Source of the DNA: an uncultured Clostridia bacterium
GTDB lineage: Bacteria; Bacillota; Clostridia; Lachnospirales; CAMZNU01
Assembly: GCA_947313885.1 (NCBI GenBank)
Contig: CAMZNU010000008.1
Coordinates: forward strand, 1-64,000
DNA: 64,000 nt
Reading direction: 5' to 3'
The notes below the pieces were generated by a model. The model made no database searches, was not told the DNA's origin, and saw only the letters and a list, made by a program, of their open reading frames with translations. This document shows positions 1 through 64,000 of the stretch, piece by piece. Position 1 is the stretch's first letter; each line of letters starts with the position of its first letter. Position numbers and translations under genes: made by a program.

Positions 1-298
1 TGAAATAAAAATAGAAGATAAAAATAAAAACCTAATTACTTATAAAGTAACAGAAGAAGAATATAATGAATTAAAAAATCTAGAATTTGGCGGACAAGTC
101 GACTTATTAAGCGGTAGAGTGCCAATTGGTTTAGAATATAATAAAGAAGAGACAGGTATAAACATAGGTAAAATTGTCGCAGGACTTGTAGGAGGAGCAG
201 GACTTGGAACTTTACTTTTCTTCATATTAGGAAAAAGAAGAAAAGAAGAGGAAGAATTAGAAAATGAACAAGATGAAATTTTAGAAGATATAGAATAA
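1..298 (+). CDS. C-terminal end of a membrane-anchored protein (partial)
   Basis: An open frame enters from the left edge (first complete codon at base 2) and stops with TAA at 296-298. About 98 residues are visible. They consist of a charged domain end, one hydrophobic segment of about 20 residues rich in glycine (residues roughly 57-76), a KRRK cluster and an acidic tail. This looks like a C-terminal membrane anchor with a short cytoplasmic tail. The spacing is not that of a sortase LPXTG signal. The N-terminal part lies outside the window, so no function can be given. Confidence 0.6.
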   Translation, partial: EIKIEDKNKNLITYKVTEEEYNELKNLEFGGQVDLLSGRVPIGLEYNKEETGINIGKIVAGLVGGAGLGTLLFFILGKRRKEEEELENEQDEILEDIE

Positions 299-302
299 CA
301 AT

Positions 303-329
303 AAAAAAGTCCATATGGGCTTTTTTTTA
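303..329 (+). terminator. Intrinsic terminator
   Basis: Ten-base stem AAAAAAGTCC / GGGCTTTTTT with an ATAT loop and a T-run, directly after the stop at 298. The remaining bases to 514 contain only a promoter for the next gene. Confidence 0.8.
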
Positions 330-453
330 TTGTAAAGGGAAAAGTAAAAAACAATAGTATGATATATTTAGACATTTATGCTATATAAAATATAGACAAA
401 AAAACAATAGATAAAAAAATAAATAGTATAAAAAAATGAAAATGTAAAATAGT

Positions 454-482
454 TTGCAATAAAATATGTAATAAAGTAAAAT
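454..482 (+). promoter_or_regulatory. SigA-type promoter of the nhaC-lysA-dapF unit
   Basis: TTGCAA at 454-459 and TAAAAT at 477-482 are separated by exactly 17 bases, 33 bases ahead of the start codon. The 5' leader is too short to hold a lysine riboswitch. Confidence 0.6.
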
Positions 483-514
483 AATGAAACTAATTTTAAT
501 TATGGGAGGGAAAT

Positions 515-1936
515 ATGGATAAGGACATTTTTAAAACGGATAAAAAAATATCTATAGGTTATGCAGGGTTTATAGTTGCAAGTATATTTGTATTTGTGCT
601 AGGTGGTTCATTAATATTTGGCGGTGCTATAGAAACAATGTTTATTTTATCATGGTTGTTTACAGTACCTTTAATTATGAGAATTGGATACACGTATAAG
701 GAAGTACAAGATTTTGGATGGAAAGTAGTAATGGAGTCACTAGAAGCAAACTTTATTATTTTAGTAGTAGGTACGTTAATAGCATCATTTATTGCAAGTG
801 GAACAGTGCCGTATATAATCGTAATTGGCTTAAAAATGATATCGCCAAAAATATTTTTATTATCGGCGTTACTAATTACAACTATGACGTCTCTAGCAAC
901 GGGAACGTCATGGGGAACGATAGGTACGGCAGGGGTAGCAATGATGGGAATAGGTAATGCGTTAGGTGTGCCAATGGGAATGACAGCAGGGGCAGTTATA
1001 TCAGGGGCGGCATTTGGAGATAAAATGTCACCGTTATCAGATACGACAAATCTTGCAGCAGCAATATCAGGAGCACCATTAATGACACATATAAAACATA
1101 TGACAATTACAACGTTACCAGCGTATATTATAAGTGCAATTATATTTACGTTTTTAGGATTTTCAGCAATTAATATGGAAACATTTGATGCGACTATATC
1201 ACAAAATACAATTATAGGATTAGATAATATATTTAAATTAGGAGTATTAGAACTTATACCTATAGTGTTAGTAATAACATTATTAATAAAAAAAGTTCCA
1301 CCTATTTCAGCTATGTTAGGTGGAACTTTTACAGCTATGTTTATGGCATGGATTAGACAAGGATATTCAGTAAGTGAATTATTAGACTTTTTATATGGAG
1401 GTTTTACAATAAATACAGGAACAGATTATATAGATACGTTATTAAACCGTGGTGGAATACTTAGTATGGTAAGTTCATTTTTAATTGTATTTGTTGCGGC
1501 GGCTATAACGGGTATGTTAAGTGAATCAGGAGTATTAACTACATTAGTATCACCGTTAGCGAAAAAATGTAAAGGTTCTAAAGCTAGAGTTGTAGGAACG
1601 ACGTTATCGGTTGGGTATTTAACAAATATGATAGGATCATCAATGTTACTTGCAATAATAGTACCAGGAACATTAATGAAACCGATATATGAGGAGGAAA
1701 ACTTAGCGCCAGAAAATTTATCTAGAGTTTTAGAAGATAGTGGAACGTTAGGGGCGTGGTTAATACCGTGGAATGCTAATGCGATATTCGGGGCACAAAC
1801 TCTTATGGGAGCAGGGGCATTGCCTTACGTGTTTATACCGTATTGCTTGTTATCGATAATATCACCAATTTTATCAATGATATATGCATTTACAGGGATA
1901 ACGATGGTACCGTTAAAAAAGAAAAAGAAAGCATAG
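515..1936 (+). CDS. nhaC: NhaC-family Na+/H+ antiporter or lysine transporter
   Basis: A polytopic membrane protein of 473 residues, normal for the NhaC family, with about 11-12 hydrophobic segments. It carries the glycine/serine-rich core motif TGTSWGTIGTAG near residue 128, the GDKMSPLSDTTNLAAAIS stretch near 170 and a basic KKKKKA end. The family exchanges Na+ for H+, and some members are predicted lysine carriers (LysW). Here lysA follows after 33 bases and then dapF, so a role in lysine transport is a reasonable inference, not a proof. The start is preceded by GGGAGGG at good spacing. A strong internal inverted repeat is listed separately. Confidence 0.85.
   Translation: MDKDIFKTDKKISIGYAGFIVASIFVFVLGGSLIFGGAIETMFILSWLFTVPLIMRIGYTYKEVQDFGWKVVMESLEANFIILVVGTLIASFIASGTVPYIIVIGLKMISPKIFLLSALLITTMTSLATGTSWGTIGTAGVAMMGIGNALGVPMGMTAGAVISGAAFGDKMSPLSDTTNLAAAISGAPLMTHIKHMTITTLPAYIISAIIFTFLGFSAINMETFDATISQNTIIGLDNIFKLGVLELIPIVLVITLLIKKVPPISAMLGGTFTAMFMAWIRQGYSVSELLDFLYGGFTINTGTDYIDTLLNRGGILSMVSSFLIVFVAAAITGMLSESGVLTTLVSPLAKKCKGSKARVVGTTLSVGYLTNMIGSSMLLAIIVPGTLMKPIYEEENLAPENLSRVLEDSGTLGAWLIPWNANAIFGAQTLMGAGALPYVFIPYCLLSIISPILSMIYAFTGITMVPLKKKKKA
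1291..1330 (+). repeat. Perfect 13-bp inverted repeat inside nhaC
   Basis: AAAAGTTCCACCT at 1291-1303 is exactly complementary to AGGTGGAACTTTT at 1318-1330, with a 14-base loop. The shape resembles an intrinsic terminator, but the T-run is only four bases and it lies within the reading frame. Confidence 0.7.
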
Positions 1937-1969
1937 TATACTTTAAAGTAAAATACGAAGGAGAATAAA

Positions 1970-3259
1970 ATGTTTGGAAGCCAAAAAATTAATGAAGAAA
2001 ACACATTAGAGATAGGTGGTATATCAGTTACAGATTTAAGAGAAAAATACCAAACACCGTTGTACGTTATGGATAAAAAATATATTGTAGATAAAGTTAA
2101 TTTAATGAAAAATAATTTTAAATCAGACAAAATAAAAACAGAAATAGCCTATGCGTCTAAAGCATTTTTAACAGTTGGTATGTGTAAATTAGTAAAAGAG
2201 TTAGATATATCACTAGATGTAGTATCAGGTGGAGAACTATATACAGCCTCTAAATCGGGAATAGATATGAAGAGAGTACATTTTCATGGTAATAGTAAAT
2301 CTGTAAAAGAGATAGAGATGGCATTAGATTTAGAAATAGGAACGATAATAGTAGATAACCATTTAGAGTTTGAGACGTTAGAAAGAATATGCGGAGAAAA
2401 AAATAAAAAAATAGATGTAATATTAAGAGTGAATCCAGGAATAGATGCCCATACCCATGAGTATATACAAACGACATTACATGATTCTAAGTTTGGGGAA
2501 TCGATATTCATGAAAGAGACGATGGAGTTAATAAAGAAGATGGATAAAAGTGATTATATAGTGTTTAAAGGGTTGCATTCACATATAGGATCACAAATAT
2601 CAGATCATAAATCTTTTTTAAAGGCAGCAGAAGTAATGAGTGATTATATAAAAGAAATATTAGATGAGGGGATAGTAGTAGAAGTTTTAAATTTAGGTGG
2701 AGGATTTGGAATATTCTATGCAGAAGGTGATGTAGAAGTAGATTTAGCATTATGTTTAAGTAGTATGGTAAAAATAGTAGAGGAAATAAATGAAAGAAAA
2801 GGGTTAGGAATAAAAGAGATTCAAATAGAGCCAGGAAGATCTCTAGTAGCAAATGCAGGTACTACGTTATATACAGTACAAGGTTTAAAAAAGACATATA
2901 CAGGTAAAAACTATTATTTTATAGATGGTGGAATGACAGATAATATTAGACCGGCATTATACCAAGCGACGTACACAGGTACAATAGGAAATAAAATGTT
3001 AGATAAAAAAAGTGAAATAGCAACAATAGCGGGAACGTGTTGTGAATCAGGAGATTTATTAATAAAGGACGCACCGATGCAAAAAGCATGTATAGGAGAT
3101 ATGCTATGCATATTTGGAACGGGGGCATATAACTATTCAATGTCTAGCAATTATAATAGAAATTTAAAGCCAGCGGTAATAATGGTAGAGAATGGGAAAG
3201 CAGAACTTATAGTTAAGAGAGAGACATATGAAGATTTAATAAGAAACGACATATATTAA
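1970..3259 (+). CDS. lysA: Diaminopimelate decarboxylase
   Basis: A PLP enzyme that converts meso-diaminopimelate to L-lysine and CO2, the last step of lysine synthesis. The 429 residues are usual for LysA. Visible motifs are YASKAF (PLP lysine) near residue 64, HSHIGSQ near 203, the glycine-rich NLGGGFG phosphate loop near 242, IEPGRSLVANAG near 286 and the second active-site motif CCESGD near 350. It has a good GAAGGAG ribosome site, lies 33 bases behind the NhaC gene and is followed 12 bases later by dapF, so one operon is likely. Confidence 0.95.
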   Translation: MFGSQKINEENTLEIGGISVTDLREKYQTPLYVMDKKYIVDKVNLMKNNFKSDKIKTEIAYASKAFLTVGMCKLVKELDISLDVVSGGELYTASKSGIDMKRVHFHGNSKSVKEIEMALDLEIGTIIVDNHLEFETLERICGEKNKKIDVILRVNPGIDAHTHEYIQTTLHDSKFGESIFMKETMELIKKMDKSDYIVFKGLHSHIGSQISDHKSFLKAAEVMSDYIKEILDEGIVVEVLNLGGGFGIFYAEGDVEVDLALCLSSMVKIVEEINERKGLGIKEIQIEPGRSLVANAGTTLYTVQGLKKTYTGKNYYFIDGGMTDNIRPALYQATYTGTIGNKMLDKKSEIATIAGTCCESGDLLIKDAPMQKACIGDMLCIFGTGAYNYSMSSNYNRNLKPAVIMVENGKAELIVKRETYEDLIRNDIY

Positions 3260-3271
3260 AGGGAGTTTTAA

Positions 3272-4111
3272 ATGTTAAAATTCGAGAAGTACCATGGATT
3301 AGGAAATGATTTTGTAATATTTAATTATGATGATTTAATAAAAGAAGGTATAAAAGAAAATGAGTTTCAAGAACTTGCAAAAAAAGTTTGTAAAAGACAT
3401 GTCTCGATTGGTGGAAACGGAATAATGATATATGTTAATAAAGGTGATAAAGGACAAATGATATTTATTAACAGTGATGGTAGTATAGGTGAGATGTGTG
3501 GTAATGGCATTAGATGTTTTGCAAACTATATATATAATAATAATTTATTAGAAGGAAACAAATATAATATAGAGACGTTAGCAGGAGAATTAGTAATAGA
3601 AATTAAAAAAGAAGAGGAATTTATAGCTAAAGTTAATATGGGTAACGGTACATTTGATACTGAACGTATACCAGTTAATAGTGATAAAAAAGAGTTTATT
3701 GAAGAGACAATAATTATTGATAATAAAGAAATTGTTATATCGGTTATGTTCATGGGAGTTCCCCATGGTGTAATATTTGTAGATGACATAAAAAAAATAG
3801 ACATAGAAAAAATAGGGAAGTTAATAGAAAATAATAAACTGTTCCCAAAGAAATTAAATGTTAATTTTGTAGAGATTGTAAATGAGAATGAAATTAAAGT
3901 TGATACATGGGAAAGAGGGGCAGGACATACGTTAGCATGTGGAACGGGTTCATGTGCTAGTGTAATTATAGGAAATTATACGAAAAGACTAGATAAAAAA
4001 GTTAAAGTTAAATTAGCGATAGGTGATTTAGATATAGAAATAAAAGAGAGTGTGTATATGACAGGAAAAGCAGAGTTAGTGGCAAAAGGATTTTATAGGT
4101 ATAAAAAATAA
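3272..4111 (+). CDS. dapF: Diaminopimelate epimerase
   Basis: Interconverts LL- and meso-diaminopimelate, giving LysA its substrate and the cell wall its cross-linking residue. The 279 residues show the N-terminal HGLGNDFV motif, the first catalytic cysteine in GEMCGNGIRC near residue 75 and the second in ERGAGHTLACGTGSCAS near 220. Both cysteines are present, so the enzyme should be active. It is last in the nhaC-lysA-dapF unit and is followed by a strong terminator. Confidence 0.96.
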   Translation: MLKFEKYHGLGNDFVIFNYDDLIKEGIKENEFQELAKKVCKRHVSIGGNGIMIYVNKGDKGQMIFINSDGSIGEMCGNGIRCFANYIYNNNLLEGNKYNIETLAGELVIEIKKEEEFIAKVNMGNGTFDTERIPVNSDKKEFIEETIIIDNKEIVISVMFMGVPHGVIFVDDIKKIDIEKIGKLIENNKLFPKKLNVNFVEIVNENEIKVDTWERGAGHTLACGTGSCASVIIGNYTKRLDKKVKVKLAIGDLDIEIKESVYMTGKAELVAKGFYRYKK

Positions 4112-4112
4112 G

Positions 4113-4150
4113 AAAAAGAGATTAAACATATTATGTTTAATCTCTTTTTT
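4113..4150 (+). terminator. Intrinsic terminator after dapF
   Basis: The stem AAAAAGAGATTAAACATA pairs with TATGTTTAATCTCTTTTTT and ends in a T-run. It closes the lysine operon. Confidence 0.9.
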
Positions 4151-4191
4151 GTAATAATATTTAAAATATATAAAATAAATTCAATAAAGTA

Positions 4192-4220
4192 TTGCAAAAT
4201 AAATTTTTATATATTATACT
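4192..4220 (+). promoter_or_regulatory. SigA-type promoter of nadR-pnuC
   Basis: TTGCAA at 4192-4197 and TATACT at 4215-4220 with a 17-base spacer, 39 bases ahead of the nadR start. Confidence 0.65.
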
Positions 4221-4259
4221 TAAATAAGTATATGAAAAAAAATAAATAAGGGGCTTACG

Positions 4260-5282
4260 ATGAAAAAAAAGGGGATATTAATAGGTGAGTTTAGATTGTT
4301 ACATGACTTACATAAAGAAGTATTTATGCAAAGTGCAGGTTGTGTAGAGGTAATACATATAGGTGTAATAAACTATAAGGGAATAAAGAGATACTCTAAC
4401 ATAAGAGAGTTATCAATAACGATAAGTAAAATACTAAATGATATAGGGATAGAATTTTATATACATGAAATAAAAGAAGAGCTTACAAATGACGAATTAG
4501 AAAGTTATTTCATAAATAAATTAAAAATAGAAGACTATAGTGAATGGACATTATTTACAGATGAAAGTAAACGAAAATTTAAAAAAATAAAAAATGAGAT
4601 GTTAGAGTTGTTTAGCAATAAAGAAATAACTGTAGCAAATATAGAAAAAAATATATATGAATCTAAACACATAGCGAAAGAGTTTATGAGGTATGTAAAT
4701 AAAAAAATAGTAATTTCAGGAACAGAGTCTTGTGGTAAAACGGTAATGACAAAAAAAGTATCATCATTTTTAAATACGTCATTTAGTGAAGAGTATGGAA
4801 GATATCACGGTAGAAAATTTTTAGGGGGGAATGATAGTTGTTTCACGCCAAAAGAATTTGTACATATAGCGATGCAACAAATATTACAAGATAAAAAAGT
4901 AAACATGTATTCAAGATTATTTTTATTGGTAGATACAGATATGGTAGTTACGTTAAACTTTTTAAATAAATATAGAGATGAGTATATAAAAAATAATAAT
5001 TGGAGCGATGATTTAGAAGAGGAATATATAAAAGCAAAAGATACATTAGAAACTTTAATAGAAAACCATGATCAAGATTTAACGATTTTATTAAAGCCTA
5101 ACGTAAAATTTGTAGAAGATGGAATAAGATGGCACGATAGAGGGTTTGAAGAACGAGAAAAAGAATTTAATGAATTAAAAAAGTTATATGATAAATTTAA
5201 TATAAAATATGTAGTAGTAGATAAAAAATCATATAATGAACGATTTAAAGAGGTAATAAAACATATAAAAAATAATTTTTAA
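4260..5282 (+). CDS. nadR: NadR-like protein: ribosylnicotinamide kinase with a degenerate NMN adenylyltransferase domain
   Basis: A protein of 340 residues with NadR architecture. The C-terminal half has an intact kinase P-loop GTESCGKT (about residues 153-160), EYGRYHG and the Walker-B-like LLVDTDM, so phosphorylation of nicotinamide riboside is likely. The N-terminal half aligns in shape with the adenylyltransferase domain, but the family HxGH motif reads HDLH and the usual ISxTxxR region reads ITVANIEKN. Adenylyl transfer is therefore doubtful. pnuC follows 53 bases downstream, fitting an uptake-and-trap pair for nicotinamide riboside. It has its own promoter. Confidence 0.8.
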   Translation: MKKKGILIGEFRLLHDLHKEVFMQSAGCVEVIHIGVINYKGIKRYSNIRELSITISKILNDIGIEFYIHEIKEELTNDELESYFINKLKIEDYSEWTLFTDESKRKFKKIKNEMLELFSNKEITVANIEKNIYESKHIAKEFMRYVNKKIVISGTESCGKTVMTKKVSSFLNTSFSEEYGRYHGRKFLGGNDSCFTPKEFVHIAMQQILQDKKVNMYSRLFLLVDTDMVVTLNFLNKYRDEYIKNNNWSDDLEEEYIKAKDTLETLIENHDQDLTILLKPNVKFVEDGIRWHDRGFEEREKEFNELKKLYDKFNIKYVVVDKKSYNERFKEVIKHIKNNF

Positions 5283-5335
5283 ATATGTTGAAATAAAAAA
5301 TAAAAATAAAAACATATATCATAGGAGGATATAAA

Positions 5336-6106
5336 ATGAAAGAATTACTGCTAGCAAATTTTGAAATGGGATTAGTAATATATTTTTTAGTAGGGCTAGT
5401 ACTAGCGCTATTATTTAAGAAGGAGAGTTTTTTAGAACAATTTAAAGGGTTTGAAACCTTTGAAATAATATGGATATCAATATTTTTTGTGTCGTTAATG
5501 TACATAAATTATTTATGGGATGAAAATCTATTTGGTATTTTTGTAAGTGTTGCAGGAATATTGTGTGTTGTACTAGTTGCTAAAGGTAACATATGGAATT
5601 ATTTTTGGGGTATAATAAACGTATCAGGATATGCTTTTATAGCATACAGTAACAATTATGCAGGGGATTTTGTATTAAATGTTATGTACTATTTACCGAT
5701 GCAATTTATAGGATATTACATGTGGCAAAGTGGGTTAAAAGGAAACAGTCAAATTATTAGAGCTAGAAAATTTACCTTAGATCAATTTGTAATATCAGTA
5801 ATATCTTTAGGGGCAGTAACTTATGGTATTGGTAAATTAATGCCGTATGTAAATAGTTTATTTGGTATGGAGAGTAATCCGTTACCATTTGTAGATGCAT
5901 TTACTACAGCAGGAAGTGTATTTGCAATGTTCTTAATGGTAAGAAGATTTAAAGAACAATGGACATTATGGATTATCGTTAATTCATTATCTATATATAT
6001 GTGGTATACAATGGGTGATATGGTAATGGTTGCTATGTGGACAGCATATTTAGTAAATGCTATGTACGGACATTATAACTGGGATAAACTTGAGAAAAAA
6101 TTATAA
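5336..6106 (+). CDS. pnuC: Nicotinamide riboside transporter PnuC
   Basis: An integral membrane protein of 256 residues with about seven hydrophobic segments. The PnuC signature region is seen as WNYFWGIINVSGYAF followed by NVMYYLPMQFIGYYMW around residues 85-135. PnuC proteins carry nicotinamide riboside by facilitated diffusion, driven by intracellular phosphorylation. The upstream NadR-like kinase supplies that step. The start is preceded by AGGAGG. A terminator follows. Confidence 0.92.
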   Translation: MKELLLANFEMGLVIYFLVGLVLALLFKKESFLEQFKGFETFEIIWISIFFVSLMYINYLWDENLFGIFVSVAGILCVVLVAKGNIWNYFWGIINVSGYAFIAYSNNYAGDFVLNVMYYLPMQFIGYYMWQSGLKGNSQIIRARKFTLDQFVISVISLGAVTYGIGKLMPYVNSLFGMESNPLPFVDAFTTAGSVFAMFLMVRRFKEQWTLWIIVNSLSIYMWYTMGDMVMVAMWTAYLVNAMYGHYNWDKLEKKL

Positions 6107-6114
6107 TATAATAA

Positions 6115-6151
6115 GAAAAAATAGAGGATATAAATTATCTTCTATTTTTTT
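6115..6151 (+). terminator. Intrinsic terminator after pnuC
   Basis: AAAAAATAGAGGA pairs with TCTTCTATTTTTT (one G-U pair) around an AT-rich loop and continues into T residues. Confidence 0.8.
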
Positions 6152-6172
6152 GTAAACAACTAAATAGAAAAG

Positions 6173-6201
6173 TTGACACAATAAAAATAATTATATAAAA
6201 T
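6173..6201 (+). promoter_or_regulatory. Consensus SigA promoter of the methyltransferase-hslO pair
   Basis: A perfect TTGACA at 6173-6178 and TAAAAT at 6196-6201 with a 17-base spacer. Transcription should begin near 6208, which rules out the upstream in-frame ATG at 6204 and fixes the start at 6225. Confidence 0.75.
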
Positions 6202-6224
6202 TTATGGAGGTAGGAGCTGATAAA

Positions 6225-6962
6225 ATGTATAAAGAGTTTTCAAAGGTGTATGATTATTTTATGGAAAATGCGCCCTATGACGAATGGTATGAAAATATAT
6301 ATATGATATTTGATAAATATAATAAACAACCAAATACTATATTAGATTTAGGATGTGGAACGGGAATGATGAGTACAATGTTTGCATTAGATAATATAGA
6401 AGTTACAGGTATAGACATATCAAAAGAGATGTTAGAAGAAGGAATACGAAAAAATGAAATACATGGTGTAGAAGTTAAATATGAAAATCAAAATATAATA
6501 AACTTTAATATGAATAAAAAATATGACTGTGTAATGAGTACTTGCGATAGTTATAATTATGTATTGGATGATAAAGATTTATTAAATAGCTTTAAACAAG
6601 TTAAAAAGCATTTAAATAAAGATAGTATTTTTATATTTGATGTAAACACAAAATATTATTACGAAGAGACGCTAGGCAATAAAAGTTATAGTGAAGTAGC
6701 AGAGGATTCAACGTATATAATAAATAATGAGTTTAATGATAAAACTAATATAAACAAATATGAATTAACTCTGTTTCTTTTAGAAGAAAATGGATTATAT
6801 AAAAAAGTGGAGGAAACACATATAGTAAAGGCAAGATCTATAAATTTAATTAGTACGTTAATAAAAAGTGCGAAATTAGATATACTAGAAGTAATTGATA
6901 CTGTTACGATGGAAACAGACGAGAAAAGTAATAGAGTGTATTTTATATGTAGAGGAGAATAA
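6225..6962 (+). CDS. Class I SAM-dependent methyltransferase
   Basis: A protein of 245 residues from the ATG at 6225, which has TAGGAG eight bases upstream. An in-frame ATG at 6204 lies too close to the promoter to be used. Motif I is ILDLGCGTGMMS near residue 40, followed by the acidic VTGIDISKEML (motif II) and a CDSYNYVLDD stretch. The Rossmann fold is clear, but the substrate cannot be named. The stop codon overlaps the hslO start by one base (TAATG), indicating translational coupling. Confidence 0.85.
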   Translation: MYKEFSKVYDYFMENAPYDEWYENIYMIFDKYNKQPNTILDLGCGTGMMSTMFALDNIEVTGIDISKEMLEEGIRKNEIHGVEVKYENQNIINFNMNKKYDCVMSTCDSYNYVLDDKDLLNSFKQVKKHLNKDSIFIFDVNTKYYYEETLGNKSYSEVAEDSTYIINNEFNDKTNINKYELTLFLLEENGLYKKVEETHIVKARSINLISTLIKSAKLDILEVIDTVTMETDEKSNRVYFICRGE

Positions 6963-7840
6963 TGGATAAAATAATTAGAGTAACAGCAGGAGAAGGAAGT
7001 ATAAGAGGTTTTTTTATAGATAGCAGAGACGTTGTAAATACAGCATACGAATACCATAAAACATCACCAGTTGTAACGGCGGGATTAGGTAGAACATTAA
7101 CAGCAGGATTATTAATAGGACAAACTTTAAAAAATGATAAAGACCAAATAACGTTATCAATAAAAGGGGATGGACCAGCAAAAGGATTATTAGCAGTAGC
7201 AGATAGTAAAGGTAATGTAAAAGGATACCCGTTAGTTAACATAGTGGACATACCACTAAAAGAAAATGGTAAGTTAGATGTAGGTACAGCATTAGGGTTT
7301 GGGGATATAAATATAATAAAAGATGTAGGGTTAAAAGATATGTACACTAGCCAAACACCATTAATTTCAGGAGAAATAGCAGATGATTTAACGTATTACT
7401 ATGCAAAGTCAGAGCAAATACCAACATCGATAGCATTAGGGGTATTAGTAGATAAAGATTATTCAGTTAAAAAAGCGGGTGGTTTTTTTATACAATTAAT
7501 GCCAGAGGCAGAAGAAGAAGTAATAGAAAAGTTAGAAAAAAAATTAATGGAGTTAAAACCTATTACAACGTTGTTAGATGAGGGGTTAACGATAGAAGAA
7601 ATAGCTAAGTTAGTATTAGGGGATTTAGATTTAAAAATAAATGAAACTATACCAATTCAATTTAAATGTGATTGTACAAAGGAAAGAGTAGAAAAAGCAT
7701 TAATAAGTATTGGAGAAATAGAGTTAACAAAAATAATAGAAGAAGATGAAAAAGCAGAATTAAATTGCCATTTTTGTAATAAAGATTATTTATTTTCAAA
7801 AGAAGATTTAAAACAATTGCGAGAAGAAATAAAAAAATAA
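6962..7840 (+). CDS. hslO: Hsp33 redox-regulated chaperonin
   Basis: Holding chaperone activated by oxidation. The 292 residues fit the family. The C-terminal redox switch is complete: CDC near residue 236 and CHFC near 270, the four cysteines that bind zinc in the reduced form. It starts inside the stop codon of the methyltransferase. The mRNA ends at a large hairpin shared with the convergent helicase gene. Confidence 0.95.
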   Translation: MDKIIRVTAGEGSIRGFFIDSRDVVNTAYEYHKTSPVVTAGLGRTLTAGLLIGQTLKNDKDQITLSIKGDGPAKGLLAVADSKGNVKGYPLVNIVDIPLKENGKLDVGTALGFGDINIIKDVGLKDMYTSQTPLISGEIADDLTYYYAKSEQIPTSIALGVLVDKDYSVKKAGGFFIQLMPEAEEEVIEKLEKKLMELKPITTLLDEGLTIEEIAKLVLGDLDLKINETIPIQFKCDCTKERVEKALISIGEIELTKIIEEDEKAELNCHFCNKDYLFSKEDLKQLREEIKK

Positions 7841-7854
7841 GGAAACAAAAAATA

Positions 7855-7935
7855 AAAAAGAGTAAAAAAACTAGCCGATGTGATAGGGATAAAATCCTTT
7901 ATGACATTGGCTAGTTTTTTTATTACTCTTTTTTT
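7855..7935. terminator. Bidirectional terminator between hslO and the helicase gene
   Basis: CTAGCCGATGT at 7871-7881 pairs with ACATTGGCTAG at 7904-7914 (one G-U). The stem extends through A7/T7 and an outer AAAGAGTAA / TTACTCTTT pairing. T-runs exist on both strands. Confidence 0.85.
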
Positions 7936-9061
7936 ATTGATCTATAACAGAACCATCTTGTAAACCTTTTTTATCGAATTTAATATTTAAATTTTTACCG
8001 ATAAAAGAAAGTATTCCAACTTCTGTAGGTTCAACTAAAGAAATAGCAGTACCGATTTTAGAAGTACGACCTATACGACCTACTCTATGTTGGTAAATAG
8101 AAAAATCTTCAGTTAAATCAAAGTTAATAACATAAAAAAGTTTTTCTATATCAAGACCACGGCTAAAAATATCCGTGCAAACAAGAACTTTATATTTACC
8201 AGATCTAAAACCATCTAAGGCGTCTTTACGTTCAATGGAACTAATTTCACCGTTTAAAGCGATAGCATCTTTATTATGGAAATTTAATTTATCAACTAAC
8301 GTATTAGCATCTGTTTGTTTACTAGTAAAAAGAAGAACTTTATTCATTTTATAAGCCGAAATAATTTTTCTAAGAGTTGGTATTTTATCACGTTTAGTAG
8401 TTATAAAAGTGTGATGTACAATGTTTTTAGGTACAATAGAATCTTCTTTAATATTATACAAAAGAGGAGACTTCATAATAGTTTTAGCAACGTCTACAGT
8501 TAAGTCATCGATAGTAGCCGAATATAAAACAAGCTGTCTATCTCTTAAAGTTTTTTTAATTACTTCTTCTGTGTTATTTAAATGTTTTTCACTAAGAAGA
8601 CGATCACCCTCATCTAATACGATAGTTTTAATCGTATGCATTTTAAGTTTTTTAAGAGATACAAGTTTTAAAATTCTACCACTAGTACCAATAATTAATT
8701 TTGGTTTATTTTTAAGTTTAGATAGTTGTCTATCGATGTTAGCACTTCCTATTAATAAAGCAACTTCAATATTTAAATCTTTACATAAAGCATATGCAAC
8801 GTTATAAACTTGAGAAGCTAGTTCATAAGATGGTGCTAAAACGATAGCCTGTGGTGTTTTAATAGAATCATCAATAGCGTTTAAAATAGGTAATAAGTAG
8901 GATAAAGTTTTACCAGAACCTGTACTAGATCTAACTATAATATCCGTACCATTTAAACTATCTTGCAAAGTTTCTTCTTGAACTTTTCTAAGTTTGTAAA
9001 AGTTATGTTGCTTTAATACATCGTTTAAGTTTTCGTTAAGTAAATCGTTTATGTTTGACAT
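7934..9061 (-). CDS. DEAD-box RNA helicase (motif II DEGD)
   Basis: A minimal two-domain helicase of 375 residues without a long C-terminal extension. It shows a Q-motif glutamine (KVQEETL), motif I SSTGSGKT near residue 44, motif III SAT, motif V RGLDIE and motif VI HRVGRIGR. Motif II reads DEGD instead of DEAD, keeping the two metal- and ATP-contacting acidic residues. It probably unwinds structured RNA in cold stress, ribosome assembly or RNA decay. The start is preceded by AAGGATTGG. Confidence 0.88.
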   Translation of the reverse strand: MSNINDLLNENLNDVLKQHNFYKLRKVQEETLQDSLNGTDIIVRSSTGSGKTLSYLLPILNAIDDSIKTPQAIVLAPSYELASQVYNVAYALCKDLNIEVALLIGSANIDRQLSKLKNKPKLIIGTSGRILKLVSLKKLKMHTIKTIVLDEGDRLLSEKHLNNTEEVIKKTLRDRQLVLYSATIDDLTVDVAKTIMKSPLLYNIKEDSIVPKNIVHHTFITTKRDKIPTLRKIISAYKMNKVLLFTSKQTDANTLVDKLNFHNKDAIALNGEISSIERKDALDGFRSGKYKVLVCTDIFSRGLDIEKLFYVINFDLTEDFSIYQHRVGRIGRTSKIGTAISLVEPTEVGILSFIGKNLNIKFDKKGLQDGSVIDQ

Positions 9062-9122
9062 TATTTTTTTCCAATCCTTATATATAAATAAGTAAGTATA
9101 GTTTTTTAAAATTATACATTAT

Positions 9123-9815
9123 TTATTTTATGTCGTCAAAGTATTTAAGAGTAGCGACATATATAGACCATGCTAATTTGTCTTTATATTCATTCGTAGA
9201 TAATTTATAACTATCGTCTGGACTAGTTAAAAAACCACATTCTACAATTACGGCTGGTATGTTAGTTTCACGTAATAAATAATATGTACTAGTAGGCATT
9301 GCTTTTTTATTATTTGTAGGGTTTGCAAAAGTGTTTAATTGTTCTTGAATATTTAAAGCTAATATTTTACTTTTTTCAGAATTATCATAATAAAAAACTT
9401 GTGATCCATTTACTTTAGAATCTGTAAAAGAATTTTGATGAATGCTAATTAGTATGTCGGCATTGCTACCGTTTGTAAAAGATTTTCTAAATAGCATATC
9501 CTTTTTTTTCGTATTTGCTGTTGCACTATCATCTGTTCTAGTCATGTATACATAAGCGCCTGATTGTTCTAAATATTCCTGTAATTTAAGAGCAATTTCT
9601 AAGTTTACGTCTTTTTCATACATATCATTACCAACAACACCAGGGTCAAAACCACCGTGTCCCGCATCTATAATAACGATGGCTTTACTATGTGATAATG
9701 CAAAAATTTCTTTTATTTCTTTTTTGTTAAAATCGTAAATAACACCTATTATTAGAAATAGAACATATATGTAAATAAAAAAATGTTCCTTTATATTTTG
9801 TACCATTTTATTCAT
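9123..9815 (-). CDS. cwlD: N-acetylmuramoyl-L-alanine amidase, CwlD type
   Basis: A protein of 230 residues with one N-terminal membrane segment (about residues 11-25) followed by an Amidase_3 domain. Zinc ligands and catalytic residues appear in IDAGHGGFDPG, EKDVNLEIALKL, SIHQNSF and VECGFLTSPDD. CwlD acts with a deacetylase to make muramic delta-lactam in spore cortex, so its presence suggests a spore-forming lineage. A general cell-wall amidase role cannot be excluded, because no other sporulation gene is in the window. AGGGAGGGGATAAG precedes the start. Confidence 0.85.
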   Translation of the reverse strand: MNKMVQNIKEHFFIYIYVLFLIIGVIYDFNKKEIKEIFALSHSKAIVIIDAGHGGFDPGVVGNDMYEKDVNLEIALKLQEYLEQSGAYVYMTRTDDSATANTKKKDMLFRKSFTNGSNADILISIHQNSFTDSKVNGSQVFYYDNSEKSKILALNIQEQLNTFANPTNNKKAMPTSTYYLLRETNIPAVIVECGFLTSPDDSYKLSTNEYKDKLAWSIYVATLKYFDDIK

Positions 9816-9937
9816 CTTATCCCCTCCCTATATGTTTACTATATGCTAAGTAAATATATCTATGTTTATATATAAGACAAATAGCTAATTAATTCGTAAA
9901 ATATAAATACATATTAATATGAATAAAATTTTAGGAG

Positions 9938-10105
9938 GTGGTTAAAGTAGAATCTTTATTCGCAGCTATGCAGGAGCTAGGATTTCCTACAGTTGTATCG
10001 ATCTATTTATTAGTTAGATTTGAAGGTAAAATATCGTCGCTAACAATTAGTATCAACAACTTAGAGAAAATAATAGAAAAGACCATAGCCAAAAATAATA
10101 AATAA
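9938..10105 (+). CDS. yvrJ: YvrJ-family small membrane protein
   Basis: A short frame of 52-55 residues. The core GFPTVVSIYLLVRFEGK followed by a polar helix is typical of YvrJ, a single-pass protein of unknown function usually linked with DUF1659 and DUF2922 genes. The start is unclear. A strong AGGAGG (9933-9938) sits eight bases before a GTA codon at 9947. The only standard starts in frame are a GTG at 9938 that overlaps the AGGAGG and an ATG at 9968 that removes the conserved beginning. It stands alone between divergent cwlD and convergent recA. Confidence 0.7.
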   Translation: MVKVESLFAAMQELGFPTVVSIYLLVRFEGKISSLTISINNLEKIIEKTIAKNNK

Positions 10106-10145
10106 AAAAAGGGCAATGAACCGACGGGTTCATTGCCCTTTTTTA
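10104..10145. terminator. Bidirectional terminator between yvrJ and recA
   Basis: GGGCAATGAACC and GGTTCATTGCCC form a perfect stem with a GACG-type loop, flanked by A7 and T7. It overlaps the recA stop codon. Confidence 0.92.
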
Positions 10146-11288
10146 TATATCTAATTCTTCTTCAGTTTCAATTTTTTTAGACTTTCTAGTTTTTTTGGGT
10201 TTTTTCGCATCTTTTTTCACGTCTTCTTTCGCGTCGTCGTTAACATCTTCTTTAACATCTTCCTTAACATCTTCTTTTGTAATAGGTGGAAGTAGTGATA
10301 AGTCATAACTTTCACGAACTTTATTTTCTATCTCACGTGCGATATCAGGGTTTGCAATGAAGTAGGCTTTAGCATTTTCACGTCCTTGTCCTAAACGTTC
10401 TTCATTATATGCATACCAAGAACCACTTTTATTTACGATGCCAACTTTAGATGCTAAGTCTAAAATATCTCCTTCGCGTGAAATACCAAGACCATACATA
10501 ATATCAACTTCACAAGTTTTAAAAGGTGGAGCTATTTTATTTTTAGCTATTTTAATTTTAGTTCTATTTCCTAAAATCTCCATACCAGATTTAATTGCTT
10601 CAGAACGTCTAATATCGATTCTAACAGAAGCATAGAATTTTAAAGCACGTCCACCAGTAGTAGTTTCAGGGTTACCGTATACTATACCAATTTTTTCTCT
10701 TAATTGATTTATAAAAATAATAGTACAGTTAGTTTTATGAGCTATACCAGTTATTTTACGAAGGGCTTGTGACATAAGACGAGCATGAAGACCTACATGA
10801 CTATCTCCCATTTCACCTTCAATTTCAGCACGAGGTACAAGAGCCGCAACAGAATCGATAACAATAACGTCCATAGCACCAGAACGAACCATAGCTTCTG
10901 TAATTTCTAAAGCTTGTTCACCGTTATCAGGTTGTGAAATATATAAGTCATCTATTTGAACGCCAAGTTTTTGGCTATACACAGGATCTAATGCATGTTC
11001 CGCATCAATAAACCCAGCGATACCACCAGCTTTTTGAACTTCGGCAACTACGTGTAAAGCTAAAGTAGTTTTACCAGAAGATTCAGGACCGTAAATTTCG
11101 ATTATACGACCTTTTGGTAAACCACCTATACCTAGAGCTAAATCAACACTTAAAGAACCTGTAGATATAGATTCTACGTCATGTGGGTTAGCAGAATCAC
11201 CAAGTTTCATAACAGAACCTTTACCAAATTGTTTTTCAATTTGCGACAAAGCAGTTTTTAAAGCATCGTCTTTTTGATTTTTTTTCAT
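10143..11288 (-). CDS. recA: Recombinase RecA
   Basis: The strand-exchange protein for homologous recombination and SOS signalling. Walker [10 protein letters not shown] near residue 68, the [10 protein letters not shown] Walker B and the conserved [10 protein letters not shown] are intact. The start is the ATG at 11288, with GGAGG just upstream. A TTG 12 bases further up would overlap that site. After the usual core come about 50 extra residues built from repeats of the type [13 protein letters not shown], ending EEELDI. No Bacillus-type LexA box was seen upstream. Confidence 0.97.
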
Positions 11289-11342
11289 AATATCCTCCAA
11301 AATTTATAATCAATATGTTAATAGTATTTTACAAGAAAAAAT

Positions 11343-11374
11343 ATAAAAACACAAACATTTGTTTGTGTTTTTAT
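11343..11374 (-). terminator. Intrinsic terminator after pgsA
   Basis: ATAAAAACACAAAC and GTTTGTGTTTTTAT form a 14-bp perfect stem with a four-base loop. It ends the minus-strand unit that runs from the CDF transporter to pgsA. Confidence 0.85.
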
Positions 11375-11379
11375 AAAAA

Positions 11380-11919
11380 TTAATTATTTTCGTTAAAAAC
11401 CTGTTTATTTTTAATAATGTAATCAAAAAGGCTTAGTAAAGAAGTAAACACCGATGACCAAATTAAAATATTAGCTACATAAGGGATATTATATAAATTA
11501 TCTATACTAGAACATAAATAAATAATCATAACCATTTGAGTAATAGTTTTAATTTTTCCGTAAGGTGATGCGGCTATAACAACATTGTTATCACTAGCTA
11601 CTAATCTAAATCCAGAAATTATAAATTCACGACCTATCATAATAATAACAGGTATAGCTGTTATTTTACCAGATTGGATAAAATATATAATAGCCGATGC
11701 AACAAGTAATTTATCAGCTATAGGATCCATAAATTTACCGAAATTAGTAATCATGTTGTATTTTCGTGCAATGTATCCGTCTAAAAAATCAGTAAGTGCC
11801 GCTACTGTAAAAATAGTAGTTGCTATAATATCAGAAAATACAGTGCCTATAGAAAGAAAATAAATAAAAAATGGAATCATAAAAATTCTAAGAATTGTAA
11901 GTTTGTTAGCAATGTTCAT
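11380..11919 (-). CDS. pgsA: CDP-diacylglycerol-glycerol-3-phosphate phosphatidyltransferase
   Basis: Makes phosphatidylglycerol phosphate in the membrane, the first committed step to phosphatidylglycerol and cardiolipin. It has 179 residues with four to five hydrophobic segments. The CDP-alcohol phosphotransferase motif is seen as TDFLDGYIARKY followed by FGKFMDPIADKLL, with all the acidic residues. It starts ten bases after rimO behind TAGGAGG and is last in the operon. Confidence 0.95.
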   Translation of the reverse strand: MNIANKLTILRIFMIPFFIYFLSIGTVFSDIIATTIFTVAALTDFLDGYIARKYNMITNFGKFMDPIADKLLVASAIIYFIQSGKITAIPVIIMIGREFIISGFRLVASDNNVVIAASPYGKIKTITQMVMIIYLCSSIDNLYNIPYVANILIWSSVFTSLLSLFDYIIKNKQVFNENN

Positions 11920-11928
11920 AAAAACCTC

Positions 11929-13281
11929 CTAATCAGTAATTATATCTCCGACTAAATCGAAGTCTAAACCTTCTGTAATTTTAACATTAACGAAATCGCC
12001 ACAAAGTAGTTCATAATCACATTTAAAAAATACTAATCCATCGACGTCAACACAATCTTTAAATGTACGACCACAATAAATATTTTCTTCACCGTCTAGT
12101 TTACCGTCGGTAATAACTTCTAAAGTTTTTCCTATATACTGTGTAGTTTTAGATGCTGAAATATTTTTTTGTATGTCTAAAATGTAGTCTTTACGTTGTT
12201 TTTTTGTTTCTTCATCAACTTGATTATCCATAGTAGCGGATTTAGTGCCATCTTCTTGACAGTATTCAAAAACACCAAGTTTATCAAAACGTACTCCTTC
12301 TACAAAATCGCACAAGTCTTTAAAATGTTCATCAGTTTCATGAGGAAAACCAACCATTAAAGTAGTTCTCAAACAAATATCAGGTATTTTTGATTTTAAT
12401 TTATTAATTTTTTCTAATAATAGTTTACGGCTACTAATACGAGCCATTTTTTTAAGTATGAAATCGTTGCTGTGTTGTATTGGCATATCTACGTAGTTAC
12501 AAATTTTTTCATTACGTGCAATTTCATCGATAAGAGAATCTGTAATTTGTTCAGGGTATAAATACATAAGTCGTATCCAATGAACGCCATCTACTTTACT
12601 AATTTGTTGTAAAAGTTCAACTAATTTAATTTCGCCATAAAGATCCTTACCATAAACAGAAGTATCTTGAGCAACTATAATAAGTTCTTTAACACCTTTA
12701 GAGGTTAAAGTTTTAGTTTCGTCTACAATACTTTCGATAGTACGACTTCTAAAAGCTCCTCTAATACTTGGAATTGTACAATAAGTACATCTATTATCAC
12801 ACCCTTCTGCAATTTTTAAATATGCATAATGACCAGGGGTTGTAAGAATACGTCGATTAAAAAGTTTTTCCGATAACGTTTTAGAACGTTTATTTATAAT
12901 AGAAACTTTTTCACCATCTAAAACTTTTTTAATAACGCTAGCAATTGCATCAAAATCATTAGTACCTACTATTGCATCAATTTCAGGAATTTCTTTTAAA
13001 AGTTCTTCTCTATAACGTTGTGCCATACAACCAGTTACGATAATTCCTTTACAAATATTATTTTCTTTATATTGAGTAATTTGTAAAATATTTTCTATAC
13101 CTTCTTCTGTAGCATCTAATTTAAAACCACATGTATTAATAATAACGATATGTGCATTTTCTTCATCATTAGTAATTGTATAACCTTCATCGTTAATAAT
13201 ACCTAACATTATTTCGCTATCAACAAGATTTTTATCACAGCCAAGTGATACAAATCCAATTTTTATATCTAAATTATTCAT
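11929..13281 (-). CDS. rimO: Ribosomal protein S12 methylthiotransferase RimO
   Basis: Adds a methylthio group to an aspartate of ribosomal protein S12. The 450 residues show three parts: the N-terminal MTTase domain (GCDKNLVDSE; further cysteines in INTCGF and VTGCMAQR for the second cluster), the radical-SAM domain with CDNRCTYC near residue 155, and a C-terminal TRAM domain. The DSE motif and YGEIKLVELL region fit RimO better than MiaB. It overlaps the end of folD by eight bases. Confidence 0.92.
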   Translation of the reverse strand: MNNLDIKIGFVSLGCDKNLVDSEIMLGIINDEGYTITNDEENAHIVIINTCGFKLDATEEGIENILQITQYKENNICKGIIVTGCMAQRYREELLKEIPEIDAIVGTNDFDAIASVIKKVLDGEKVSIINKRSKTLSEKLFNRRILTTPGHYAYLKIAEGCDNRCTYCTIPSIRGAFRSRTIESIVDETKTLTSKGVKELIIVAQDTSVYGKDLYGEIKLVELLQQISKVDGVHWIRLMYLYPEQITDSLIDEIARNEKICNYVDMPIQHSNDFILKKMARISSRKLLLEKINKLKSKIPDICLRTTLMVGFPHETDEHFKDLCDFVEGVRFDKLGVFEYCQEDGTKSATMDNQVDEETKKQRKDYILDIQKNISASKTTQYIGKTLEVITDGKLDGEENIYCGRTFKDCVDVDGLVFFKCDYELLCGDFVNVKITEGLDFDLVGDIITD

Positions 13282-14119
13282 TTGTTTCTCCTTTTATGAC
13301 ACAACTAGTTAAAACATTTTTCATAAGCATAGTGACAGTTATGCAACCTACGCCTTTAGGAACTGAGGTGATGTGAGAACATTTATCTTTAACGTTAATA
13401 AAATCAACATCACCACATACTTTATTAAATTTATCACGGTTAATACCAACGTCTATAACAATAGCATCGTCTTTAACCATATCCTTAGTTACAAAATTCG
13501 GTATACCTACAGCACTAATTAATATGTCACCTTTATTAGTAGTATTCCCAATATCAATAGTTTTAGAGTGACAAATAGTAATGGTCGCATTACGTTCTAA
13601 AAGCATTGACGTAAGTGGTTTACCAATAATATTGCTACGCCCTATTAATACACAGTGCTTGCCGTCTAAAGGGATTTCATAATGGTCTAAAATACTTAAA
13701 ATACTTTTAGGGGTACACGGTGTAAATTTATTTTCATTCATTAATAGTAGTCCAATGTTTTCGGGGTGTATACAATCTACGTCCTTTTCTTTGGCAATTG
13801 CTAAAGAAATATTAGAATAATTAATATGATTAGGAAGAGGCATTTCTATTAAAATACTAGTAATGTTATTATCATTATTTAAAATTTGAATATTTTTAAT
13901 TAAGTCTTCTTCTAAAATATTAACAGGGTATATATAAGTTATAACATCAACTCCTAATTTTTTTGCTGTTTTTTTAATACTGTTTAAATAAACTTTACCA
14001 GCATTATCGTCGCCAACAACGACAACAGCTAAAGTTGGGACAAAATTTAATTTTTTAAAGTCTAGAGATAAAGTATTTAAAATAGAATCTCTAACTTTTA
14101 CGCAATCCATAGTGTTCAT
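13274..14119 (-). CDS. folD: FolD-family methylenetetrahydrofolate dehydrogenase with altered folate-site residues
   Basis: A protein of 281 residues with the FolD fold. The NADP-binding motif GRSNIIGKPLTSMLL near residue 160 and KDVDCIHPENIG are present. Several family residues are changed. The YVxxK motif reads YLNSI, so the catalytic lysine position is isoleucine. QLPLP reads EMPLP. The C-terminal PGGVGP reads PKGVGC. In characterised FolD the lysine is required for cyclohydrolase activity, so this protein may be a dehydrogenase only or have another role. It lies between ftsK and rimO in the same operon, with a good ribosome site. The reading frame is intact. Confidence 0.85.
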   Translation of the reverse strand: MNTMDCVKVRDSILNTLSLDFKKLNFVPTLAVVVVGDDNAGKVYLNSIKKTAKKLGVDVITYIYPVNILEEDLIKNIQILNNDNNITSILIEMPLPNHINYSNISLAIAKEKDVDCIHPENIGLLLMNENKFTPCTPKSILSILDHYEIPLDGKHCVLIGRSNIIGKPLTSMLLERNATITICHSKTIDIGNTTNKGDILISAVGIPNFVTKDMVKDDAIVIDVGINRDKFNKVCGDVDFINVKDKCSHITSVPKGVGCITVTMLMKNVLTSCVIKGETNE

Positions 14120-14134
14120 TTTATGACTCCTTAC

Positions 14135-17100
14135 TTAGAAATTACTACGTGTATTATTCCATTCTTCTTTTGTAATTAAAACTTTTCTAGCACGGCTACC
14201 TTCTGACAATCCGATATGCCCACAATTTTCTAAAGAATCTATAATTCTTGATGCTCTATTGTATCCAATTCTAAACTTTGATTGCAACATAGAAGCGGAT
14301 GCTTTTTGTTTTTCAATTATAAAATCAACGACGTCAGCAAAAAGTTCATCATATTCATCATTAGAACCATTTTGCGATGTTGCATTAGCACTAATGATTT
14401 TAGTGAGTAAATCGACATCAATAGGGGTTGTAGTAAATTGTTTTAAATGTTCAACAATAGCTTCAACTTCAGAGTCAGAAACAAAAGCTCCTTGAATTCT
14501 TAAGGGTTCATTATTACCAACAGGACTAAACAGCATATCTCCACGTCCAAGAAGTTTTTCTGCACCAGTAGTATCTAAAACGGTTCTAGAATCCGTACCC
14601 GACGATACAGAAAATGCCATTCTAGAAGGTATGTTAGCTTTTATTAAACCAGTTATAACATCTACAGATGGTCGTTGCGTTGCAATAATTAAATGAATAC
14701 CAGCGGCACGGGCAAGTTGTGCAAGTCTACAAATAGACCCCTCAACTTCTTTAGCACCAGTCATCATAAGGTCTGCAAGTTCATCAATAATAATAACTAT
14801 TTGAGGCATTGCTTCATAATTTTTTTGTTTAGCAATTTTGTTGTATCCTTCTAAATTACGAGTTGCATTATCCGCAAATAATTTATAACGTCTATCCATT
14901 TCAGCTACAGCCCAAAGAAGAGCCGATGAAGCTTTTTTAGGATCTGTAACTACAGGAATTAATAAGTGTGGTATACCGTTATAAATACTAAGTTCAACTA
15001 CTTTAGGATCGATCATAAGTAATTTAACGTCGTCAGGATGTGCTTTATAAATAATGCTAGTAATTAAAGTATTAATACAAACACTTTTACCAGAACCTGT
15101 AGCACCTGCTATTAACATATGTGGCATTTTAGCGATATCGGTAATAATAACTTTACCGCCGATGTCTTTACCGAGTCCAAAAGCTAAGTTTGATTCAAAG
15201 TCGTTAAACTCATCTGTTTCTAGAACTTCACGTAAAAAAACATCTTCTGTAATACGGTTAGGAACTTCAATACCAACTACAGCTTTGTTAGGGACAGGTG
15301 CTTGAATTCTAACTCCCGATGTAGCTAAATTTAAAGCAAGATCATCAGATAAGTTTGCTATTTTACTAACCTTAACTCCAGGAGCTGGTTGAACTTCATA
15401 CCTCGTAACCGTAGGACCTTTATCAACATTAACAACTTTAGCTTTAACGCCAAAGCTTAATAAAGTTTCTTCTAATTTAATAATATTATTATGAATTTCT
15501 GTTTCTGATGAATCAGAAGCAACATTTAAGTTTTTACTCAACAACTCAATAGATGGAAATACGTAGTCATCTTTTTCAATGACTTCATCTGTAGATATTA
15601 CAATTTCTTCTTGTGAATCATTAATTGTATTTTCTGTAATTAAATTATTGTGTTCATTTGAAATAGTATTACTATTAAATTTAGGAATGTTATCAAAGTC
15701 TATGTCTTCATAATTTAATTCATCATCAATATTGATATTTTCAAAATGTGAATCATCATCTGTCAAAAAATTTGGTGATGATAAATTGTCATTATTAGTA
15801 CTATTGTTATCATCAAACAACCCTGTAATAATATTTCCATTTAAAACTATATTTTTAGAATTGATATTAAAATCATCATCATTAGAAATTAAGGTTTTCG
15901 CTATATCACCTATATCAATATTAGAATCAATATCAAAGTCGGTATTAGAATCAATATCAAAGTCGGTATTAGAATCAATATCAAAGTCGGTATTAGAGTC
16001 AATATCAAAGTCGGTATTAGAGTCAATATCAAAGTCAATATTAGAGTCAATATCAAAGTCGGTATTAGAATCAATATTATTTTCAGTATTATCATCATTA
16101 CTAGTAGTCATATTAATATTATCAAAAAGTCTTTTTGAGTGAATTTCTTTAGTATCTTCATAAAATTCTTTAATGAGTTTGTGCCTTGAGTCTAATGAAC
16201 TATTTGCTTCTGTGTCATTATGTAAGTGTGTAATAACTTCATTATGGGTAGAATCATTTGAATTGTTGTCTATTGTATGTGAATAGAAATTTGCCGTATC
16301 CTTTGATTCGTCAATATTTTTATTAAATAAGGAAACTGGGTTTTCCACAGGTGGACGATGAGAAATAGTAATAGGTTTTACTTTTTTTCTTAATACTATT
16401 TTTTTCTTTTTAATGGCTTTAGATTTTTTTCGTAAATTGTCTGACACGGGAGTAGCAGTTTCTTTTTTTATAACAGTTTTTTTCGCTACACCTTTATTGC
16501 TTTTATTAAAATAGTGTGAATTAACACTATTACGTTGTAGTTTATTTTGATATTCCAAATCAGAATGCTCTAAATTTTTTGAAGTTTCAGCTTGTTCGTT
16601 TTTATTTTCAGAGTATTTATTTAACATAGTCATTAAAGAATCATAAGTATTAATAGTTAAAACATAAAATAACTTCATTATAGAGTACTCAGTAAGTAAA
16701 GTAATAAGTATTAAAAACGACGTAAAGATAAATAAATATGACCCAACAGTACCAAGTATAGTTAAAACAAGTTGACCAAATAAAGCACCGATCAATCCAC
16801 CATTTAAAATAAAATCTGTTTGACCAGAATAATTTTTTGAAAAATATTCAACCATAGTGTAATCATCTAAAGCGTTATTGGAAATTAAATGTAATAAGAA
16901 TAAAGAGTTTAAAAAAATAAAACTAGATAAAATTAATTTTTTATAGCTAAAAGAATTTTGTAAAAAAGTATAAATTGTGAAAGTGAAAATAAATATAGGT
17001 ACGAAAAATTTACCAAATCCAAAAAGTCCATTTAAGGAATTAGTTAAAAATAGAGTTAAAAAACCACTATTTTCCCCCGAGGAGAGTAGTAAATAAAAAA

Positions 17101-17200
17101 TAAAAAAACTAAATATAATTGATGAAAAAGAAATAATTTCATTTTTTTTATTGTTGCTGGCAGAAGCTTTTTTTTTGCCAGCCTTTTTTTTGTACTTCAT
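14135..17200 (-). CDS. ftsK: DNA translocase FtsK/SpoIIIE
   Basis: A 1021-residue chromosome pump. The start is the ATG at 17200, preceded by AAAGGAG; an ATG at 17218 lacks one. The order is a basic N-terminus, four membrane segments (roughly residues 25-180), a long low-complexity linker (200-560), the translocase with Walker [12 protein letters not shown] near residue 685 and [11 protein letters not shown], and a C-terminal gamma winged helix ([10 protein letters not shown]) that reads chromosome polarity sequences. The linker holds a run of near-identical eight-residue repeats (listed separately). It ends 16 bases before folD. Confidence 0.95.
15910..16080 (-). repeat. 24-base tandem repeats in the ftsK linker
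   Basis: About seven copies of a 24-base unit encode DIDSNTDF with T/I variation. The copies are almost identical in DNA, which favours slippage and copy-number change without a frame shift. They make a highly acidic, disordered linker. Confidence 0.9.
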
Positions 17201-17219
17201 AAGTTCTCCTTTCTGCATG

Positions 17220-18398
17220 CTACAACGTTGTTGAAAAGTTATTATTTATATTAATGATACAGTTATAAGAGTCATCTACAGATTTCAGAAAATCACATAT
17301 TTCGGTTTTTAATTGCGTTGTGCTGTAATGACCTATATCTAGCGGTAGGGTTAGGTTTAAAATAATGTTATTAGCGGTATCAGTAGATACTATACGAAGA
17401 TCACTAAAAGTTAAGTTATATTTATGGTTACGCATAAAATTTTTCAGAGATAGATGAATGTGATTAAGAGAGTCATTATTCAAATCAACAGGATCAATGT
17501 GAATAGTTAGGTGAATGCCTAAATGTTTAGATATATCTAATTCTATTTTGTCAACAAGATTATGCGAATCTTCTAAAGACATATTAGAAGGTAGTTCAAC
17601 ATGTATAGTTGCTAGATGACAATTACTACCATAGCTATGAACTATTAAATCATGAACACCAATAACTTTATTGTAAGTTTGGATATTATTAATGATTTCG
17701 TTAGCTATAACAGGATCGATGCATTCTCCAATTAGCAAAGAGAAAGTATCTTTAGTAATTGAGAACCCGCTATAAAATATAAATAATGAAACGATAACCC
17801 CGAGGTATCCGTCTAGTACATAACCAGTGAAATGAGAAATAGCAAGTCCTATCAAAGTGATAGAAGTAACTAAAACGTCATTAAAACTATCTTTAGAAGT
17901 AGCTAATAAAGAAAGCGAGTTAATTTGTTTGCCTATTTTAAGATTAAAAAAACCTAACCAAACTTTAATGAGTATAGTTATGGATAAAAGACTAAAAGAT
18001 AAAAGATTAAAGTTTAAAACTTTAGGATTTAAAATAGTAGAGATAGATACTTTAAAAAGTTCCCATCCAAAAAGCATAATGAGGAAAGAAATAATAAGAG
18101 CGGAAATATATTCGCTTCTTCCGTGTCCAAAAGGATGTTCGGCATCAGGTGTTTTACTGCCAAATTTAAATCCGAGGAAAGAAATGATAGCGGATAAAGA
18201 ATCATTTAAATTGTTAAAGGAATCGGCAATAATGGAAATACTATTAGAATAAATTCCAATGAGAAGTTTAACGCCGAAAAGTAATATATTAGAAAAAATG
18301 CCAACGAAACTACATAATATGCCTATTTTATTTCGTGTAACTTTATTTTTGTAATCAATAGAAGAACCGATAAATAATTTTAAAATAATTGCACTCAA
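17220..18398 (-). CDS. Cation diffusion facilitator transporter
   Basis: A metal/proton antiporter of the CDF family with 392 residues. It has six membrane segments, [13 protein letters not shown] in segment 2 and the [18 protein letters not shown] loop typical of the Firmicute branch. A cytoplasmic dimer domain of about 90 residues (EVHVELPS-like [14 protein letters not shown]) and a further C-terminal domain follow. The metal (Mn, Zn, Fe) cannot be read from sequence. It uses a TTG start with GGAGG six bases upstream. The stop lies 20 bases before ftsK, so it heads that operon. Confidence 0.88.
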
Positions 18399-18623
18399 TG
18401 TATACCTCCGATAAATAAATATATAATAATAAATATATCATAAAGTTTTGAAAATGTATATTGATAAAAACGGATCATGAAATCATGAAAGAAAATAATG
18501 ACAAAAAAATACAAAAATGTGACAAGTAGTAAAAAAAAAATGTGATAAAATTATAAAAGATAGATAAAAAAGGGTGAAAAAAATTTAAAATATGAAGATA
18601 AAAATAAAATAGAGAGGTCAAAT

Positions 18624-19028
18624 ATGAAATATTATAAGAACAATGAAAATATGAATTTAGAAATAGACGAAGCAAGATTAATAAGAAGAAGAGAAATAGG
18701 TAAGACGATAGAAAATATGCGAAAATTTTTAGAAAAAAGCCGTGAGGAGTTAGCGGAGCATCTTAACATATCAAAATCTTTAGTAGGATTATATGAACGT
18801 GGGGAAAGAGATATAAAATCAGAATTAATACCTGAGATGGCAAAGTTTTTAAAAGTAGAAGAGAAGGAATTAAAGGTAATAGTAAATTTAGCCGTAACAT
18901 CTAAAGAAACTGTGTCACCAAAAGATGCTTTAATGAATAAGATACAATATATATGTGAAAACAAAAATGAAAAAGAGTTAGAAAATGCAATAAAAATGCT
19001 AGAAACTTTTTTTGATAATAGTAAATAA
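18624..19028 (+). CDS. XRE-family transcription regulator
   Basis: A protein of 134 residues with one Cro/C1 helix-turn-helix around residues 25-80 (REELAEHLNISKSLVGLYERGERD) and a short C-terminal helical part that may dimerise. Its target is unknown. It stands alone, divergent from the CDF gene. The 225 bases upstream are A-rich and contain no convincing promoter or operator. GAGAGG precedes the start. Confidence 0.85.
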   Translation: MKYYKNNENMNLEIDEARLIRRREIGKTIENMRKFLEKSREELAEHLNISKSLVGLYERGERDIKSELIPEMAKFLKVEEKELKVIVNLAVTSKETVSPKDALMNKIQYICENKNEKELENAIKMLETFFDNSK

Positions 19029-19036
19029 AACTTTTG

Positions 19037-19065
19037 TTTACAAATTAAAAAAAATCTGATACAAT
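19037..19065 (+). promoter_or_regulatory. Promoter of tRNA-Cys
   Basis: TTTACA at 19037-19042 and TACAAT at 19060-19065 with a 17-base spacer, about 17 bases ahead of the tRNA. Confidence 0.7.
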
Positions 19066-19082
19066 ATATTTTGTTGATGAGT

Positions 19083-19153
19083 GGCGTCATCGCCAAGTGG
19101 TAAGGCAAGGGTCTGCAACACCCTCATCCCCAGTTCAAATCTGGGTGACGCCT
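19083..19153 (+). tRNA. trnC: tRNA-Cys (GCA)
   Basis: A complete cloverleaf. Acceptor stem GGCGTCA pairs with TGACGCC. The D arm holds AGTGGTAAGGCA. The anticodon stem AGGGT / ACCCT encloses CTGCAAC with anticodon GCA. The T arm CCCAG / CTGGG encloses TTCAAAT. CCA is not encoded. This is a single tRNA, not part of an array. Confidence 0.97.
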
Positions 19154-19156
19154 TTT

Positions 19157-19198
19157 ATAAAACAAGTGCTTCGTGAATTCGCGAGGCACTTGTTTTAT
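19157..19198 (+). terminator. Hairpin after tRNA-Cys
   Basis: A 17-bp stem (19157-19173 with 19182-19198, one G-U pair) and an eight-base loop. It is followed by alternating TA, not a pure T-run. It ends the tRNA transcript or attenuates read-through into the Nudix gene. Confidence 0.65.
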
Positions 19199-19223
19199 AT
19201 ATATAAATAAAAGGAGAATAAAA

Positions 19224-20045
19224 ATGGGTGAGATATTTGATATTTACAATGGTAGAAGAAAAAAAATAAATCTAACACATGAAAGAGGGGTAAAGCTACC
19301 AATAGGTGCTTATAGGTTAGTAGTTCATGTATGGATAATTGATAACAATGGGGATGTTGTAATACAAAGACGAATAAAAAACAAGTCATACGGTGGTATG
19401 TGGGATTGTTCAGCAGGAGGCTGTGCGACTACAGGGCATAATACTGTAGTTACAGCGGTTAGAGAAATAGAAGAAGAAATAGGCTTAAATATAGAAGAAA
19501 AAGAATTAGAAAAAATATTAACGTTAAAATGTTCTGATGTATTAGATGATATATATATTGTAAGAAAAAAAATAGATTTAAAAGATATAATGATTCAAAA
19601 AGAGGAAGTTATGGATGTAAAAATAATATCAATAGATGAAATAGATGACATGGTAAAAGATGGGACGTTTATAAAATATAATTATTTAAATAAATTAAAA
19701 GAAATATTAAAAGAAGGGGTTAAATTTAAAAATATATATAATGAAGAAAATGTTATAAAAGAAATAGAAGTAGTAGTTAAAGAAAAAAAAGTAGGTAAAG
19801 TTAAAATAGACAATAATTTTACAAACAGTATAGTTATAGATATAGAAGAGATAGAGCAGTTAGATTTAAAAGTAATAAAAAGCATTATAGATAGAATAGA
19901 GCTTATGCACCCAGAGTTTGAAATATGGAAAATCAAAAAAAACATAAAAATAGTGAAGCAATTAAGTGAAATAGGGTATATAGAAAAAGAAAACTATTTA
20001 GAAAAAAAATGCGAGTTAAATAGAATAAAATGTTTAAGAGAATAA
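19224..20045 (+). CDS. Nudix hydrolase with an uncharacterised C-terminal domain
   Basis: 273 residues from the ATG at 19224, preceded by AAAGGAG. An in-frame GTG further upstream lies in the tRNA terminator and is rejected. The Nudix domain covers about residues 20-160. Its box is AVREIEEEIGL with SAGGCATTGH before it, so the first glutamate of the usual GX5E is histidine while the metal-binding REXXEE is complete. It resembles the isopentenyl-diphosphate isomerase-like group that ends in SAGGH. Residues 170-273 are a charged alpha/beta stretch that I do not recognise. rlmH starts 20 bases later. Confidence 0.8.
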   Translation: MGEIFDIYNGRRKKINLTHERGVKLPIGAYRLVVHVWIIDNNGDVVIQRRIKNKSYGGMWDCSAGGCATTGHNTVVTAVREIEEEIGLNIEEKELEKILTLKCSDVLDDIYIVRKKIDLKDIMIQKEEVMDVKIISIDEIDDMVKDGTFIKYNYLNKLKEILKEGVKFKNIYNEENVIKEIEVVVKEKKVGKVKIDNNFTNSIVIDIEEIEQLDLKVIKSIIDRIELMHPEFEIWKIKKNIKIVKQLSEIGYIEKENYLEKKCELNRIKCLRE

Positions 20046-20064
20046 AAAAGGTGACAATTTAAAT

Positions 20065-20493
20065 ATGAAGTTTAAAATAATATGTATAGGCAAGCTAAAA
20101 GAAAATTATTTAAAAGAAGGGGTAAGATATTATAGTAAGGGAATAGAAGTTATAGAATTAAAAGATGAGAGTATAAGAGATAAAGCATCAGAAAAAGAAA
20201 AATTACAAATTTTAGATAAAGAAGGAAATAAAATTATTGAAAAAATAAAGAAAGATGAGTTTGTAATAATATTAGATATAAAAGGAAGAGAAATAAAAAA
20301 TAATGAACTAAAAGAAAAAATAAAAAGTATGGAACTACAATATAAAAAGGTAACATTTATAATAGGTGGATCGTTAGGAATAAGTGATGAAGTAAAAAAA
20401 AGAAGTAATTATAAAATAAGTTATAGTAAGATGACGTTTCCACATCAACTTATGAGATTAGTATTAATAGAAGAAATAAGTAAATTAAAATAA
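20065..20493 (+). CDS. rlmH: RlmH-family 23S rRNA methyltransferase, shortened form
   Basis: A SPOUT methyltransferase related to the enzyme that methylates pseudouridine 1915 in helix 69 of 23S rRNA. It has 142 residues against the usual 155-160. The knot is well kept: FIIGGSLGIS near residue 97 and YSKMTFPHQLMR near 120. Two conserved parts are missing. The KRLSRY segment after helix 1 is deleted (sequence runs YYSKGIEV), and the protein stops at EEISKLK, without the IYRAFKI...YHK tail. No tail remnant follows the stop. The tail and segment are found instead in the second RlmH-like gene near 34.2 kb. Confidence 0.85.
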   Translation: MKFKIICIGKLKENYLKEGVRYYSKGIEVIELKDESIRDKASEKEKLQILDKEGNKIIEKIKKDEFVIILDIKGREIKNNELKEKIKSMELQYKKVTFIIGGSLGISDEVKKRSNYKISYSKMTFPHQLMRLVLIEEISKLK

Positions 20494-20499
20494 ATATAG

Positions 20500-20535
20500 C
20501 AAATAAAAAAAACCCGTTGAGGTTTTTTTTATTTG
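20500..20535. terminator. Bidirectional terminator between rlmH and the MFS gene
   Basis: A perfect 15-bp stem CAAATAAAAAAAACC / GGTTTTTTTTATTTG with a six-base loop. It contains the stop codon of the convergent MFS gene. Confidence 0.88.
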
Positions 20536-21656
20536 TCCAAATCGTTAAGATGAGTTGGTATTAAAGATAATAAAGAAATAATTGCTAAAGTAATAAAGGC
20601 AAAAGAAATCCCAAAATTAGAAACTATAGGTGTAATAATTAAAAATCCAATTATGGTACTAGTTAAAGAAGTCACCATAATATTTAATAAAAACCCTGTA
20701 CTAGTTAGAGAAAGGGACAAATTTTTTCTAAGAGCTAGCCCGAGAGTAGGTATAAATATTGACATTGCAACACCGTGAAACAATGTAATAGCTAAAGTAA
20801 ATAAAATACTATTAGAAAAAGAAAATAGTATTAATTGGGTAAAAACTATGAAAGCTGATAATGTAAAAGCTTTTTTTACAGAATGAGCTTTAAAAAACTT
20901 GTTATAACGCGACATTAAATATAGTTCAAAAGATACGGTAAAAAAATTAGCAAGAGCGATTATGTAAAAAGGAGCATTAAGATCTTCTAATAAAATATTT
21001 TGGTAAGCTAATTTTAGTTGAGTAACGCCCATTATAATCGCAGATGATAAAATTAATAAAGATATCTTTTTTGTAAATATAAGTTTTATGCTATTTATAA
21101 AAGAGTGATGTTCTTTAGAATTTGACATTGAAGCGGAAGTTGTAAAGTGTAAAAGAATGATAGAAATAATAAAAGATAATAAGGCTATTAATATAATACC
21201 GTTTGAAGAATCAAAAAAAACAAATGGAAGGACAAAAAGAAGGCTAGAAGCATAGCCCCAAGATGCACCGCTACGAAGTGTTGGGAAATCTAAATTATGC
21301 TCTATGCAATAAGCTAAAGACATTTCTTCAAAAAGTCCAAGAATGGGCATTCTAAATATAGAAATTGTAAAAATTAGAAATAAGTAATTGCTAAATGATT
21401 CAAAATATAACATAGCTAAAGTTAAAATAAATAAAATAGCTAAAACTATTTGTAAAGTTCTATTTTTGTTTTTACTGCGGTCAAAAATACGACCGAGAAA
21501 AGGTTGGAAAATTGCCCCTAAAAAACTAATAGAAGTTAATATAGAAATTTGATAAGTGGAAAAACCTTTAGATACAAATAAAATAGTAAATCCTACGAAT
21601 AAAATATTTGTTAATAATCCGAGGACAAAAAAAATAGAGAAATAGAGTTTGTGCAT
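20529..21656 (-). CDS. MFS transporter (LacY-like branch)
   Basis: A membrane protein of 375 residues with 11-12 hydrophobic segments. The loop between segments 2 and 3 reads FLGRIFDRSKNKNR, a variant of the MFS signature. The gene is like the MFS_1-like/HcaT group. No substrate can be inferred, and the neighbours give no hint beyond being divergent from the peptide importer. TTTAGGAGG precedes the start. Confidence 0.8.
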   Translation of the reverse strand: MHKLYFSIFFVLGLLTNILFVGFTILFVSKGFSTYQISILTSISFLGAIFQPFLGRIFDRSKNKNRTLQIVLAILFILTLAMLYFESFSNYLFLIFTISIFRMPILGLFEEMSLAYCIEHNLDFPTLRSGASWGYASSLLFVLPFVFFDSSNGIILIALLSFIISIILLHFTTSASMSNSKEHHSFINSIKLIFTKKISLLILSSAIIMGVTQLKLAYQNILLEDLNAPFYIIALANFFTVSFELYLMSRYNKFFKAHSVKKAFTLSAFIVFTQLILFSFSNSILFTLAITLFHGVAMSIFIPTLGLALRKNLSLSLTSTGFLLNIMVTSLTSTIIGFLIITPIVSNFGISFAFITLAIISLLSLIPTHLNDLDK

Positions 21657-21819
21657 AGTTGCCTCCTAAAGTAGTAAATAATTTAAATTAAACTTATTAT
21701 ATACTTTATGAGTATTAAAATCATCAATAAACAAATTAAATAATGAAAGCAGTTAATATGTATATTATTTTAGGTTTAAAATATAATAACTTTATGTATA
21801 AACAAAAAGATATCTTTAA

Positions 21820-21855
21820 ATTATTGTAATACATATATATATGTATTACAATAAT
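21820..21855. promoter_or_regulatory. Perfect 36-bp palindrome upstream of the opp operon
   Basis: The sequence beginning ATTATTGTAATACATATA at 21820 is fully self-complementary to 21855. It lies in the 279-base gap between the divergent MFS and oppA genes, 80 bases ahead of oppA. It could bind a dimeric regulator or fold as RNA. No other gene-like content is seen in this gap. Confidence 0.6.
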
Positions 21856-21935
21856 ATAAACAATAATGTTTATAATTATTATATATTAGTTTATCATATT
21901 ATGTTTGAACTATTTTTTAGAGGAGGGAATAGATA

Positions 21936-23471
21936 TTGAAAAAGATATTAACAGCATTGATTATGGCGACACTAATGTTGACAGCGTGTAGTAAAGGTGA
22001 TACAGCAGGAAACGGTGAAAACACATTAAAAGTAGCACTAGGTGCAGATGTAGCATCACTAGACCCACATGGAAAAAATGACGTAACATCAGAAAGAGTT
22101 CGTGCTAATATGTATGAAACTTTAATTTACCAAGATGAAAATTCAAATTTAAAGGAAGGGTTAGCTAAAGATTGGTTTGTAGATGGTACAGGTAAAATAT
22201 GGACCATTAAACTGAAAGAAGGAGTAAAGTTTCATAATGGTGAAGATTTTACATCAGAGGATGTAAAATTTACTATTGACAGAGGAAAAAAATCATCTAA
22301 TGTAGGTCACATAGTTGAAATTATAAAGGAGGTAAGAGTAGTAGATGATTATACTGTAGAGATAGAATTACTATACCCATTTATGCCAATTTTAAATAAT
22401 TTAGCACATCCTGCATTAGGTATGTTAGATAAAGGTACAGTGGAAAGACAGGGGGATAGTTATGCATCTGGAACAGATGGAAATGATCCAGTAGGTACAG
22501 GGCCGTTTAAGTTTGAAAGTCTTGTAAAAGGAGAAGGAACAACATTAGTAAAAAATGAAGAATATTGGGATTCAAACAACAAAGCTAAAGTAGATAAATT
22601 AAAAATGTTAGTATATACAGATGATTCATCTAGAAAATTGGCATTAGAAGCGGGTGATGTAGATATAGCATATGAGATAGCATCATCAGATTTTGAATCA
22701 ATAAAAAAAGATCCAAATTTAAAATATACAGATAATTTCGATTTTTCGTATACATATGCTACATTTAATATGAATAATCCCAAATTTAAAGATATAAGAG
22801 TTCGAGAAGCTATAAATTTAGCGATAGATGTAGAGTCTATTATTCAAGCACCTACAATAATTAATGGATTGGGAAAAGAGGCGAATGCACCTATTTCAAT
22901 GACAGTATTTGGGTGGTCAAAAGATATAAAAGCATATGGCTATAATCCAGAAAGAGCTAAAAAATTATTAAAAGAAGCTGGAGAAGAAAATTTAAAATTT
23001 AGCATATGGACAACAGAAAATCCAACAAGAGTGCAAGCAGCAGTAGTTATACAATCACAATTAGCGGAAATTGGCATAGAAGTTGATATTGTGCAAATGG
23101 AACTTGGTGCATTTATAGACGGAACGGCAAATGGAGAACATGAAGCATGTATACTATCATGGATACCATCAACAGGAGATCCTGATAATGCGTTATACCC
23201 TGTGTTCCACTCATCAAAGTTTGGAGCTGGAGGGAATAGAACGTTTTATAAAAACTTAGAAGTAGATAAATTATTAGAAGCGGGACGTTTAGCATTAACA
23301 ACAGATGAACGTGTAAAAATATATGCGGAAGTTGAACAATTAATAATGGATGATTATATACATGTACCACTTTGGTACTTATCGAAAATACATGGAATGC
23401 AAAAGAATATAGAAGGATTTGTTGCACATCCAAGCGGGATAATGAAATTACATACAGTGTATATGAAGTAA
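21936..23471 (+). CDS. oppA: Oligopeptide ABC transporter substrate-binding lipoprotein, copy 1
   Basis: A family-5 solute-binding protein of 511 residues. The signal peptide ends in lipobox LTAC (cysteine at about residue 18), so it is lipid-anchored outside the membrane. The body has typical features: DPHGKN, GVKFHNGEDFTSEDV near residue 98, GTGPFKFE and the C-terminal VPLWY. It starts with TTG behind AGAGGAGGG. It is the most divergent of three tandem copies, reading VGTGPFKFESLVKG where the other two read IGTGQFKFDNFVQG. Confidence 0.93.
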   Translation: MKKILTALIMATLMLTACSKGDTAGNGENTLKVALGADVASLDPHGKNDVTSERVRANMYETLIYQDENSNLKEGLAKDWFVDGTGKIWTIKLKEGVKFHNGEDFTSEDVKFTIDRGKKSSNVGHIVEIIKEVRVVDDYTVEIELLYPFMPILNNLAHPALGMLDKGTVERQGDSYASGTDGNDPVGTGPFKFESLVKGEGTTLVKNEEYWDSNNKAKVDKLKMLVYTDDSSRKLALEAGDVDIAYEIASSDFESIKKDPNLKYTDNFDFSYTYATFNMNNPKFKDIRVREAINLAIDVESIIQAPTIINGLGKEANAPISMTVFGWSKDIKAYGYNPERAKKLLKEAGEENLKFSIWTTENPTRVQAAVVIQSQLAEIGIEVDIVQMELGAFIDGTANGEHEACILSWIPSTGDPDNALYPVFHSSKFGAGGNRTFYKNLEVDKLLEAGRLALTTDERVKIYAEVEQLIMDDYIHVPLWYLSKIHGMQKNIEGFVAHPSGIMKLHTVYMK

Positions 23472-23506
23472 AATAAAAAACCTTGTAATATATATATAAA
23501 TTATAT

Positions 23507-23553
23507 AAACTAATATAAATGATAATTTTTATAATTGTTATTTATATTAGTTT
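23507..23553 (+). repeat. 20-bp hairpin between oppA copies 1 and 2
   Basis: Arms 23507-23526 and 23534-23553 pair over 20 bases with two G-U pairs and a seven-base loop. A related but weaker sequence lies before copy 1. Both regions share the motif AACTATTTTTTAGAGG directly before the start. It could stabilise or partly terminate the mRNA. Confidence 0.6.
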
Positions 23554-23599
23554 TATTACATATTATAGTTTAACTATTTTTTAGAGGGGGAAGTAGATA

Positions 23600-25138
23600 T
23601 TGAAAAAATTATTAGCAGTATTAATTATGGCAACACTAACGTTAACAGCGTGTAGTAAAGGGGATGGAGTAAGCGATGGTGAGAAAACATTAAAAGTAGC
23701 ATTAGGAGCAGATGTAGCATCATTTGATCCACATGGTAAAAATGATCAACCATCATCAAGAGTTAGAACAAATATTTATGAAGGCTTAATTTACCAAGAT
23801 GCGGATCTAAATTTAGAACCATTATTAGCGACAGATTGGTCGGTAGATGACACAGGTGTAGTATGGACATTTAACTTAAGAGAAGGAGTAACATTTCATA
23901 ACGGTGAAAAATTTGATGCAGAAGATGCAGAGTTTACATTTAATAGAGCGATGAAGTCAGCAGAAGTTGGACATTTACTAGAAACATTAGAAACAGTAAA
24001 AGCAGTAGATGACTATACATTAGAAATAGTATTAAAGTATCCGTATATGCCGTTACTAAATAACTTATCACATACGACAATGGGTATGTTAGATAAAGGA
24101 ACAGTAGAGGCGCAAGGGGATCAGTATGCATCGGGAAGTAATGGAAATATTCCAATAGGTACAGGGCAATTTAAATTTGATAATTTTGTACAAGGTCAAG
24201 GAACGACTTTAGTTAAAAATGAAAATTATTGGAACAAAGATAAAATAGCTAAAGTAGATAAATTAGAAATGCTAACAATAACGGATAATTCATCAAGAAA
24301 ATTATCTGTAGAAGCAGGAGATGTTGATATAGCGTATGACATAGCAGCACCAGATTTTGCATCAATAAAAAGTAATGCAGATTTAAAATATACAAATGAT
24401 TATGATTTATCATATGCATATGCAGGGTTTAATATGGAGAATCCAATATTTGAAGATGTACGAGTTCGTGAAGCTATAAATTTAGCAATAGATGTGGATT
24501 CTATGGTTCAAGCTCCTACAATAATGAATGGATTAGGAAAAGAAGCTAACACACCAATATCTAATAAAGTTTTTGGATGGTCAGAAAATGTTAAAGCTTA
24601 TGGATATGATCCAGAAAGAGCAAAAGAGTTATTAAAAGAAGCAGGAAAAGAAGATTTAAAGTTTAATATATGGACAAATGAAAACCCGACAAGAGTACAA
24701 GCAGCAACAGTTATGCAGTCACAACTTGCAGAAGTTGGAATTACAGCAAACGTTGTACAAATGGAATGGGGAGCGTACTTAGATGGAACAGCAAATGGAG
24801 AACATGATGTATTTATATTAGGATGGGTATCATCAACAGGAGATCCGGATTATGGAATGTATCCATTGTTCCATTCAGAAGCAAAAGGTGCAGCGGGAAA
24901 TAGAACTTTCTATGAAAATCCAGAAGCAGATGCATTGTTAGAAGCAGGACGTGCAGCGGGAACGGAAGCAGAGAGATTAGAAATATATGAAGAAATACAA
25001 CAATTGATAATGGATGACTTTGTACATATACCACTTTGGTACACATCAAGAGTTCATGCTATGAATAAAAATGTAGAAGGATTCGAAGCACATCCAGCAG
25101 GAAGTATGAAACTATACAACGTTGAAGTTGTTAAGTAG
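23600..25138 (+). CDS. oppA: Oligopeptide ABC transporter substrate-binding lipoprotein, copy 2
   Basis: A protein of 512 residues with lipobox LTACSKG and the same family-5 fold as its neighbours. It matches copy 3 almost continuously in several stretches, for example GTVEAQGDQYASG and GTGQFKFDNFVQGQG, showing recent duplication. Differences cluster in the pocket half (SNADLKYTNDYDLSY, NKVFGWSENVKAYG) and may alter peptide choice. It uses TTG as start behind GAGGGGG. Confidence 0.93.
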   Translation: MKKLLAVLIMATLTLTACSKGDGVSDGEKTLKVALGADVASFDPHGKNDQPSSRVRTNIYEGLIYQDADLNLEPLLATDWSVDDTGVVWTFNLREGVTFHNGEKFDAEDAEFTFNRAMKSAEVGHLLETLETVKAVDDYTLEIVLKYPYMPLLNNLSHTTMGMLDKGTVEAQGDQYASGSNGNIPIGTGQFKFDNFVQGQGTTLVKNENYWNKDKIAKVDKLEMLTITDNSSRKLSVEAGDVDIAYDIAAPDFASIKSNADLKYTNDYDLSYAYAGFNMENPIFEDVRVREAINLAIDVDSMVQAPTIMNGLGKEANTPISNKVFGWSENVKAYGYDPERAKELLKEAGKEDLKFNIWTNENPTRVQAATVMQSQLAEVGITANVVQMEWGAYLDGTANGEHDVFILGWVSSTGDPDYGMYPLFHSEAKGAAGNRTFYENPEADALLEAGRAAGTEAERLEIYEEIQQLIMDDFVHIPLWYTSRVHAMNKNVEGFEAHPAGSMKLYNVEVVK

Positions 25139-25180
25139 AGGATTATACAATGTAAGTAAGTTTAAGGGGGAAATAAAATA

Positions 25181-26734
25181 TTGAAAAAGTTATTAACAGT
25201 ACTAATTATGGCAACGATAACGTTAACAGCGTGTAGCAAAGGTGGTACAGATACAGAAGGTAGTGTAGGGGGTGGAACGTTAAAAGTAGGTATGGGTGCA
25301 GATGTAGCATCATTTGATCCACATGGGAAAAATGATCAACCATCATCAAGAGTACGTGCAAACATGTATGAAAGTTTAATTTACCAAGATGAAAAATTAA
25401 ATTTAATACCATTATTAGCAACAAGCTGGTCATTAGATGATACAGGAACAGTATGGACATTTAAATTAAGAGAAGGAGTTAAATTCCATAATGGTGAGGA
25501 TTTCAATTCAGAAGATGTGGTGTTTACATTTAATAGAGGGAAAGCATCAACAAATGTAGGACATTTACTAGAAGTAGTAGAAGAAATAAGAGCTATAGAT
25601 GACTATACGGTAGAACTTGAGCTATTATATCCATATACTCCGCTACTTACTAATTTATCACATACAGCGATGGGTATGTTAGATAAAGGAACAGTAGAGG
25701 CACAAGGGGATCAATATGCATCAGGAAGTGATGGTAATATTCCAATAGGTACAGGACAATTTAAATTTGATAACTTTGTTCAAGGACAAGGATCAACTAT
25801 AGTGAAAAATGAAAATTATTGGGATAAAGACAATATGGCTAAAGCGGACAAAATAGAATTATTAGTATATACAGATAATTCATCTAGAAAACTAGCATTA
25901 GAAGCTGGAGATATAGATTTAGCATATGACATAGCAGCACCAGATTTTGCATCAATAGAAAGTAATCCAGATTTAAAATTTACAAATGAATATGATTTTT
26001 CATATGCGTATGCAGGGTTTAATATGCAAAATCCGATATTTGAAGATGTAAGAGTTAGAGAAGCGATAAATTTAGCAGTAGATATAGATTCAATGGTTCA
26101 AGCACCAACGATAGTTAATGGCTTAGGAGTGGAAGCTAATACACCAATGTCTATGACAGTATACGGATGGGCAGAAGAGGTTGAAGCATATGGATATGAT
26201 CCAGAAAGAGCTAAGGAGTTATTAAAAGAAGCAGGACAAGAAAATTTAAAATTTAGTATATGGACAAATGAGAATCCAACAAGAGTACAAGCGGCGACAG
26301 TTATGCAATCACAACTAGCGGAAGTTGGAATAGAAGTTGACGTTGTACAAATGGAATGGGGAGCGTATTTAGATAGTACAGCAAAAGGTGAGCATGATAT
26401 ATTTATATTAGGATGGGTATCATCAACAGGTGGTGCAGATAACGGACTATATCCAATATTTCATTCATCAAAGATGGGAGCGGCAGGAAACAGAACGTTT
26501 TATAAAAATCCAGAAGTTGATGCATTATTAGAAGAAGGACGTTCAGAAACTGTGGAAGAAAAACGTTTAGAAATATATGCAGAGGCACAACAAAAAATAA
26601 TGGATGATTATGTACATATACCGCTTTGGTACTTATCACGAGTACATGCGATGAAAAACAATGTAGAAGGATTTATTTCACACCCAAGTGGAACGATGAA
26701 ATTACACAACGTATACGTAGATACATCGAAATAG
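25181..26734 (+). CDS. oppA: Oligopeptide ABC transporter substrate-binding lipoprotein, copy 3
   Basis: A protein of 517 residues with lipobox LTACSKG and a slightly longer, glycine-rich linker after the lipid anchor (GGTDTEGSVGGG). It is a family-5 binding protein closest to copy 2, which ends 42 bases upstream with no hairpin between. The TTG start lies behind AAGGGGG, as in both other copies. A hairpin and the permease genes follow. Confidence 0.93.
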   Translation: MKKLLTVLIMATITLTACSKGGTDTEGSVGGGTLKVGMGADVASFDPHGKNDQPSSRVRANMYESLIYQDEKLNLIPLLATSWSLDDTGTVWTFKLREGVKFHNGEDFNSEDVVFTFNRGKASTNVGHLLEVVEEIRAIDDYTVELELLYPYTPLLTNLSHTAMGMLDKGTVEAQGDQYASGSDGNIPIGTGQFKFDNFVQGQGSTIVKNENYWDKDNMAKADKIELLVYTDNSSRKLALEAGDIDLAYDIAAPDFASIESNPDLKFTNEYDFSYAYAGFNMQNPIFEDVRVREAINLAVDIDSMVQAPTIVNGLGVEANTPMSMTVYGWAEEVEAYGYDPERAKELLKEAGQENLKFSIWTNENPTRVQAATVMQSQLAEVGIEVDVVQMEWGAYLDSTAKGEHDIFILGWVSSTGGADNGLYPIFHSSKMGAAGNRTFYKNPEVDALLEEGRSETVEEKRLEIYAEAQQKIMDDYVHIPLWYLSRVHAMKNNVEGFISHPSGTMKLHNVYVDTSK

Positions 26735-26750
26735 CACAAAATAAAATAAT

Positions 26751-26781
26751 AAAAGGCGTAGTTAAACTATCTACGTCTTTT
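26751..26781 (+). terminator. Attenuator hairpin between oppA copy 3 and oppB
   Basis: AAAAGGCGTAG pairs with CTACGTCTTTT (one G-U) around a nine-base loop. The following T-run is short. Such leaky hairpins usually lower permease expression relative to binding protein. Confidence 0.7.
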
Positions 26782-26800
26782 ATAATAAGAGGAGATAAAT

Positions 26801-27769
26801 ATGGGAAGTTATATATTTAAAAGAGTATTAGCCCTTGTTCCGATATTAATAGGAGTAAGTTTTTTAGTTTTTACAATTATGCATTTAAGTCCAGGAGACC
26901 CAGCATCATTGGTTTTAGGTGAACAAGCAACAGCAGAACAAATTGCACAAAAAAGAGAAGAAATGGGATTAAATGACCCATTTTTAGTACAATATGGTAA
27001 CTATGTATTTAAATATGTGCAAGGTGATTTTGGACAATCTTATGTATCTAATAGAGATGTAGCGACAGAAATTTTAAGTCGTTTTCCAAATACGGTAACG
27101 CTAACGATTGCGAGTATGATTATAGCAATAGGTATAGCGATACCGACAGGAATAATAGCGGCAACAAAACAATATTCAATAACGGATAATGTAGCAACGG
27201 TATTAGCATTATTAGGAGTGTCTATGCCAAACTTTTGGTTAGGACTTATGTTAATTATAGGAATTGCTGTACCTGTGCAGTTTATACCAACAGGTGGTAT
27301 GAAAGTTGCATATACGTTATTTGGAAATATAAAAATACCAACGTTAGGGAGTATAATATTGCCAGCGATAACGTTAGGAACGGGAGCGGCAGGTATTATA
27401 ATGCGCATGACAAGATCGTCAATGTTAGAAGTAGTAAGACAAGATTATATAAGAACGGCAAGAGCAAAAGGTGTGTCAGAAAAAGTAGTAATAAGAAAGC
27501 ATGCTTTATCAAATGCATTAATACCTATAGTAACCGTAGTAGGTTTACAATTTGGGTATTTATTAGGAGGAGCGGTTTTAACAGAATCGGTATTTTCGTG
27601 GCCAGGAGTTGGGAGATACATGGTAGATTCTATTAAAACAAGAGATATGCCAGTAGTTATAGCAGGAGTAATATTTATGGCGTCGGTGTTTACTATAGTG
27701 AATTTATTTGTGGATATATTGTATGCGTACATTGATCCTAGAATAAAAGCAGAATATAAGAAAGGATAA
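26801..27769 (+). CDS. oppB: Oligo/dipeptide ABC permease, OppB/DppB type
   Basis: An inner permease subunit of 322 residues with six membrane segments. The N-terminus KRVLALVPILIGVSFLVF followed by LSPGDPA is the usual OppB/DppB signature. The EAA loop that docks to the ATPase reads RTARAKGVSEKVVIRKHAL near residue 220. It is the first gene after the attenuator and is seven bases ahead of oppC. AGAGGAG precedes the start. Confidence 0.94.
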   Translation: MGSYIFKRVLALVPILIGVSFLVFTIMHLSPGDPASLVLGEQATAEQIAQKREEMGLNDPFLVQYGNYVFKYVQGDFGQSYVSNRDVATEILSRFPNTVTLTIASMIIAIGIAIPTGIIAATKQYSITDNVATVLALLGVSMPNFWLGLMLIIGIAVPVQFIPTGGMKVAYTLFGNIKIPTLGSIILPAITLGTGAAGIIMRMTRSSMLEVVRQDYIRTARAKGVSEKVVIRKHALSNALIPIVTVVGLQFGYLLGGAVLTESVFSWPGVGRYMVDSIKTRDMPVVIAGVIFMASVFTIVNLFVDILYAYIDPRIKAEYKKG

Positions 27770-27775
27770 GGGCAG

Positions 27776-28702
27776 ATGATTAAAAAAGATAAAAAAGATG
27801 CTACATCTAAAACTTATAGAGGACCATGGGCAGAGTTGTGGCATAGACTTAAAAAAAATAGATTATCAATGTTATCATTGTTTATATTAGCAGGATTTAT
27901 GGTTATTTCTATAATATCGTTTATAGCAGTAGAGACATCGATAGGTCAAAAAATATTTGAAGGAACAGTATTTGACTATCAAAATGTAGTTGGACAAAAT
28001 TTAAAAAGAACGTTAGAAATGCCATCTAGTGATCATTTATTAGGAACGGATTCATTTGGTAGAGATACGTTAGCAAGATTAGTGTATGGTGCTAGAATAT
28101 CAATTACAATCGGATTATCATCAGTATTTACATCGGTATTAATAGGTGGAAGTATAGGAGCGTTAGTGGGGTATGTAGGTGGTAGAGTTGATAATATAAT
28201 AATGCGTATGATGGATGTATTTTTAGCGATACCGTCGATATTATTAGCAATAGCGATAGTAAGTTCATTAGGAAGTGCATTACCATTTTTAATATTAGCA
28301 ATAGCGATACCGTCGATACCAGGATTTGCAAGAATAACAAGAGCGGCGGTTATGACGATAAGGGAACAAGAATTTATAGAGGCGGCAAATGCTATAGGTG
28401 CTAGTAATATAAGAATAGTTTTAAAACATATAATACCAAATAGTATGGCACCATTAATTATACAATCAACATTATCAATAGCAGGAGCAATATTATCAAC
28501 AGCAGGATTAAGTTTTATAGGATTAGGTGTAAAACCACCGATGTCAGAGTGGGGTAACATGTTATCAGAAGGTAAAAATTTTATAACGACAGACCCATTT
28601 TTTTCATTAATAACGGGGCTTACGATAGTAGTAGTTATATTATCGCTTAATATATTAGGTGATGGACTTCGTGATGCGTTAGATCCTAAATTAAAAAATT
28701 AA
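27776..28702 (+). CDS. oppC: Oligo/dipeptide ABC permease, OppC/DppC type
   Basis: The second permease subunit, 308 residues, with a cytoplasmic N-terminal helix ([15 protein letters not shown]), a first membrane segment, a short extracellular part ending in [20 protein letters not shown], and five further segments. The EAA loop reads [20 protein letters not shown]. It follows oppB after six bases and precedes oppD by ten. Confidence 0.94.
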
Positions 28703-28712
28703 GAGGTGTAAA

Positions 28713-29726
28713 ATGAATGATACGTTATTAGATATAAAAGATTTAGAAGTGCAATACGTTGTAGATGGAGAAATAACAAGAGCGGTAAATGGTATAAATT
28801 TAAAATTAAAAAAAGGTGAAGTATTAGGATTAGTAGGGGAAACAGGTGCAGGAAAAACTACAACAGCCCTTGCGATTATGGGACTAATACCAAACCCGCC
28901 AGGAAAAGTAACAAAAGGAAATATAAATTTTACAAATAGTGAAAATATGAAAATAGATATTTGTAACGTAAATAATAAAGCCTTGTTAGATATAAGAGGA
29001 AGTAAAATATCTATGATATTTCAAGATCCTATGACGAGTTTAAATCCTGTAATGAGTATAGGAGATCAAATAAAAGAAGGCGTAGAAATACATCAGCCAG
29101 AAGTAAATGCAAAAGAAAGAGCGAAAGAAATGTTAGAGTTAGTAGGAATACCGAAGGAAAGATTTAATGAATATCCGCATCAATTTTCAGGAGGAATGAA
29201 GCAAAGAATAATAATAGCGATAGCATTAGCATGTACGCCAGAATTATTAATTGCAGATGAGCCGACTACAGCATTGGATGTTACGATACAAGCCCAAGTA
29301 TTAGATATGATGAAAGATTTAAAAATCAAATTTAATACAGCGATGTTGATGATAACCCATGATTTAGGAGTAATAGCAAAAACTTGTGATAATGTAGCAA
29401 TAATGTATGCAGGAGAAATAATAGAATATGGAACGTTAAGAGATGTGTATAAAAATACACAGCATCCGTATACGATGGGATTATTTAATTCAATTCCATC
29501 GATAGATAAAGTAGAAAAAAGATTAAAACCAATAAAAGGGTTAACACCAGATGCTACAAATTTACCGAGTGGGTGTAAATTTCATCCGAGGTGTGAATTT
29601 GCAAGAGAAGCATGTAGAGAAATTGCTCCAAAAGAATACAATTTAAATGAGACACATTATACTAAATGTTTAAAGGTAGAAGGGTGTAATGAATATAAAG
29701 AAAGTAGGGTAATAGATGATGAGTAA
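28713..29726 (+). CDS. oppD: Oligo/dipeptide ABC ATPase, OppD type
   Basis: An ATPase of 337 residues. Walker A is GETGAGKTT, the signature FSGGMKQR, Walker [13 protein letters not shown] and the switch histidine lies in MITHDLG. The C-terminal oligopeptide/dipeptide domain has the cysteine set GCKFHPRC...C...C that binds an iron-sulfur cluster in this family. It overlaps oppF by 11 bases, indicating coupled translation. Confidence 0.95.
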
Positions 29727-30684
29727 TTATATTTTAGAAGTAGAAAATTTAAAAAAGTATTTTCCAACAGGAAAAGGTGTAGTACATGCAGTAGACGGAG
29801 TATCTTTTAAAATTGAAAAAGGTAAAACGTTAGGAGTAGTAGGCGAGAGTGGTTGTGGTAAGTCTACGACAGGAAGAGCTGTAATAAGATTATTAGAAGT
29901 TACAGAAGGAGTAGTTAAATTTGAAGGGGAAGACATTTCAAAATTAAGTAAAAAAGAATTAATAAAAATACGTTCGAAAATGCAAATAATATTCCAAGAT
30001 CCATATGCATCATTAAATCCTAGAATGACAGTAGGGGCAATAATAGCAGAGCCGTTAATAATACATAAGCTTACAAAAAATAAAGAAGAGTTAGAAGCAA
30101 AAGTAAAAGAATTAATGAAGACGGTAGGATTATCAGAAAAATTATATAGAACGTATCCTCATGAGTTAGATGGTGGACGACGTCAAAGGATAGGGATAGC
30201 AAGAGCATTATCATTAAATCCAAAATTTATAGTGTGCGATGAGCCGGTAAGTGCATTAGACGTATCGATTCAAGCGCAAATATTAAATTTAATGCAAGAT
30301 TTACAGGATAAATTTGGATTAACGTATATGTTTATTACTCATGATTTATCAGTAGTAAAACATTTTTCAGATGATATTTTAGTAATGTATTTAGGGCAAG
30401 AAGTTGAAAAAGCTAGTTCAGATAATTTATTTGCAAAAAATTATCACCCATATACAAAAGCATTATTAAGTGCGATACCGAGTATAGACATTGATGCGGA
30501 AGATAAAATAATCCAGTTAGAAGGTGAAATAACATCACCAATAGATCCAAAACCAGGATGTAGATTTTCGGCAAGATGTTCATATGTAAAAGATAAATGT
30601 AAAGTAGATAACCCAGTTTTTGAGGAAATAGAGGAAAATCACTTTGTAGCATGTCACTTTGCAAAAGAGATAAATGGTTTATAA
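29716..30684 (+). CDS. oppF: Oligo/dipeptide ABC ATPase, OppF type
   Basis: The second ATPase, 322 residues. Walker A is GESGCGKST and Walker [13 protein letters not shown]. The signature reads LDGGRRQR, with aspartate in place of the usual serine, a change I also associate with other Firmicute OppF proteins. The C-terminal cysteine domain is GCRFSARC...C...C. The reading frame begins inside the end of oppD. A terminator closes the operon. Confidence 0.95.
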
Positions 30685-30695
30685 AAAATATGAAT

Positions 30696-30739
30696 AAAAA
30701 AACTGTAACTACCAAAAAGAAGGTAGATACAGTTTTTTT
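30696..30739. terminator. Bidirectional terminator after oppF
   Basis: AAAAAAACTGTA / TACAGTTTTTTT plus an inner CTACC / GGTAG stem. It serves oppF and the convergent small membrane-protein gene. Confidence 0.85.
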
Positions 30740-30748
30740 ATGTATAAA

Positions 30749-31177
30749 TTAAGATTCGATAAAAGTTATAACATCATTAGTAAAGTCTACAGTGTATAAA
30801 TTGTTAGATGGTGTAAAAGTAGTAGTTAGTTTTTTACTGTTACCAAGTCTAATTGAAATGGAATACTCCTTGTCTTTATAAAGTAAAATGCAATTAGTAG
30901 GTGCTGTAAAATCACCGTATTTTACGAATAAAGCTTTAGGATCTTCAATAATTAAAACAGAAAAAGTACCATCTTCTAAATTGTTAAGATGCTTTAAATA
31001 TTTATTATATCTAAGAAATACAATAAAAGTAGAAATAAAAGCAACAGAGGCAAAAGAAAATATAATAAGACTTTGAAAAAGTAGACCTACTAGTAAAGCT
31101 ATAAATCCTGTTAAGAAGAATATAGAAGTAAAACGTTTTTGAACTTGCTTTATAGTAAAAATCGATTTATTTAACAT
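30749..31177 (-). CDS. Small membrane protein of unknown function
   Basis: 142 residues: a basic N-terminus (TIKQVQKRF), two adjacent membrane segments (about residues 17-55) and a soluble beta-rich domain of about 85 residues that would face the cytoplasm. I do not recognise the family. It stands alone, ends at the opp terminator and is divergent from the GGDEF gene. AAAGGAG precedes the start. Confidence 0.65.
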   Translation of the reverse strand: MLNKSIFTIKQVQKRFTSIFFLTGFIALLVGLLFQSLIIFSFASVAFISTFIVFLRYNKYLKHLNNLEDGTFSVLIIEDPKALFVKYGDFTAPTNCILLYKDKEYSISIRLGNSKKLTTTFTPSNNLYTVDFTNDVITFIES

Positions 31178-31310
31178 AATAACACTCCTTTAATATAAAA
31201 ATAACAGATAAAAAAAGAAATGTAAATAAATATATATATGTATATTGTTTAAGAGAATTTTATTTGGTAATATGTATATATTAAGTGAATAAATAAAGAG
31301 AGGTGAAAAT

Positions 31311-33209
31311 GTGAAAGATGAAATAAATATTAAGGAACTCGCATTAGCAATAATCTTCATCATAATAGGTATATCAGTGGGGAGAACATTTAAAAGCGAT
31401 ATAGATGACTTATATAAGGTATCAGAAGTAGAATATATGCAGTTTTTAAATAAAGAAGAAGAACATACTATAAAAATAAATAAAAAAGAACTAGAGGCAT
31501 TGAAAGAGTTAGAGGAAAAGGCTGTTGTGTATTATGGCAAATTAAAAAGTGATTACTCTGCTGCTTTTATTTTTGAAGAAATAGGTAAAGTATCAGAAAT
31601 AAAATTTAACAGTAAAATATATAATACACAAAAAGAGGCATTAGAGGGATTACTGCGTGGAGAAGTAGAGTTTGTAAACAATATTGTATTATCAGCAGAA
31701 GAAAAGAAATACTTTGACCGTACGACTAGTAGAAAATATAAAGATTTATTTATATTTTCCACTAAAGGGTATGTGAAAGGAAATTTTGCAAATGAAATAG
31801 AAGACAAAGTAATCAAAATAGGTGTAAATGATGATTTAAACTACCAAACCTTTATACAAAATGGAATAAAGGTAAAAAACAAGACAGAAATAATTAAAAT
31901 TGACATATCTAAAAGATCACCAAGAGAATTACTACTAAATGGGGAAATAGATTATTATATAACTAGTGTATTAGAATATGAAGAATTAGTTAGCAACAAC
32001 GACATAGTAGTTAAAGATGGTAACTTTTTATTGGAACAGATTCCTGTAAAAGTTGTTGCTAAAAAAAATGAAAATAGAGATTTTATTACATTAATAGATA
32101 AGTATATTGAAAACTCACATTTTAACGAGAGTAGTAACTTAGTAGAAAAATATAACGTGTATGAAATTAGAAAAAATAGCATCATAACTAGAGTAGAAGA
32201 TATTTTAAAAAGGGAAAAAGAAGAGACAGGTAAAGATGTTAAAATTAGAATACTGTATAAAGAAAACAAACCGTACGCATACAAACAAAATGGTGAATTA
32301 AAAGGTGTTGTAATTGAAAAATTAGACAATTTATTTGATATGGTACCATTGGAATATGAGTTTGCAGAATTTATCAAAGCAGACGAGGGTAAAACTAAGT
32401 ATGTAAATGTATATTTAGAATATGATAGTGATGGAAACCCATGGTTTGAATACAATGAGAATTTTCCCAACAAAGAATATTTAATTTTACTAAATGAGAT
32501 GATTTTACTAGATGGGGATAAAAATATTGTGGGCAACGTAAATACGGTAAGAATAGAAGAAGGAGAAATAAAAATAAAATATTCTTTACTATTAAAATCA
32601 TTGTATCTATATATTTCGGTAACAATAATAGCGAGCGTGACTTTAATATATAGATGGAATACGAGTAACAAAATAAAAATAAATTATGACTATTTAACAA
32701 AACTAAAAAATAAAAGAACATTATTAGAAGTATTAAAAGAAGATATGAATAAAGAGAATGTGAGTATAGCATACCTAGACATTGATAAATTTAAATTTAT
32801 CAATGATACGTATGGGCATCATATAGGCGATGAAGTATTAACCACAATGGCAAGAAGATTGCTAGCAATAGAGAAAAAAACAAAACATACAAAAGCGTTT
32901 AGAATAGGAGGGGATGAATTTATAGTAATATACAACAACAAAGAGATAAACTTTGACGATGAAATAAGATTAATATTTAATGAAAAAATTCCAGTCAATA
33001 AAAAAGATAATATACATATTACAGGTAGTTATGGCGTTTTCAGTTTAAAAAAGCAAAAAGATAAAAAATGTGAAGAAATAATAGAAATAATAGATTATGC
33101 AATGTTAAAAGCTAAAAGAAGTGGAAGAAACAAAGGAGTAAAAGTTACCAGTGAACTAGTAGAGGAATATAAGCAAAGTAAAACTAAAAAAATAAAAGGG
33201 AGCCTGTAA
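31311..33209 (+). CDS. Diguanylate cyclase with an extracytoplasmic solute-binding-like sensor
   Basis: A protein of 632 residues starting at GTG behind AGAGAGG. The order is one membrane segment (residues 8-25), an extracytoplasmic region of about 390 residues that looks like solute-binding domains (polar loops such as GLLRGEVEFVNN and LLLNGEIDYYIT), a second membrane segment near 435, then a GGDEF domain. The active site RIGGDEF (about residue 533) is intact, so it should make cyclic di-GMP. The RxxD inhibitory site before it is absent. No EAL domain. Its 3' end overlaps the thiamine riboswitch. Confidence 0.85.
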   Translation: MKDEINIKELALAIIFIIIGISVGRTFKSDIDDLYKVSEVEYMQFLNKEEEHTIKINKKELEALKELEEKAVVYYGKLKSDYSAAFIFEEIGKVSEIKFNSKIYNTQKEALEGLLRGEVEFVNNIVLSAEEKKYFDRTTSRKYKDLFIFSTKGYVKGNFANEIEDKVIKIGVNDDLNYQTFIQNGIKVKNKTEIIKIDISKRSPRELLLNGEIDYYITSVLEYEELVSNNDIVVKDGNFLLEQIPVKVVAKKNENRDFITLIDKYIENSHFNESSNLVEKYNVYEIRKNSIITRVEDILKREKEETGKDVKIRILYKENKPYAYKQNGELKGVVIEKLDNLFDMVPLEYEFAEFIKADEGKTKYVNVYLEYDSDGNPWFEYNENFPNKEYLILLNEMILLDGDKNIVGNVNTVRIEEGEIKIKYSLLLKSLYLYISVTIIASVTLIYRWNTSNKIKINYDYLTKLKNKRTLLEVLKEDMNKENVSIAYLDIDKFKFINDTYGHHIGDEVLTTMARRLLAIEKKTKHTKAFRIGGDEFIVIYNNKEINFDDEIRLIFNEKIPVNKKDNIHITGSYGVFSLKKQKDKKCEEIIEIIDYAMLKAKRSGRNKGVKVTSELVEEYKQSKTKKIKGSL

Positions 33210-33310
33210 ACAGGTTGAGAGGAAGGTGAGACCTTCGACTGTGCCTGATTTGGATAATGCCAACGTAGGATAAAATGACCTGCTTACTACAAGCGGGTCA
33301 TTTTTTTATA
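33197..33310 (+). promoter_or_regulatory. TPP riboswitch with terminator platform
   Basis: The THI-box core is present: GGGAGCC, TTGAGAGGAAGG, ACCTTCGAC, CTGATTTGGATAATGCCAAC and GTAGG. A 14-bp terminator follows (33272-33285 with 33291-33304, five-base loop, T-run). Binding of thiamine pyrophosphate should favour termination before thiT. The 5' edge includes the stop codon of the GGDEF gene. Confidence 0.93.
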
Positions 33311-33326
33311 AAAAAGGGAGAAGATA

Positions 33327-33839
33327 ATGAAAACTGAAACGATAGTAAAAGTTGCAATTTTAGTAAGTTTATCATACGTATTATCATTAGTAAAAATATT
33401 GCAAATGCCATTAGGTGGGTCTATAACGGCTATGAGCATGTTATGTTTAGTATTAGTAACATATATGTATGGAGTGAAGGTGGGAGCTATAGCGGGGGCT
33501 ATAGTAGGGCTATTAAACTTTTTTACGAATCCCTATTTCCTTTCGGTGACCCAAGTTATGTTAGATTATATTTTAGCATTTGTAGGGCTTAGCTTTGGAG
33601 GTTTTTTTATAAAGAAATTAGAAAAATTAATGTCATTATATATAATAGGTGTAATGTTTAGATATATATTTTCTGTAACGTCTGGTATGGTATTCTTTTT
33701 AAACTTTGCACCGAAGAATATGAACCCAATAATATATGTACTAAGTTATAATTTTATATATTTATTTGGAGAGGGAGTATTAACAGTGTTAATAATAAGA
33801 AGTAAAAGTTTTAAAAATATTTTAAAAGTAATTATATAG
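33327..33839 (+). CDS. thiT: Thiamine transporter S component ThiT
   Basis: The substrate-binding membrane subunit of an ECF importer for thiamine, 170 residues with six hydrophobic segments. The family features IVGLLNFFTNPYFLSVTQ and MLDYILAFVGLSFGG are seen around residues 60-95. The energising EcfAA'T module must lie elsewhere. Expression is under the riboswitch. AAAGGGAG precedes the start. Confidence 0.93.
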   Translation: MKTETIVKVAILVSLSYVLSLVKILQMPLGGSITAMSMLCLVLVTYMYGVKVGAIAGAIVGLLNFFTNPYFLSVTQVMLDYILAFVGLSFGGFFIKKLEKLMSLYIIGVMFRYIFSVTSGMVFFLNFAPKNMNPIIYVLSYNFIYLFGEGVLTVLIIRSKSFKNILKVII

Positions 33840-33884
33840 AGACAAAAAAAGTACATATATATATATGTACTTTTTTTGTCTCTA
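33837..33884. terminator. Perfect 48-bp palindromic terminator after thiT
   Basis: The sequence starts at the TAG stop of thiT with TAGAGACAAAAAAAGTAC and is self-complementary over 48 bases. Runs of seven T on each strand allow termination in both directions. Confidence 0.9.
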
Positions 33885-34043
33885 TTAGCTAAACAATCCA
33901 CCGCCATTATTTTTAGAAATACGTGGATTCACTTTAGAGTTGCTATTACCAGAATTTTTAGTAGGTCGCAAAGTTTTAAAACAGTTATTATTTTTTTTCT
34001 TTTCATCGATAATCTTTTTCATAAGTTGTTGTTGTTTGTTCAT
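33885..34043 (-). CDS. Small basic protein with a GGGLF tail
   Basis: 52 residues from the ATG at 34043, which has AAGGAG three bases upstream. An earlier in-frame start would run into the rlmH-like gene and is not needed. The sequence is polar and basic, has no membrane segment, and ends NPRISKNNGGGLF plus serine. I do not recognise it. It is last in the unit after the BCCT-like and RlmH-like genes, ten bases behind the latter. Confidence 0.6.
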   Translation of the reverse strand: MNKQQQLMKKIIDEKKKNNNCFKTLRPTKNSGNSNSKVNPRISKNNGGGLFS

Positions 34044-34053
34044 AATGCTCCTT

Positions 34054-34458
34054 TTATTTGTGATAACTTTCATTGTTAATAATTTTAAAACTGCGGTAAA
34101 TCTGTTCGAGGAGTAAAGTGTGGGTAACACTATATCCTAAAAATGATTTACTAATAGCTAAATTTAAATGTGGTTTTAGAGAATGTTTAAAATCAACTAA
34201 TATAATAGCTATATTGCTATTTGATGATATAGCCAGTGTAGATATGGTATTAGATAAACATTCACTAGTAATAGTATTATATTTTTTATTAATATCAATT
34301 ACAAATAAATCTTTACTAATGCACGCTAGCAAGTCATCATCACAATGGACTATATGGGTATGAAGCTTACAAAATCTAGATAAACGTTTTTCATATTCTT
34401 TATTAGCATCTTTATAAAATGATAATGGAGTAGTAGATGTAAAAACAGTAATATTCAT
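34054..34458 (-). CDS. RlmH-like protein lacking the SAM-binding motifs
   Basis: 134 residues. The beginning keeps the RlmH segment EYEKRLSRFCKL and the end keeps the full family tail LLLEQIYRSFKI...YHK. The knot between is changed: the GGSLG SAM-binding loop is replaced by VDFKHSL, and the MTFPHQLMR motif by LGYSVTHTL. It is unlikely to bind SAM by itself. It is the counterpart of the first RlmH gene, which has the knot but lacks this segment and tail. It starts five bases after the BCCT-like gene and has only a weak ribosome site, suggesting coupled translation. Confidence 0.75.
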   Translation of the reverse strand: MNITVFTSTTPLSFYKDANKEYEKRLSRFCKLHTHIVHCDDDLLACISKDLFVIDINKKYNTITSECLSNTISTLAISSNSNIAIILVDFKHSLKPHLNLAISKSFLGYSVTHTLLLEQIYRSFKIINNESYHK

Positions 34459-34463
34459 AACAT

Positions 34464-36005
34464 TTAATCTTTTTTGTAAAAGTTTTTATAAAGTTGGTAG
34501 ACAAATGAAAATGTAATGAAAAATATTAAAATGAAACAAATAAAGCCTAATATTATAATAGTATGATGTGACGAAATAGTTAAAAATTGACCTTTTTTAA
34601 AAAATAAAATAAAAATAGCGATTATAAGTTGTAAAAGTATAACTAAAAAACTATTTGAATGATTTTTATAATTTTTACCTTCGCTTAAAATCTGAGACAT
34701 AATAACAGAACACGATAGGTTAAAGGCAAGAAATAACAGAACTTGTGTTAGAATCGTAAAAAAGTTTATACTCATACTTAAATTAAAAAGTTTAAAAGTA
34801 AAAAAATTAAATCTATACAAAGTAATAGTTGGTGTCTTTATTATAGGATACAAATACTCTGGGAATGTATCAGATATATATATAGACGCAAAACTTAAAA
34901 TTGATAAGAAAATAACAGTAAAAAGTGAAGGTAAAAATAGTACAGTAAAAATAAATTGTTGGAAAGTTCTACCGTAAGAGATATGGGCTAAAAACAAAGA
35001 AAAGCCTATAGCTAAAACAGCCCACCAAGACCAATAAAAAAAAGTGTGATTTATAAGGTAAGAAACATCGCTATTTAACAATTCATTCGGTAAAGATGGA
35101 ATCGAAGTAAAAAACAAATAAATAGAAGAAAGAGATGCGTCGCTCATAGGCTTAAAAGGGAAAACTCTAATAACTGTAAAAAATGGTGCAGAGAAAAATA
35201 AAAATAGAGTTACAGATATTATAGTAATTAATTTATCTAAAGTTGTGAAAATAATAGTTGCAAGTACAGATAATAGAAAAAAATATATATATATTTTTAA
35301 ATTTTCAGGTGATGAAAGACTAAAGATTTCAGAAGCACCAGTATTAAGTTGTAATGAAGTGGTCTGTAAAGAGAAAAGAGAAAGATATAAAATTGAGAAC
35401 AATGTAAAAGTATCTATACAAGTACCTATAAATCCAAAAATTCTGTTTTTCAAAATTGGGTAAAATAAAGTACGTGGCAACAAAGGTAAGCCTAAGTTGT
35501 GAACGTAATAAGACATAGAAAGACCTGTAATAGTAATAAGAGACCAACCAAAAAAAGACCAATTGTACAAATTAGATACAGTAGCTGTAATATTTAAAGA
35601 ATCAACGTTTGGTAGTAGTGGTGAGCCACGTAATATTAAAGGTGAATAAATTGAAGAAACCATTAGTAAAATGCTAACAGACGAAGAAAAAACCAATGAA
35701 AACCAGACAAAATTTTTATGAATAGGCTTAGCATCAACACCACCGATACGAATATTTGCAATTTTTGGAAAAAATAAAAATATAATAGAAAAAAATAAAG
35801 CCAAGTATGGAACAAAAATAAAAAGCAAACGATAGTTTTCTACTAGATGGCGAGAAAATAAAGGCTTTTTAAAAAAAAAATGTTCGCTAATGGCACTAAA
35901 AGGTATAAGTGAAAGTGACAACAGGATCATAAATGAAAAAAATATGTTTTTAGATATAAAAAATCCATGTTTTTCATATATTGAATTTGAATTATTTATC
36001 TTCAT
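34464..36005 (-). CDS. Divergent BCCT-family transporter
   Basis: 513 residues with about 12 membrane segments. Similarity to betaine/carnitine/choline transporters is seen in GLPLLPRTLFYPIL, IGTCIDTFTLFSILY, TLDKLITIIS, and most clearly in FYWSWWAVLAIGFSLFLAHI followed by SYGRTFQQFIFTVLFLPSLF. The tryptophans of the YWSWW box remain. The earlier family region with MGIGLMFWGVAEP reads SVSILLMVSSIYSP, so the substrate may have changed. Import of an osmoprotectant or a quaternary amine is inferred. First gene of a three-gene minus-strand unit. Confidence 0.78.
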   Translation of the reverse strand: MKINNSNSIYEKHGFFISKNIFFSFMILLSLSLIPFSAISEHFFFKKPLFSRHLVENYRLLFIFVPYLALFFSIIFLFFPKIANIRIGGVDAKPIHKNFVWFSLVFSSSVSILLMVSSIYSPLILRGSPLLPNVDSLNITATVSNLYNWSFFGWSLITITGLSMSYYVHNLGLPLLPRTLFYPILKNRIFGFIGTCIDTFTLFSILYLSLFSLQTTSLQLNTGASEIFSLSSPENLKIYIYFFLLSVLATIIFTTLDKLITIISVTLFLFFSAPFFTVIRVFPFKPMSDASLSSIYLFFTSIPSLPNELLNSDVSYLINHTFFYWSWWAVLAIGFSLFLAHISYGRTFQQFIFTVLFLPSLFTVIFLSILSFASIYISDTFPEYLYPIIKTPTITLYRFNFFTFKLFNLSMSINFFTILTQVLLFLAFNLSCSVIMSQILSEGKNYKNHSNSFLVILLQLIIAIFILFFKKGQFLTISSHHTIIILGFICFILIFFITFSFVYQLYKNFYKKD

Positions 36006-36028
36006 AATAGAGACTCCTTAAATAAATA

Positions 36029-36056
36029 TTGAAATTATAGTATTTGATAGTATAAT
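36029..36056 (+). promoter_or_regulatory. SigA-type promoter of ispE
   Basis: TTGAAA at 36029-36034 and TATAAT at 36051-36056 with a 16-base spacer, 65 bases ahead of ispE. Confidence 0.55.
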
Positions 36057-36121
36057 TTTAATATTATATAGTGATAAAGTCAAATGATTATTATTATAAA
36101 AGTAAAAAAAGGTAGGTTAAA

Positions 36122-36994
36122 ATGGAGATAATAGAAAAAAAATCATATTGCAAAATAAATATAACATTAAATGTATTGGGGTTACGAACGGATGGTTATC
36201 ATAATTTAGAAACAATCATACAAAGCATAGATTTATATGACGAAATAAGTTTTGAAAAAAATGAAGAAGGTAAAATAATATTAAAAAGTAATTGCATGCA
36301 AATACCTTTAGATGAAACAAATTTAATATACAAAGGAATTAGCAAAACATTGAGATATAGGCAAATAAAAGAAAGTGACATAGGAATCACAGTTAGAATT
36401 AAAAAAAACATACCAATAGAAGCTGGATTAGGGGGAGGAAGTAGTAATTGTGCGACATCAATAAAAGCTACGAACGAAATGTTCAAGTTAAATTTAACAG
36501 TAGAAGAAATGATAGAAATAGGAAATAGTATAGGAAGCGACGTTCCATTTTTTATAACGGAAGGTACGGGGGTAGTAGAGGGACGAGGTGAGATAGTGCG
36601 TCAAATAGAAAATAATATGGAAATGTATTTTTTATTAGTTAAGCCAAGTAAAGGTTTAAGCACGAAAGAAATTTTTAATAAATTAGAAATAAAAAAATTA
36701 AAAAAACGATCAAACATAGAAAAAGTAGAAAAAAGTTTAAAGGAAGGGGATTATGAAAAACTAAAAAAAAGTAGTTTTAATGTCCTACAAAATATATGTG
36801 AAAAAGAGATAGAGATTATTAGAAGAATAGTAGAGGAATTGGAAAAGGGCAAAAGCCTCTTAACATTAATGTCAGGAAGTGGTAGCACTGTGTTTGGAAT
36901 GTATAAAACAGAAGAAGAATGCGTTAAAATGGAAAAAAAAATATTAGATAAATTTAAATCCAATGTCAAAACGTATGTAGTGAACAAAATATGA
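36122..36994 (+). CDS. ispE: 4-diphosphocytidyl-2-C-methyl-D-erythritol kinase
   Basis: The fourth step of the non-mevalonate isoprenoid route, 290 residues. GHMP-kinase motifs are complete: the substrate loop GLRTDGYHNLET near residue 21, the ATP loop PIEAGLGGGSSNCA near 98 and the C-terminal LMSGSGSTVFG near 250. It shows that the organism uses the MEP pathway. It is the only gene behind its promoter, and the following SLH gene begins 122 bases later. Confidence 0.95.
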   Translation: MEIIEKKSYCKINITLNVLGLRTDGYHNLETIIQSIDLYDEISFEKNEEGKIILKSNCMQIPLDETNLIYKGISKTLRYRQIKESDIGITVRIKKNIPIEAGLGGGSSNCATSIKATNEMFKLNLTVEEMIEIGNSIGSDVPFFITEGTGVVEGRGEIVRQIENNMEMYFLLVKPSKGLSTKEIFNKLEIKKLKKRSNIEKVEKSLKEGDYEKLKKSSFNVLQNICEKEIEIIRRIVEELEKGKSLLTLMSGSGSTVFGMYKTEEECVKMEKKILDKFKSNVKTYVVNKI

Positions 36995-37116
36995 TAATTT
37001 AGGATATGATAAAGAGAAAAATATTGAAATAAAAATAAAAATAGGTTATTATAAAATTAAATGAAAAATTTAAGAAAACAGCATCGTCATATATGGAAAA
37101 CATAGGAGGAATATTT

Positions 37117-39024
37117 ATGAAAAGAGCAGTTAAAAAACTAACATTATTAACGTCATTAATGTTAGTGACAGGAACAACCGTTGCATTGGCACAAACGTAT
37201 AACGATGTTCCTAAAAGCCACTGGGCATATGAAGCAGTTAAAAACGTTTCCGAAAAAGGCTATATATTAGGAGATATGAATGGCGATTTTAATTTAAATA
37301 AAAAAATGGATAAATTTGAAACGGCAAAAATTTTTGCGAGAGTCGCAGGATATAAATATAAAGGGATGACACAAGAGGAATTATGGTATTATCAAAGAGC
37401 ATATGATAAAAATAAAGATTTATTAAATGCGTATAATAGTAAATATGTTAAATGGAATACATCATCAGATAGGGAAATAGCGTATTTATTGGAAAAAAAT
37501 ATATTATCACCAGGAGATTTAAATGATTTTATAGTTTCGGTAAATGGAAGAGAAGGATTAAAAGCGATTACAAAAGAAGAAGTAGCATATGTAATGACAA
37601 AAGCGATAGGTAAAGACATAGAAGCAAATAGTACTTTATATACACATAGATTTTATGATGACAATGAAATAAACGAAAAAATGAAAAATAACATATATTA
37701 TTTAAACAAAAAAGATGTTTTAAACGGTGATACATCAAACAAATTGAATCCTAAAAAGGCGGTAACAAAAGCAGAGTTTTCAATGATATTACATAATGTA
37801 TTAACAAAAATAACGGATATAGATACGACAGATAATGTATCTATGTTAAATGGAACAATAGAAAAAGTATATGCAAATAATAATATAATTACGGTAAAAA
37901 AAGTTGATGGTAAAGTAATCACTTTATCGGTATCACAAGATGCAGTGATAAATATAGATGGACAATTAAGAGTGCTAAAAGATTTAAAAAAAGGTGATCT
38001 AGTAACAATTAGTGTACAAAACAATCAAAAAGCGTTAAGGATAAATGGGTTTACCAGTTCTGGAGGAGAAGTAGTAGAGATCGATGAAAGTGGTATGCCA
38101 AGACATATAATAGATGGAATAATAACGTTAAATACAAATAACAACGGAAAAATTTCACTAACTATAGATTCAATGGAAGAAAAATTAGATGGAAGTAAAA
38201 AAATGGAAAGCTATGTATATAGATTAGGCAATAACAGTGAAGTTTATAAAAATAAAGTGCGTTCAACATATGGAAATATAAAAATAGGTGATATAGCGAG
38301 AGCAGAAGTAGTGGGAAACACGATAATGAAAATAGAGGTATCAGATCCTACGAGAGTAGAAAGTGGAGAATTATTGGAGAAAAGAGTAAAACTAGGAGAT
38401 AAATATCCGGTATTAGTAGTTGAATTAAAAAATGGAGAAGTAAAAGAATTTATAGGAACTAAAGATAGCTCATATCATAGAGGGCGTAGTGGTTCAATAC
38501 ACTTCACACAATTATTAATAGGAGACAAGTTAGATATACAAGTAAACTATAATGAAATAGTAAATGTATATGCGACAGGTGTAAGTTCGCGAGTAGAAGG
38601 ACGTATTCAAAAAATAGTAATAGATAAAAATGACAGTTACATAGAAGTAGTAGATATAGAAACGAAAGAAGTAGATAAATATACTATAAGGTCAAGAAAT
38701 ATTAATCTGTACGATTTAAGATTAGGAAGTATAGTAGAGATTAGACTAGACAGTAAAGAAGTGGCTCGTATTGATATAATTGAAAATGTAGGATTATTAC
38801 CGATAACAGGAGTAGTAACAGATGTAAATAGGAATGATTTTGTAGTATATACAGAAGAAGAAGGGTATATAACAGTAAATATAACAGTAGATACTAAATT
38901 TATAGATGCTAGTAGGGGAGTAACGTTAAATTATCGTGACTTAGATAAAAATGATAATGTATTGGTATACTTCACAGTAGAAGATGGCAATAATGCTAAG
39001 ACAGTAAGCATTTTACCAGAGTAA
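37117..39024 (+). CDS. SLH-domain surface protein
   Basis: 635 residues from the ATG at 37117, which has AGGAGG upstream. A signal peptide (cleavage likely after ALA-Q near residue 26) is followed by three SLH-like units: YNDVPKSHWAYEAVKNV (27-80), a weaker one (about 120-180) and YDDNEINEKMKNNIYYL (about 190-245). These bind cell-wall polymer. The remaining 390 residues are beta-rich repeats (KGDLVTISV, IGDIARAEV, LRLGSIVEI, YRDLDKNDNVLVYF), each resembling a small barrel. Function unknown. The M23 peptidase gene follows after 16 bases, so a shared cell-wall role is likely. Confidence 0.8.
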   Translation: MKRAVKKLTLLTSLMLVTGTTVALAQTYNDVPKSHWAYEAVKNVSEKGYILGDMNGDFNLNKKMDKFETAKIFARVAGYKYKGMTQEELWYYQRAYDKNKDLLNAYNSKYVKWNTSSDREIAYLLEKNILSPGDLNDFIVSVNGREGLKAITKEEVAYVMTKAIGKDIEANSTLYTHRFYDDNEINEKMKNNIYYLNKKDVLNGDTSNKLNPKKAVTKAEFSMILHNVLTKITDIDTTDNVSMLNGTIEKVYANNNIITVKKVDGKVITLSVSQDAVINIDGQLRVLKDLKKGDLVTISVQNNQKALRINGFTSSGGEVVEIDESGMPRHIIDGIITLNTNNNGKISLTIDSMEEKLDGSKKMESYVYRLGNNSEVYKNKVRSTYGNIKIGDIARAEVVGNTIMKIEVSDPTRVESGELLEKRVKLGDKYPVLVVELKNGEVKEFIGTKDSSYHRGRSGSIHFTQLLIGDKLDIQVNYNEIVNVYATGVSSRVEGRIQKIVIDKNDSYIEVVDIETKEVDKYTIRSRNINLYDLRLGSIVEIRLDSKEVARIDIIENVGLLPITGVVTDVNRNDFVVYTEEEGYITVNITVDTKFIDASRGVTLNYRDLDKNDNVLVYFTVEDGNNAKTVSILPE

Positions 39025-39040
39025 AGCGAAGGTATGATAG

Positions 39041-40573
39041 ATGGATAACTTTAAAAGTAAACTTATGAAGTTCATAGAAAAAGTTTCAAAATATATAAAA
39101 AAAGCAAAAGATGGTGTAGATAAATACATGCCATTGATTAAAATAGAAATTGAGAAATACGCTTTTAATATTAAAAGAGGATGTAAAGAAGGATATATAA
39201 TTTTTACAGAAAACAAGATCTTAACCTCTTCAATAGTAATTTTATTAATATTAATAAGTATTACGGCAACAAACAATAATGTAAACAAGTTAAAAACTTT
39301 ATCAGGGGTACAAATAGCGGTAAAAGGAGAAGGCAAAGAAGAAGAAATAATAGGTGTAGTAAGTGCTAAAAATTTTACATCAGAAGAAGATATAAGCAAT
39401 AAAGTACTAGAAAAGGTAATAGGGGAAGAAGGGGATGCAAAAATAAATCTTCAAAAAGTAAAATTGCAAACAAAAAGAGTAAGGGTAAAAGATGTAGAAG
39501 AGTTTAAACAATATGATGAAGTAGTAGACACATTAGTATCTAAAACAGGAGTAGATTACGAAGGTCATGTACTTATTGTTGATGGAGAAGAACTATTTTA
39601 CATGCAGAATAAAGAGGAACTAGAAAATGTGCTAGAAGTTATAAAGTTGGATTATATAAATGAAAATACGACAAAAGTTGAATTTGTGCAAATGACAGAA
39701 ATAAAACCATTAGAAAAAAACAGCACGTTAGAATTATATAGTCAGAAAGAAGCATTTGATGAATTAACACGTGATGTTGTAAAGGAAAAAGTTCATGTAG
39801 TAAAAAATGGTGATTCTTTATGGTATATAGGATGGTTAAATGACTTAACAGTAGAAGAACTACTAGAGATGAATCCAAAATTAAATGAAAAAAAAGTATT
39901 ACGTGTAGGAGAAGAAATAAAGTTAGTACTGTCGCGACCATTTTTATCAATAAAGACAGTAGAGTTGTTAACTTATGACGATATAGCACCTAGAGATATA
40001 GAGTTTATAGATGTAGATACTGAATATAAGACGTATAGAAAAACGATAAAAGAAGGTTCGGACGGTACAAGAACCGTTACAGCTAATATAGTTAAAGTAG
40101 ATGGATACGAGATAGACATTGAAATAGTAGAAGAGATAATCCATATAGATCCAGTAACAAAAGTAGTAAAAAGAGGAACGTTAAATACGCCACCTAAAAA
40201 GGCAATAGGTAGCTTTATAAATCCAGCGAAAGGATATATAAGTAGCTCTTTTGGTACTAGATGGGGGAAATTACATGCGGGTATGGATATAGCGGGACCA
40301 GTAGGAACAGCGATAGTAGCGTCAGATGGTGGTAAAGTAATCAGATCAGGATGGGGAGGAGCATATGGGAATTTAGTAGTTATAGACCATCAAAATGGAT
40401 TTCAAACGTACTATGCTCACAACAGTAGAAATCATGTTAAAGTTGGAGAGATGGTATATCAGGGACAACTTATAGCAAGTATGGGAAGTACAGGAAGAAG
40501 TACAGGACCACATGTTCACTTTGAAGTTCGAGTAAATGGAGTTCCAAAAAACCCAATTTTGTATTTAAAATAA
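39041..40573 (+). CDS. Membrane-anchored LysM/G5/M23 cell-wall peptidase
   Basis: 510 residues in order: a cytoplasmic N-terminus, one membrane segment near residue 70, a spacer, a LysM domain (VKNGDSLWYIGW, about 252-300), a G5 domain (about 325-385) and an M23 peptidase domain. Zinc and catalytic residues are present in HAGMDIAG, the HxH motif GPHVHFEV and YYAHNSRNH. It should cut peptide cross-links of peptidoglycan. It lies directly before walR, and WalR controls such enzymes in other Firmicutes. Confidence 0.9.
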   Translation: MDNFKSKLMKFIEKVSKYIKKAKDGVDKYMPLIKIEIEKYAFNIKRGCKEGYIIFTENKILTSSIVILLILISITATNNNVNKLKTLSGVQIAVKGEGKEEEIIGVVSAKNFTSEEDISNKVLEKVIGEEGDAKINLQKVKLQTKRVRVKDVEEFKQYDEVVDTLVSKTGVDYEGHVLIVDGEELFYMQNKEELENVLEVIKLDYINENTTKVEFVQMTEIKPLEKNSTLELYSQKEAFDELTRDVVKEKVHVVKNGDSLWYIGWLNDLTVEELLEMNPKLNEKKVLRVGEEIKLVLSRPFLSIKTVELLTYDDIAPRDIEFIDVDTEYKTYRKTIKEGSDGTRTVTANIVKVDGYEIDIEIVEEIIHIDPVTKVVKRGTLNTPPKKAIGSFINPAKGYISSSFGTRWGKLHAGMDIAGPVGTAIVASDGGKVIRSGWGGAYGNLVVIDHQNGFQTYYAHNSRNHVKVGEMVYQGQLIASMGSTGRSTGPHVHFEVRVNGVPKNPILYLK

Positions 40574-40592
40574 AAAAAAATAAAAAAAATAA

Positions 40593-40623
40593 AAAATAGA
40601 GTTGCCGTAGGCGACTCTATTTT
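40593..40623 (+). terminator. Hairpin between the M23 gene and walR
   Basis: AAAATAGAGTTGCC pairs with GGCGACTCTATTTT (one G-U) around GTA. The T-run is only four bases, so partial read-through into walR is possible. Confidence 0.7.
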
Positions 40624-40640
40624 AGAATTAGGAGGATGTA

Positions 40641-41327
40641 ATGAGTCATAAAATTTTAATAGTAGAGGATGATATTCAAATTTCTAAAATAGTGGAATAT
40701 AATTTAGTAGAAAGTGGGTATGAGGTAATTACAGCATTTGATGGGGAGGAAGGATATAGAAAAATAATGGATGAAGATCCGGACTTAATATTATTAGATA
40801 TAATGATGCCAAAAATGGATGGTTTAGATTTGTGTAAAAAAGTAAGGGAGAGTAAAGAGACACCTATAATAATGTTAACAGCTAGAGCAGAAGAGGTGGA
40901 TAAAGTTTTAGGATTTGACTTAGGTGCAGATGATTATGTAACAAAACCGTTTAGTATGGCTGAATTAAAAGTAAGGATAAAGGCAAATTTAAAAAGAATA
41001 GTAAAAAACGGAGTAGAAATAAAGAGTGAATATGTTAAAGTAAAAGATTTATTTATAAATAAAGAGATGATGACGATAAAGCAGAAGGATAAAATAATAA
41101 ATTTAACAATAAGAGAAATGGATATATTAACATATTTAATCGAGAGTAGAGGTGCGGTAGTGAGCCGTGAGGAATTGTTAGAAGAGGTGTGGGGATATGA
41201 ATATATAGGAGATGTAAGAACGGTAGATGTAGCAATAAGAAGATTAAGAGTTAAACTTGAGAAAAACAGTGATAAAAAATATGTAAAGACAAAAAGAAAT
41301 TTAGGATATTACTTTGATTATAATTAG
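40641..41327 (+). CDS. walR: Response regulator WalR
   Basis: An OmpR-type regulator of 228 residues. The receiver domain has the phosphorylated aspartate in LILLDIMMPKMDG near residue 53 and KPFSMAELK. The winged-helix domain follows from about 125, with VSREELLEEVWGYEYIGDVRTVDVAI as the recognition part. WalR is the master regulator of cell-wall turnover genes in low-GC Gram-positives. It is followed by walK after nine bases. GGAGGATGTA precedes the start. Confidence 0.94.
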   Translation: MSHKILIVEDDIQISKIVEYNLVESGYEVITAFDGEEGYRKIMDEDPDLILLDIMMPKMDGLDLCKKVRESKETPIIMLTARAEEVDKVLGFDLGADDYVTKPFSMAELKVRIKANLKRIVKNGVEIKSEYVKVKDLFINKEMMTIKQKDKIINLTIREMDILTYLIESRGAVVSREELLEEVWGYEYIGDVRTVDVAIRRLRVKLEKNSDKKYVKTKRNLGYYFDYN

Positions 41328-41336
41328 GGGACGATA

Positions 41337-43103
41337 ATGCATAGTATAAAAACGAGGATGATAATACTGTATGTAATGCTAGTATTAGTAGTTATGACTA
41401 CAACGGGTACAGTGGTGATGTTAGGACTTTCTAACAATGAAAAAAACAAAGCATATAGTCTATTAAATAATTACAGTAAAAAGGTAAGTGTAGAGATAGT
41501 AGATTTTTTCGAGGAAGAAGATTTTAAAACGGGATTAGAAAGACTATTTATGGTAGAGAGTAACAATGTATCACGTGGGGTGCAAATTATAATATTTGAC
41601 GCGACAGGATTAAAACCTATAGCATATACAGATTATGTAGAAAACTACACGTCGCCAGTAATAATATCGGCGATAAATGGGGAAAAGAAGTTCAATGCGT
41701 GGAGAAAGGCAGATGACACGACGGGGACGGTAAAGAGGTGGTTTGAAGTAGCAGTGCCAACGGAATCAAAAATTACAGGAAAAGAATATATAATATATGT
41801 AAGAGAAGATGCGACATTAAGTATGGCATTACTTGTAAATATGAGCAATTCATTAATAATGGCATTAGGAGTAAGCATGACGGTAGGAGTCATATTAGGT
41901 AATATATTTTCCATGACATTAACAGGACCAATAATAGGGTTAACTAAAAAAGCTAAGGAGTTTTCAGAAGGACAATTTGATGAAAATTTAAAAATTTATA
42001 GTAATGATGAGATAGGTCAACTGACAAAAACGTTCAATAACATGTCAAAAAATTTAAATAGGTTAATAGACAATTTAAATTTAGAAAAAAATAAAATAGA
42101 AATCATATTAAATAATATGACAGAAGGAATATTGGCATATGACATGAATGGTAAATTAATCCATGCGAATAAGGCGAGTAGTGAGTTGTTGGGGTATAAA
42201 GATTTGGAAAAGATAAGTATGAGAAAAATGTTTGAAATATTAAAAGTAGATGTTAGTGAATTGCCTATGCAAGATAAAGATATAAGCATTGAAAGGGAAG
42301 AAGAGATAAATAAAACATATGTAAATATTAAAATAAATTCATATGAAAATAGGTATAGAGAGAATGAGGGTACAATAATAGTGCTACAAGATATAACGAG
42401 ACATATGAAATTAGAAAAAATGCGAAAAGAATTCGTTGCTAATGTATCCCATGAGTTAAGAACACCGCTAACTACGATAAAGTTATATTCTGAAACGTTA
42501 CAAGACATGGTATCAGGTAATGAAATGGCGACGTCATTTTTAAACATTATGAGTGATGAGACAAACAGGATGACATTGTTAGTAAAGGACTTATTAGATT
42601 TATCAAGTTTCGATAATGATAAGACGGTATTAAAAATATCGAAAGTAAATTTGGTAAATATAATAAAAACAGTTATGAGACAAAACGAAGTAGTCTCTAG
42701 TAGTAAAAATCAGAAAATTTCATTTAATTATGGAGATGAAGTTTATGTAGAATGCGATGAAAGTAGAATAAACCAAGTTATTACAAATATAGTAGTAAAC
42801 TCTATAAAATATAGTGATGAGGGTAAGAATATAGAAATAGAAGTTAATGAAGGTGTAGATGAAGTTTCTATAAAGATAAAGGATGAAGGAATAGGTATAG
42901 ATAAAGATAGTTTAGAAAGAGTATTTGAGAGATTTTATAGAGTGGATAAGGCGAGGTCAAGATCACGTGGGGGGACAGGATTAGGATTAGCAATATCAAG
43001 ACAAATTATAAAAGCACATAAAGGGACTATTAAAATGGAAAGTAAAATAAATGAAGGAACGACGACAACGATAACATTACCTAAAAAGACAAATGAAAGT
43101 TAG
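41337..43103 (+). CDS. walK: Sensor histidine kinase WalK
   Basis: 588 residues. The order is membrane segment 1 (10-30), extracytoplasmic domain, membrane segment 2 (about 170-195), HAMP (196-248), PAS (about 255-355), HisKA with the phospho-accepting histidine in ANVSHELRTPLT, and the ATPase domain ending in GGTGLGLAISRQII. This is the complete WalK layout. The gene order walR-walK-yycH-yycI confirms the assignment. WalK senses the state of wall synthesis. Confidence 0.94.
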   Translation: MHSIKTRMIILYVMLVLVVMTTTGTVVMLGLSNNEKNKAYSLLNNYSKKVSVEIVDFFEEEDFKTGLERLFMVESNNVSRGVQIIIFDATGLKPIAYTDYVENYTSPVIISAINGEKKFNAWRKADDTTGTVKRWFEVAVPTESKITGKEYIIYVREDATLSMALLVNMSNSLIMALGVSMTVGVILGNIFSMTLTGPIIGLTKKAKEFSEGQFDENLKIYSNDEIGQLTKTFNNMSKNLNRLIDNLNLEKNKIEIILNNMTEGILAYDMNGKLIHANKASSELLGYKDLEKISMRKMFEILKVDVSELPMQDKDISIEREEEINKTYVNIKINSYENRYRENEGTIIVLQDITRHMKLEKMRKEFVANVSHELRTPLTTIKLYSETLQDMVSGNEMATSFLNIMSDETNRMTLLVKDLLDLSSFDNDKTVLKISKVNLVNIIKTVMRQNEVVSSSKNQKISFNYGDEVYVECDESRINQVITNIVVNSIKYSDEGKNIEIEVNEGVDEVSIKIKDEGIGIDKDSLERVFERFYRVDKARSRSRGGTGLGLAISRQIIKAHKGTIKMESKINEGTTTTITLPKKTNES

Positions 43104-43111
43104 GTGAGGAA

Positions 43112-44353
43112 ATGACAAGTAGAGCAAAAAACATATTAATACTAGCATTAAGTATATTAGTTTTGTGGCAATCTATGGATTTGTGGGTAAATAGTATAGC
43201 GAAAAGTAATATAAATTTCAATATATCATTTGAGAAAAAAAAAGATTTAAATGAATTAGAGTTATATTACACACCAGCTAGGATAGTGATAAAAAAGGAT
43301 AGAGAATATTATGTAATATATGGGGATGAGTATAATGCACATATAAATATATTAAAAAGAAAAATATCAGAAAAAAAAGGTATAAAGGAAATAAACAAGT
43401 TAGAGTATAAAAAGAACAGTATAGAGTTCGAATACAAATTTTTATTACAAGGTAAAGAGTTGATAAATAAGGACATTGAATTTAATAGGATAAGATTAAG
43501 TAAAGAAAAAGAAAAAATAAATATAGAAATGTATGATAGTGAAAACAAGGAAAAGGTATATGTGTTAGGATATGACGATGTAGAAGTAGTAAAGATGTAT
43601 GATGCAATATATGAACTTAATGTAAATGAAATAAAGTATAAAAAAAATAGAGGTGGCTATACAATAGACATTAAAGATAAACAGGAAGTAAACAATATAG
43701 AAGTCAAGAATCCGTATTTAAGTAAAGGTATGGTAGTTAGGAGCAGTGTAAAAGAAAAGGTAAAAGGATTTTTCACAAAAGATACAAACACAATAGAGAG
43801 TTCGGTAAAAGATGAAATAATAACATTTAGTAATGCATATACAGTTGTAAGATACTATATGACGGGAATATTAGAATATGGGTATTATAATAATGAGTTT
43901 AGGGATAATAAGCTAAGCATTGTAGAAAAATTCACAGTAGCAAAGGAATTTTTAAAGAAGGATGAGAGTATAAAAAATAGTTATTACTTAGAAAATTATG
44001 AGGAAAAAGATGATAAAATAATTTTCAATTTCAATTATAGTATAAATGGGTTACCAATATATTTAAGTAATGAGCAGAAAGATAAATATAGGATGGAAAA
44101 TTTTTTAGAGATTACGGTAGAGAATGGGGAAGTTACGAAGTATAAGAAAATAGTATATAATTTTATAAAAAGTAATAAATCGATGGAATATAAACAATCG
44201 AAAATAGAAGAGGACATAAAAAAAATGGACTATGATGAGATAGAGTTAGGTTATGATTTTAATTTAGAAAGAGAGATAACGATGTATTGGAAGCTATGGA
44301 AAGGTGAGCGAACATATTTAAAGTCTACAAAATTTGAGAGGACAAAAAATTGA
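43112..44353 (+). CDS. yycH: WalK-associated protein YycH
   Basis: 413 residues with one N-terminal membrane segment (about 8-25) and a long extracytoplasmic region rich in lysine and isoleucine. Sequence similarity to YycH is weak by eye. The assignment rests on topology, size and position right after walK. YycH and YycI modulate WalK through contacts in the membrane. It overlaps yycI by four bases. Confidence 0.75.
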   Translation: MTSRAKNILILALSILVLWQSMDLWVNSIAKSNINFNISFEKKKDLNELELYYTPARIVIKKDREYYVIYGDEYNAHINILKRKISEKKGIKEINKLEYKKNSIEFEYKFLLQGKELINKDIEFNRIRLSKEKEKINIEMYDSENKEKVYVLGYDDVEVVKMYDAIYELNVNEIKYKKNRGGYTIDIKDKQEVNNIEVKNPYLSKGMVVRSSVKEKVKGFFTKDTNTIESSVKDEIITFSNAYTVVRYYMTGILEYGYYNNEFRDNKLSIVEKFTVAKEFLKKDESIKNSYYLENYEEKDDKIIFNFNYSINGLPIYLSNEQKDKYRMENFLEITVENGEVTKYKKIVYNFIKSNKSMEYKQSKIEEDIKKMDYDEIELGYDFNLEREITMYWKLWKGERTYLKSTKFERTKN

Positions 44354-45222
44354 ATTGGAATATGTCAAAAAATATAATGTTAATAATGTTAATATTTTTA
44401 AGTATAAGTTTAAAGATTATAGAGAAAGTAGTAGATTCTAGTTATATGTTAACGGAGAAGCAAAACGTAAATATAAGTAAAGTATTAAATAATAATAGCA
44501 TAGGACTGTACAGTAAAATACCAAAAAAATATTATCCAATGAAAGAAATAGAGTTACAATATAATAACATTATAGAAGGCGATAAAGGATTAATAGAGAG
44601 TATAATAGGAGAGGATAAGAAGTATAAAGTAACGAAAAAAGAAGGTTGGATAGAATATGTACATTATGCGAAGGTGTTGAAGATAGAGGGTAATAAATTT
44701 TTGTATGTAGATAAATATAATCGTAGTTTAGGGAATGTGAAAGATGAAAGGGCGGTAGAGATAGTAGACGGTATAGTAAAAAGGTTAGGCGAGAGGTTTA
44801 TTAAATATGAGTTAGACAGGGATGCGAAGTCTGGGGATGAAAGGATTATAGAATATAGAGAGAAGATAGATGGTGTAAAAATATATGATAACTATGTAAA
44901 GGTGCGAATAAAAGGTGATGAAATAAAAAGTATAGAAGGGGTAAATTTCAAAGTAAATGGTCATGTAGGAGAGAAGAGAGAAATAGTTTCTGCGGATATG
45001 GCATTAATGACATTTATAAATGAGACAAAGGTAGATAATGCGGGGTTAGAAAATGAAATTTTTATAGATAATATAGATTTAGTGTATTATAAAGATACAA
45101 CGGATACGAATATAAAAGAAGACAATATAATAACAAATGGTGTTCCTGTATATAGAATATATACAGGACAGGTTGCAAAACCGTTCATAATAAATGGATA
45201 TACAAATAAGTTAATACAGTAG
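44350..45222 (+). CDS. yycI: WalK-associated protein YycI
   Basis: 290 residues with one N-terminal membrane segment (about 6-24) and an extracytoplasmic domain ending in GVPVYRIYTGQ. The assignment uses position and topology. A TTG at 44350 that overlaps the yycH stop has GAGAGG eight bases upstream. An ATG at 44362 is an alternative without a clear ribosome site. Confidence 0.72.
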   Translation: MNWNMSKNIMLIMLIFLSISLKIIEKVVDSSYMLTEKQNVNISKVLNNNSIGLYSKIPKKYYPMKEIELQYNNIIEGDKGLIESIIGEDKKYKVTKKEGWIEYVHYAKVLKIEGNKFLYVDKYNRSLGNVKDERAVEIVDGIVKRLGERFIKYELDRDAKSGDERIIEYREKIDGVKIYDNYVKVRIKGDEIKSIEGVNFKVNGHVGEKREIVSADMALMTFINETKVDNAGLENEIFIDNIDLVYYKDTTDTNIKEDNIITNGVPVYRIYTGQVAKPFIINGYTNKLIQ

Positions 45223-45256
45223 AGAATGTAAAATGCTTTCCAAAGCTATACAAAAA

Positions 45257-45265
45257 TGATATAAT
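45257..45265 (+). promoter_or_regulatory. Extended -10 promoter of murA
   Basis: TGATATAAT is an extended -10 element, 34 bases ahead of the murA start. The -35 region (TTTCCA at 45237) is poor, as is allowed for this promoter class. Confidence 0.5.
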
Positions 45266-45298
45266 TAGTTGAAGTTTATAAGAATGGAGATAAAATAT

Positions 45299-46561
45299 AT
45301 GGAGCAGTTGATAATAAAAGGCGGAGTTGTATTAGAAGGCGAAGTCAAGATAAGTGGTGCAAAAAATGCGGCGGTAGCTATATTACCAGCGGCATTGTTA
45401 GCAAGTGGAACTAGTTGTATAAGTAACGTACCGGACATAATGGATATAAAAAATCTAATAGAGGGTTTAAAAAGTTTAGGAGTTAGTTGTGACACTACAG
45501 TTGAAAATGAAATAAAAATGGACTGTACAAATATAGCTACTCAAAAAGCGGTAAACGAGCATGTAAAAAAAATAAGAGCATCGTATTATTTTTTAGGAGC
45601 TTTGTTAGGAAGATTCAAGAAGGCGGAAGTAACGATGCCAGGAGGCTGTAGCATAGGAGATAGACCGATAGACCAGCATATAAAAGGATTTAAGGCGTTA
45701 GGGGCGACAGTCAAGTTAGAGCATGGGTTAATAAAAGTAGAGGCTGAAAAATTAGTAGGGACAAATATATATTTAGATGTAATATCAGTAGGGGCTACTA
45801 TAAATATAATGTTAGCGGCAACACTAGCAGAGGGTAAAACAGTATTAGAGAACTGTGCAAAAGAGCCACACGTAGTAGATGTAGCCAATTTTTTAAACAA
45901 GCTAGGAGCGAACATAAAAGGAGCAGGTACAGACACTATAAAAATAGTAGGGGTTAAGGAATTAAAAGGAACAGATTATTCTATAATATCGGATCAAATA
46001 GAAGCAGGAACATATATGGTAGGTGTAGCTATGACAAAAGGAGATGTTGTTATAAAAAACATAATACCAAAGCATTTAGAATCGATAACATCAAAACTAC
46101 GTGAAGTGGGATGTACGATAGATATTATGGGAGACAGTTTAAGAATACATGTAGAAAAAGAATTAATTCCATGTAGAGTAAAAACTATGTCATATCCAGG
46201 ATTTCCAACGGATATGCAACCACAAATAATATCATTACTAAGTGTAATAAAAGGAACAAGTCAGGTAAACGAGACGGTGTGGGATAGTAGATTTCAGTAT
46301 GTAGCGGAATTAAAAAGGTTGGGAGCGAAAATAAGTATACAAGGAAGCATGGCAAATGTAACAGGAGTGGATGGGTTATCAGGATGTGAGGTAACGGCTA
46401 CAGATTTAAGAGCAGGTGCAGCATTATTTTTGTGTGGTTTAATAGCGGATGGAGAGACGAAAATCAATAATGCAATCTATATAGATAGAGGATATGAGAA
46501 GATAGAAGAAAAATTAAGGGGATTAGGAGTGGATGTGAGAAGGGTAACAAAAGACGAGTAG
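45299..46561 (+). CDS. murA: UDP-N-acetylglucosamine 1-carboxyvinyltransferase MurA
   Basis: The first committed step of peptidoglycan synthesis. 420 residues from the ATG at 45299, behind GGAGATAAAATAT. An upstream in-frame ATG has no ribosome site. Motifs seen are ISGAKNAAVAILPAALL, the active-site cysteine in PGGCSIGDRP near residue 117 (the fosfomycin target), TYMVGVAMTKG and the substrate loop YPGFPTDMQPQ near 300. Its place between walRK-yycHI and walJ groups wall synthesis with wall control. Confidence 0.96.
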   Translation: MEQLIIKGGVVLEGEVKISGAKNAAVAILPAALLASGTSCISNVPDIMDIKNLIEGLKSLGVSCDTTVENEIKMDCTNIATQKAVNEHVKKIRASYYFLGALLGRFKKAEVTMPGGCSIGDRPIDQHIKGFKALGATVKLEHGLIKVEAEKLVGTNIYLDVISVGATINIMLAATLAEGKTVLENCAKEPHVVDVANFLNKLGANIKGAGTDTIKIVGVKELKGTDYSIISDQIEAGTYMVGVAMTKGDVVIKNIIPKHLESITSKLREVGCTIDIMGDSLRIHVEKELIPCRVKTMSYPGFPTDMQPQIISLLSVIKGTSQVNETVWDSRFQYVAELKRLGAKISIQGSMANVTGVDGLSGCEVTATDLRAGAALFLCGLIADGETKINNAIYIDRGYEKIEEKLRGLGVDVRRVTKDE

Positions 46562-46571
46562 GAGAAGGAAT

Positions 46572-47387
46572 ATGGAAGTTGAATTTTATTCATTAGCGAG
46601 TGGAAGTAAGGGTAATTGTACGTATATAGCTACAGAGAATACAAAGATATTAATAGATGTAGGTTTAAGCTGTAGAGAAACGGAGAAAAAACTAAAAGAG
46701 ATAGAAGTTAATATAGAGGAAATAGATGGTATTTTCATAACCCACGAGCATATAGATCATATAAAAGGAGTAGGTGTTCTGAGCAGAAAATACAAAATAC
46801 CAATTTACAGCTTAGAGGAAACAAGAGAAGAGATATTAAAAAAAAAGAACCAAGGTAAAATAGAGGAAAGGTTATTAAGATGTATATATGTTGATGAAAA
46901 GAACGTAATAAATGATATATGTATAGAAGCATTTGAAGTGCCACATGATGCCGTGAAGACAGTAGGGTATGAAATAAAAGTAAATGATATTAAGATATGT
47001 ATAGCTACAGATTTAGGACATATAACAAAAGATGTTAAAAATAGATTAACGGGATGTGATATTTTACTAATAGAAAGTAATTATGATGAGTATATGTTGC
47101 AAACAGGTAAATATCCGAGGGCATTAAAAGAGCGTATAAAATCAAATTTAGGACATTTATCAAATAGAGAGGCGGGTAGATTAATAGTTGATATAGTAGA
47201 CGCGAAGTTAAAATATTTATTTTTAGGACATATTAGCGATGAAAATAACAGACCGAGTAAGGCGGAAGCGACAATATTTGAAATATTAGATTCGGAAGGT
47301 ATAAAATATAATATAAAAAAAAGTTTTAGAATAGATGTAGCAAGTAGTATGAAGGAAAAGATAGTAATAAAAAAAGCCTATGAATAG
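46572..47387 (+). CDS. walJ: Metallo-beta-lactamase fold protein WalJ (YycJ)
   Basis: 271 residues with the MBL fold. The metal site is ITHEHIDHIKGV near residue 58, with further ligands in PHDAVKTVGY, IATDLGH and LFLGHISDENNRP. YycJ/WalJ is a probable nuclease linked to coordination of division and replication in Firmicutes and is normally in the walRK operon, as here. Its stop codon is inside the terminator stem. Confidence 0.93.
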   Translation: MEVEFYSLASGSKGNCTYIATENTKILIDVGLSCRETEKKLKEIEVNIEEIDGIFITHEHIDHIKGVGVLSRKYKIPIYSLEETREEILKKKNQGKIEERLLRCIYVDEKNVINDICIEAFEVPHDAVKTVGYEIKVNDIKICIATDLGHITKDVKNRLTGCDILLIESNYDEYMLQTGKYPRALKERIKSNLGHLSNREAGRLIVDIVDAKLKYLFLGHISDENNRPSKAEATIFEILDSEGIKYNIKKSFRIDVASSMKEKIVIKKAYE

Positions 47388-47417
47388 ACATTAAGTCATA
47401 TTCATAGGCTTTTTTTA
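47368..47417. terminator. Bidirectional terminator between walJ and the small-gene cluster
   Basis: AGCCTATGAATA (47375-47386) pairs with TATTCATAGGCT (47399-47410), flanked by A7 and T7. Confidence 0.9.
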
Positions 47418-47418
47418 T

Positions 47419-47634
47419 TTATAACATTACGAAATGTTTTTCTTCTTCTTTATGGAGTGCGAAAGATACTTTATTTGTGATATCGTAATATAAAAAGGGA
47501 TTAGTAGAAACTATAGCATTAGCGAATTCTGTAATAGCAACATCGGAAAAATCGTCATCTATATTACGTATAACATATTTAAAAACTTTACCATCAGATG
47601 TTGAAAAATTTAAAGTTAAAAATGTATTATTCAT
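47419..47634 (-). CDS. DUF2922-type small protein
   Basis: 71 residues, soluble. The pattern LTLNFSTSDGKVFKYVI, then a helix (SDVAITEFANAIVSTNPF) and a final strand fits the DUF2922 family of unknown function. It is last of four tiny genes with matching AAGGAGG sites. Confidence 0.7.
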   Translation of the reverse strand: MNNTFLTLNFSTSDGKVFKYVIRNIDDDFSDVAITEFANAIVSTNPFLYYDITNKVSFALHKEEEKHFVML

Positions 47635-47654
47635 AAAAACCTCCTTGGCATAAA

Positions 47655-47843
47655 TTAAGATATTATTTCTGTAATAGTTTTACCAACACCAGTTAAAGGT
47701 GATGGTAATATTGTTTCAACTGCAATAGCGAAATCTACTAACCCTGCATTAGTAGAATCGGGATTAATGGTACTAAATGATTGAGAAGTACCTTCTCTAT
47801 AAAGCGTTAACTTTATTTTTTTGTCTGTAAAAACTGCATCCAT
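47655..47843 (-). CDS. DUF1659-type small protein
   Basis: 62 residues from the ATG at 47843, with GGAGG eight bases upstream. A TTG six bases earlier is rejected. The strand KIKLTLYREG followed by FSTINPDSTNAGLVDFAIAV agrees with DUF1659, a family normally paired with DUF2922. Function unknown. Confidence 0.7.
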   Translation of the reverse strand: MDAVFTDKKIKLTLYREGTSQSFSTINPDSTNAGLVDFAIAVETILPSPLTGVGKTITEIIS

Positions 47844-47857
47844 TAGCAAAACCTCCT

Positions 47858-48079
47858 TTATTCATCAAATTCAGTAATTGTAACAATCTCTTCGTAAAGG
47901 TGTGAAGAAACTTTAGTAGTAGGAAAAGAATCATTAATATATAAACAATTAGTATAAAGAATATCGTCTAAACAATCATTAACATCAAAATCAGTTAGGT
48001 CAGTACGAACTCCCTTGATTATAAATAAAGATTCATTTCCTTCATCGTCTAAAAATAAAGTTTGTAAATATGTTTTCAT
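47858..48079 (-). CDS. DUF2922-like small protein
   Basis: 73 residues from the ATG at 48079 behind GAGGAGG. Earlier in-frame starts lack a ribosome site. It shows the same strand-helix-strand plan as the DUF2922 gene (LFLDDEGNESLFIIKGV, DVNDCLDDILYTNCLYI), but weaker. It is acidic and ends EFDE. Confidence 0.55.
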   Translation of the reverse strand: MKTYLQTLFLDDEGNESLFIIKGVRTDLTDFDVNDCLDDILYTNCLYINDSFPTTKVSSHLYEEIVTITEFDE

Positions 48080-48101
48080 TATAAACCTCCTCTTAAATAA
48101 A

Positions 48102-48290
48102 TTAGAAATGTAATTTACTAGTAGTTCTTTTACACATCTTGTAAGAATCTGCATTTTTAATATTGTTCATTTTTGTTAAAAGTAACTTACAACTATCAGC
48201 GCTAATTTCAGGTTTTAAATTTGTTAAAGAAAAAGCGGTATTGTTGTGGTAATAAGCAATAGCTGTTGCTTTTAAATTTTCCTCTGTCAT
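48102..48290 (-). CDS. Small protein at the head of the DUF1659/DUF2922 cluster
   Basis: 62 residues from the ATG at 48290, GGAGG eight bases upstream. Helical, with three cysteines (two in the C-terminal third as C...KMC) and no membrane segment. I do not recognise the family. It is first in the four-gene unit. The gap to 48452 upstream is AT-rich with no clear promoter. Confidence 0.6.
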   Translation of the reverse strand: MTEENLKATAIAYYHNNTAFSLTNLKPEISADSCKLLLTKMNNIKNADSYKMCKRTTSKLHF

Positions 48291-48451
48291 ATGTGTCACC
48301 TCCTTTTAATTGGGATATATAAAATATAACTCATAGCATAAAAAAGGAATACGAAATAAATATAGAAAATTTTAATGATAATATTTAAATATGGTTCTAA
48401 TATTAAAAAGGAAAAGAGTTTCTTCCTATATAATAAGAGAGCTTATAAAAT

Positions 48452-48482
48452 AAAAAAAAAGAGCCGAAAGGCTCTTTTTTTT
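48452..48482 (-). terminator. Terminator of the fliD-flaG-fliS unit
   Basis: AAAAAAAGAGCC pairs with GGCTCTTTTTTT around a GAAA tetraloop. It lies 12 bases beyond the fliS stop, with T-runs on both strands. Confidence 0.92.
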
Positions 48483-48493
48483 ACAATATCTTA

Positions 48494-48871
48494 TTATTTT
48501 TCTGTTTTAGCTTTATGCATAGCATCTTTCCACATATCTCTAAAATCTCTAAGTAATAATAATGCTTCATTAAAATCATCAATATTTTTAGTAATGTTAC
48601 CAGATACCAATTTTCGGTTTATATAATCATACAAATCGAAAAAATCTTTAGAAACAGCGTAATCATAATTTAAAGTCGATTGTAACTCTCTAACGATATC
48701 TTGAACACGTTTAACATGCTCATTAGTTTTTAAATAATCGTTTCTCTCTAAGGCGATAATACTTTGATTTAAATATTTAATACTACCTTCATATAACATT
48801 AATACTAGTTCTTCTCGAGACGCAGTATTAATAGAATTAGCTGCATAAGTTGCATAAGGGTTTTTAGACAT
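48494..48871 (-). CDS. fliS: Flagellin export chaperone FliS
   Basis: 125 residues, the usual size. The family pattern NPYATYAANSINTASREELVLMLYEG at the start and a four-helix body are clear. FliS holds unpolymerised flagellin in the cytoplasm and also interacts with FliW. Last gene of the SigD-driven unit, 15 bases after flaG. GGAGAG precedes the start. Confidence 0.95.
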   Translation of the reverse strand: MSKNPYATYAANSINTASREELVLMLYEGSIKYLNQSIIALERNDYLKTNEHVKRVQDIVRELQSTLNYDYAVSKDFFDLYDYINRKLVSGNITKNIDDFNEALLLLRDFRDMWKDAMHKAKTEK

Positions 48872-48886
48872 ATTTAAGCTCTCCTG

Positions 48887-49291
48887 TTATTTTTTTTCAT
48901 CTACAATGATACCATTACGTTCTAAAATATTGGCTAAAAAATCTAGATTGTTTTCAGGTGGAAATTCTTTAAGAACTTCGTTAGTTGTTTTATCAATGAG
49001 TTTCACCAAAATTAGCTTAGTTCTTTTATGAATAGAATAAGTTAAGCTTTTATTCGTATTAAAAATTTTTTCGTTAATGTCCTTAAAAACACCATCTAGT
49101 TTTTCACTATCCTTGTTGTCATAAGTAGTAACATCATTTTTAATTTCAACATTGTTATTAACTTGTGAATTTGTACTTGTCAATTTTTCAACCTGTGAAT
49201 TTGTATTTACTAAAAGGTCATTAGCTTGGTGGCTAGGTGGTGACATATATGACGTGAAATCAACAGCCGTGTTTATTTTAGATAAGTCCAT
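48887..49291 (-). CDS. flaG: FlaG family protein
   Basis: 134 residues. The N-terminal half is polar and variable (SQVEKLTSTNSQV). The C-terminal half has the FlaG core LSYSIHKRTKLILVKLID followed by EVLKEFPPEN. FlaG proteins affect filament length. It is between the FliT-like gene and fliS. GGAGG precedes the start. Confidence 0.9.
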   Translation of the reverse strand: MDLSKINTAVDFTSYMSPPSHQANDLLVNTNSQVEKLTSTNSQVNNNVEIKNDVTTYDNKDSEKLDGVFKDINEKIFNTNKSLTYSIHKRTKLILVKLIDKTTNEVLKEFPPENNLDFLANILERNGIIVDEKK

Positions 49292-49308
49292 AATATTTAA
49301 TACCTCCT

Positions 49309-49704
49309 TTATGCTTCGTTAGAAAAATTGTAACCACTATTAGAAAAAATATCTATCTTGTAGTGGTTATTAATTTTTTTAGTAGAACGCGTTTTTTTAA
49401 GTTCTCTTTTACTAAGATCAAACAAAGAGTTCATTTCTGCTAATATATATTTATCAAGGGCAATAAGTTCATTTTTAAGTAATGAAATTTTACTATTATT
49501 TAAACAATGGCTATCGTTAATATTTTTAATATTATTATCAATTTTTTTTAAAATATCAAAATTTACTTTACGCACATTATATAATTTATTCAAATTTGAA
49601 ACATTAGTATCCATATTATCAACAAAAATAAAATCTTTAGTTAATGATAAAATAATTTTAAATTGTTCTTCTTTTTTTTTTAATAGTATATCGATATTAT
49701 CCAT
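49309..49704 (-). CDS. FliT/FlgN-like flagellar chaperone candidate
   Basis: 131 residues from the ATG at 49704, with AAAGG eight bases upstream. The protein is almost wholly helical and polar, with heptad-like leucine/isoleucine spacing (DILLKKKEEQFKIILSLTK, ISLLKNELIALDKYILAEM). Position between fliD and flaG and the all-helical shape suggest a FliT-like chaperone for the filament cap, but no signature motif is visible. Confidence 0.6.
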   Translation of the reverse strand: MDNIDILLKKKEEQFKIILSLTKDFIFVDNMDTNVSNLNKLYNVRKVNFDILKKIDNNIKNINDSHCLNNSKISLLKNELIALDKYILAEMNSLFDLSKRELKKTRSTKKINNHYKIDIFSNSGYNFSNEA

Positions 49705-49715
49705 ATGCATTACCT

Positions 49716-52100
49716 TTAAAATGACATCATATAAGACATTTGGTTATTAGATTCCATTATCGCCTGTTCCATTCTAGAAAACATCAGATAATAGTAATCT
49801 TCTTTGGCTCTTAATTGTTTTTCTAGTTCTATTAATCTTTCATCATTTTTTCTCATTTCTTCTGACAATGAATTTTTAATCTCTGATAAAGTATTTTCAA
49901 AACCTGCTTTATTAGAAATATATCCAGTTGTACCTACAGCAGATTCAATAGAGCTATTTAATAAATCAGCAACACCTTCATCTGATTTTGTAAATAATTC
50001 ATATATATTATCACCGCCAAAACTATTAATTGCTTCTGTTAATTTATCTTCATCTATAATTAATTTACCACCGTCAAAGTAGTTACCAGTAGTTATGCCA
50101 AGAGATTGTAATGAAATTTTAGTACCATCATCTGTAGTCACAGTATTGTAAGTAATTGAACGAACATCATTTGTAAAACGTCTTATAAGAGAATCACCAT
50201 ACAGTAATCCAATTTTACCATTTTCTTCCCAAAGTTCAATTTCACGATCAGACATGGTATTACGTTCTTCATCTAAAAGAGGTTCGTAGTAAGTGTAAGT
50301 ACCAGACTTTGGACGTCTTGCAGAAAGTTCACCCTGTACAGAATCGAGCATATCATTATATCCAGCTATAAATTTCATAATATTATCTTTAGTAGCTGTT
50401 GTATCTTTATTAACTTCAATAGCGATCTCTTCACCTATAGCGACAGAATCTTTTAACTCTATAGTAATACCATCTACTAAAAAAGTATTATCATTTCTTG
50501 TAAGAGTAATATTTTCGGTACCAGATTTACCGTAATACGTTATTTTGGCACTTGAAGCATTTTGTTTTATTGAGTTGTTTGAGCCGACTCCCAATTCGTC
50601 TAAAAAAGAAGAACCAGGACCTGATGATGAAATTTGTATTTCGGCTAGATCACTTTTTTCTGTACCTTCTAAAGTAAACGAACCTAATGTAGAACTATAA
50701 GAAAGCTTAACACCGGCACCTGATGAATTTAATTTATCCATAAACTCTTGTATTGTCGTATCCTGTGTGTAGTCAATATCAACACCATTAACAGTAACAG
50801 ATGTTTTTGGTGATGACACAACATCGCTAAATTTAATATTACTAAGATTTATAGATGTTGTAGCGTTATTTTTACCACCTAAAGCAGAAATAGCAGATGT
50901 TCTATTAAATGTATGCGTTGAATTTGTAAAACCTAACGAATCTAATCCTTCAAGAACAAAGTCTGTTCCAAACGAAGAAGAAGTATTAAATTCTAGATTA
51001 CCATCATTATTAATAGAGGCTGTAACTTCCGATACTTCAGATGATCTTAATGATCGATTTATTTGAGCAACATATTGCTCTTTAGTCATACCATCTGTAA
51101 CAGTGACATTAATAGTTTCACCACCAGCTGTAAATGTTTTAACTTCAGACATTTTAATTTCTCTATTATTAGCATCTGTTATAACAGTATCGTTATTAGT
51201 AGTAGTAAAAATGACTTTATTATCACTCGATAAAGATGCAGAAACAGTAGAACCAGCGAGTTCAGTATTTAGAGCATTTAAATATTCTTCTTTAGTTAAA
51301 TCTGTAGCATCGATAATAATTTCTTTTTCGTCACCACCAGCAACAGTTATTTTAAATGTGTGCTTAGCAGTATTTTCAGTATCTTTTAATGTAACAGCAG
51401 ATTCAAATCTATTGCTATTTACAGAAAAATCATCAGGTAAAATGCCACCGATTGCTGGTGGTCTAACAGTCAACGCACCTTCGCTAATTCGCACTGTATC
51501 ACCTCGATCTACTGTAATACCCTCATCAGTAACAGTTACAAGATTATCAAGCTTAACTTTTCTAATAGCCTCTTCTAATTGTTGTTTGTTAGTTCCATTT
51601 CCAGAAAATTCAAGGGTATAATTTTTACCATTAAAATTTAAATCGATAGAATCATCATTAGTTAGAGTTGAATCTGAAATATTAGTAAGTGTAATTTTAC
51701 GTGAATCATCAAAAATATTACCAGAGCCAATACGAATTTCATTAGTAGCAATAGAATCAACTTTAAATTTGTATGTTCCTTCTTCAACATCAGAAGGTAC
51801 TCTAAATTTAAAACCTGTAGCTTCTTCACCCGTTGATGTTTTAGCTTTAGTTTCATTTGAACTAAATGCATTAGAAGAACGCATATTAACTATAGAGTTA
51901 GTGCTAGTGAAACTTAAAAAAGAATTTTGAAAATTTTTAATAGCATTTCCAGTATTTCTATATGCTTCTTGACGCCAATCTAAAGAAGTTCTATTTCTAA
52001 AAAGTGCATTTTTACGCATAGATTCTGCTTTCATTAATTGTTCTATCATACTTTGGGTATCTATACCCGACATTCCTGTAAATCTTATTTTATCTCCCAT
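49716..52100 (-). CDS. fliD: Flagellar filament cap protein FliD
   Basis: 794 residues from the ATG at 52100, with GGAG eight bases upstream. The N-terminal FliD_N region GMSGIDTQSMIEQLMKAES and the C-terminal coiled coil (EEMRKNDERLIELEKQLRAKEDYYYLMF) are clear. The long middle (about residues 90-520) has several similar beta modules, such as the two GGDEKEIIIDATDLTKEEY / GGETINVTVTDGMTKEQY units, making the protein longer than the common 450-600. It caps the growing filament and helps flagellin fold. SigD promoter upstream. Confidence 0.94.
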   Translation of the reverse strand: MGDKIRFTGMSGIDTQSMIEQLMKAESMRKNALFRNRTSLDWRQEAYRNTGNAIKNFQNSFLSFTSTNSIVNMRSSNAFSSNETKAKTSTGEEATGFKFRVPSDVEEGTYKFKVDSIATNEIRIGSGNIFDDSRKITLTNISDSTLTNDDSIDLNFNGKNYTLEFSGNGTNKQQLEEAIRKVKLDNLVTVTDEGITVDRGDTVRISEGALTVRPPAIGGILPDDFSVNSNRFESAVTLKDTENTAKHTFKITVAGGDEKEIIIDATDLTKEEYLNALNTELAGSTVSASLSSDNKVIFTTTNNDTVITDANNREIKMSEVKTFTAGGETINVTVTDGMTKEQYVAQINRSLRSSEVSEVTASINNDGNLEFNTSSSFGTDFVLEGLDSLGFTNSTHTFNRTSAISALGGKNNATTSINLSNIKFSDVVSSPKTSVTVNGVDIDYTQDTTIQEFMDKLNSSGAGVKLSYSSTLGSFTLEGTEKSDLAEIQISSSGPGSSFLDELGVGSNNSIKQNASSAKITYYGKSGTENITLTRNDNTFLVDGITIELKDSVAIGEEIAIEVNKDTTATKDNIMKFIAGYNDMLDSVQGELSARRPKSGTYTYYEPLLDEERNTMSDREIELWEENGKIGLLYGDSLIRRFTNDVRSITYNTVTTDDGTKISLQSLGITTGNYFDGGKLIIDEDKLTEAINSFGGDNIYELFTKSDEGVADLLNSSIESAVGTTGYISNKAGFENTLSEIKNSLSEEMRKNDERLIELEKQLRAKEDYYYLMFSRMEQAIMESNNQMSYMMSF

Positions 52101-52142
52101 TTTTATCACTCCATTGTTTATACATAAATTTTATATTAAATT

Positions 52143-52169
52143 ATATCGGTATAAAACTAATAAAATTTA
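52143..52169 (-). promoter_or_regulatory. Sigma-28 (SigD) promoter of fliD
   Basis: On the minus strand, TAAA (52169-52166), a 15-base spacer and ACCGATAT (52150-52143) match the flagellar sigma-28 consensus TAAA-N15-GCCGATAT in all but one base. The distance to the fliD start is 42 bases. Confidence 0.88.
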
Positions 52170-52185
52170 GTATAAAATCATAAAA

Positions 52186-52626
52186 TTAATTAAGAATTTT
52201 AACCATATGAACCGAGTCCGTAGATTGTAAGTAATTTTTTTTGTTATAAAAATCAAAGGCTTGTATAGATCTTTGAGTGTGTAAAGTAACTATTTGAACT
52301 CCCAAATTTTTTAAATCATTTTCTATATAGTCTAAAAAGATAGAACCTATACCTTGATGTCTAAAACTTTGTTCAATAAAGATTTCTTTAATTTCGAATT
52401 GTGGAAACTGAAAATAATCATTAACAGCACCAAGGGTACAACCAATAATTTCGTTATCCATTTCATAAATATAACCTTTAAATTTCGGGGTATTATAAAT
52501 ATCCATAAAATATCCTAAAGTTTTATCATATGTAAGCCATGTGAAATTCCATTCATTTTTAGAAAAAAGGTCTTGAAAAATTTCGGCAACTTTAGGTAAA
52601 TCCTTAAATTGTAAATTTCTAATCAT
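52186..52626 (-). CDS. GNAT-family N-acetyltransferase
   Basis: 146 residues from the ATG at 52626, preceded by AAAGGAG. A longer in-frame reading has no ribosome site. The acetyl-CoA loop is QSFRHQGIGSIFLDYIE near residue 85, and the C-terminal part IVTLHTQRSIQAFDFYNKKNY is typical. The substrate is unknown. It diverges from recX. Confidence 0.88.
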   Translation of the reverse strand: MIRNLQFKDLPKVAEIFQDLFSKNEWNFTWLTYDKTLGYFMDIYNTPKFKGYIYEMDNEIIGCTLGAVNDYFQFPQFEIKEIFIEQSFRHQGIGSIFLDYIENDLKNLGVQIVTLHTQRSIQAFDFYNKKNYLQSTDSVHMVKILN

Positions 52627-52651
52627 TGAGAATCTCCTTTGTAAAAAAATA

Positions 52652-52744
52652 AATTTAATTGTAAACACATTATACAACAAAAAATATTTCAATAATATTA
52701 TTTTACAAAATACAATATAATATTCACTAGTTTACAATTAAATT
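52652..52744. promoter_or_regulatory. Divergent promoter region with a 15-bp inverted repeat
   Basis: AATTTAATTGTAAAC at 52652-52666 is exactly repeated in inverse orientation at 52730-52744. Each arm lies just downstream of an outward-facing TATAAT (52674-52669 for the GNAT gene, 52716-52721 for recX), so both transcripts would begin at or near the same element. Confidence 0.5.
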
Positions 52745-52781
52745 ATAAAAGGTTAAAATTAAAAGCAAAGGACTGATAAAA

Positions 52782-53408
52782 ATGATAATAAGTAGTATTG
52801 AAGTACAAAAAAAAGATGAAAATAGAAGATCTGTATTTATTGATGGTGAATTTGCTTTTGGGCTACTCTATGCTGATGTGCTGTTTTATAATTTAGTGGA
52901 AAATGAAGAAATAACACAAGAAAAATATAATTCTATTATAAGGAATAAAATTTTAACGTCAGCAAAAGATAAAGCATTTAATTTTTTAAGTTTTAAAAAT
53001 AGAACAGTAAAAGAAATGAAAAAAAAATTATTAGAAAAGGAATTTAGTGATGATGTAATAAACCAAGTAATAGAAATGTTAATGAAATATAATTATTTAA
53101 ACGATGCAGAGTATGCGAAAAAATTTATAAAAGATAAATTGGAAATTAAAGGTTATGGAAAATACAGAATTAAAAGTGAGTTAAAACAGAAGGGGATAGA
53201 AATTGAAATTATAGATGAGTTATTAGTAGATACCGAATGTATAGAAATTGAAAAGGTGATAACTTTAATAAATAAAAAACTAAGATTTAGAACATTAGAA
53301 AGTTTAGACATTAAAGAAAAAAGGAAAATATATAATTTTTTACAAAGAAGAGGATACAGTTACAATGTTATAAACGAAAGTTTTGAAATAATTAGAGAAG
53401 GGAGATAA
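52782..53408 (+). CDS. recX: Regulatory protein RecX
   Basis: 208 residues of tandem three-helix modules. The RecX pattern FLSFKNRTVKEMKKKLLEKEFSDDVINQVI is seen around residues 65-95, and repeats follow (NDAEYAKKFIKDK, GKYRIKSELKQKGI). RecX modulates RecA filaments. It is 41 kb from recA here. The start of recD2 lies two bases behind the recX stop. Confidence 0.92.
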   Translation: MIISSIEVQKKDENRRSVFIDGEFAFGLLYADVLFYNLVENEEITQEKYNSIIRNKILTSAKDKAFNFLSFKNRTVKEMKKKLLEKEFSDDVINQVIEMLMKYNYLNDAEYAKKFIKDKLEIKGYGKYRIKSELKQKGIEIEIIDELLVDTECIEIEKVITLINKKLRFRTLESLDIKEKRKIYNFLQRRGYSYNVINESFEIIREGR

Positions 53409-53409
53409 A

Positions 53410-55656
53410 GTGGAAAATATAACTTATGATGGCGTTGTTGAACATATTGTATATTACAATAAAGATAATGGGTATAGTGTGTTTGAATTGATAGAAGATG
53501 AAAGTAATAATGAAATAGTATGTGTAGGGAACATTTTAGAATTAAATGAGGGAGAACATATAAAGGTGACAGGTGTGCGAGTTGAACATCCGTCATATGG
53601 TGAGCAATTTAAAATAGAAGCTTATGAAAAGTCAACACCATCCACAGAAAAAGGAATGGAACGATATTTAAAGTCAGGAATAGTAAAAGGCATAGGACCT
53701 ACGTTAGCGAAAAGAATAATAAAAAAATTTGGAATACACACATTTGACGTTATAGAGCAAGAACCCGAAAAATTAGCGGATATAAAAGGAATAACGCTAG
53801 ATAAAGCAAGAAACATAGGTAATATTTTTCATGAACAACTAGAATTAAGAGATACTATAATAAATTTACAAAAATATAACATTACAAATGCAATGGCATT
53901 AAAAATATTTAAAAAATATAAAACGAATAGTTTATTTATAATACAAAACAATCCTTATGTATTAGCAGAAGAAATAGTTGGTATAGGGTTTAAGTTAGCG
54001 GATGAAATAGCACTAAAATCAGGAGTTCCGTATGATTCTCAAGATAGAATAAGAGCGGGTATAAAATATATTTTGGTACTAGAAACGGGAAATGGTAATG
54101 TATATTTACCAAAAGAAATATTAATAAAAAAAACTAATGATTTATTAAATTGTAATGCAGAGTTGATAGAAGATCAGTTGACAGAACTTAGAATAAATCG
54201 TGGAATAGTGATTAAAAAAAGTGATGAAGAAGAGCATGTATATTTAAATAGTTATCACTATGCAGAAAATTATGTATCAAAAAAACTAGTAGAATTATCA
54301 AAAACATTTTTAAAGAGAGAAAAAAATGTAAGTAAAAAAATAGATAAGATGGAAAAGAGAGTAGGAATAAAGTTAGCAGATAATCAAAGATTAGCAGTAG
54401 AAGAAGGGCTTAGTCAAGGTGTACTTGTAATTACAGGAGGTCCAGGGACGGGAAAAACGACAACGATAAATACGTTATTAAACATATTAGAAGATGATGG
54501 ATATGAAATATTGTTAGCAGCGCCAATAGGACGTGCATCAAAAAGAATGAGTGAAACTACAAATAGAGAAGCTAAAACAATACATAGATTATTAGGAGTA
54601 GCATTTGGAGACGGAGATAAAAAAATACAAACTTTTGACAAAAATGAAGACAATCCAATAGAAGCGGATGTAATAATCGTAGATGAAACGTCTATGATAG
54701 ATATAATGTTAATGAGTAGTTTTTTAAAGGCGGTAGAGATAGGAACAAGAATAATAATGTTAGGTGACGTTGATCAATTACCGTCAGTAGGTGCAGGTAA
54801 CGTATTAAAAGATATAATTAATAGTGGAGTTATAAAAGTAGTAAAGCTAGATGAAATATTTAGACAAGCAAAAGAAAGTGCAATAATAATGAACGCGCAT
54901 AAAATAAATAATGGGGAGTATCCTACGTTAAATGATAAAGAAAAAGATTTCTTTTTTTCTCACCAAAACAGTACAGGAGAAATATTAAAAACGATAGAGG
55001 AGTTAGTAGCAAAAAGATTACCAAAATTTAAAAATTGTGATCCTATACGAGACATACAAGTATTAACGCCAGTTAGAAAAACAGAAGTTGGAGTAAATAA
55101 TTTAAATAAAGTGTTACAGGAAAGATTAAATCCGAAAAACGAAGACAAAAAAGAAAAAATATTTAAGAATTTTATTTTTAGAGAAGGTGATAAAGTTATG
55201 CATATAAAAAATAATTATAATATGCAGTGGAAAATTTTATCAGAAGATGAAAATAAGAAAGATAGCGGAATGGGAGTTTTTAATGGTGAAGAAGGAATAA
55301 TAGAATATATAAATGAAAAAAGTGAAGTAGTAAGAGTTGTATTTAATGATGAGAAAGTGGTTGATTATGAATTTAACCAATTAGAGGAATTAGATTTATC
55401 TTATGCGACAACGATACATAAAGCACAAGGAAGCGAGTATAAGATAGTAGTGATGCCAATGTATTTTGGTCCACCGATGTTAATGAATAGAAATTTATTG
55501 TATACAGGAGTAACAAGAAGTAAGGAACTAGCGGTATTAGTAGGAGTTGAGAGTGCGATGAAAAAAATGATAGATAATAATAGTGAGAGGTTAAGATATA
55601 CGGGATTAAAAGATACGTTAATAGAATTGTATAGATATTTAAAGGAAGATGAATAA
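53410..55656 (+). CDS. recD2: ATP-dependent DNA helicase RecD2
   Basis: 748 residues. The N-terminal half carries the RecD2-type extension with helix-hairpin-helix motifs (IVKGIGPTLAKRIIKKFG; VGIGFKLADEIA) that separates it from RecBCD RecD. The helicase core has Walker A GGPGTGKTTTIN near residue 342, Walker B IIVDETSM and the C-terminal YATTIHKAQGSEY. It is a 5'-3' helicase for replication and repair. It begins with GTG behind GGGAG. Confidence 0.94.
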   Translation: MENITYDGVVEHIVYYNKDNGYSVFELIEDESNNEIVCVGNILELNEGEHIKVTGVRVEHPSYGEQFKIEAYEKSTPSTEKGMERYLKSGIVKGIGPTLAKRIIKKFGIHTFDVIEQEPEKLADIKGITLDKARNIGNIFHEQLELRDTIINLQKYNITNAMALKIFKKYKTNSLFIIQNNPYVLAEEIVGIGFKLADEIALKSGVPYDSQDRIRAGIKYILVLETGNGNVYLPKEILIKKTNDLLNCNAELIEDQLTELRINRGIVIKKSDEEEHVYLNSYHYAENYVSKKLVELSKTFLKREKNVSKKIDKMEKRVGIKLADNQRLAVEEGLSQGVLVITGGPGTGKTTTINTLLNILEDDGYEILLAAPIGRASKRMSETTNREAKTIHRLLGVAFGDGDKKIQTFDKNEDNPIEADVIIVDETSMIDIMLMSSFLKAVEIGTRIIMLGDVDQLPSVGAGNVLKDIINSGVIKVVKLDEIFRQAKESAIIMNAHKINNGEYPTLNDKEKDFFFSHQNSTGEILKTIEELVAKRLPKFKNCDPIRDIQVLTPVRKTEVGVNNLNKVLQERLNPKNEDKKEKIFKNFIFREGDKVMHIKNNYNMQWKILSEDENKKDSGMGVFNGEEGIIEYINEKSEVVRVVFNDEKVVDYEFNQLEELDLSYATTIHKAQGSEYKIVVMPMYFGPPMLMNRNLLYTGVTRSKELAVLVGVESAMKKMIDNNSERLRYTGLKDTLIELYRYLKEDE

Positions 55657-55657
55657 T

Positions 55658-56398
55658 ATGATTAAGATATTGAGATATATTATAGACATGTGCTATCCAA
55701 AAAAATGTATACAGTGTAAAGAAATAATAAATATAGTAAGTAAGAATAGATATATATGTGAGAGATGCATGGAGGAGAACGAATATATAGAAAGGGGTTG
55801 TAAAAAATGCGGGAGAGAAATTGCAGTTAAGGGGACAATGTGCAATCTATGTAAAGAAAATGAGGATATAGATATATTGGAAAGTAATTATTCAGTTTAT
55901 AATTATGAAGAACCTCATAATGTTAATATATATAAATTTAAATTATATGGTGATAAATTAGTAGGTGAAGGTATAGGAGAATACATAAATTTTTTTTTAG
56001 ACAAGGAAAATTTTTATGTAGATGTAGATTTTGTAATAGATGTGCCGATGTATTATAAAAAAGAAAGAAAAAGAGGATTTAATCAAAGCATAATATTAAG
56101 TAAAATAGTTGGGAAACATATAAAAAAAAAGATAGTGATAGGAATGTTAAAAAGAGATAGAGCTACAACAAATCAAAGTAAGTTAAACATAAAAGGTAGG
56201 AAAGAAAATTTAAAAGGGGCGTTTAAATATGTTAGTAAATATAACATAGAGGGAAAAAATATATTAATAGTAGATGATGTGTATACGTCAGGTACGACAA
56301 TAATAGAATGCGGAAGAGTTTTAAAAGAGGAAGGGGCTAATAAAATATATAGCTTAACCTACGTAATAGCTAAAGGAAAAATAAATAAAGTTACTTAA
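55658..56398 (+). CDS. comF: ComF family protein
   Basis: 246 residues. A zinc-binding N-terminal part has CYPKKCIQCKE, RYICERC and GCKKCGRE...CNLC, and a phosphoribosyltransferase-like domain has ILIVDDVYTSGTTI near residue 205. ComF proteins help take up single-stranded DNA in competent cells, and homologues also occur in non-competent species. It follows recD2 directly. An ATG at 55649 that overlaps the recD2 stop is possible but lies too close to the AAGGA site. Confidence 0.88.
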   Translation: MIKILRYIIDMCYPKKCIQCKEIINIVSKNRYICERCMEENEYIERGCKKCGREIAVKGTMCNLCKENEDIDILESNYSVYNYEEPHNVNIYKFKLYGDKLVGEGIGEYINFFLDKENFYVDVDFVIDVPMYYKKERKRGFNQSIILSKIVGKHIKKKIVIGMLKRDRATTNQSKLNIKGRKENLKGAFKYVSKYNIEGKNILIVDDVYTSGTTIIECGRVLKEEGANKIYSLTYVIAKGKINKVT

Positions 56399-56430
56399 AA
56401 AAAGAGATTATACAAGCTCTTTTTTTTTAT
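56396..56430 (+). terminator. Intrinsic terminator after comF
   Basis: AAAAAGAG pairs with CTCTTTTT around a ten-base loop and runs into ten T residues. Confidence 0.8.
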
Positions 56431-56521
56431 AAAAGAATAAAATGTAATAAAAAAATAAATAGTGATAATACTAATACTATACTATTATAGAAAAAGGTAG
56501 TAAAAAAAGTAATAAGAAAAC

Positions 56522-56548
56522 TAAAGAAAATTATAAAAAAGACGATAT
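56522..56548 (+). promoter_or_regulatory. Sigma-28 (SigD) promoter of flgM
   Basis: TAAA at 56522-56525, a 15-base spacer and GACGATAT at 56541-56548 match TAAA-N15-GCCGATAT with a single change. It lies 32 bases ahead of flgM, making FlgM part of the regulon it represses. Confidence 0.88.
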
Positions 56549-56580
56549 AAAAAATAAGAGTAGAAAGGGTGGTGGTCAAA

Positions 56581-56853
56581 ATGAAAATTCAACTTAATAG
56601 CGATAACAATTTAAATAAAATAGAAAAAAAAATTATGAGTCAGAAAAAGGACGTTACTAAAATAGGAAAAGAAAAAAAGGATGATGTTAAATTTTCTAGT
56701 ATAGGAAAAGATTATAGCTTTGCCATGAATGAAATAAAAAAAATACCAGAAGTAAGAGAAGGTTTAGTAGAGGAATTACGCGAAAAGGTAAAAAGCGGAA
56801 ATTATGAAATAAACATATCAAAAATAGCGGATAACATAATGAACAAACTATAG
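56581..56853 (+). CDS. flgM: Anti-sigma-28 factor FlgM
   Basis: 90 residues from the ATG at 56581. Two GTG codons just upstream are in frame but sit in the ribosome-binding region. The C-terminal helices that clamp the sigma factor are seen as IPEVREGLVEELREKVKSG followed by ISKIADNIM. It blocks SigD until exported through the completed hook-basal body. First gene of the flgM-flgN-flgK-flgK-flgL run, 12 bases before flgN. Confidence 0.93.
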   Translation: MKIQLNSDNNLNKIEKKIMSQKKDVTKIGKEKKDDVKFSSIGKDYSFAMNEIKKIPEVREGLVEELREKVKSGNYEINISKIADNIMNKL

Positions 56854-56865
56854 GAGAATTGTTAA

Positions 56866-57369
56866 ATGGCTAGTATACTGGAAGAATTAGTAGAAGTATT
56901 AGAAAACGAGAGTGTACTATATGAAGAATTATATTTAATAGCTATAGAAAAAAGAAAAATAATAATAGAAAATGATTTAGAAATGTTAAAAAGGTTTAAT
57001 TCAGCAGAAGGTATAATAGCAAGTAAAATACAAAAGTTAGAGATTAAAAGACTAGAACACATAGAAGATGTAGGAATAGTGTTTGGTAAAAGCAGTAAAA
57101 ATCTTTTAATTAAAGACATAGTTGAGTTAATAAAAGATAGTGAAGAAAAACAAAGATTAGAAGAAGTTAGTAAAAAAATAAAAAGCACATTGATAAAATT
57201 ACAAGATAGAAACAAAAATAATAAAGAACTTATTGATAGTGCTTTAAAATATGTAGATGTAAATTTAAATTTAATCAAAAGTGTTTCAGGAGAGCAGGTA
57301 GATAATTACCAACCAGAAAAAAATAAATCGTATTTAGAGTCGGGGTCTACTTTTGATAAAACACAATAA
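56866..57369 (+). CDS. flgN: Flagellar export chaperone FlgN
   Basis: 167 residues, fully helical. The FlgN pattern LVEVLENESVLYEELYLIAIEKRKIIIENDLEML opens the protein. It keeps FlgK and FlgL in an export-ready form, and both cargo genes follow. A polar tail of about 25 residues extends beyond the coiled core. GGAGAATTG precedes the start. Confidence 0.92.
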   Translation: MASILEELVEVLENESVLYEELYLIAIEKRKIIIENDLEMLKRFNSAEGIIASKIQKLEIKRLEHIEDVGIVFGKSSKNLLIKDIVELIKDSEEKQRLEEVSKKIKSTLIKLQDRNKNNKELIDSALKYVDVNLNLIKSVSGEQVDNYQPEKNKSYLESGSTFDKTQ

Positions 57370-57398
57370 GACGACATAAATAAGGTTGTCTTATTTTT
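57365..57398 (+). terminator. Hairpin between flgN and flgK
   Basis: AATAAGACGAC pairs with GTTGTCTTATT (one G-U) with a nine-base loop and a five-base T-run. It could partly terminate, so that chaperone genes and structural genes are made in different amounts. Confidence 0.65.
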
Positions 57399-57418
57399 AT
57401 ATTTAGGAGGAGGAAAAT

Positions 57419-59119
57419 ATGGGGAACTTTGGAACATTCAATGTAGCAAGAAGTGGATTATATGCGGCACAAACGCATTTAGCGATAACGGGACACAATT
57501 TATCAAATATAGGAACAAAAGGATATACAAGACAACAAGGGTTACAAACAGATTTTTATTATAAAAACTTAGGTAGTTTTAGTACAGGTACAAACCAAGT
57601 AGGGTTAGGTACAGATATGCAAACGATAAGACAAATAAGAGACAAGTTTTTAGATATAAATTACAGAGCAGAAACGGGAAAAGCGGGATTTTATAGTAGA
57701 AAAGTGTTGACGGGTGAAATGATAGAAAACATAGTAGGGGAGTTAGAATCAGAATATACGACGCAAAGTGTATTACATGACATGCGAAAAGCATTAAATG
57801 AACTAACGATAAATCCAGACAATATAGCAAGTAGAGGTAATTTTGTATCAACGTCAATAATTATGGTAGAAAAATTTACGAATATATATGATCAATTAAC
57901 AGAGGAACAAAATAATATAGATAAGCAAATAAGAAGTAAAGTAACAGAAATAAATAATTTAGTAAAAATAATAGATGATATGAATACAAAAATAAAAGGT
58001 GTAGAAGTATCTGGTGATAATGCAAATGATTTTAGAGATATAAGAAATGTAGCGATAGATGAATTAAGTGAAATAATTCCCGTAACATATATAGAGCAAC
58101 CTAATGGAGAGGTTGACATATTGTGTGAGGGTAACCCATTAATAAGTAATAATATAATATTTAAAGTAGGGTTAAGATATACGACAAGTGAGTATTCGTA
58201 TGTAGAACCAGTTTTTACGAATAGAGACGACGTTATATCAGTAGACGAGACACAGTACACATCGTTGTTTAAAATGAAAGGTAATATAAATGCAATTACA
58301 GGAACAGATAAAGGTGAATTAAAAGCATTACTGTATAGTAGAGGGTATAAACCAATAACACATTTAAGTGAGGCGATAAAGCCAGATGTAAATGATTTTG
58401 GAGGAGACTTAAGAAATCCAGCATATATAAGAGCATATGAGCAATATGAAAAGGATAAATTTAATATTGAAGAAGCTATAATTCCAAAAGCAATGAAAGC
58501 GTTGGATAAGATATTTAATAGGGTAGTAACGTTAATAAATGATTCAGTATCACCTAAAGACAAAACAGGTGATGCACCGTATGGTTTAGATGGTAGTCAA
58601 TTTTTAGAAGTATTTAAGCGAAAAACAGAACCGTACAACGACAGATATGATAGCGGAGATAATTACATAACAGAAGATCCAGATTATAGATACTCACAAT
58701 ATACGATAGGAAACGTTGAAGTAAACGAATTATTAATGAATGTAGATGGATATGACAAAATTGCATTTTCAAATTCAGGAGATCCATCAGATACGACATT
58801 AATATTAGATATGTTATCAAAATGGGATGCACCGTCTATAAAATTTCAAGGTTCAAAAGAAAAAATGAGTATAACAGATTCGTATCAATATATACTTACA
58901 GATATGGCAGGAGACACTAATGAATCTTATAATTACTTAGACCAACAAAATATAATAGTATTGCAATTAGAGAACAGAAGGGCAAGCATGAGTGATGTAT
59001 CATTAGATGAGGAAATGGTAAATATGATGCAATATCAACATTCATACAATGCATCAGCAAGGTTGATAACGACAATAGATAGTATGATAGATACTATAAT
59101 AAATAAGTTAGGGGCATAG
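57419..59119 (+). CDS. flgK: Flagellar hook-associated protein FlgK, copy 1
   Basis: 566 residues. The N-terminal rod/hook motif is NVARSGLYAAQTHLAITGHNLSN followed by TKGYTRQQ. The C-terminal partner helix ends SLDEEMVNMMQYQHSYNASAR...TIINKLGA. FlgK joins hook and filament. The middle region differs strongly from copy 2. It has a very strong AGGAGGAGG site. Confidence 0.94.
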   Translation: MGNFGTFNVARSGLYAAQTHLAITGHNLSNIGTKGYTRQQGLQTDFYYKNLGSFSTGTNQVGLGTDMQTIRQIRDKFLDINYRAETGKAGFYSRKVLTGEMIENIVGELESEYTTQSVLHDMRKALNELTINPDNIASRGNFVSTSIIMVEKFTNIYDQLTEEQNNIDKQIRSKVTEINNLVKIIDDMNTKIKGVEVSGDNANDFRDIRNVAIDELSEIIPVTYIEQPNGEVDILCEGNPLISNNIIFKVGLRYTTSEYSYVEPVFTNRDDVISVDETQYTSLFKMKGNINAITGTDKGELKALLYSRGYKPITHLSEAIKPDVNDFGGDLRNPAYIRAYEQYEKDKFNIEEAIIPKAMKALDKIFNRVVTLINDSVSPKDKTGDAPYGLDGSQFLEVFKRKTEPYNDRYDSGDNYITEDPDYRYSQYTIGNVEVNELLMNVDGYDKIAFSNSGDPSDTTLILDMLSKWDAPSIKFQGSKEKMSITDSYQYILTDMAGDTNESYNYLDQQNIIVLQLENRRASMSDVSLDEEMVNMMQYQHSYNASARLITTIDSMIDTIINKLGA

Positions 59120-59129
59120 GAGGAAAAGA

Positions 59130-60776
59130 ATGATAAAATCTTCGTTTTTTGAATATAGAGTAGCAACATCGGGATTATTTTCAGCACAAGGAAAATTGCA
59201 AGTAACATCACATAACATAGCAAATGCGGGAACAAAAGGATATACGAGACAATATGCAAAACAAAGAGCTACAATACCTATAAGTTATAGGGATGGACGT
59301 GGTATGTATGGAACGGGTTCAGAACTTTATGGAATAGATCAAATACGAAATAAACATTTAGACGAAAAATATCGAAATTTAACGGGAACATTGGGAGAAC
59401 ATTCTAGTAAGGTGTCACAGATGAACTTAGTTGAAAAGGCATTTAATGATTTAGAGGGTAATGGGTTAAATAGTAAAATAACAGAAATATTTAATGAATT
59501 ACAGGAACTTTCATTAAATCCAGGAGATTTAACGGTGCGAAATAACTTTTTAACAAAAGGAGTGACGTTTACAGAGTTAATAACTTCTATAGGTGGTGCA
59601 TTAGAGAAGCAACAAAGTGAAATAAATAATGAAATAAAATTTACGGTAGAGCGAATAAACGGGCTAGGAAAACAAATAAGCTCATTAAATGAACAAATAA
59701 AACTTTACGAGTTAAATGGAGATAAAGCTAACGATTTAAGAGACCAAAGAGAATTGTTAGTAGATGAGTTATCGGGATATGTAAATGTTAAAATAAGAGA
59801 AGAAGAAAAAAATACGAATTTTGATCCAAACGACATATCAAAAGGATTAAGCAGAAAAGAATTTATAGTACAAATAAATGGGTATACGTTTGTTCAAGGC
59901 GATACAGTAAATACGCTAAAAACAGTAGAAAGAGAAGAAGTTGATAAAATGAATCCAAATGACATAGATGGATTATACGATATAGTATTTGAAAAAAGTT
60001 CGCAAAATTTTAATATTTATAGTAATTCGTTAACGGGAAGTTTAAAAGGGTTAATAGATGCAAGAGATGGAAATAATAATAAGCATATGAATTATACAGA
60101 TGGTATAAATAGTTATGGTGAAATATTTAAAGATACTACAGAGTACAAAGGCATTCCGCACTATATGGATAAATTAAATGAATTTATAAGAGTTCTATCA
60201 AGAGGATTTAACGAGGGTGTAGACTATGAAGGTAATAAACTAGACGGAGTTATAGGACATATAGATGGATATGATCTTTATAATGAGAAAGGCAACACAT
60301 TATTTACGTATACAGAAAATGGAGTAGCACTAAACAAAGTATCATCGGTATCAGATATGGATTATAGCAAAATGACTTATAAAACATTTTCTATGAATAC
60401 GGATATGTTAAGAGATCCAAGATTATTTTCAGCATCAGAAAGTGAATATAGTGATGAGAGTAATGCTAATGTAATAATAGGCTTTTTAGATATGCAAAAA
60501 AACAGAGAACTGTTTGCAGAGGGATCAATAGAGAATTATGCAAATGGAGTAACGATAGAAATAGGTATAAGTGTGGAACAAGCAACAAAATTTGAAAGTT
60601 TGTATACAGACAATGTAGAAGTTACAGAAAATCAAAGATTATCAGTATCGGGTGTAGATTTAAATGAAGAGATGATGCTAATGATGCAATATCAACAACA
60701 ATATCAAGCGTCGGCAAAGCTAATAAATATAATAGATGGTATTTATGATACGTTAATAAATTCTATAGGGAGGTAA
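59130..60776 (+). CDS. flgK: Flagellar hook-associated protein FlgK, copy 2
   Basis: 548 residues with the same plan: RVATSGLFSAQGKLQVTSHNIAN and TKGYTRQY at the start, DLNEEMMLMMQYQQQYQASAK...TLINSIG at the end. The reading frame is intact and starts ten bases after copy 1 behind AGGAGG. The terminal D0 helices agree between copies while the middle domains differ, so this is an old duplication with separate surfaces or a second junction protein. Confidence 0.92.
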   Translation: MIKSSFFEYRVATSGLFSAQGKLQVTSHNIANAGTKGYTRQYAKQRATIPISYRDGRGMYGTGSELYGIDQIRNKHLDEKYRNLTGTLGEHSSKVSQMNLVEKAFNDLEGNGLNSKITEIFNELQELSLNPGDLTVRNNFLTKGVTFTELITSIGGALEKQQSEINNEIKFTVERINGLGKQISSLNEQIKLYELNGDKANDLRDQRELLVDELSGYVNVKIREEEKNTNFDPNDISKGLSRKEFIVQINGYTFVQGDTVNTLKTVEREEVDKMNPNDIDGLYDIVFEKSSQNFNIYSNSLTGSLKGLIDARDGNNNKHMNYTDGINSYGEIFKDTTEYKGIPHYMDKLNEFIRVLSRGFNEGVDYEGNKLDGVIGHIDGYDLYNEKGNTLFTYTENGVALNKVSSVSDMDYSKMTYKTFSMNTDMLRDPRLFSASESEYSDESNANVIIGFLDMQKNRELFAEGSIENYANGVTIEIGISVEQATKFESLYTDNVEVTENQRLSVSGVDLNEEMMLMMQYQQQYQASAKLINIIDGIYDTLINSIGR

Positions 60777-60780
60777 TTAG

Positions 60781-62178
60781 ATGAGAATAACAAATTCTAT
60801 GACACAAAATATGATGATGTTAAATATAAATAAAAATTCAAGAAAAATGTTTGGATTATATGAACAACAGGCGTCAGGTAAAGAAATATCGCTTCCGTCA
60901 CAAGATCCAATAAGAGCAAGTAGAATATTAAGATTTAGAAGTAACTTAGATGAAAATGAACAGTATCAAAGAAACGTGTTACAAGCTAGTTCATGGATGG
61001 ATGTATCAGAGCAGGCATTTAATAATACGTTAGATATATTAAAAAGAATGAGAGAACTAAGTGTAACAGGGGCAAATGATACATTAGAAGTAAGTGATAG
61101 AGAGAAAATAGCGAATGAAATAAGTTCGTTAAGAGAACAGCTAGGGACAGAAATGAATTCAACGTATGCAGGTAGATATATTTTTTCAGGATACAGAACA
61201 GATAGAGAGGCAATATTTACAAAAGATAATGAGTCAGAATATAAAATAAAACAAAAATTTACATTTGATGAGTTAGAAAATGTAGAAGCGTACCAGAAAT
61301 TTGATAAAAGTGATAGTGGAAAGATGACAAATGCAGATATAATTAAATTACCATATAAAAATAGTGAAAATGTAGAAGTTACGATAAATGGTAATGGAAA
61401 GACAGTAGTCGAGAGAAGTTTAGCAGATGTTGATGCATATGAGCCAGCAGATGATGAAATTGTATATATAAAAGAAACAGGAGAAATAGTATTAGGTAAA
61501 AACATAAAAAATGAATTGATGGATAATGATCTAGAAATAGAATATGAGAAAAAAGGTTTTTTTAAAGGTGAATTAAATCCGACGATATATTTTGAATGTG
61601 AGGATATAAAACCAACATCTAAGGAATTTGGGAGAGTATTTGAAATAGACACTCATAAGATGATATATGAGGTAGGGGTTGGAGTATCTATAGATGTAAA
61701 TTCTTTAGGTAAAAATATATTTACAGATAAATTATTTGCAGATATAGATAGTTTAGTAGATACAATAATGGGAGTAACTTTATCAAGAGAATCAAGTTTA
61801 AGAGAGAAATATTTAAGTGAAGGATATATAGATGAGGATTTAGAGAAAAAAATAGAAGCACAAATAAAATTAGAAAAAAGCCAAATATCTACTGTAACTC
61901 AAAATAAATTTAGTAATATGTTAGAAATTTTAGATAATAAGATAAGTTTAGTATCAACAGAACATACGGACTTAGGAAGTAGAATGGGGAGATTGGAGTT
62001 AATAGATAGTAGACTTGCGGAAAATGGGTTAACATATACAGATTTATTATCAGAAAATGAAGATGTAGATTATATGGAATTAACGATGAATTTAATGACG
62101 GCACAGTCAATATATCAAGCATCATTACAAACAGGAGCATCATTATCAAGATTAACATTATTAGACTTTGTGAGATAG
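60781..62178 (+). CDS. flgL: Flagellar hook-associated protein FlgL
   Basis: 465 residues, longer than the common 300. The N-terminal part TNSMTQNMMMLNINKNSRKMF...GKEISLPSQDPIRASRILRFRS and the C-terminal MNLMTAQSIYQASLQTGASL are flagellin/FlgL signatures. The extra length lies in the middle (about residues 150-340). It forms the second junction ring. It begins four bases behind flgK copy 2. Confidence 0.94.
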   Translation: MRITNSMTQNMMMLNINKNSRKMFGLYEQQASGKEISLPSQDPIRASRILRFRSNLDENEQYQRNVLQASSWMDVSEQAFNNTLDILKRMRELSVTGANDTLEVSDREKIANEISSLREQLGTEMNSTYAGRYIFSGYRTDREAIFTKDNESEYKIKQKFTFDELENVEAYQKFDKSDSGKMTNADIIKLPYKNSENVEVTINGNGKTVVERSLADVDAYEPADDEIVYIKETGEIVLGKNIKNELMDNDLEIEYEKKGFFKGELNPTIYFECEDIKPTSKEFGRVFEIDTHKMIYEVGVGVSIDVNSLGKNIFTDKLFADIDSLVDTIMGVTLSRESSLREKYLSEGYIDEDLEKKIEAQIKLEKSQISTVTQNKFSNMLEILDNKISLVSTEHTDLGSRMGRLELIDSRLAENGLTYTDLLSENEDVDYMELTMNLMTAQSIYQASLQTGASLSRLTLLDFVR

Positions 62179-62243
62179 AATGGTTTAAATAAAGAAAACA
62201 ATGGATATTATATAGGTAGTAGAAAGTTAACTAGGAGGGTGCT

Positions 62244-62675
62244 ATGAAAATTAAAACAAAGAACTTTAAAGATATAGAGGTATTAGAAGAAAATATAATA
62301 ACTTTCAAAAACGGTATACCAGGATTTTCAGCATTAAAAAAATTTATCTTGATAGAAGATGAGAATAATAAAATTTTTACTTGGTTACAATCAATAGAAG
62401 ATGGAGATATATCGATAGCACTATTGGACATGAAAAATATAATGACGGAATATGATCCTAAAATTAAAAAAGAAATGATAGAAGAACTAGGTGAAATAAA
62501 AAATAATTTATTAGTGTATAACGTAGTAGTTATACCAGAGAATATAAAAGATATACGAGTAAATTTAGTAGCACCGATAGTAATAAATTTAAGTACTAAT
62601 AAAGGAGTACAAGTTATAGTGGAAAATAAAGAATATAAAGTTAAACACTATATATATGAATTATTAAAAAAATAG
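62244..62675 (+). CDS. fliW: Flagellar assembly factor FliW
   Basis: 143 residues with the family pattern ITFKNGIPGFSALKKFILIE and SIALLDM. FliW binds flagellin. When flagellin is exported, FliW is freed and blocks CsrA, so flagellin translation tracks assembly. It is paired with csrA after 14 bases, the classic arrangement. Confidence 0.95.
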   Translation: MKIKTKNFKDIEVLEENIITFKNGIPGFSALKKFILIEDENNKIFTWLQSIEDGDISIALLDMKNIMTEYDPKIKKEMIEELGEIKNNLLVYNVVVIPENIKDIRVNLVAPIVINLSTNKGVQVIVENKEYKVKHYIYELLKK

Positions 62676-62689
62676 GAGGTCATAGTCAT

Positions 62690-62899
62690 ATGTTATCATT
62701 ATCGAGAAAAATAGGGGAAAGTATAATAATTGCAGATAATATAGAGGTAGTTATAACATCGATAGGTAAAGAACAAGTAAAAGTAGGCATAATAGCACCG
62801 AGGGAAATTACGGTACATCGTAAAGAAATATATGACTTGATACAAAAAGAAAATCAAGAAGCAAGTGAGATAGCAATAGATAAATTAAAAGAATTATAA
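62690..62899 (+). CDS. csrA: Carbon storage/translation regulator CsrA
   Basis: 69 residues with the complete CsrA sequence pattern MLSLSRKIGESIII and EVVITSIGKEQVKVGI, and the RNA-binding ending of strand 5 in EITVHRKEIYDLI. It binds GGA motifs in leaders, mainly that of flagellin in this type of bacterium. GGAGG precedes the start. Confidence 0.96.
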   Translation: MLSLSRKIGESIIIADNIEVVITSIGKEQVKVGIIAPREITVHRKEIYDLIQKENQEASEIAIDKLKEL

Positions 62900-62926
62900 A
62901 AAAAGAGCTGTAAGCTCTTTTTTTAT
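62898..62926 (+). terminator. Intrinsic terminator after csrA
   Basis: AAAAAAAGAGCT pairs with AGCTCTTTTTTT around GTA. It ends the flagellar run. Confidence 0.9.
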
Positions 62927-63002
62927 ACACAAACCAAACATGCGAAAAATATGTTTATAATTTATCTATAAGGAGAATTATTGTGTATATGAGGGTTTTA
63001 TT

Positions 63003-63307
63003 ATGAAAAGAAATCAATTAAGTAGTGGAATTAGTACCGATGGGTGAAATGTAAAATTATATGAAGTGTAACAAAAAATGGCATTAGTCCAATTTAAAAA
63101 AGTACCAGATAGAATGGAATTAGAATATGTAACAGAAGAAGAGAAAAAAGTTCAATAATTTAATAAAGAGCCAGAAGAAATATCAAATGATAAAAAGCAA
63201 TAGAAGATAAGACAAATGAATTTGTAGAAAAAATAAAAAAAATAAAAATAAAGTTAATGAGCTTAGGTTATTCAGTATACGGATTTACAGGCAGAAATAA
63301 CTTATAA
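63003..63307 (+). pseudogene. Decayed gene, unknown product
   Basis: A frame begins at ATG 63003 and reads MKRNQLSSGISTDG, then a TGA at 63045, a TAA at 63069 and two further in-frame stops (TAA, TAG). Between the stops the frame is protein-like (QKMALVQFKKVPDRMELEY; VTEEEKKVQ). After the last stop the coding trend moves to the next frame (AIEDKTNEFVEKI...GYSVYGFTGRNN) until 63307. AAGGAG lies near 62971. This fills the 456-base gap between csrA and the lipoprotein gene; no other feature was seen there. Confidence 0.65.
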
Positions 63308-63355
63308 AAAGATGTGAAAATTACCTGTAATATATGAGTTTAGGAGTATAATAAA

Positions 63356-63967
63356 ATGAAAATAAAATTAGTAATATTTTTAAGTTTAGTAGTATTTGCA
63401 AGTTGTGGAAGAGGGGAAAAAGAAAAAGTTGTAAAAGAGCCTACAAGGGAAGAAATTATACAAAAGAAATTAAAGGAATCAAAAGAAAGATCTAATATGA
63501 TAGTAAATGCGGTGGAAACGATAAATGAAATAACATATGATGAAATAGTAAATCACCTTAAAGAAAATGAAAACATGGATATTATAGAAATAATAGAATT
63601 AATAGGTGATGGGAAAAATAAAGAATATAGAAAAATTGAAAAAGTATTTAAAACAACGGGTGAAAAATACATAGAAAAAAATGATGAGTACATAGAAGAT
63701 GAAATAGTTATAGAAATGGGTGCAATAATAGAAGTAAGTGGTACAGGAGAAACGGCACAAATAGAAAATACTTTATCAAAGTATGTAAAAATAAAAGATC
63801 AAGATGAATATACAAAATATAAAGAGTTTATGTTATGGGATCTTCCAGAATACCCATTAAAAAAGTTATATATAGTAGGAATAGGTGATATTATAAGAAC
63901 AGATAAATCAGGAAATGAGTATTTTAGAAAAGGAGTAGAGCTAATAATTGATACAAAATATGAATAA
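63356..63967 (+). CDS. Putative lipoprotein of unknown function
   Basis: 203 residues. The signal peptide ends in a lipobox-like FASC (cysteine near residue 17), so the protein is probably lipid-anchored outside. The mature part is highly charged (GRGEKEKVVKEPTREEI) and has no membrane segment or motif I recognise. TTTAGGAG precedes the start. No terminator is visible before the window ends. Confidence 0.75.
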   Translation: MKIKLVIFLSLVVFASCGRGEKEKVVKEPTREEIIQKKLKESKERSNMIVNAVETINEITYDEIVNHLKENENMDIIEIIELIGDGKNKEYRKIEKVFKTTGEKYIEKNDEYIEDEIVIEMGAIIEVSGTGETAQIENTLSKYVKIKDQDEYTKYKEFMLWDLPEYPLKKLYIVGIGDIIRTDKSGNEYFRKGVELIIDTKYE

Positions 63968-64000
63968 AAAACTGTTTAAGTACAAAATAACATAAACAAT

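Follow-up and report, generated by a model that had tools for sequence, protein, structure and literature searches.

A FolD without the cyclohydrolase lysine and glutamine, predicted to be dehydrogenase-only, in a Clostridia genome whose FTCD_C protein lies in a histidine-degradation operon

The window, a stretch of 64,000 nucleotides from an uncultured Clostridia bacterium (assembly GCA_947313885.1), contains a folD gene placed between ftsK/spoIIIE and rimO, all three on the reverse strand (Table 1). The folD reading frame is intact, open and of full length. Both FolD family domains exceed their curated cut-offs in the organism's own genome (G000), PF02882 with 206 bits and PF00763 with an E-value of 2.7e-26, and the FolDs of the PDB are matched at values down to 1e-67 with nearly the whole length covered. 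The neighbouring ftsK/spoIIIE gene carries, in the region of the FtsK linker (15871-16124 of the window, reverse strand), a tandem 12/24-nt repeat encoding DFDIDSNT.

Table 1. Features of the folD locus (positions in the window; residues compared with E. coli FolD by alignment)
Feature	Position	Strand	Description
folD	13274..14119	-	281 aa; full-length methylenetetrahydrofolate dehydrogenase(/cyclohydrolase) family protein; sole PF02882/PF00763 match in the genome
Tyr44	13988..13990	-	E. coli Tyr50 (tyrosine of YxxxK), conserved
Ile48 (codon ATT)	13976..13978	-	Position of the catalytic lysine, E. coli K54
Glu92	13844..13846	-	Position of E. coli Gln98
Asp115-Cys116	13772..13777	-	E. coli Asp121-Gly122; Asp kept
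PKGVGC (residues 254-259)	13343..13360	-	Replaces PGGVGP
rimO	11929..13281	-	Overlaps the end of folD by 8 nt
ftsK/spoIIIE	14135..17218	-	Immediately upstream of folD

About 120 FolDs were aligned to locate the catalytic residues, with E. coli K-12 FolD (taken from NC_000913) as the reference, and all motifs of the protein match up with the E. coli enzyme without gaps. The four motifs described as altered in the first-pass annotation are indeed so: YVASK has become YLNSI, with I48 at K54; QLPLP has become EMPLP, with E92 at Q98; DVDG has become DVDC, with D121 kept as D115 and G122 replaced by C116; and PGGVGP has become PKGVGC. The NADP loop GRSNIIGKP is retained, as had also been stated, together with the substrate residues Tyr50 (Y44) and Asp121 (D115) and with CHSKT. 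The last two changes, although real, have little weight and were discarded as signs of lost activity: DVDC is common among the aligned FolDs bearing K54 and Q98, and PVPKGVG or PVPRGVG is found there too, which leaves K54I and Q98E as the only diagnostic changes. The two lysines following YLNSI fall at the ordinary positions 55-56, where most normal FolDs likewise have K or R (YVxxKKKA), and with no indel in the alignment there is no support for one of them standing in for K54, an alternative that the first-pass annotation had itself raised. Nor can Ile48 be put down to one sequencing error, since the frame is open and at least two bases must differ to turn AAA or AAG into ATT. An AlphaFold model made from four sequences (mean pLDDT 75, TM about 0.5 to FolD structures) was set aside, its side chains being unplaceable.

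The consequences of such replacements have been studied in E. coli FolD, where the dehydrogenase falls to about 19% in K54N and about 8% in Q98H, the cyclohydrolase being undetectable in the former and about 1% in the latter, and where deletion of K54-R55 also makes the cyclohydrolase undetectable (PMC5688156); the earlier claim that the lysine and the glutamine are needed for the cyclohydrolase reaction agrees with the published mutants. As regards human Lys56, a binding and not a catalytic role has been judged for the dehydrogenase step, the lysine as cyclohydrolase base was not settled by MTHFD2 modelling (PMC9173628), and another paper gives this residue a part in both reactions (PMC3368264). 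The FolD described here, with Ile48 for Lys54 and Glu92 for Gln98, does not have the residues that define a bifunctional dehydrogenase-cyclohydrolase. Since both are lost, the mutants lead us to predict that the protein acts as a methylene-THF dehydrogenase using NADP(H) and that its cyclohydrolase activity is slight or absent, which corresponds to the dehydrogenase-only enzyme originally suggested; the other suggestion, a different substrate, is unsupported because the protein retains Tyr50, Asp121 and the NADP loop. Given that K54N and Q98H also reduced the dehydrogenase of E. coli, compensating changes must be assumed. Moreover, inhibition by carolacton is not seen with the K54N enzyme (PMC5688156), and natural FolDs without K54 (here at 13976-13978) may be insensitive too.

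A look through the genome for fchA, fhs and a second folD, as had been proposed, gave one FTCD_C/FchA-family gene, one fhs and, besides the single folD, no further copy in an assembly of 1.55 Mb and 49 contigs that is 95.8% complete. ThyA, PurN, PurH and Fmt are also encoded. The customary enzymes for drawing one-carbon units from serine and glycine were not found: for SHMT nothing in this genome exceeded the cut-off (best match 23.8 bits), and for GcvT no match was obtained; the borderline SHMT matches were not accepted as glyA, being sub-threshold, and the one that was translated (L215) reads like a class V aminotransferase. At this level of completeness and fragmentation, a gap in the assembly could account for the apparent lack of SHMT, GcvT or a true FchA. 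The third formyltransferase of the genome (L214, 1489-2322) has ArnA/sugar-type formyltransferases as its closest models, with scores below their cut-offs.

The FTCD_C/FchA-family protein (G000:C1:10219-10752, 225 bits) is encoded within a complete histidine-degradation operon, HutU-FtcD-HutI-FTCD_C-HutH, all on one strand. The FTCD_C tree separates a folD-linked clade from a hut clade (split support 100/99), and the protein falls among the hut cyclodeaminases and outside the FchA clade that is linked to FolD in relatives; it has hut-type residues at most of the positions that separate the two clades. The NCBIfam FchA model NF045657 was rejected as a discriminator, as it scores both clades alike: its cut-off is 275 bits, and neither the protein, at 190.8, nor the folD-linked proteins tested, at 174-208, reach it. 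The nearest solved structure is 7vg4, annotated as a cyclohydrolase. The first-pass annotation had expected that a separate cyclohydrolase of the FchA type, or another one-carbon route, would be needed, and a protein of that family does exist, but with its place in a full hut operon and in the hut clade, to call its gene fchA would be too simple. A hut operon in which glutamate formimidoyltransferase and the FTCD_C cyclodeaminase are free-standing proteins is a known arrangement; the difference is that most relatives with it keep K54 and Q98 in their FolD, whereas the present genome, G044, G054 and G065 do not. In G044, a single-contig genome whose FolD is without K54, there are two hut-clade FTCD_C genes (L158, L159), one of which may act as a cyclohydrolase.

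Among genomes of the same order, FTCD_C was found in 60 of 196, the present one included. The K54 position was scored in 103 FolDs whose genomes had been classed as having FTCD_C or not, with K54 lost in 27 and kept in 29 of the 56 FolDs from FTCD_C genomes, and kept in all 47 (lost in 0/47) from genomes without FTCD_C; the sample comprised the highest- and lowest-scoring FolDs together with the FTCD_C genomes, so it is non-random and its related rows are not independent. An independent-pairs test found just 1-2 pairs and cannot therefore reach significance, the independent events being few. The usual K54-lost FolDs of the order are of the YERGA...FRPLP type and mostly lie beside an FchA of the separate clade; those accompanied by hut-clade FTCD_C only are from the present genome, G044, G054 and G065. 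One relative, G128, has two FolDs (L089, L187), one keeping K54 and lying beside rimO, the other of the other type and beside FchA. A further divergent FolD (L134 in G038, at about 569-1321), with QLPLSCNQ and a PNKDKNISAGIG loop, has both K54 and Q98 and comes from a genome without an FTCD_C match.

Regarding its origin, the gene is probably the cell's original folD, in which K54 and Q98 were lost in place, since it retains the ftsK-folD-rimO position of ordinary FolDs. Many K54-keeping folD genes adjoin rimO, and the full order is also present in several relatives, while ftsK or rimO neighbours were found at 0 of the 25 K54-lost loci L046-L070. The mean identity of the protein is 41.7% to K54-bearing FolDs and 34.5% to the rest, and free FolD trees place it, on a long branch and with an odd composition, apart from the K54-lost clade. 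Against the argument from synteny, a single clade of all K54-lost FolDs, this one included, is not rejected by the AU test (p 0.58-0.63). One of the relatives sharing the order, G032 (L041), has K54 kept and Q98E, as well as a stand-alone hut-clade FTCD_C with no hut gene alongside, and possibly represents an intermediate state.

Taken together, gene content suggests a route in which FolD works most likely in the reductive direction, converting methenyl-THF and NADPH into methylene-THF for dTMP synthesis, a direction made likely by the presence of ThyA where SHMT and GcvT were not found; if these absences are real, the reduction of methenyl-THF by FolD is the only recognised route to methylene-THF. 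The hut operon, whose genes are all present, would supply methenyl-THF from histidine by way of formimino-THF, formate being perhaps a second source, and the 10-formyl-THF for PurN, PurH and Fmt would come from formate through Fhs, also encoded. The least certain step is the joining of both pools, for which the hut FTCD_C, like its homologue FchA, probably also interconverts methenyl-THF and 10-formyl-THF. We consider this whole reading, a dehydrogenase-only reductive FolD fed with histidine-derived methenyl-THF and a hut FTCD_C that is probably also a cyclohydrolase, to be reasonably probable.

A tentative alternative, to which a smaller though appreciable probability is given, is that there is no enzymatic methenyl-THF cyclohydrolase at all: FTCD_C would be a cyclodeaminase only, as its clade, operon and residues would allow, and the one-carbon pool would be split, with 10-formyl-THF from formate and Fhs going to purines and fMet, and methenyl-THF from histidine going through FolD to dTMP, both linked at most by spontaneous hydrolysis. 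The set of genes present (Fhs, ThyA, PurN, PurH, Fmt) and not found (SHMT, GcvT) suits this alternative, and E. coli without cyclohydrolase survives, albeit poorly, as the step can be spontaneous (PMC5688156). However, dTMP would then hang on histidine, the stand-alone gene of G032 suggests that a role outside histidine degradation is possible in the hut clade, and bifunctionality should come easily, because FTCD_C and FchA are one family, with 7vg4, annotated as a cyclohydrolase, as the nearest solved structure.

The two remaining explanations concern FolD itself. That it is still bifunctional, with Glu92, an ordered water or a nearby lysine giving a weak but sufficient cyclohydrolase, is improbable: the unsettled role of the lysine in the MTHFD2 modelling (PMC9173628) and the two lysines directly after YLNSI would favour it, but the K54N and K54-R55 deletion enzymes had no detectable cyclohydrolase (PMC5688156) and those lysines are ordinary residues of an ungapped alignment. 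Very improbable is a FolD in decay or repurposed, with another substrate or no activity, as might be read from its long branch, odd composition and several changed motifs; it is a single-copy gene with an intact frame between ftsK and rimO, its Tyr50, Asp121 and NADP loop are kept, and the genome encodes ThyA, for which no other source of methylene-THF was found.

Compared with known systems, the protein resembles the bifunctional FolD of the E. coli type (PF00763 and PF02882) as a full-length homologue with about 37-48% identity to K54-keeping FolDs, with the same Tyr50, Asp121 and NADP loop and with a locus shared by many relatives, and differs from it in the Ile and Glu at K54 and Q98, the two residues without which the E. 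coli cyclohydrolase is wholly or almost wholly lost. A monofunctional, dehydrogenase-only FolD with separate FchA and Fhs has reportedly been described in C. perfringens (Aluri et al. 2016, cited in PMC7219735), and the NADP-dependent dehydrogenase of Peptostreptococcus productus, the subject of a title cited in PMC5688156, is reportedly another monofunctional case. The C. perfringens type has in common with the present genome a FolD without the cyclohydrolase residues, a protein of the FTCD_C/FchA family and Fhs; here, by contrast, the locus is ancestral, the residues are I and E, and the sole FTCD_C is of the hut clade and in a hut operon. The division of labour between a dehydrogenase-only FolD and a separate cyclohydrolase is thus not new in itself; the new aspects are the hut-linked candidate partner and the probable loss in place.

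The case would be a natural example of a bifunctional enzyme that has seemingly lost one of its activities in place, with G032 as a possible intermediate. It also implies that the annotation 'bifunctional FolD' is unsafe in genomes with an FTCD_C gene and that such a gene need not be FchA, and it makes testable whether the cyclodeaminase of the histidine pathway can replace the cyclohydrolase.
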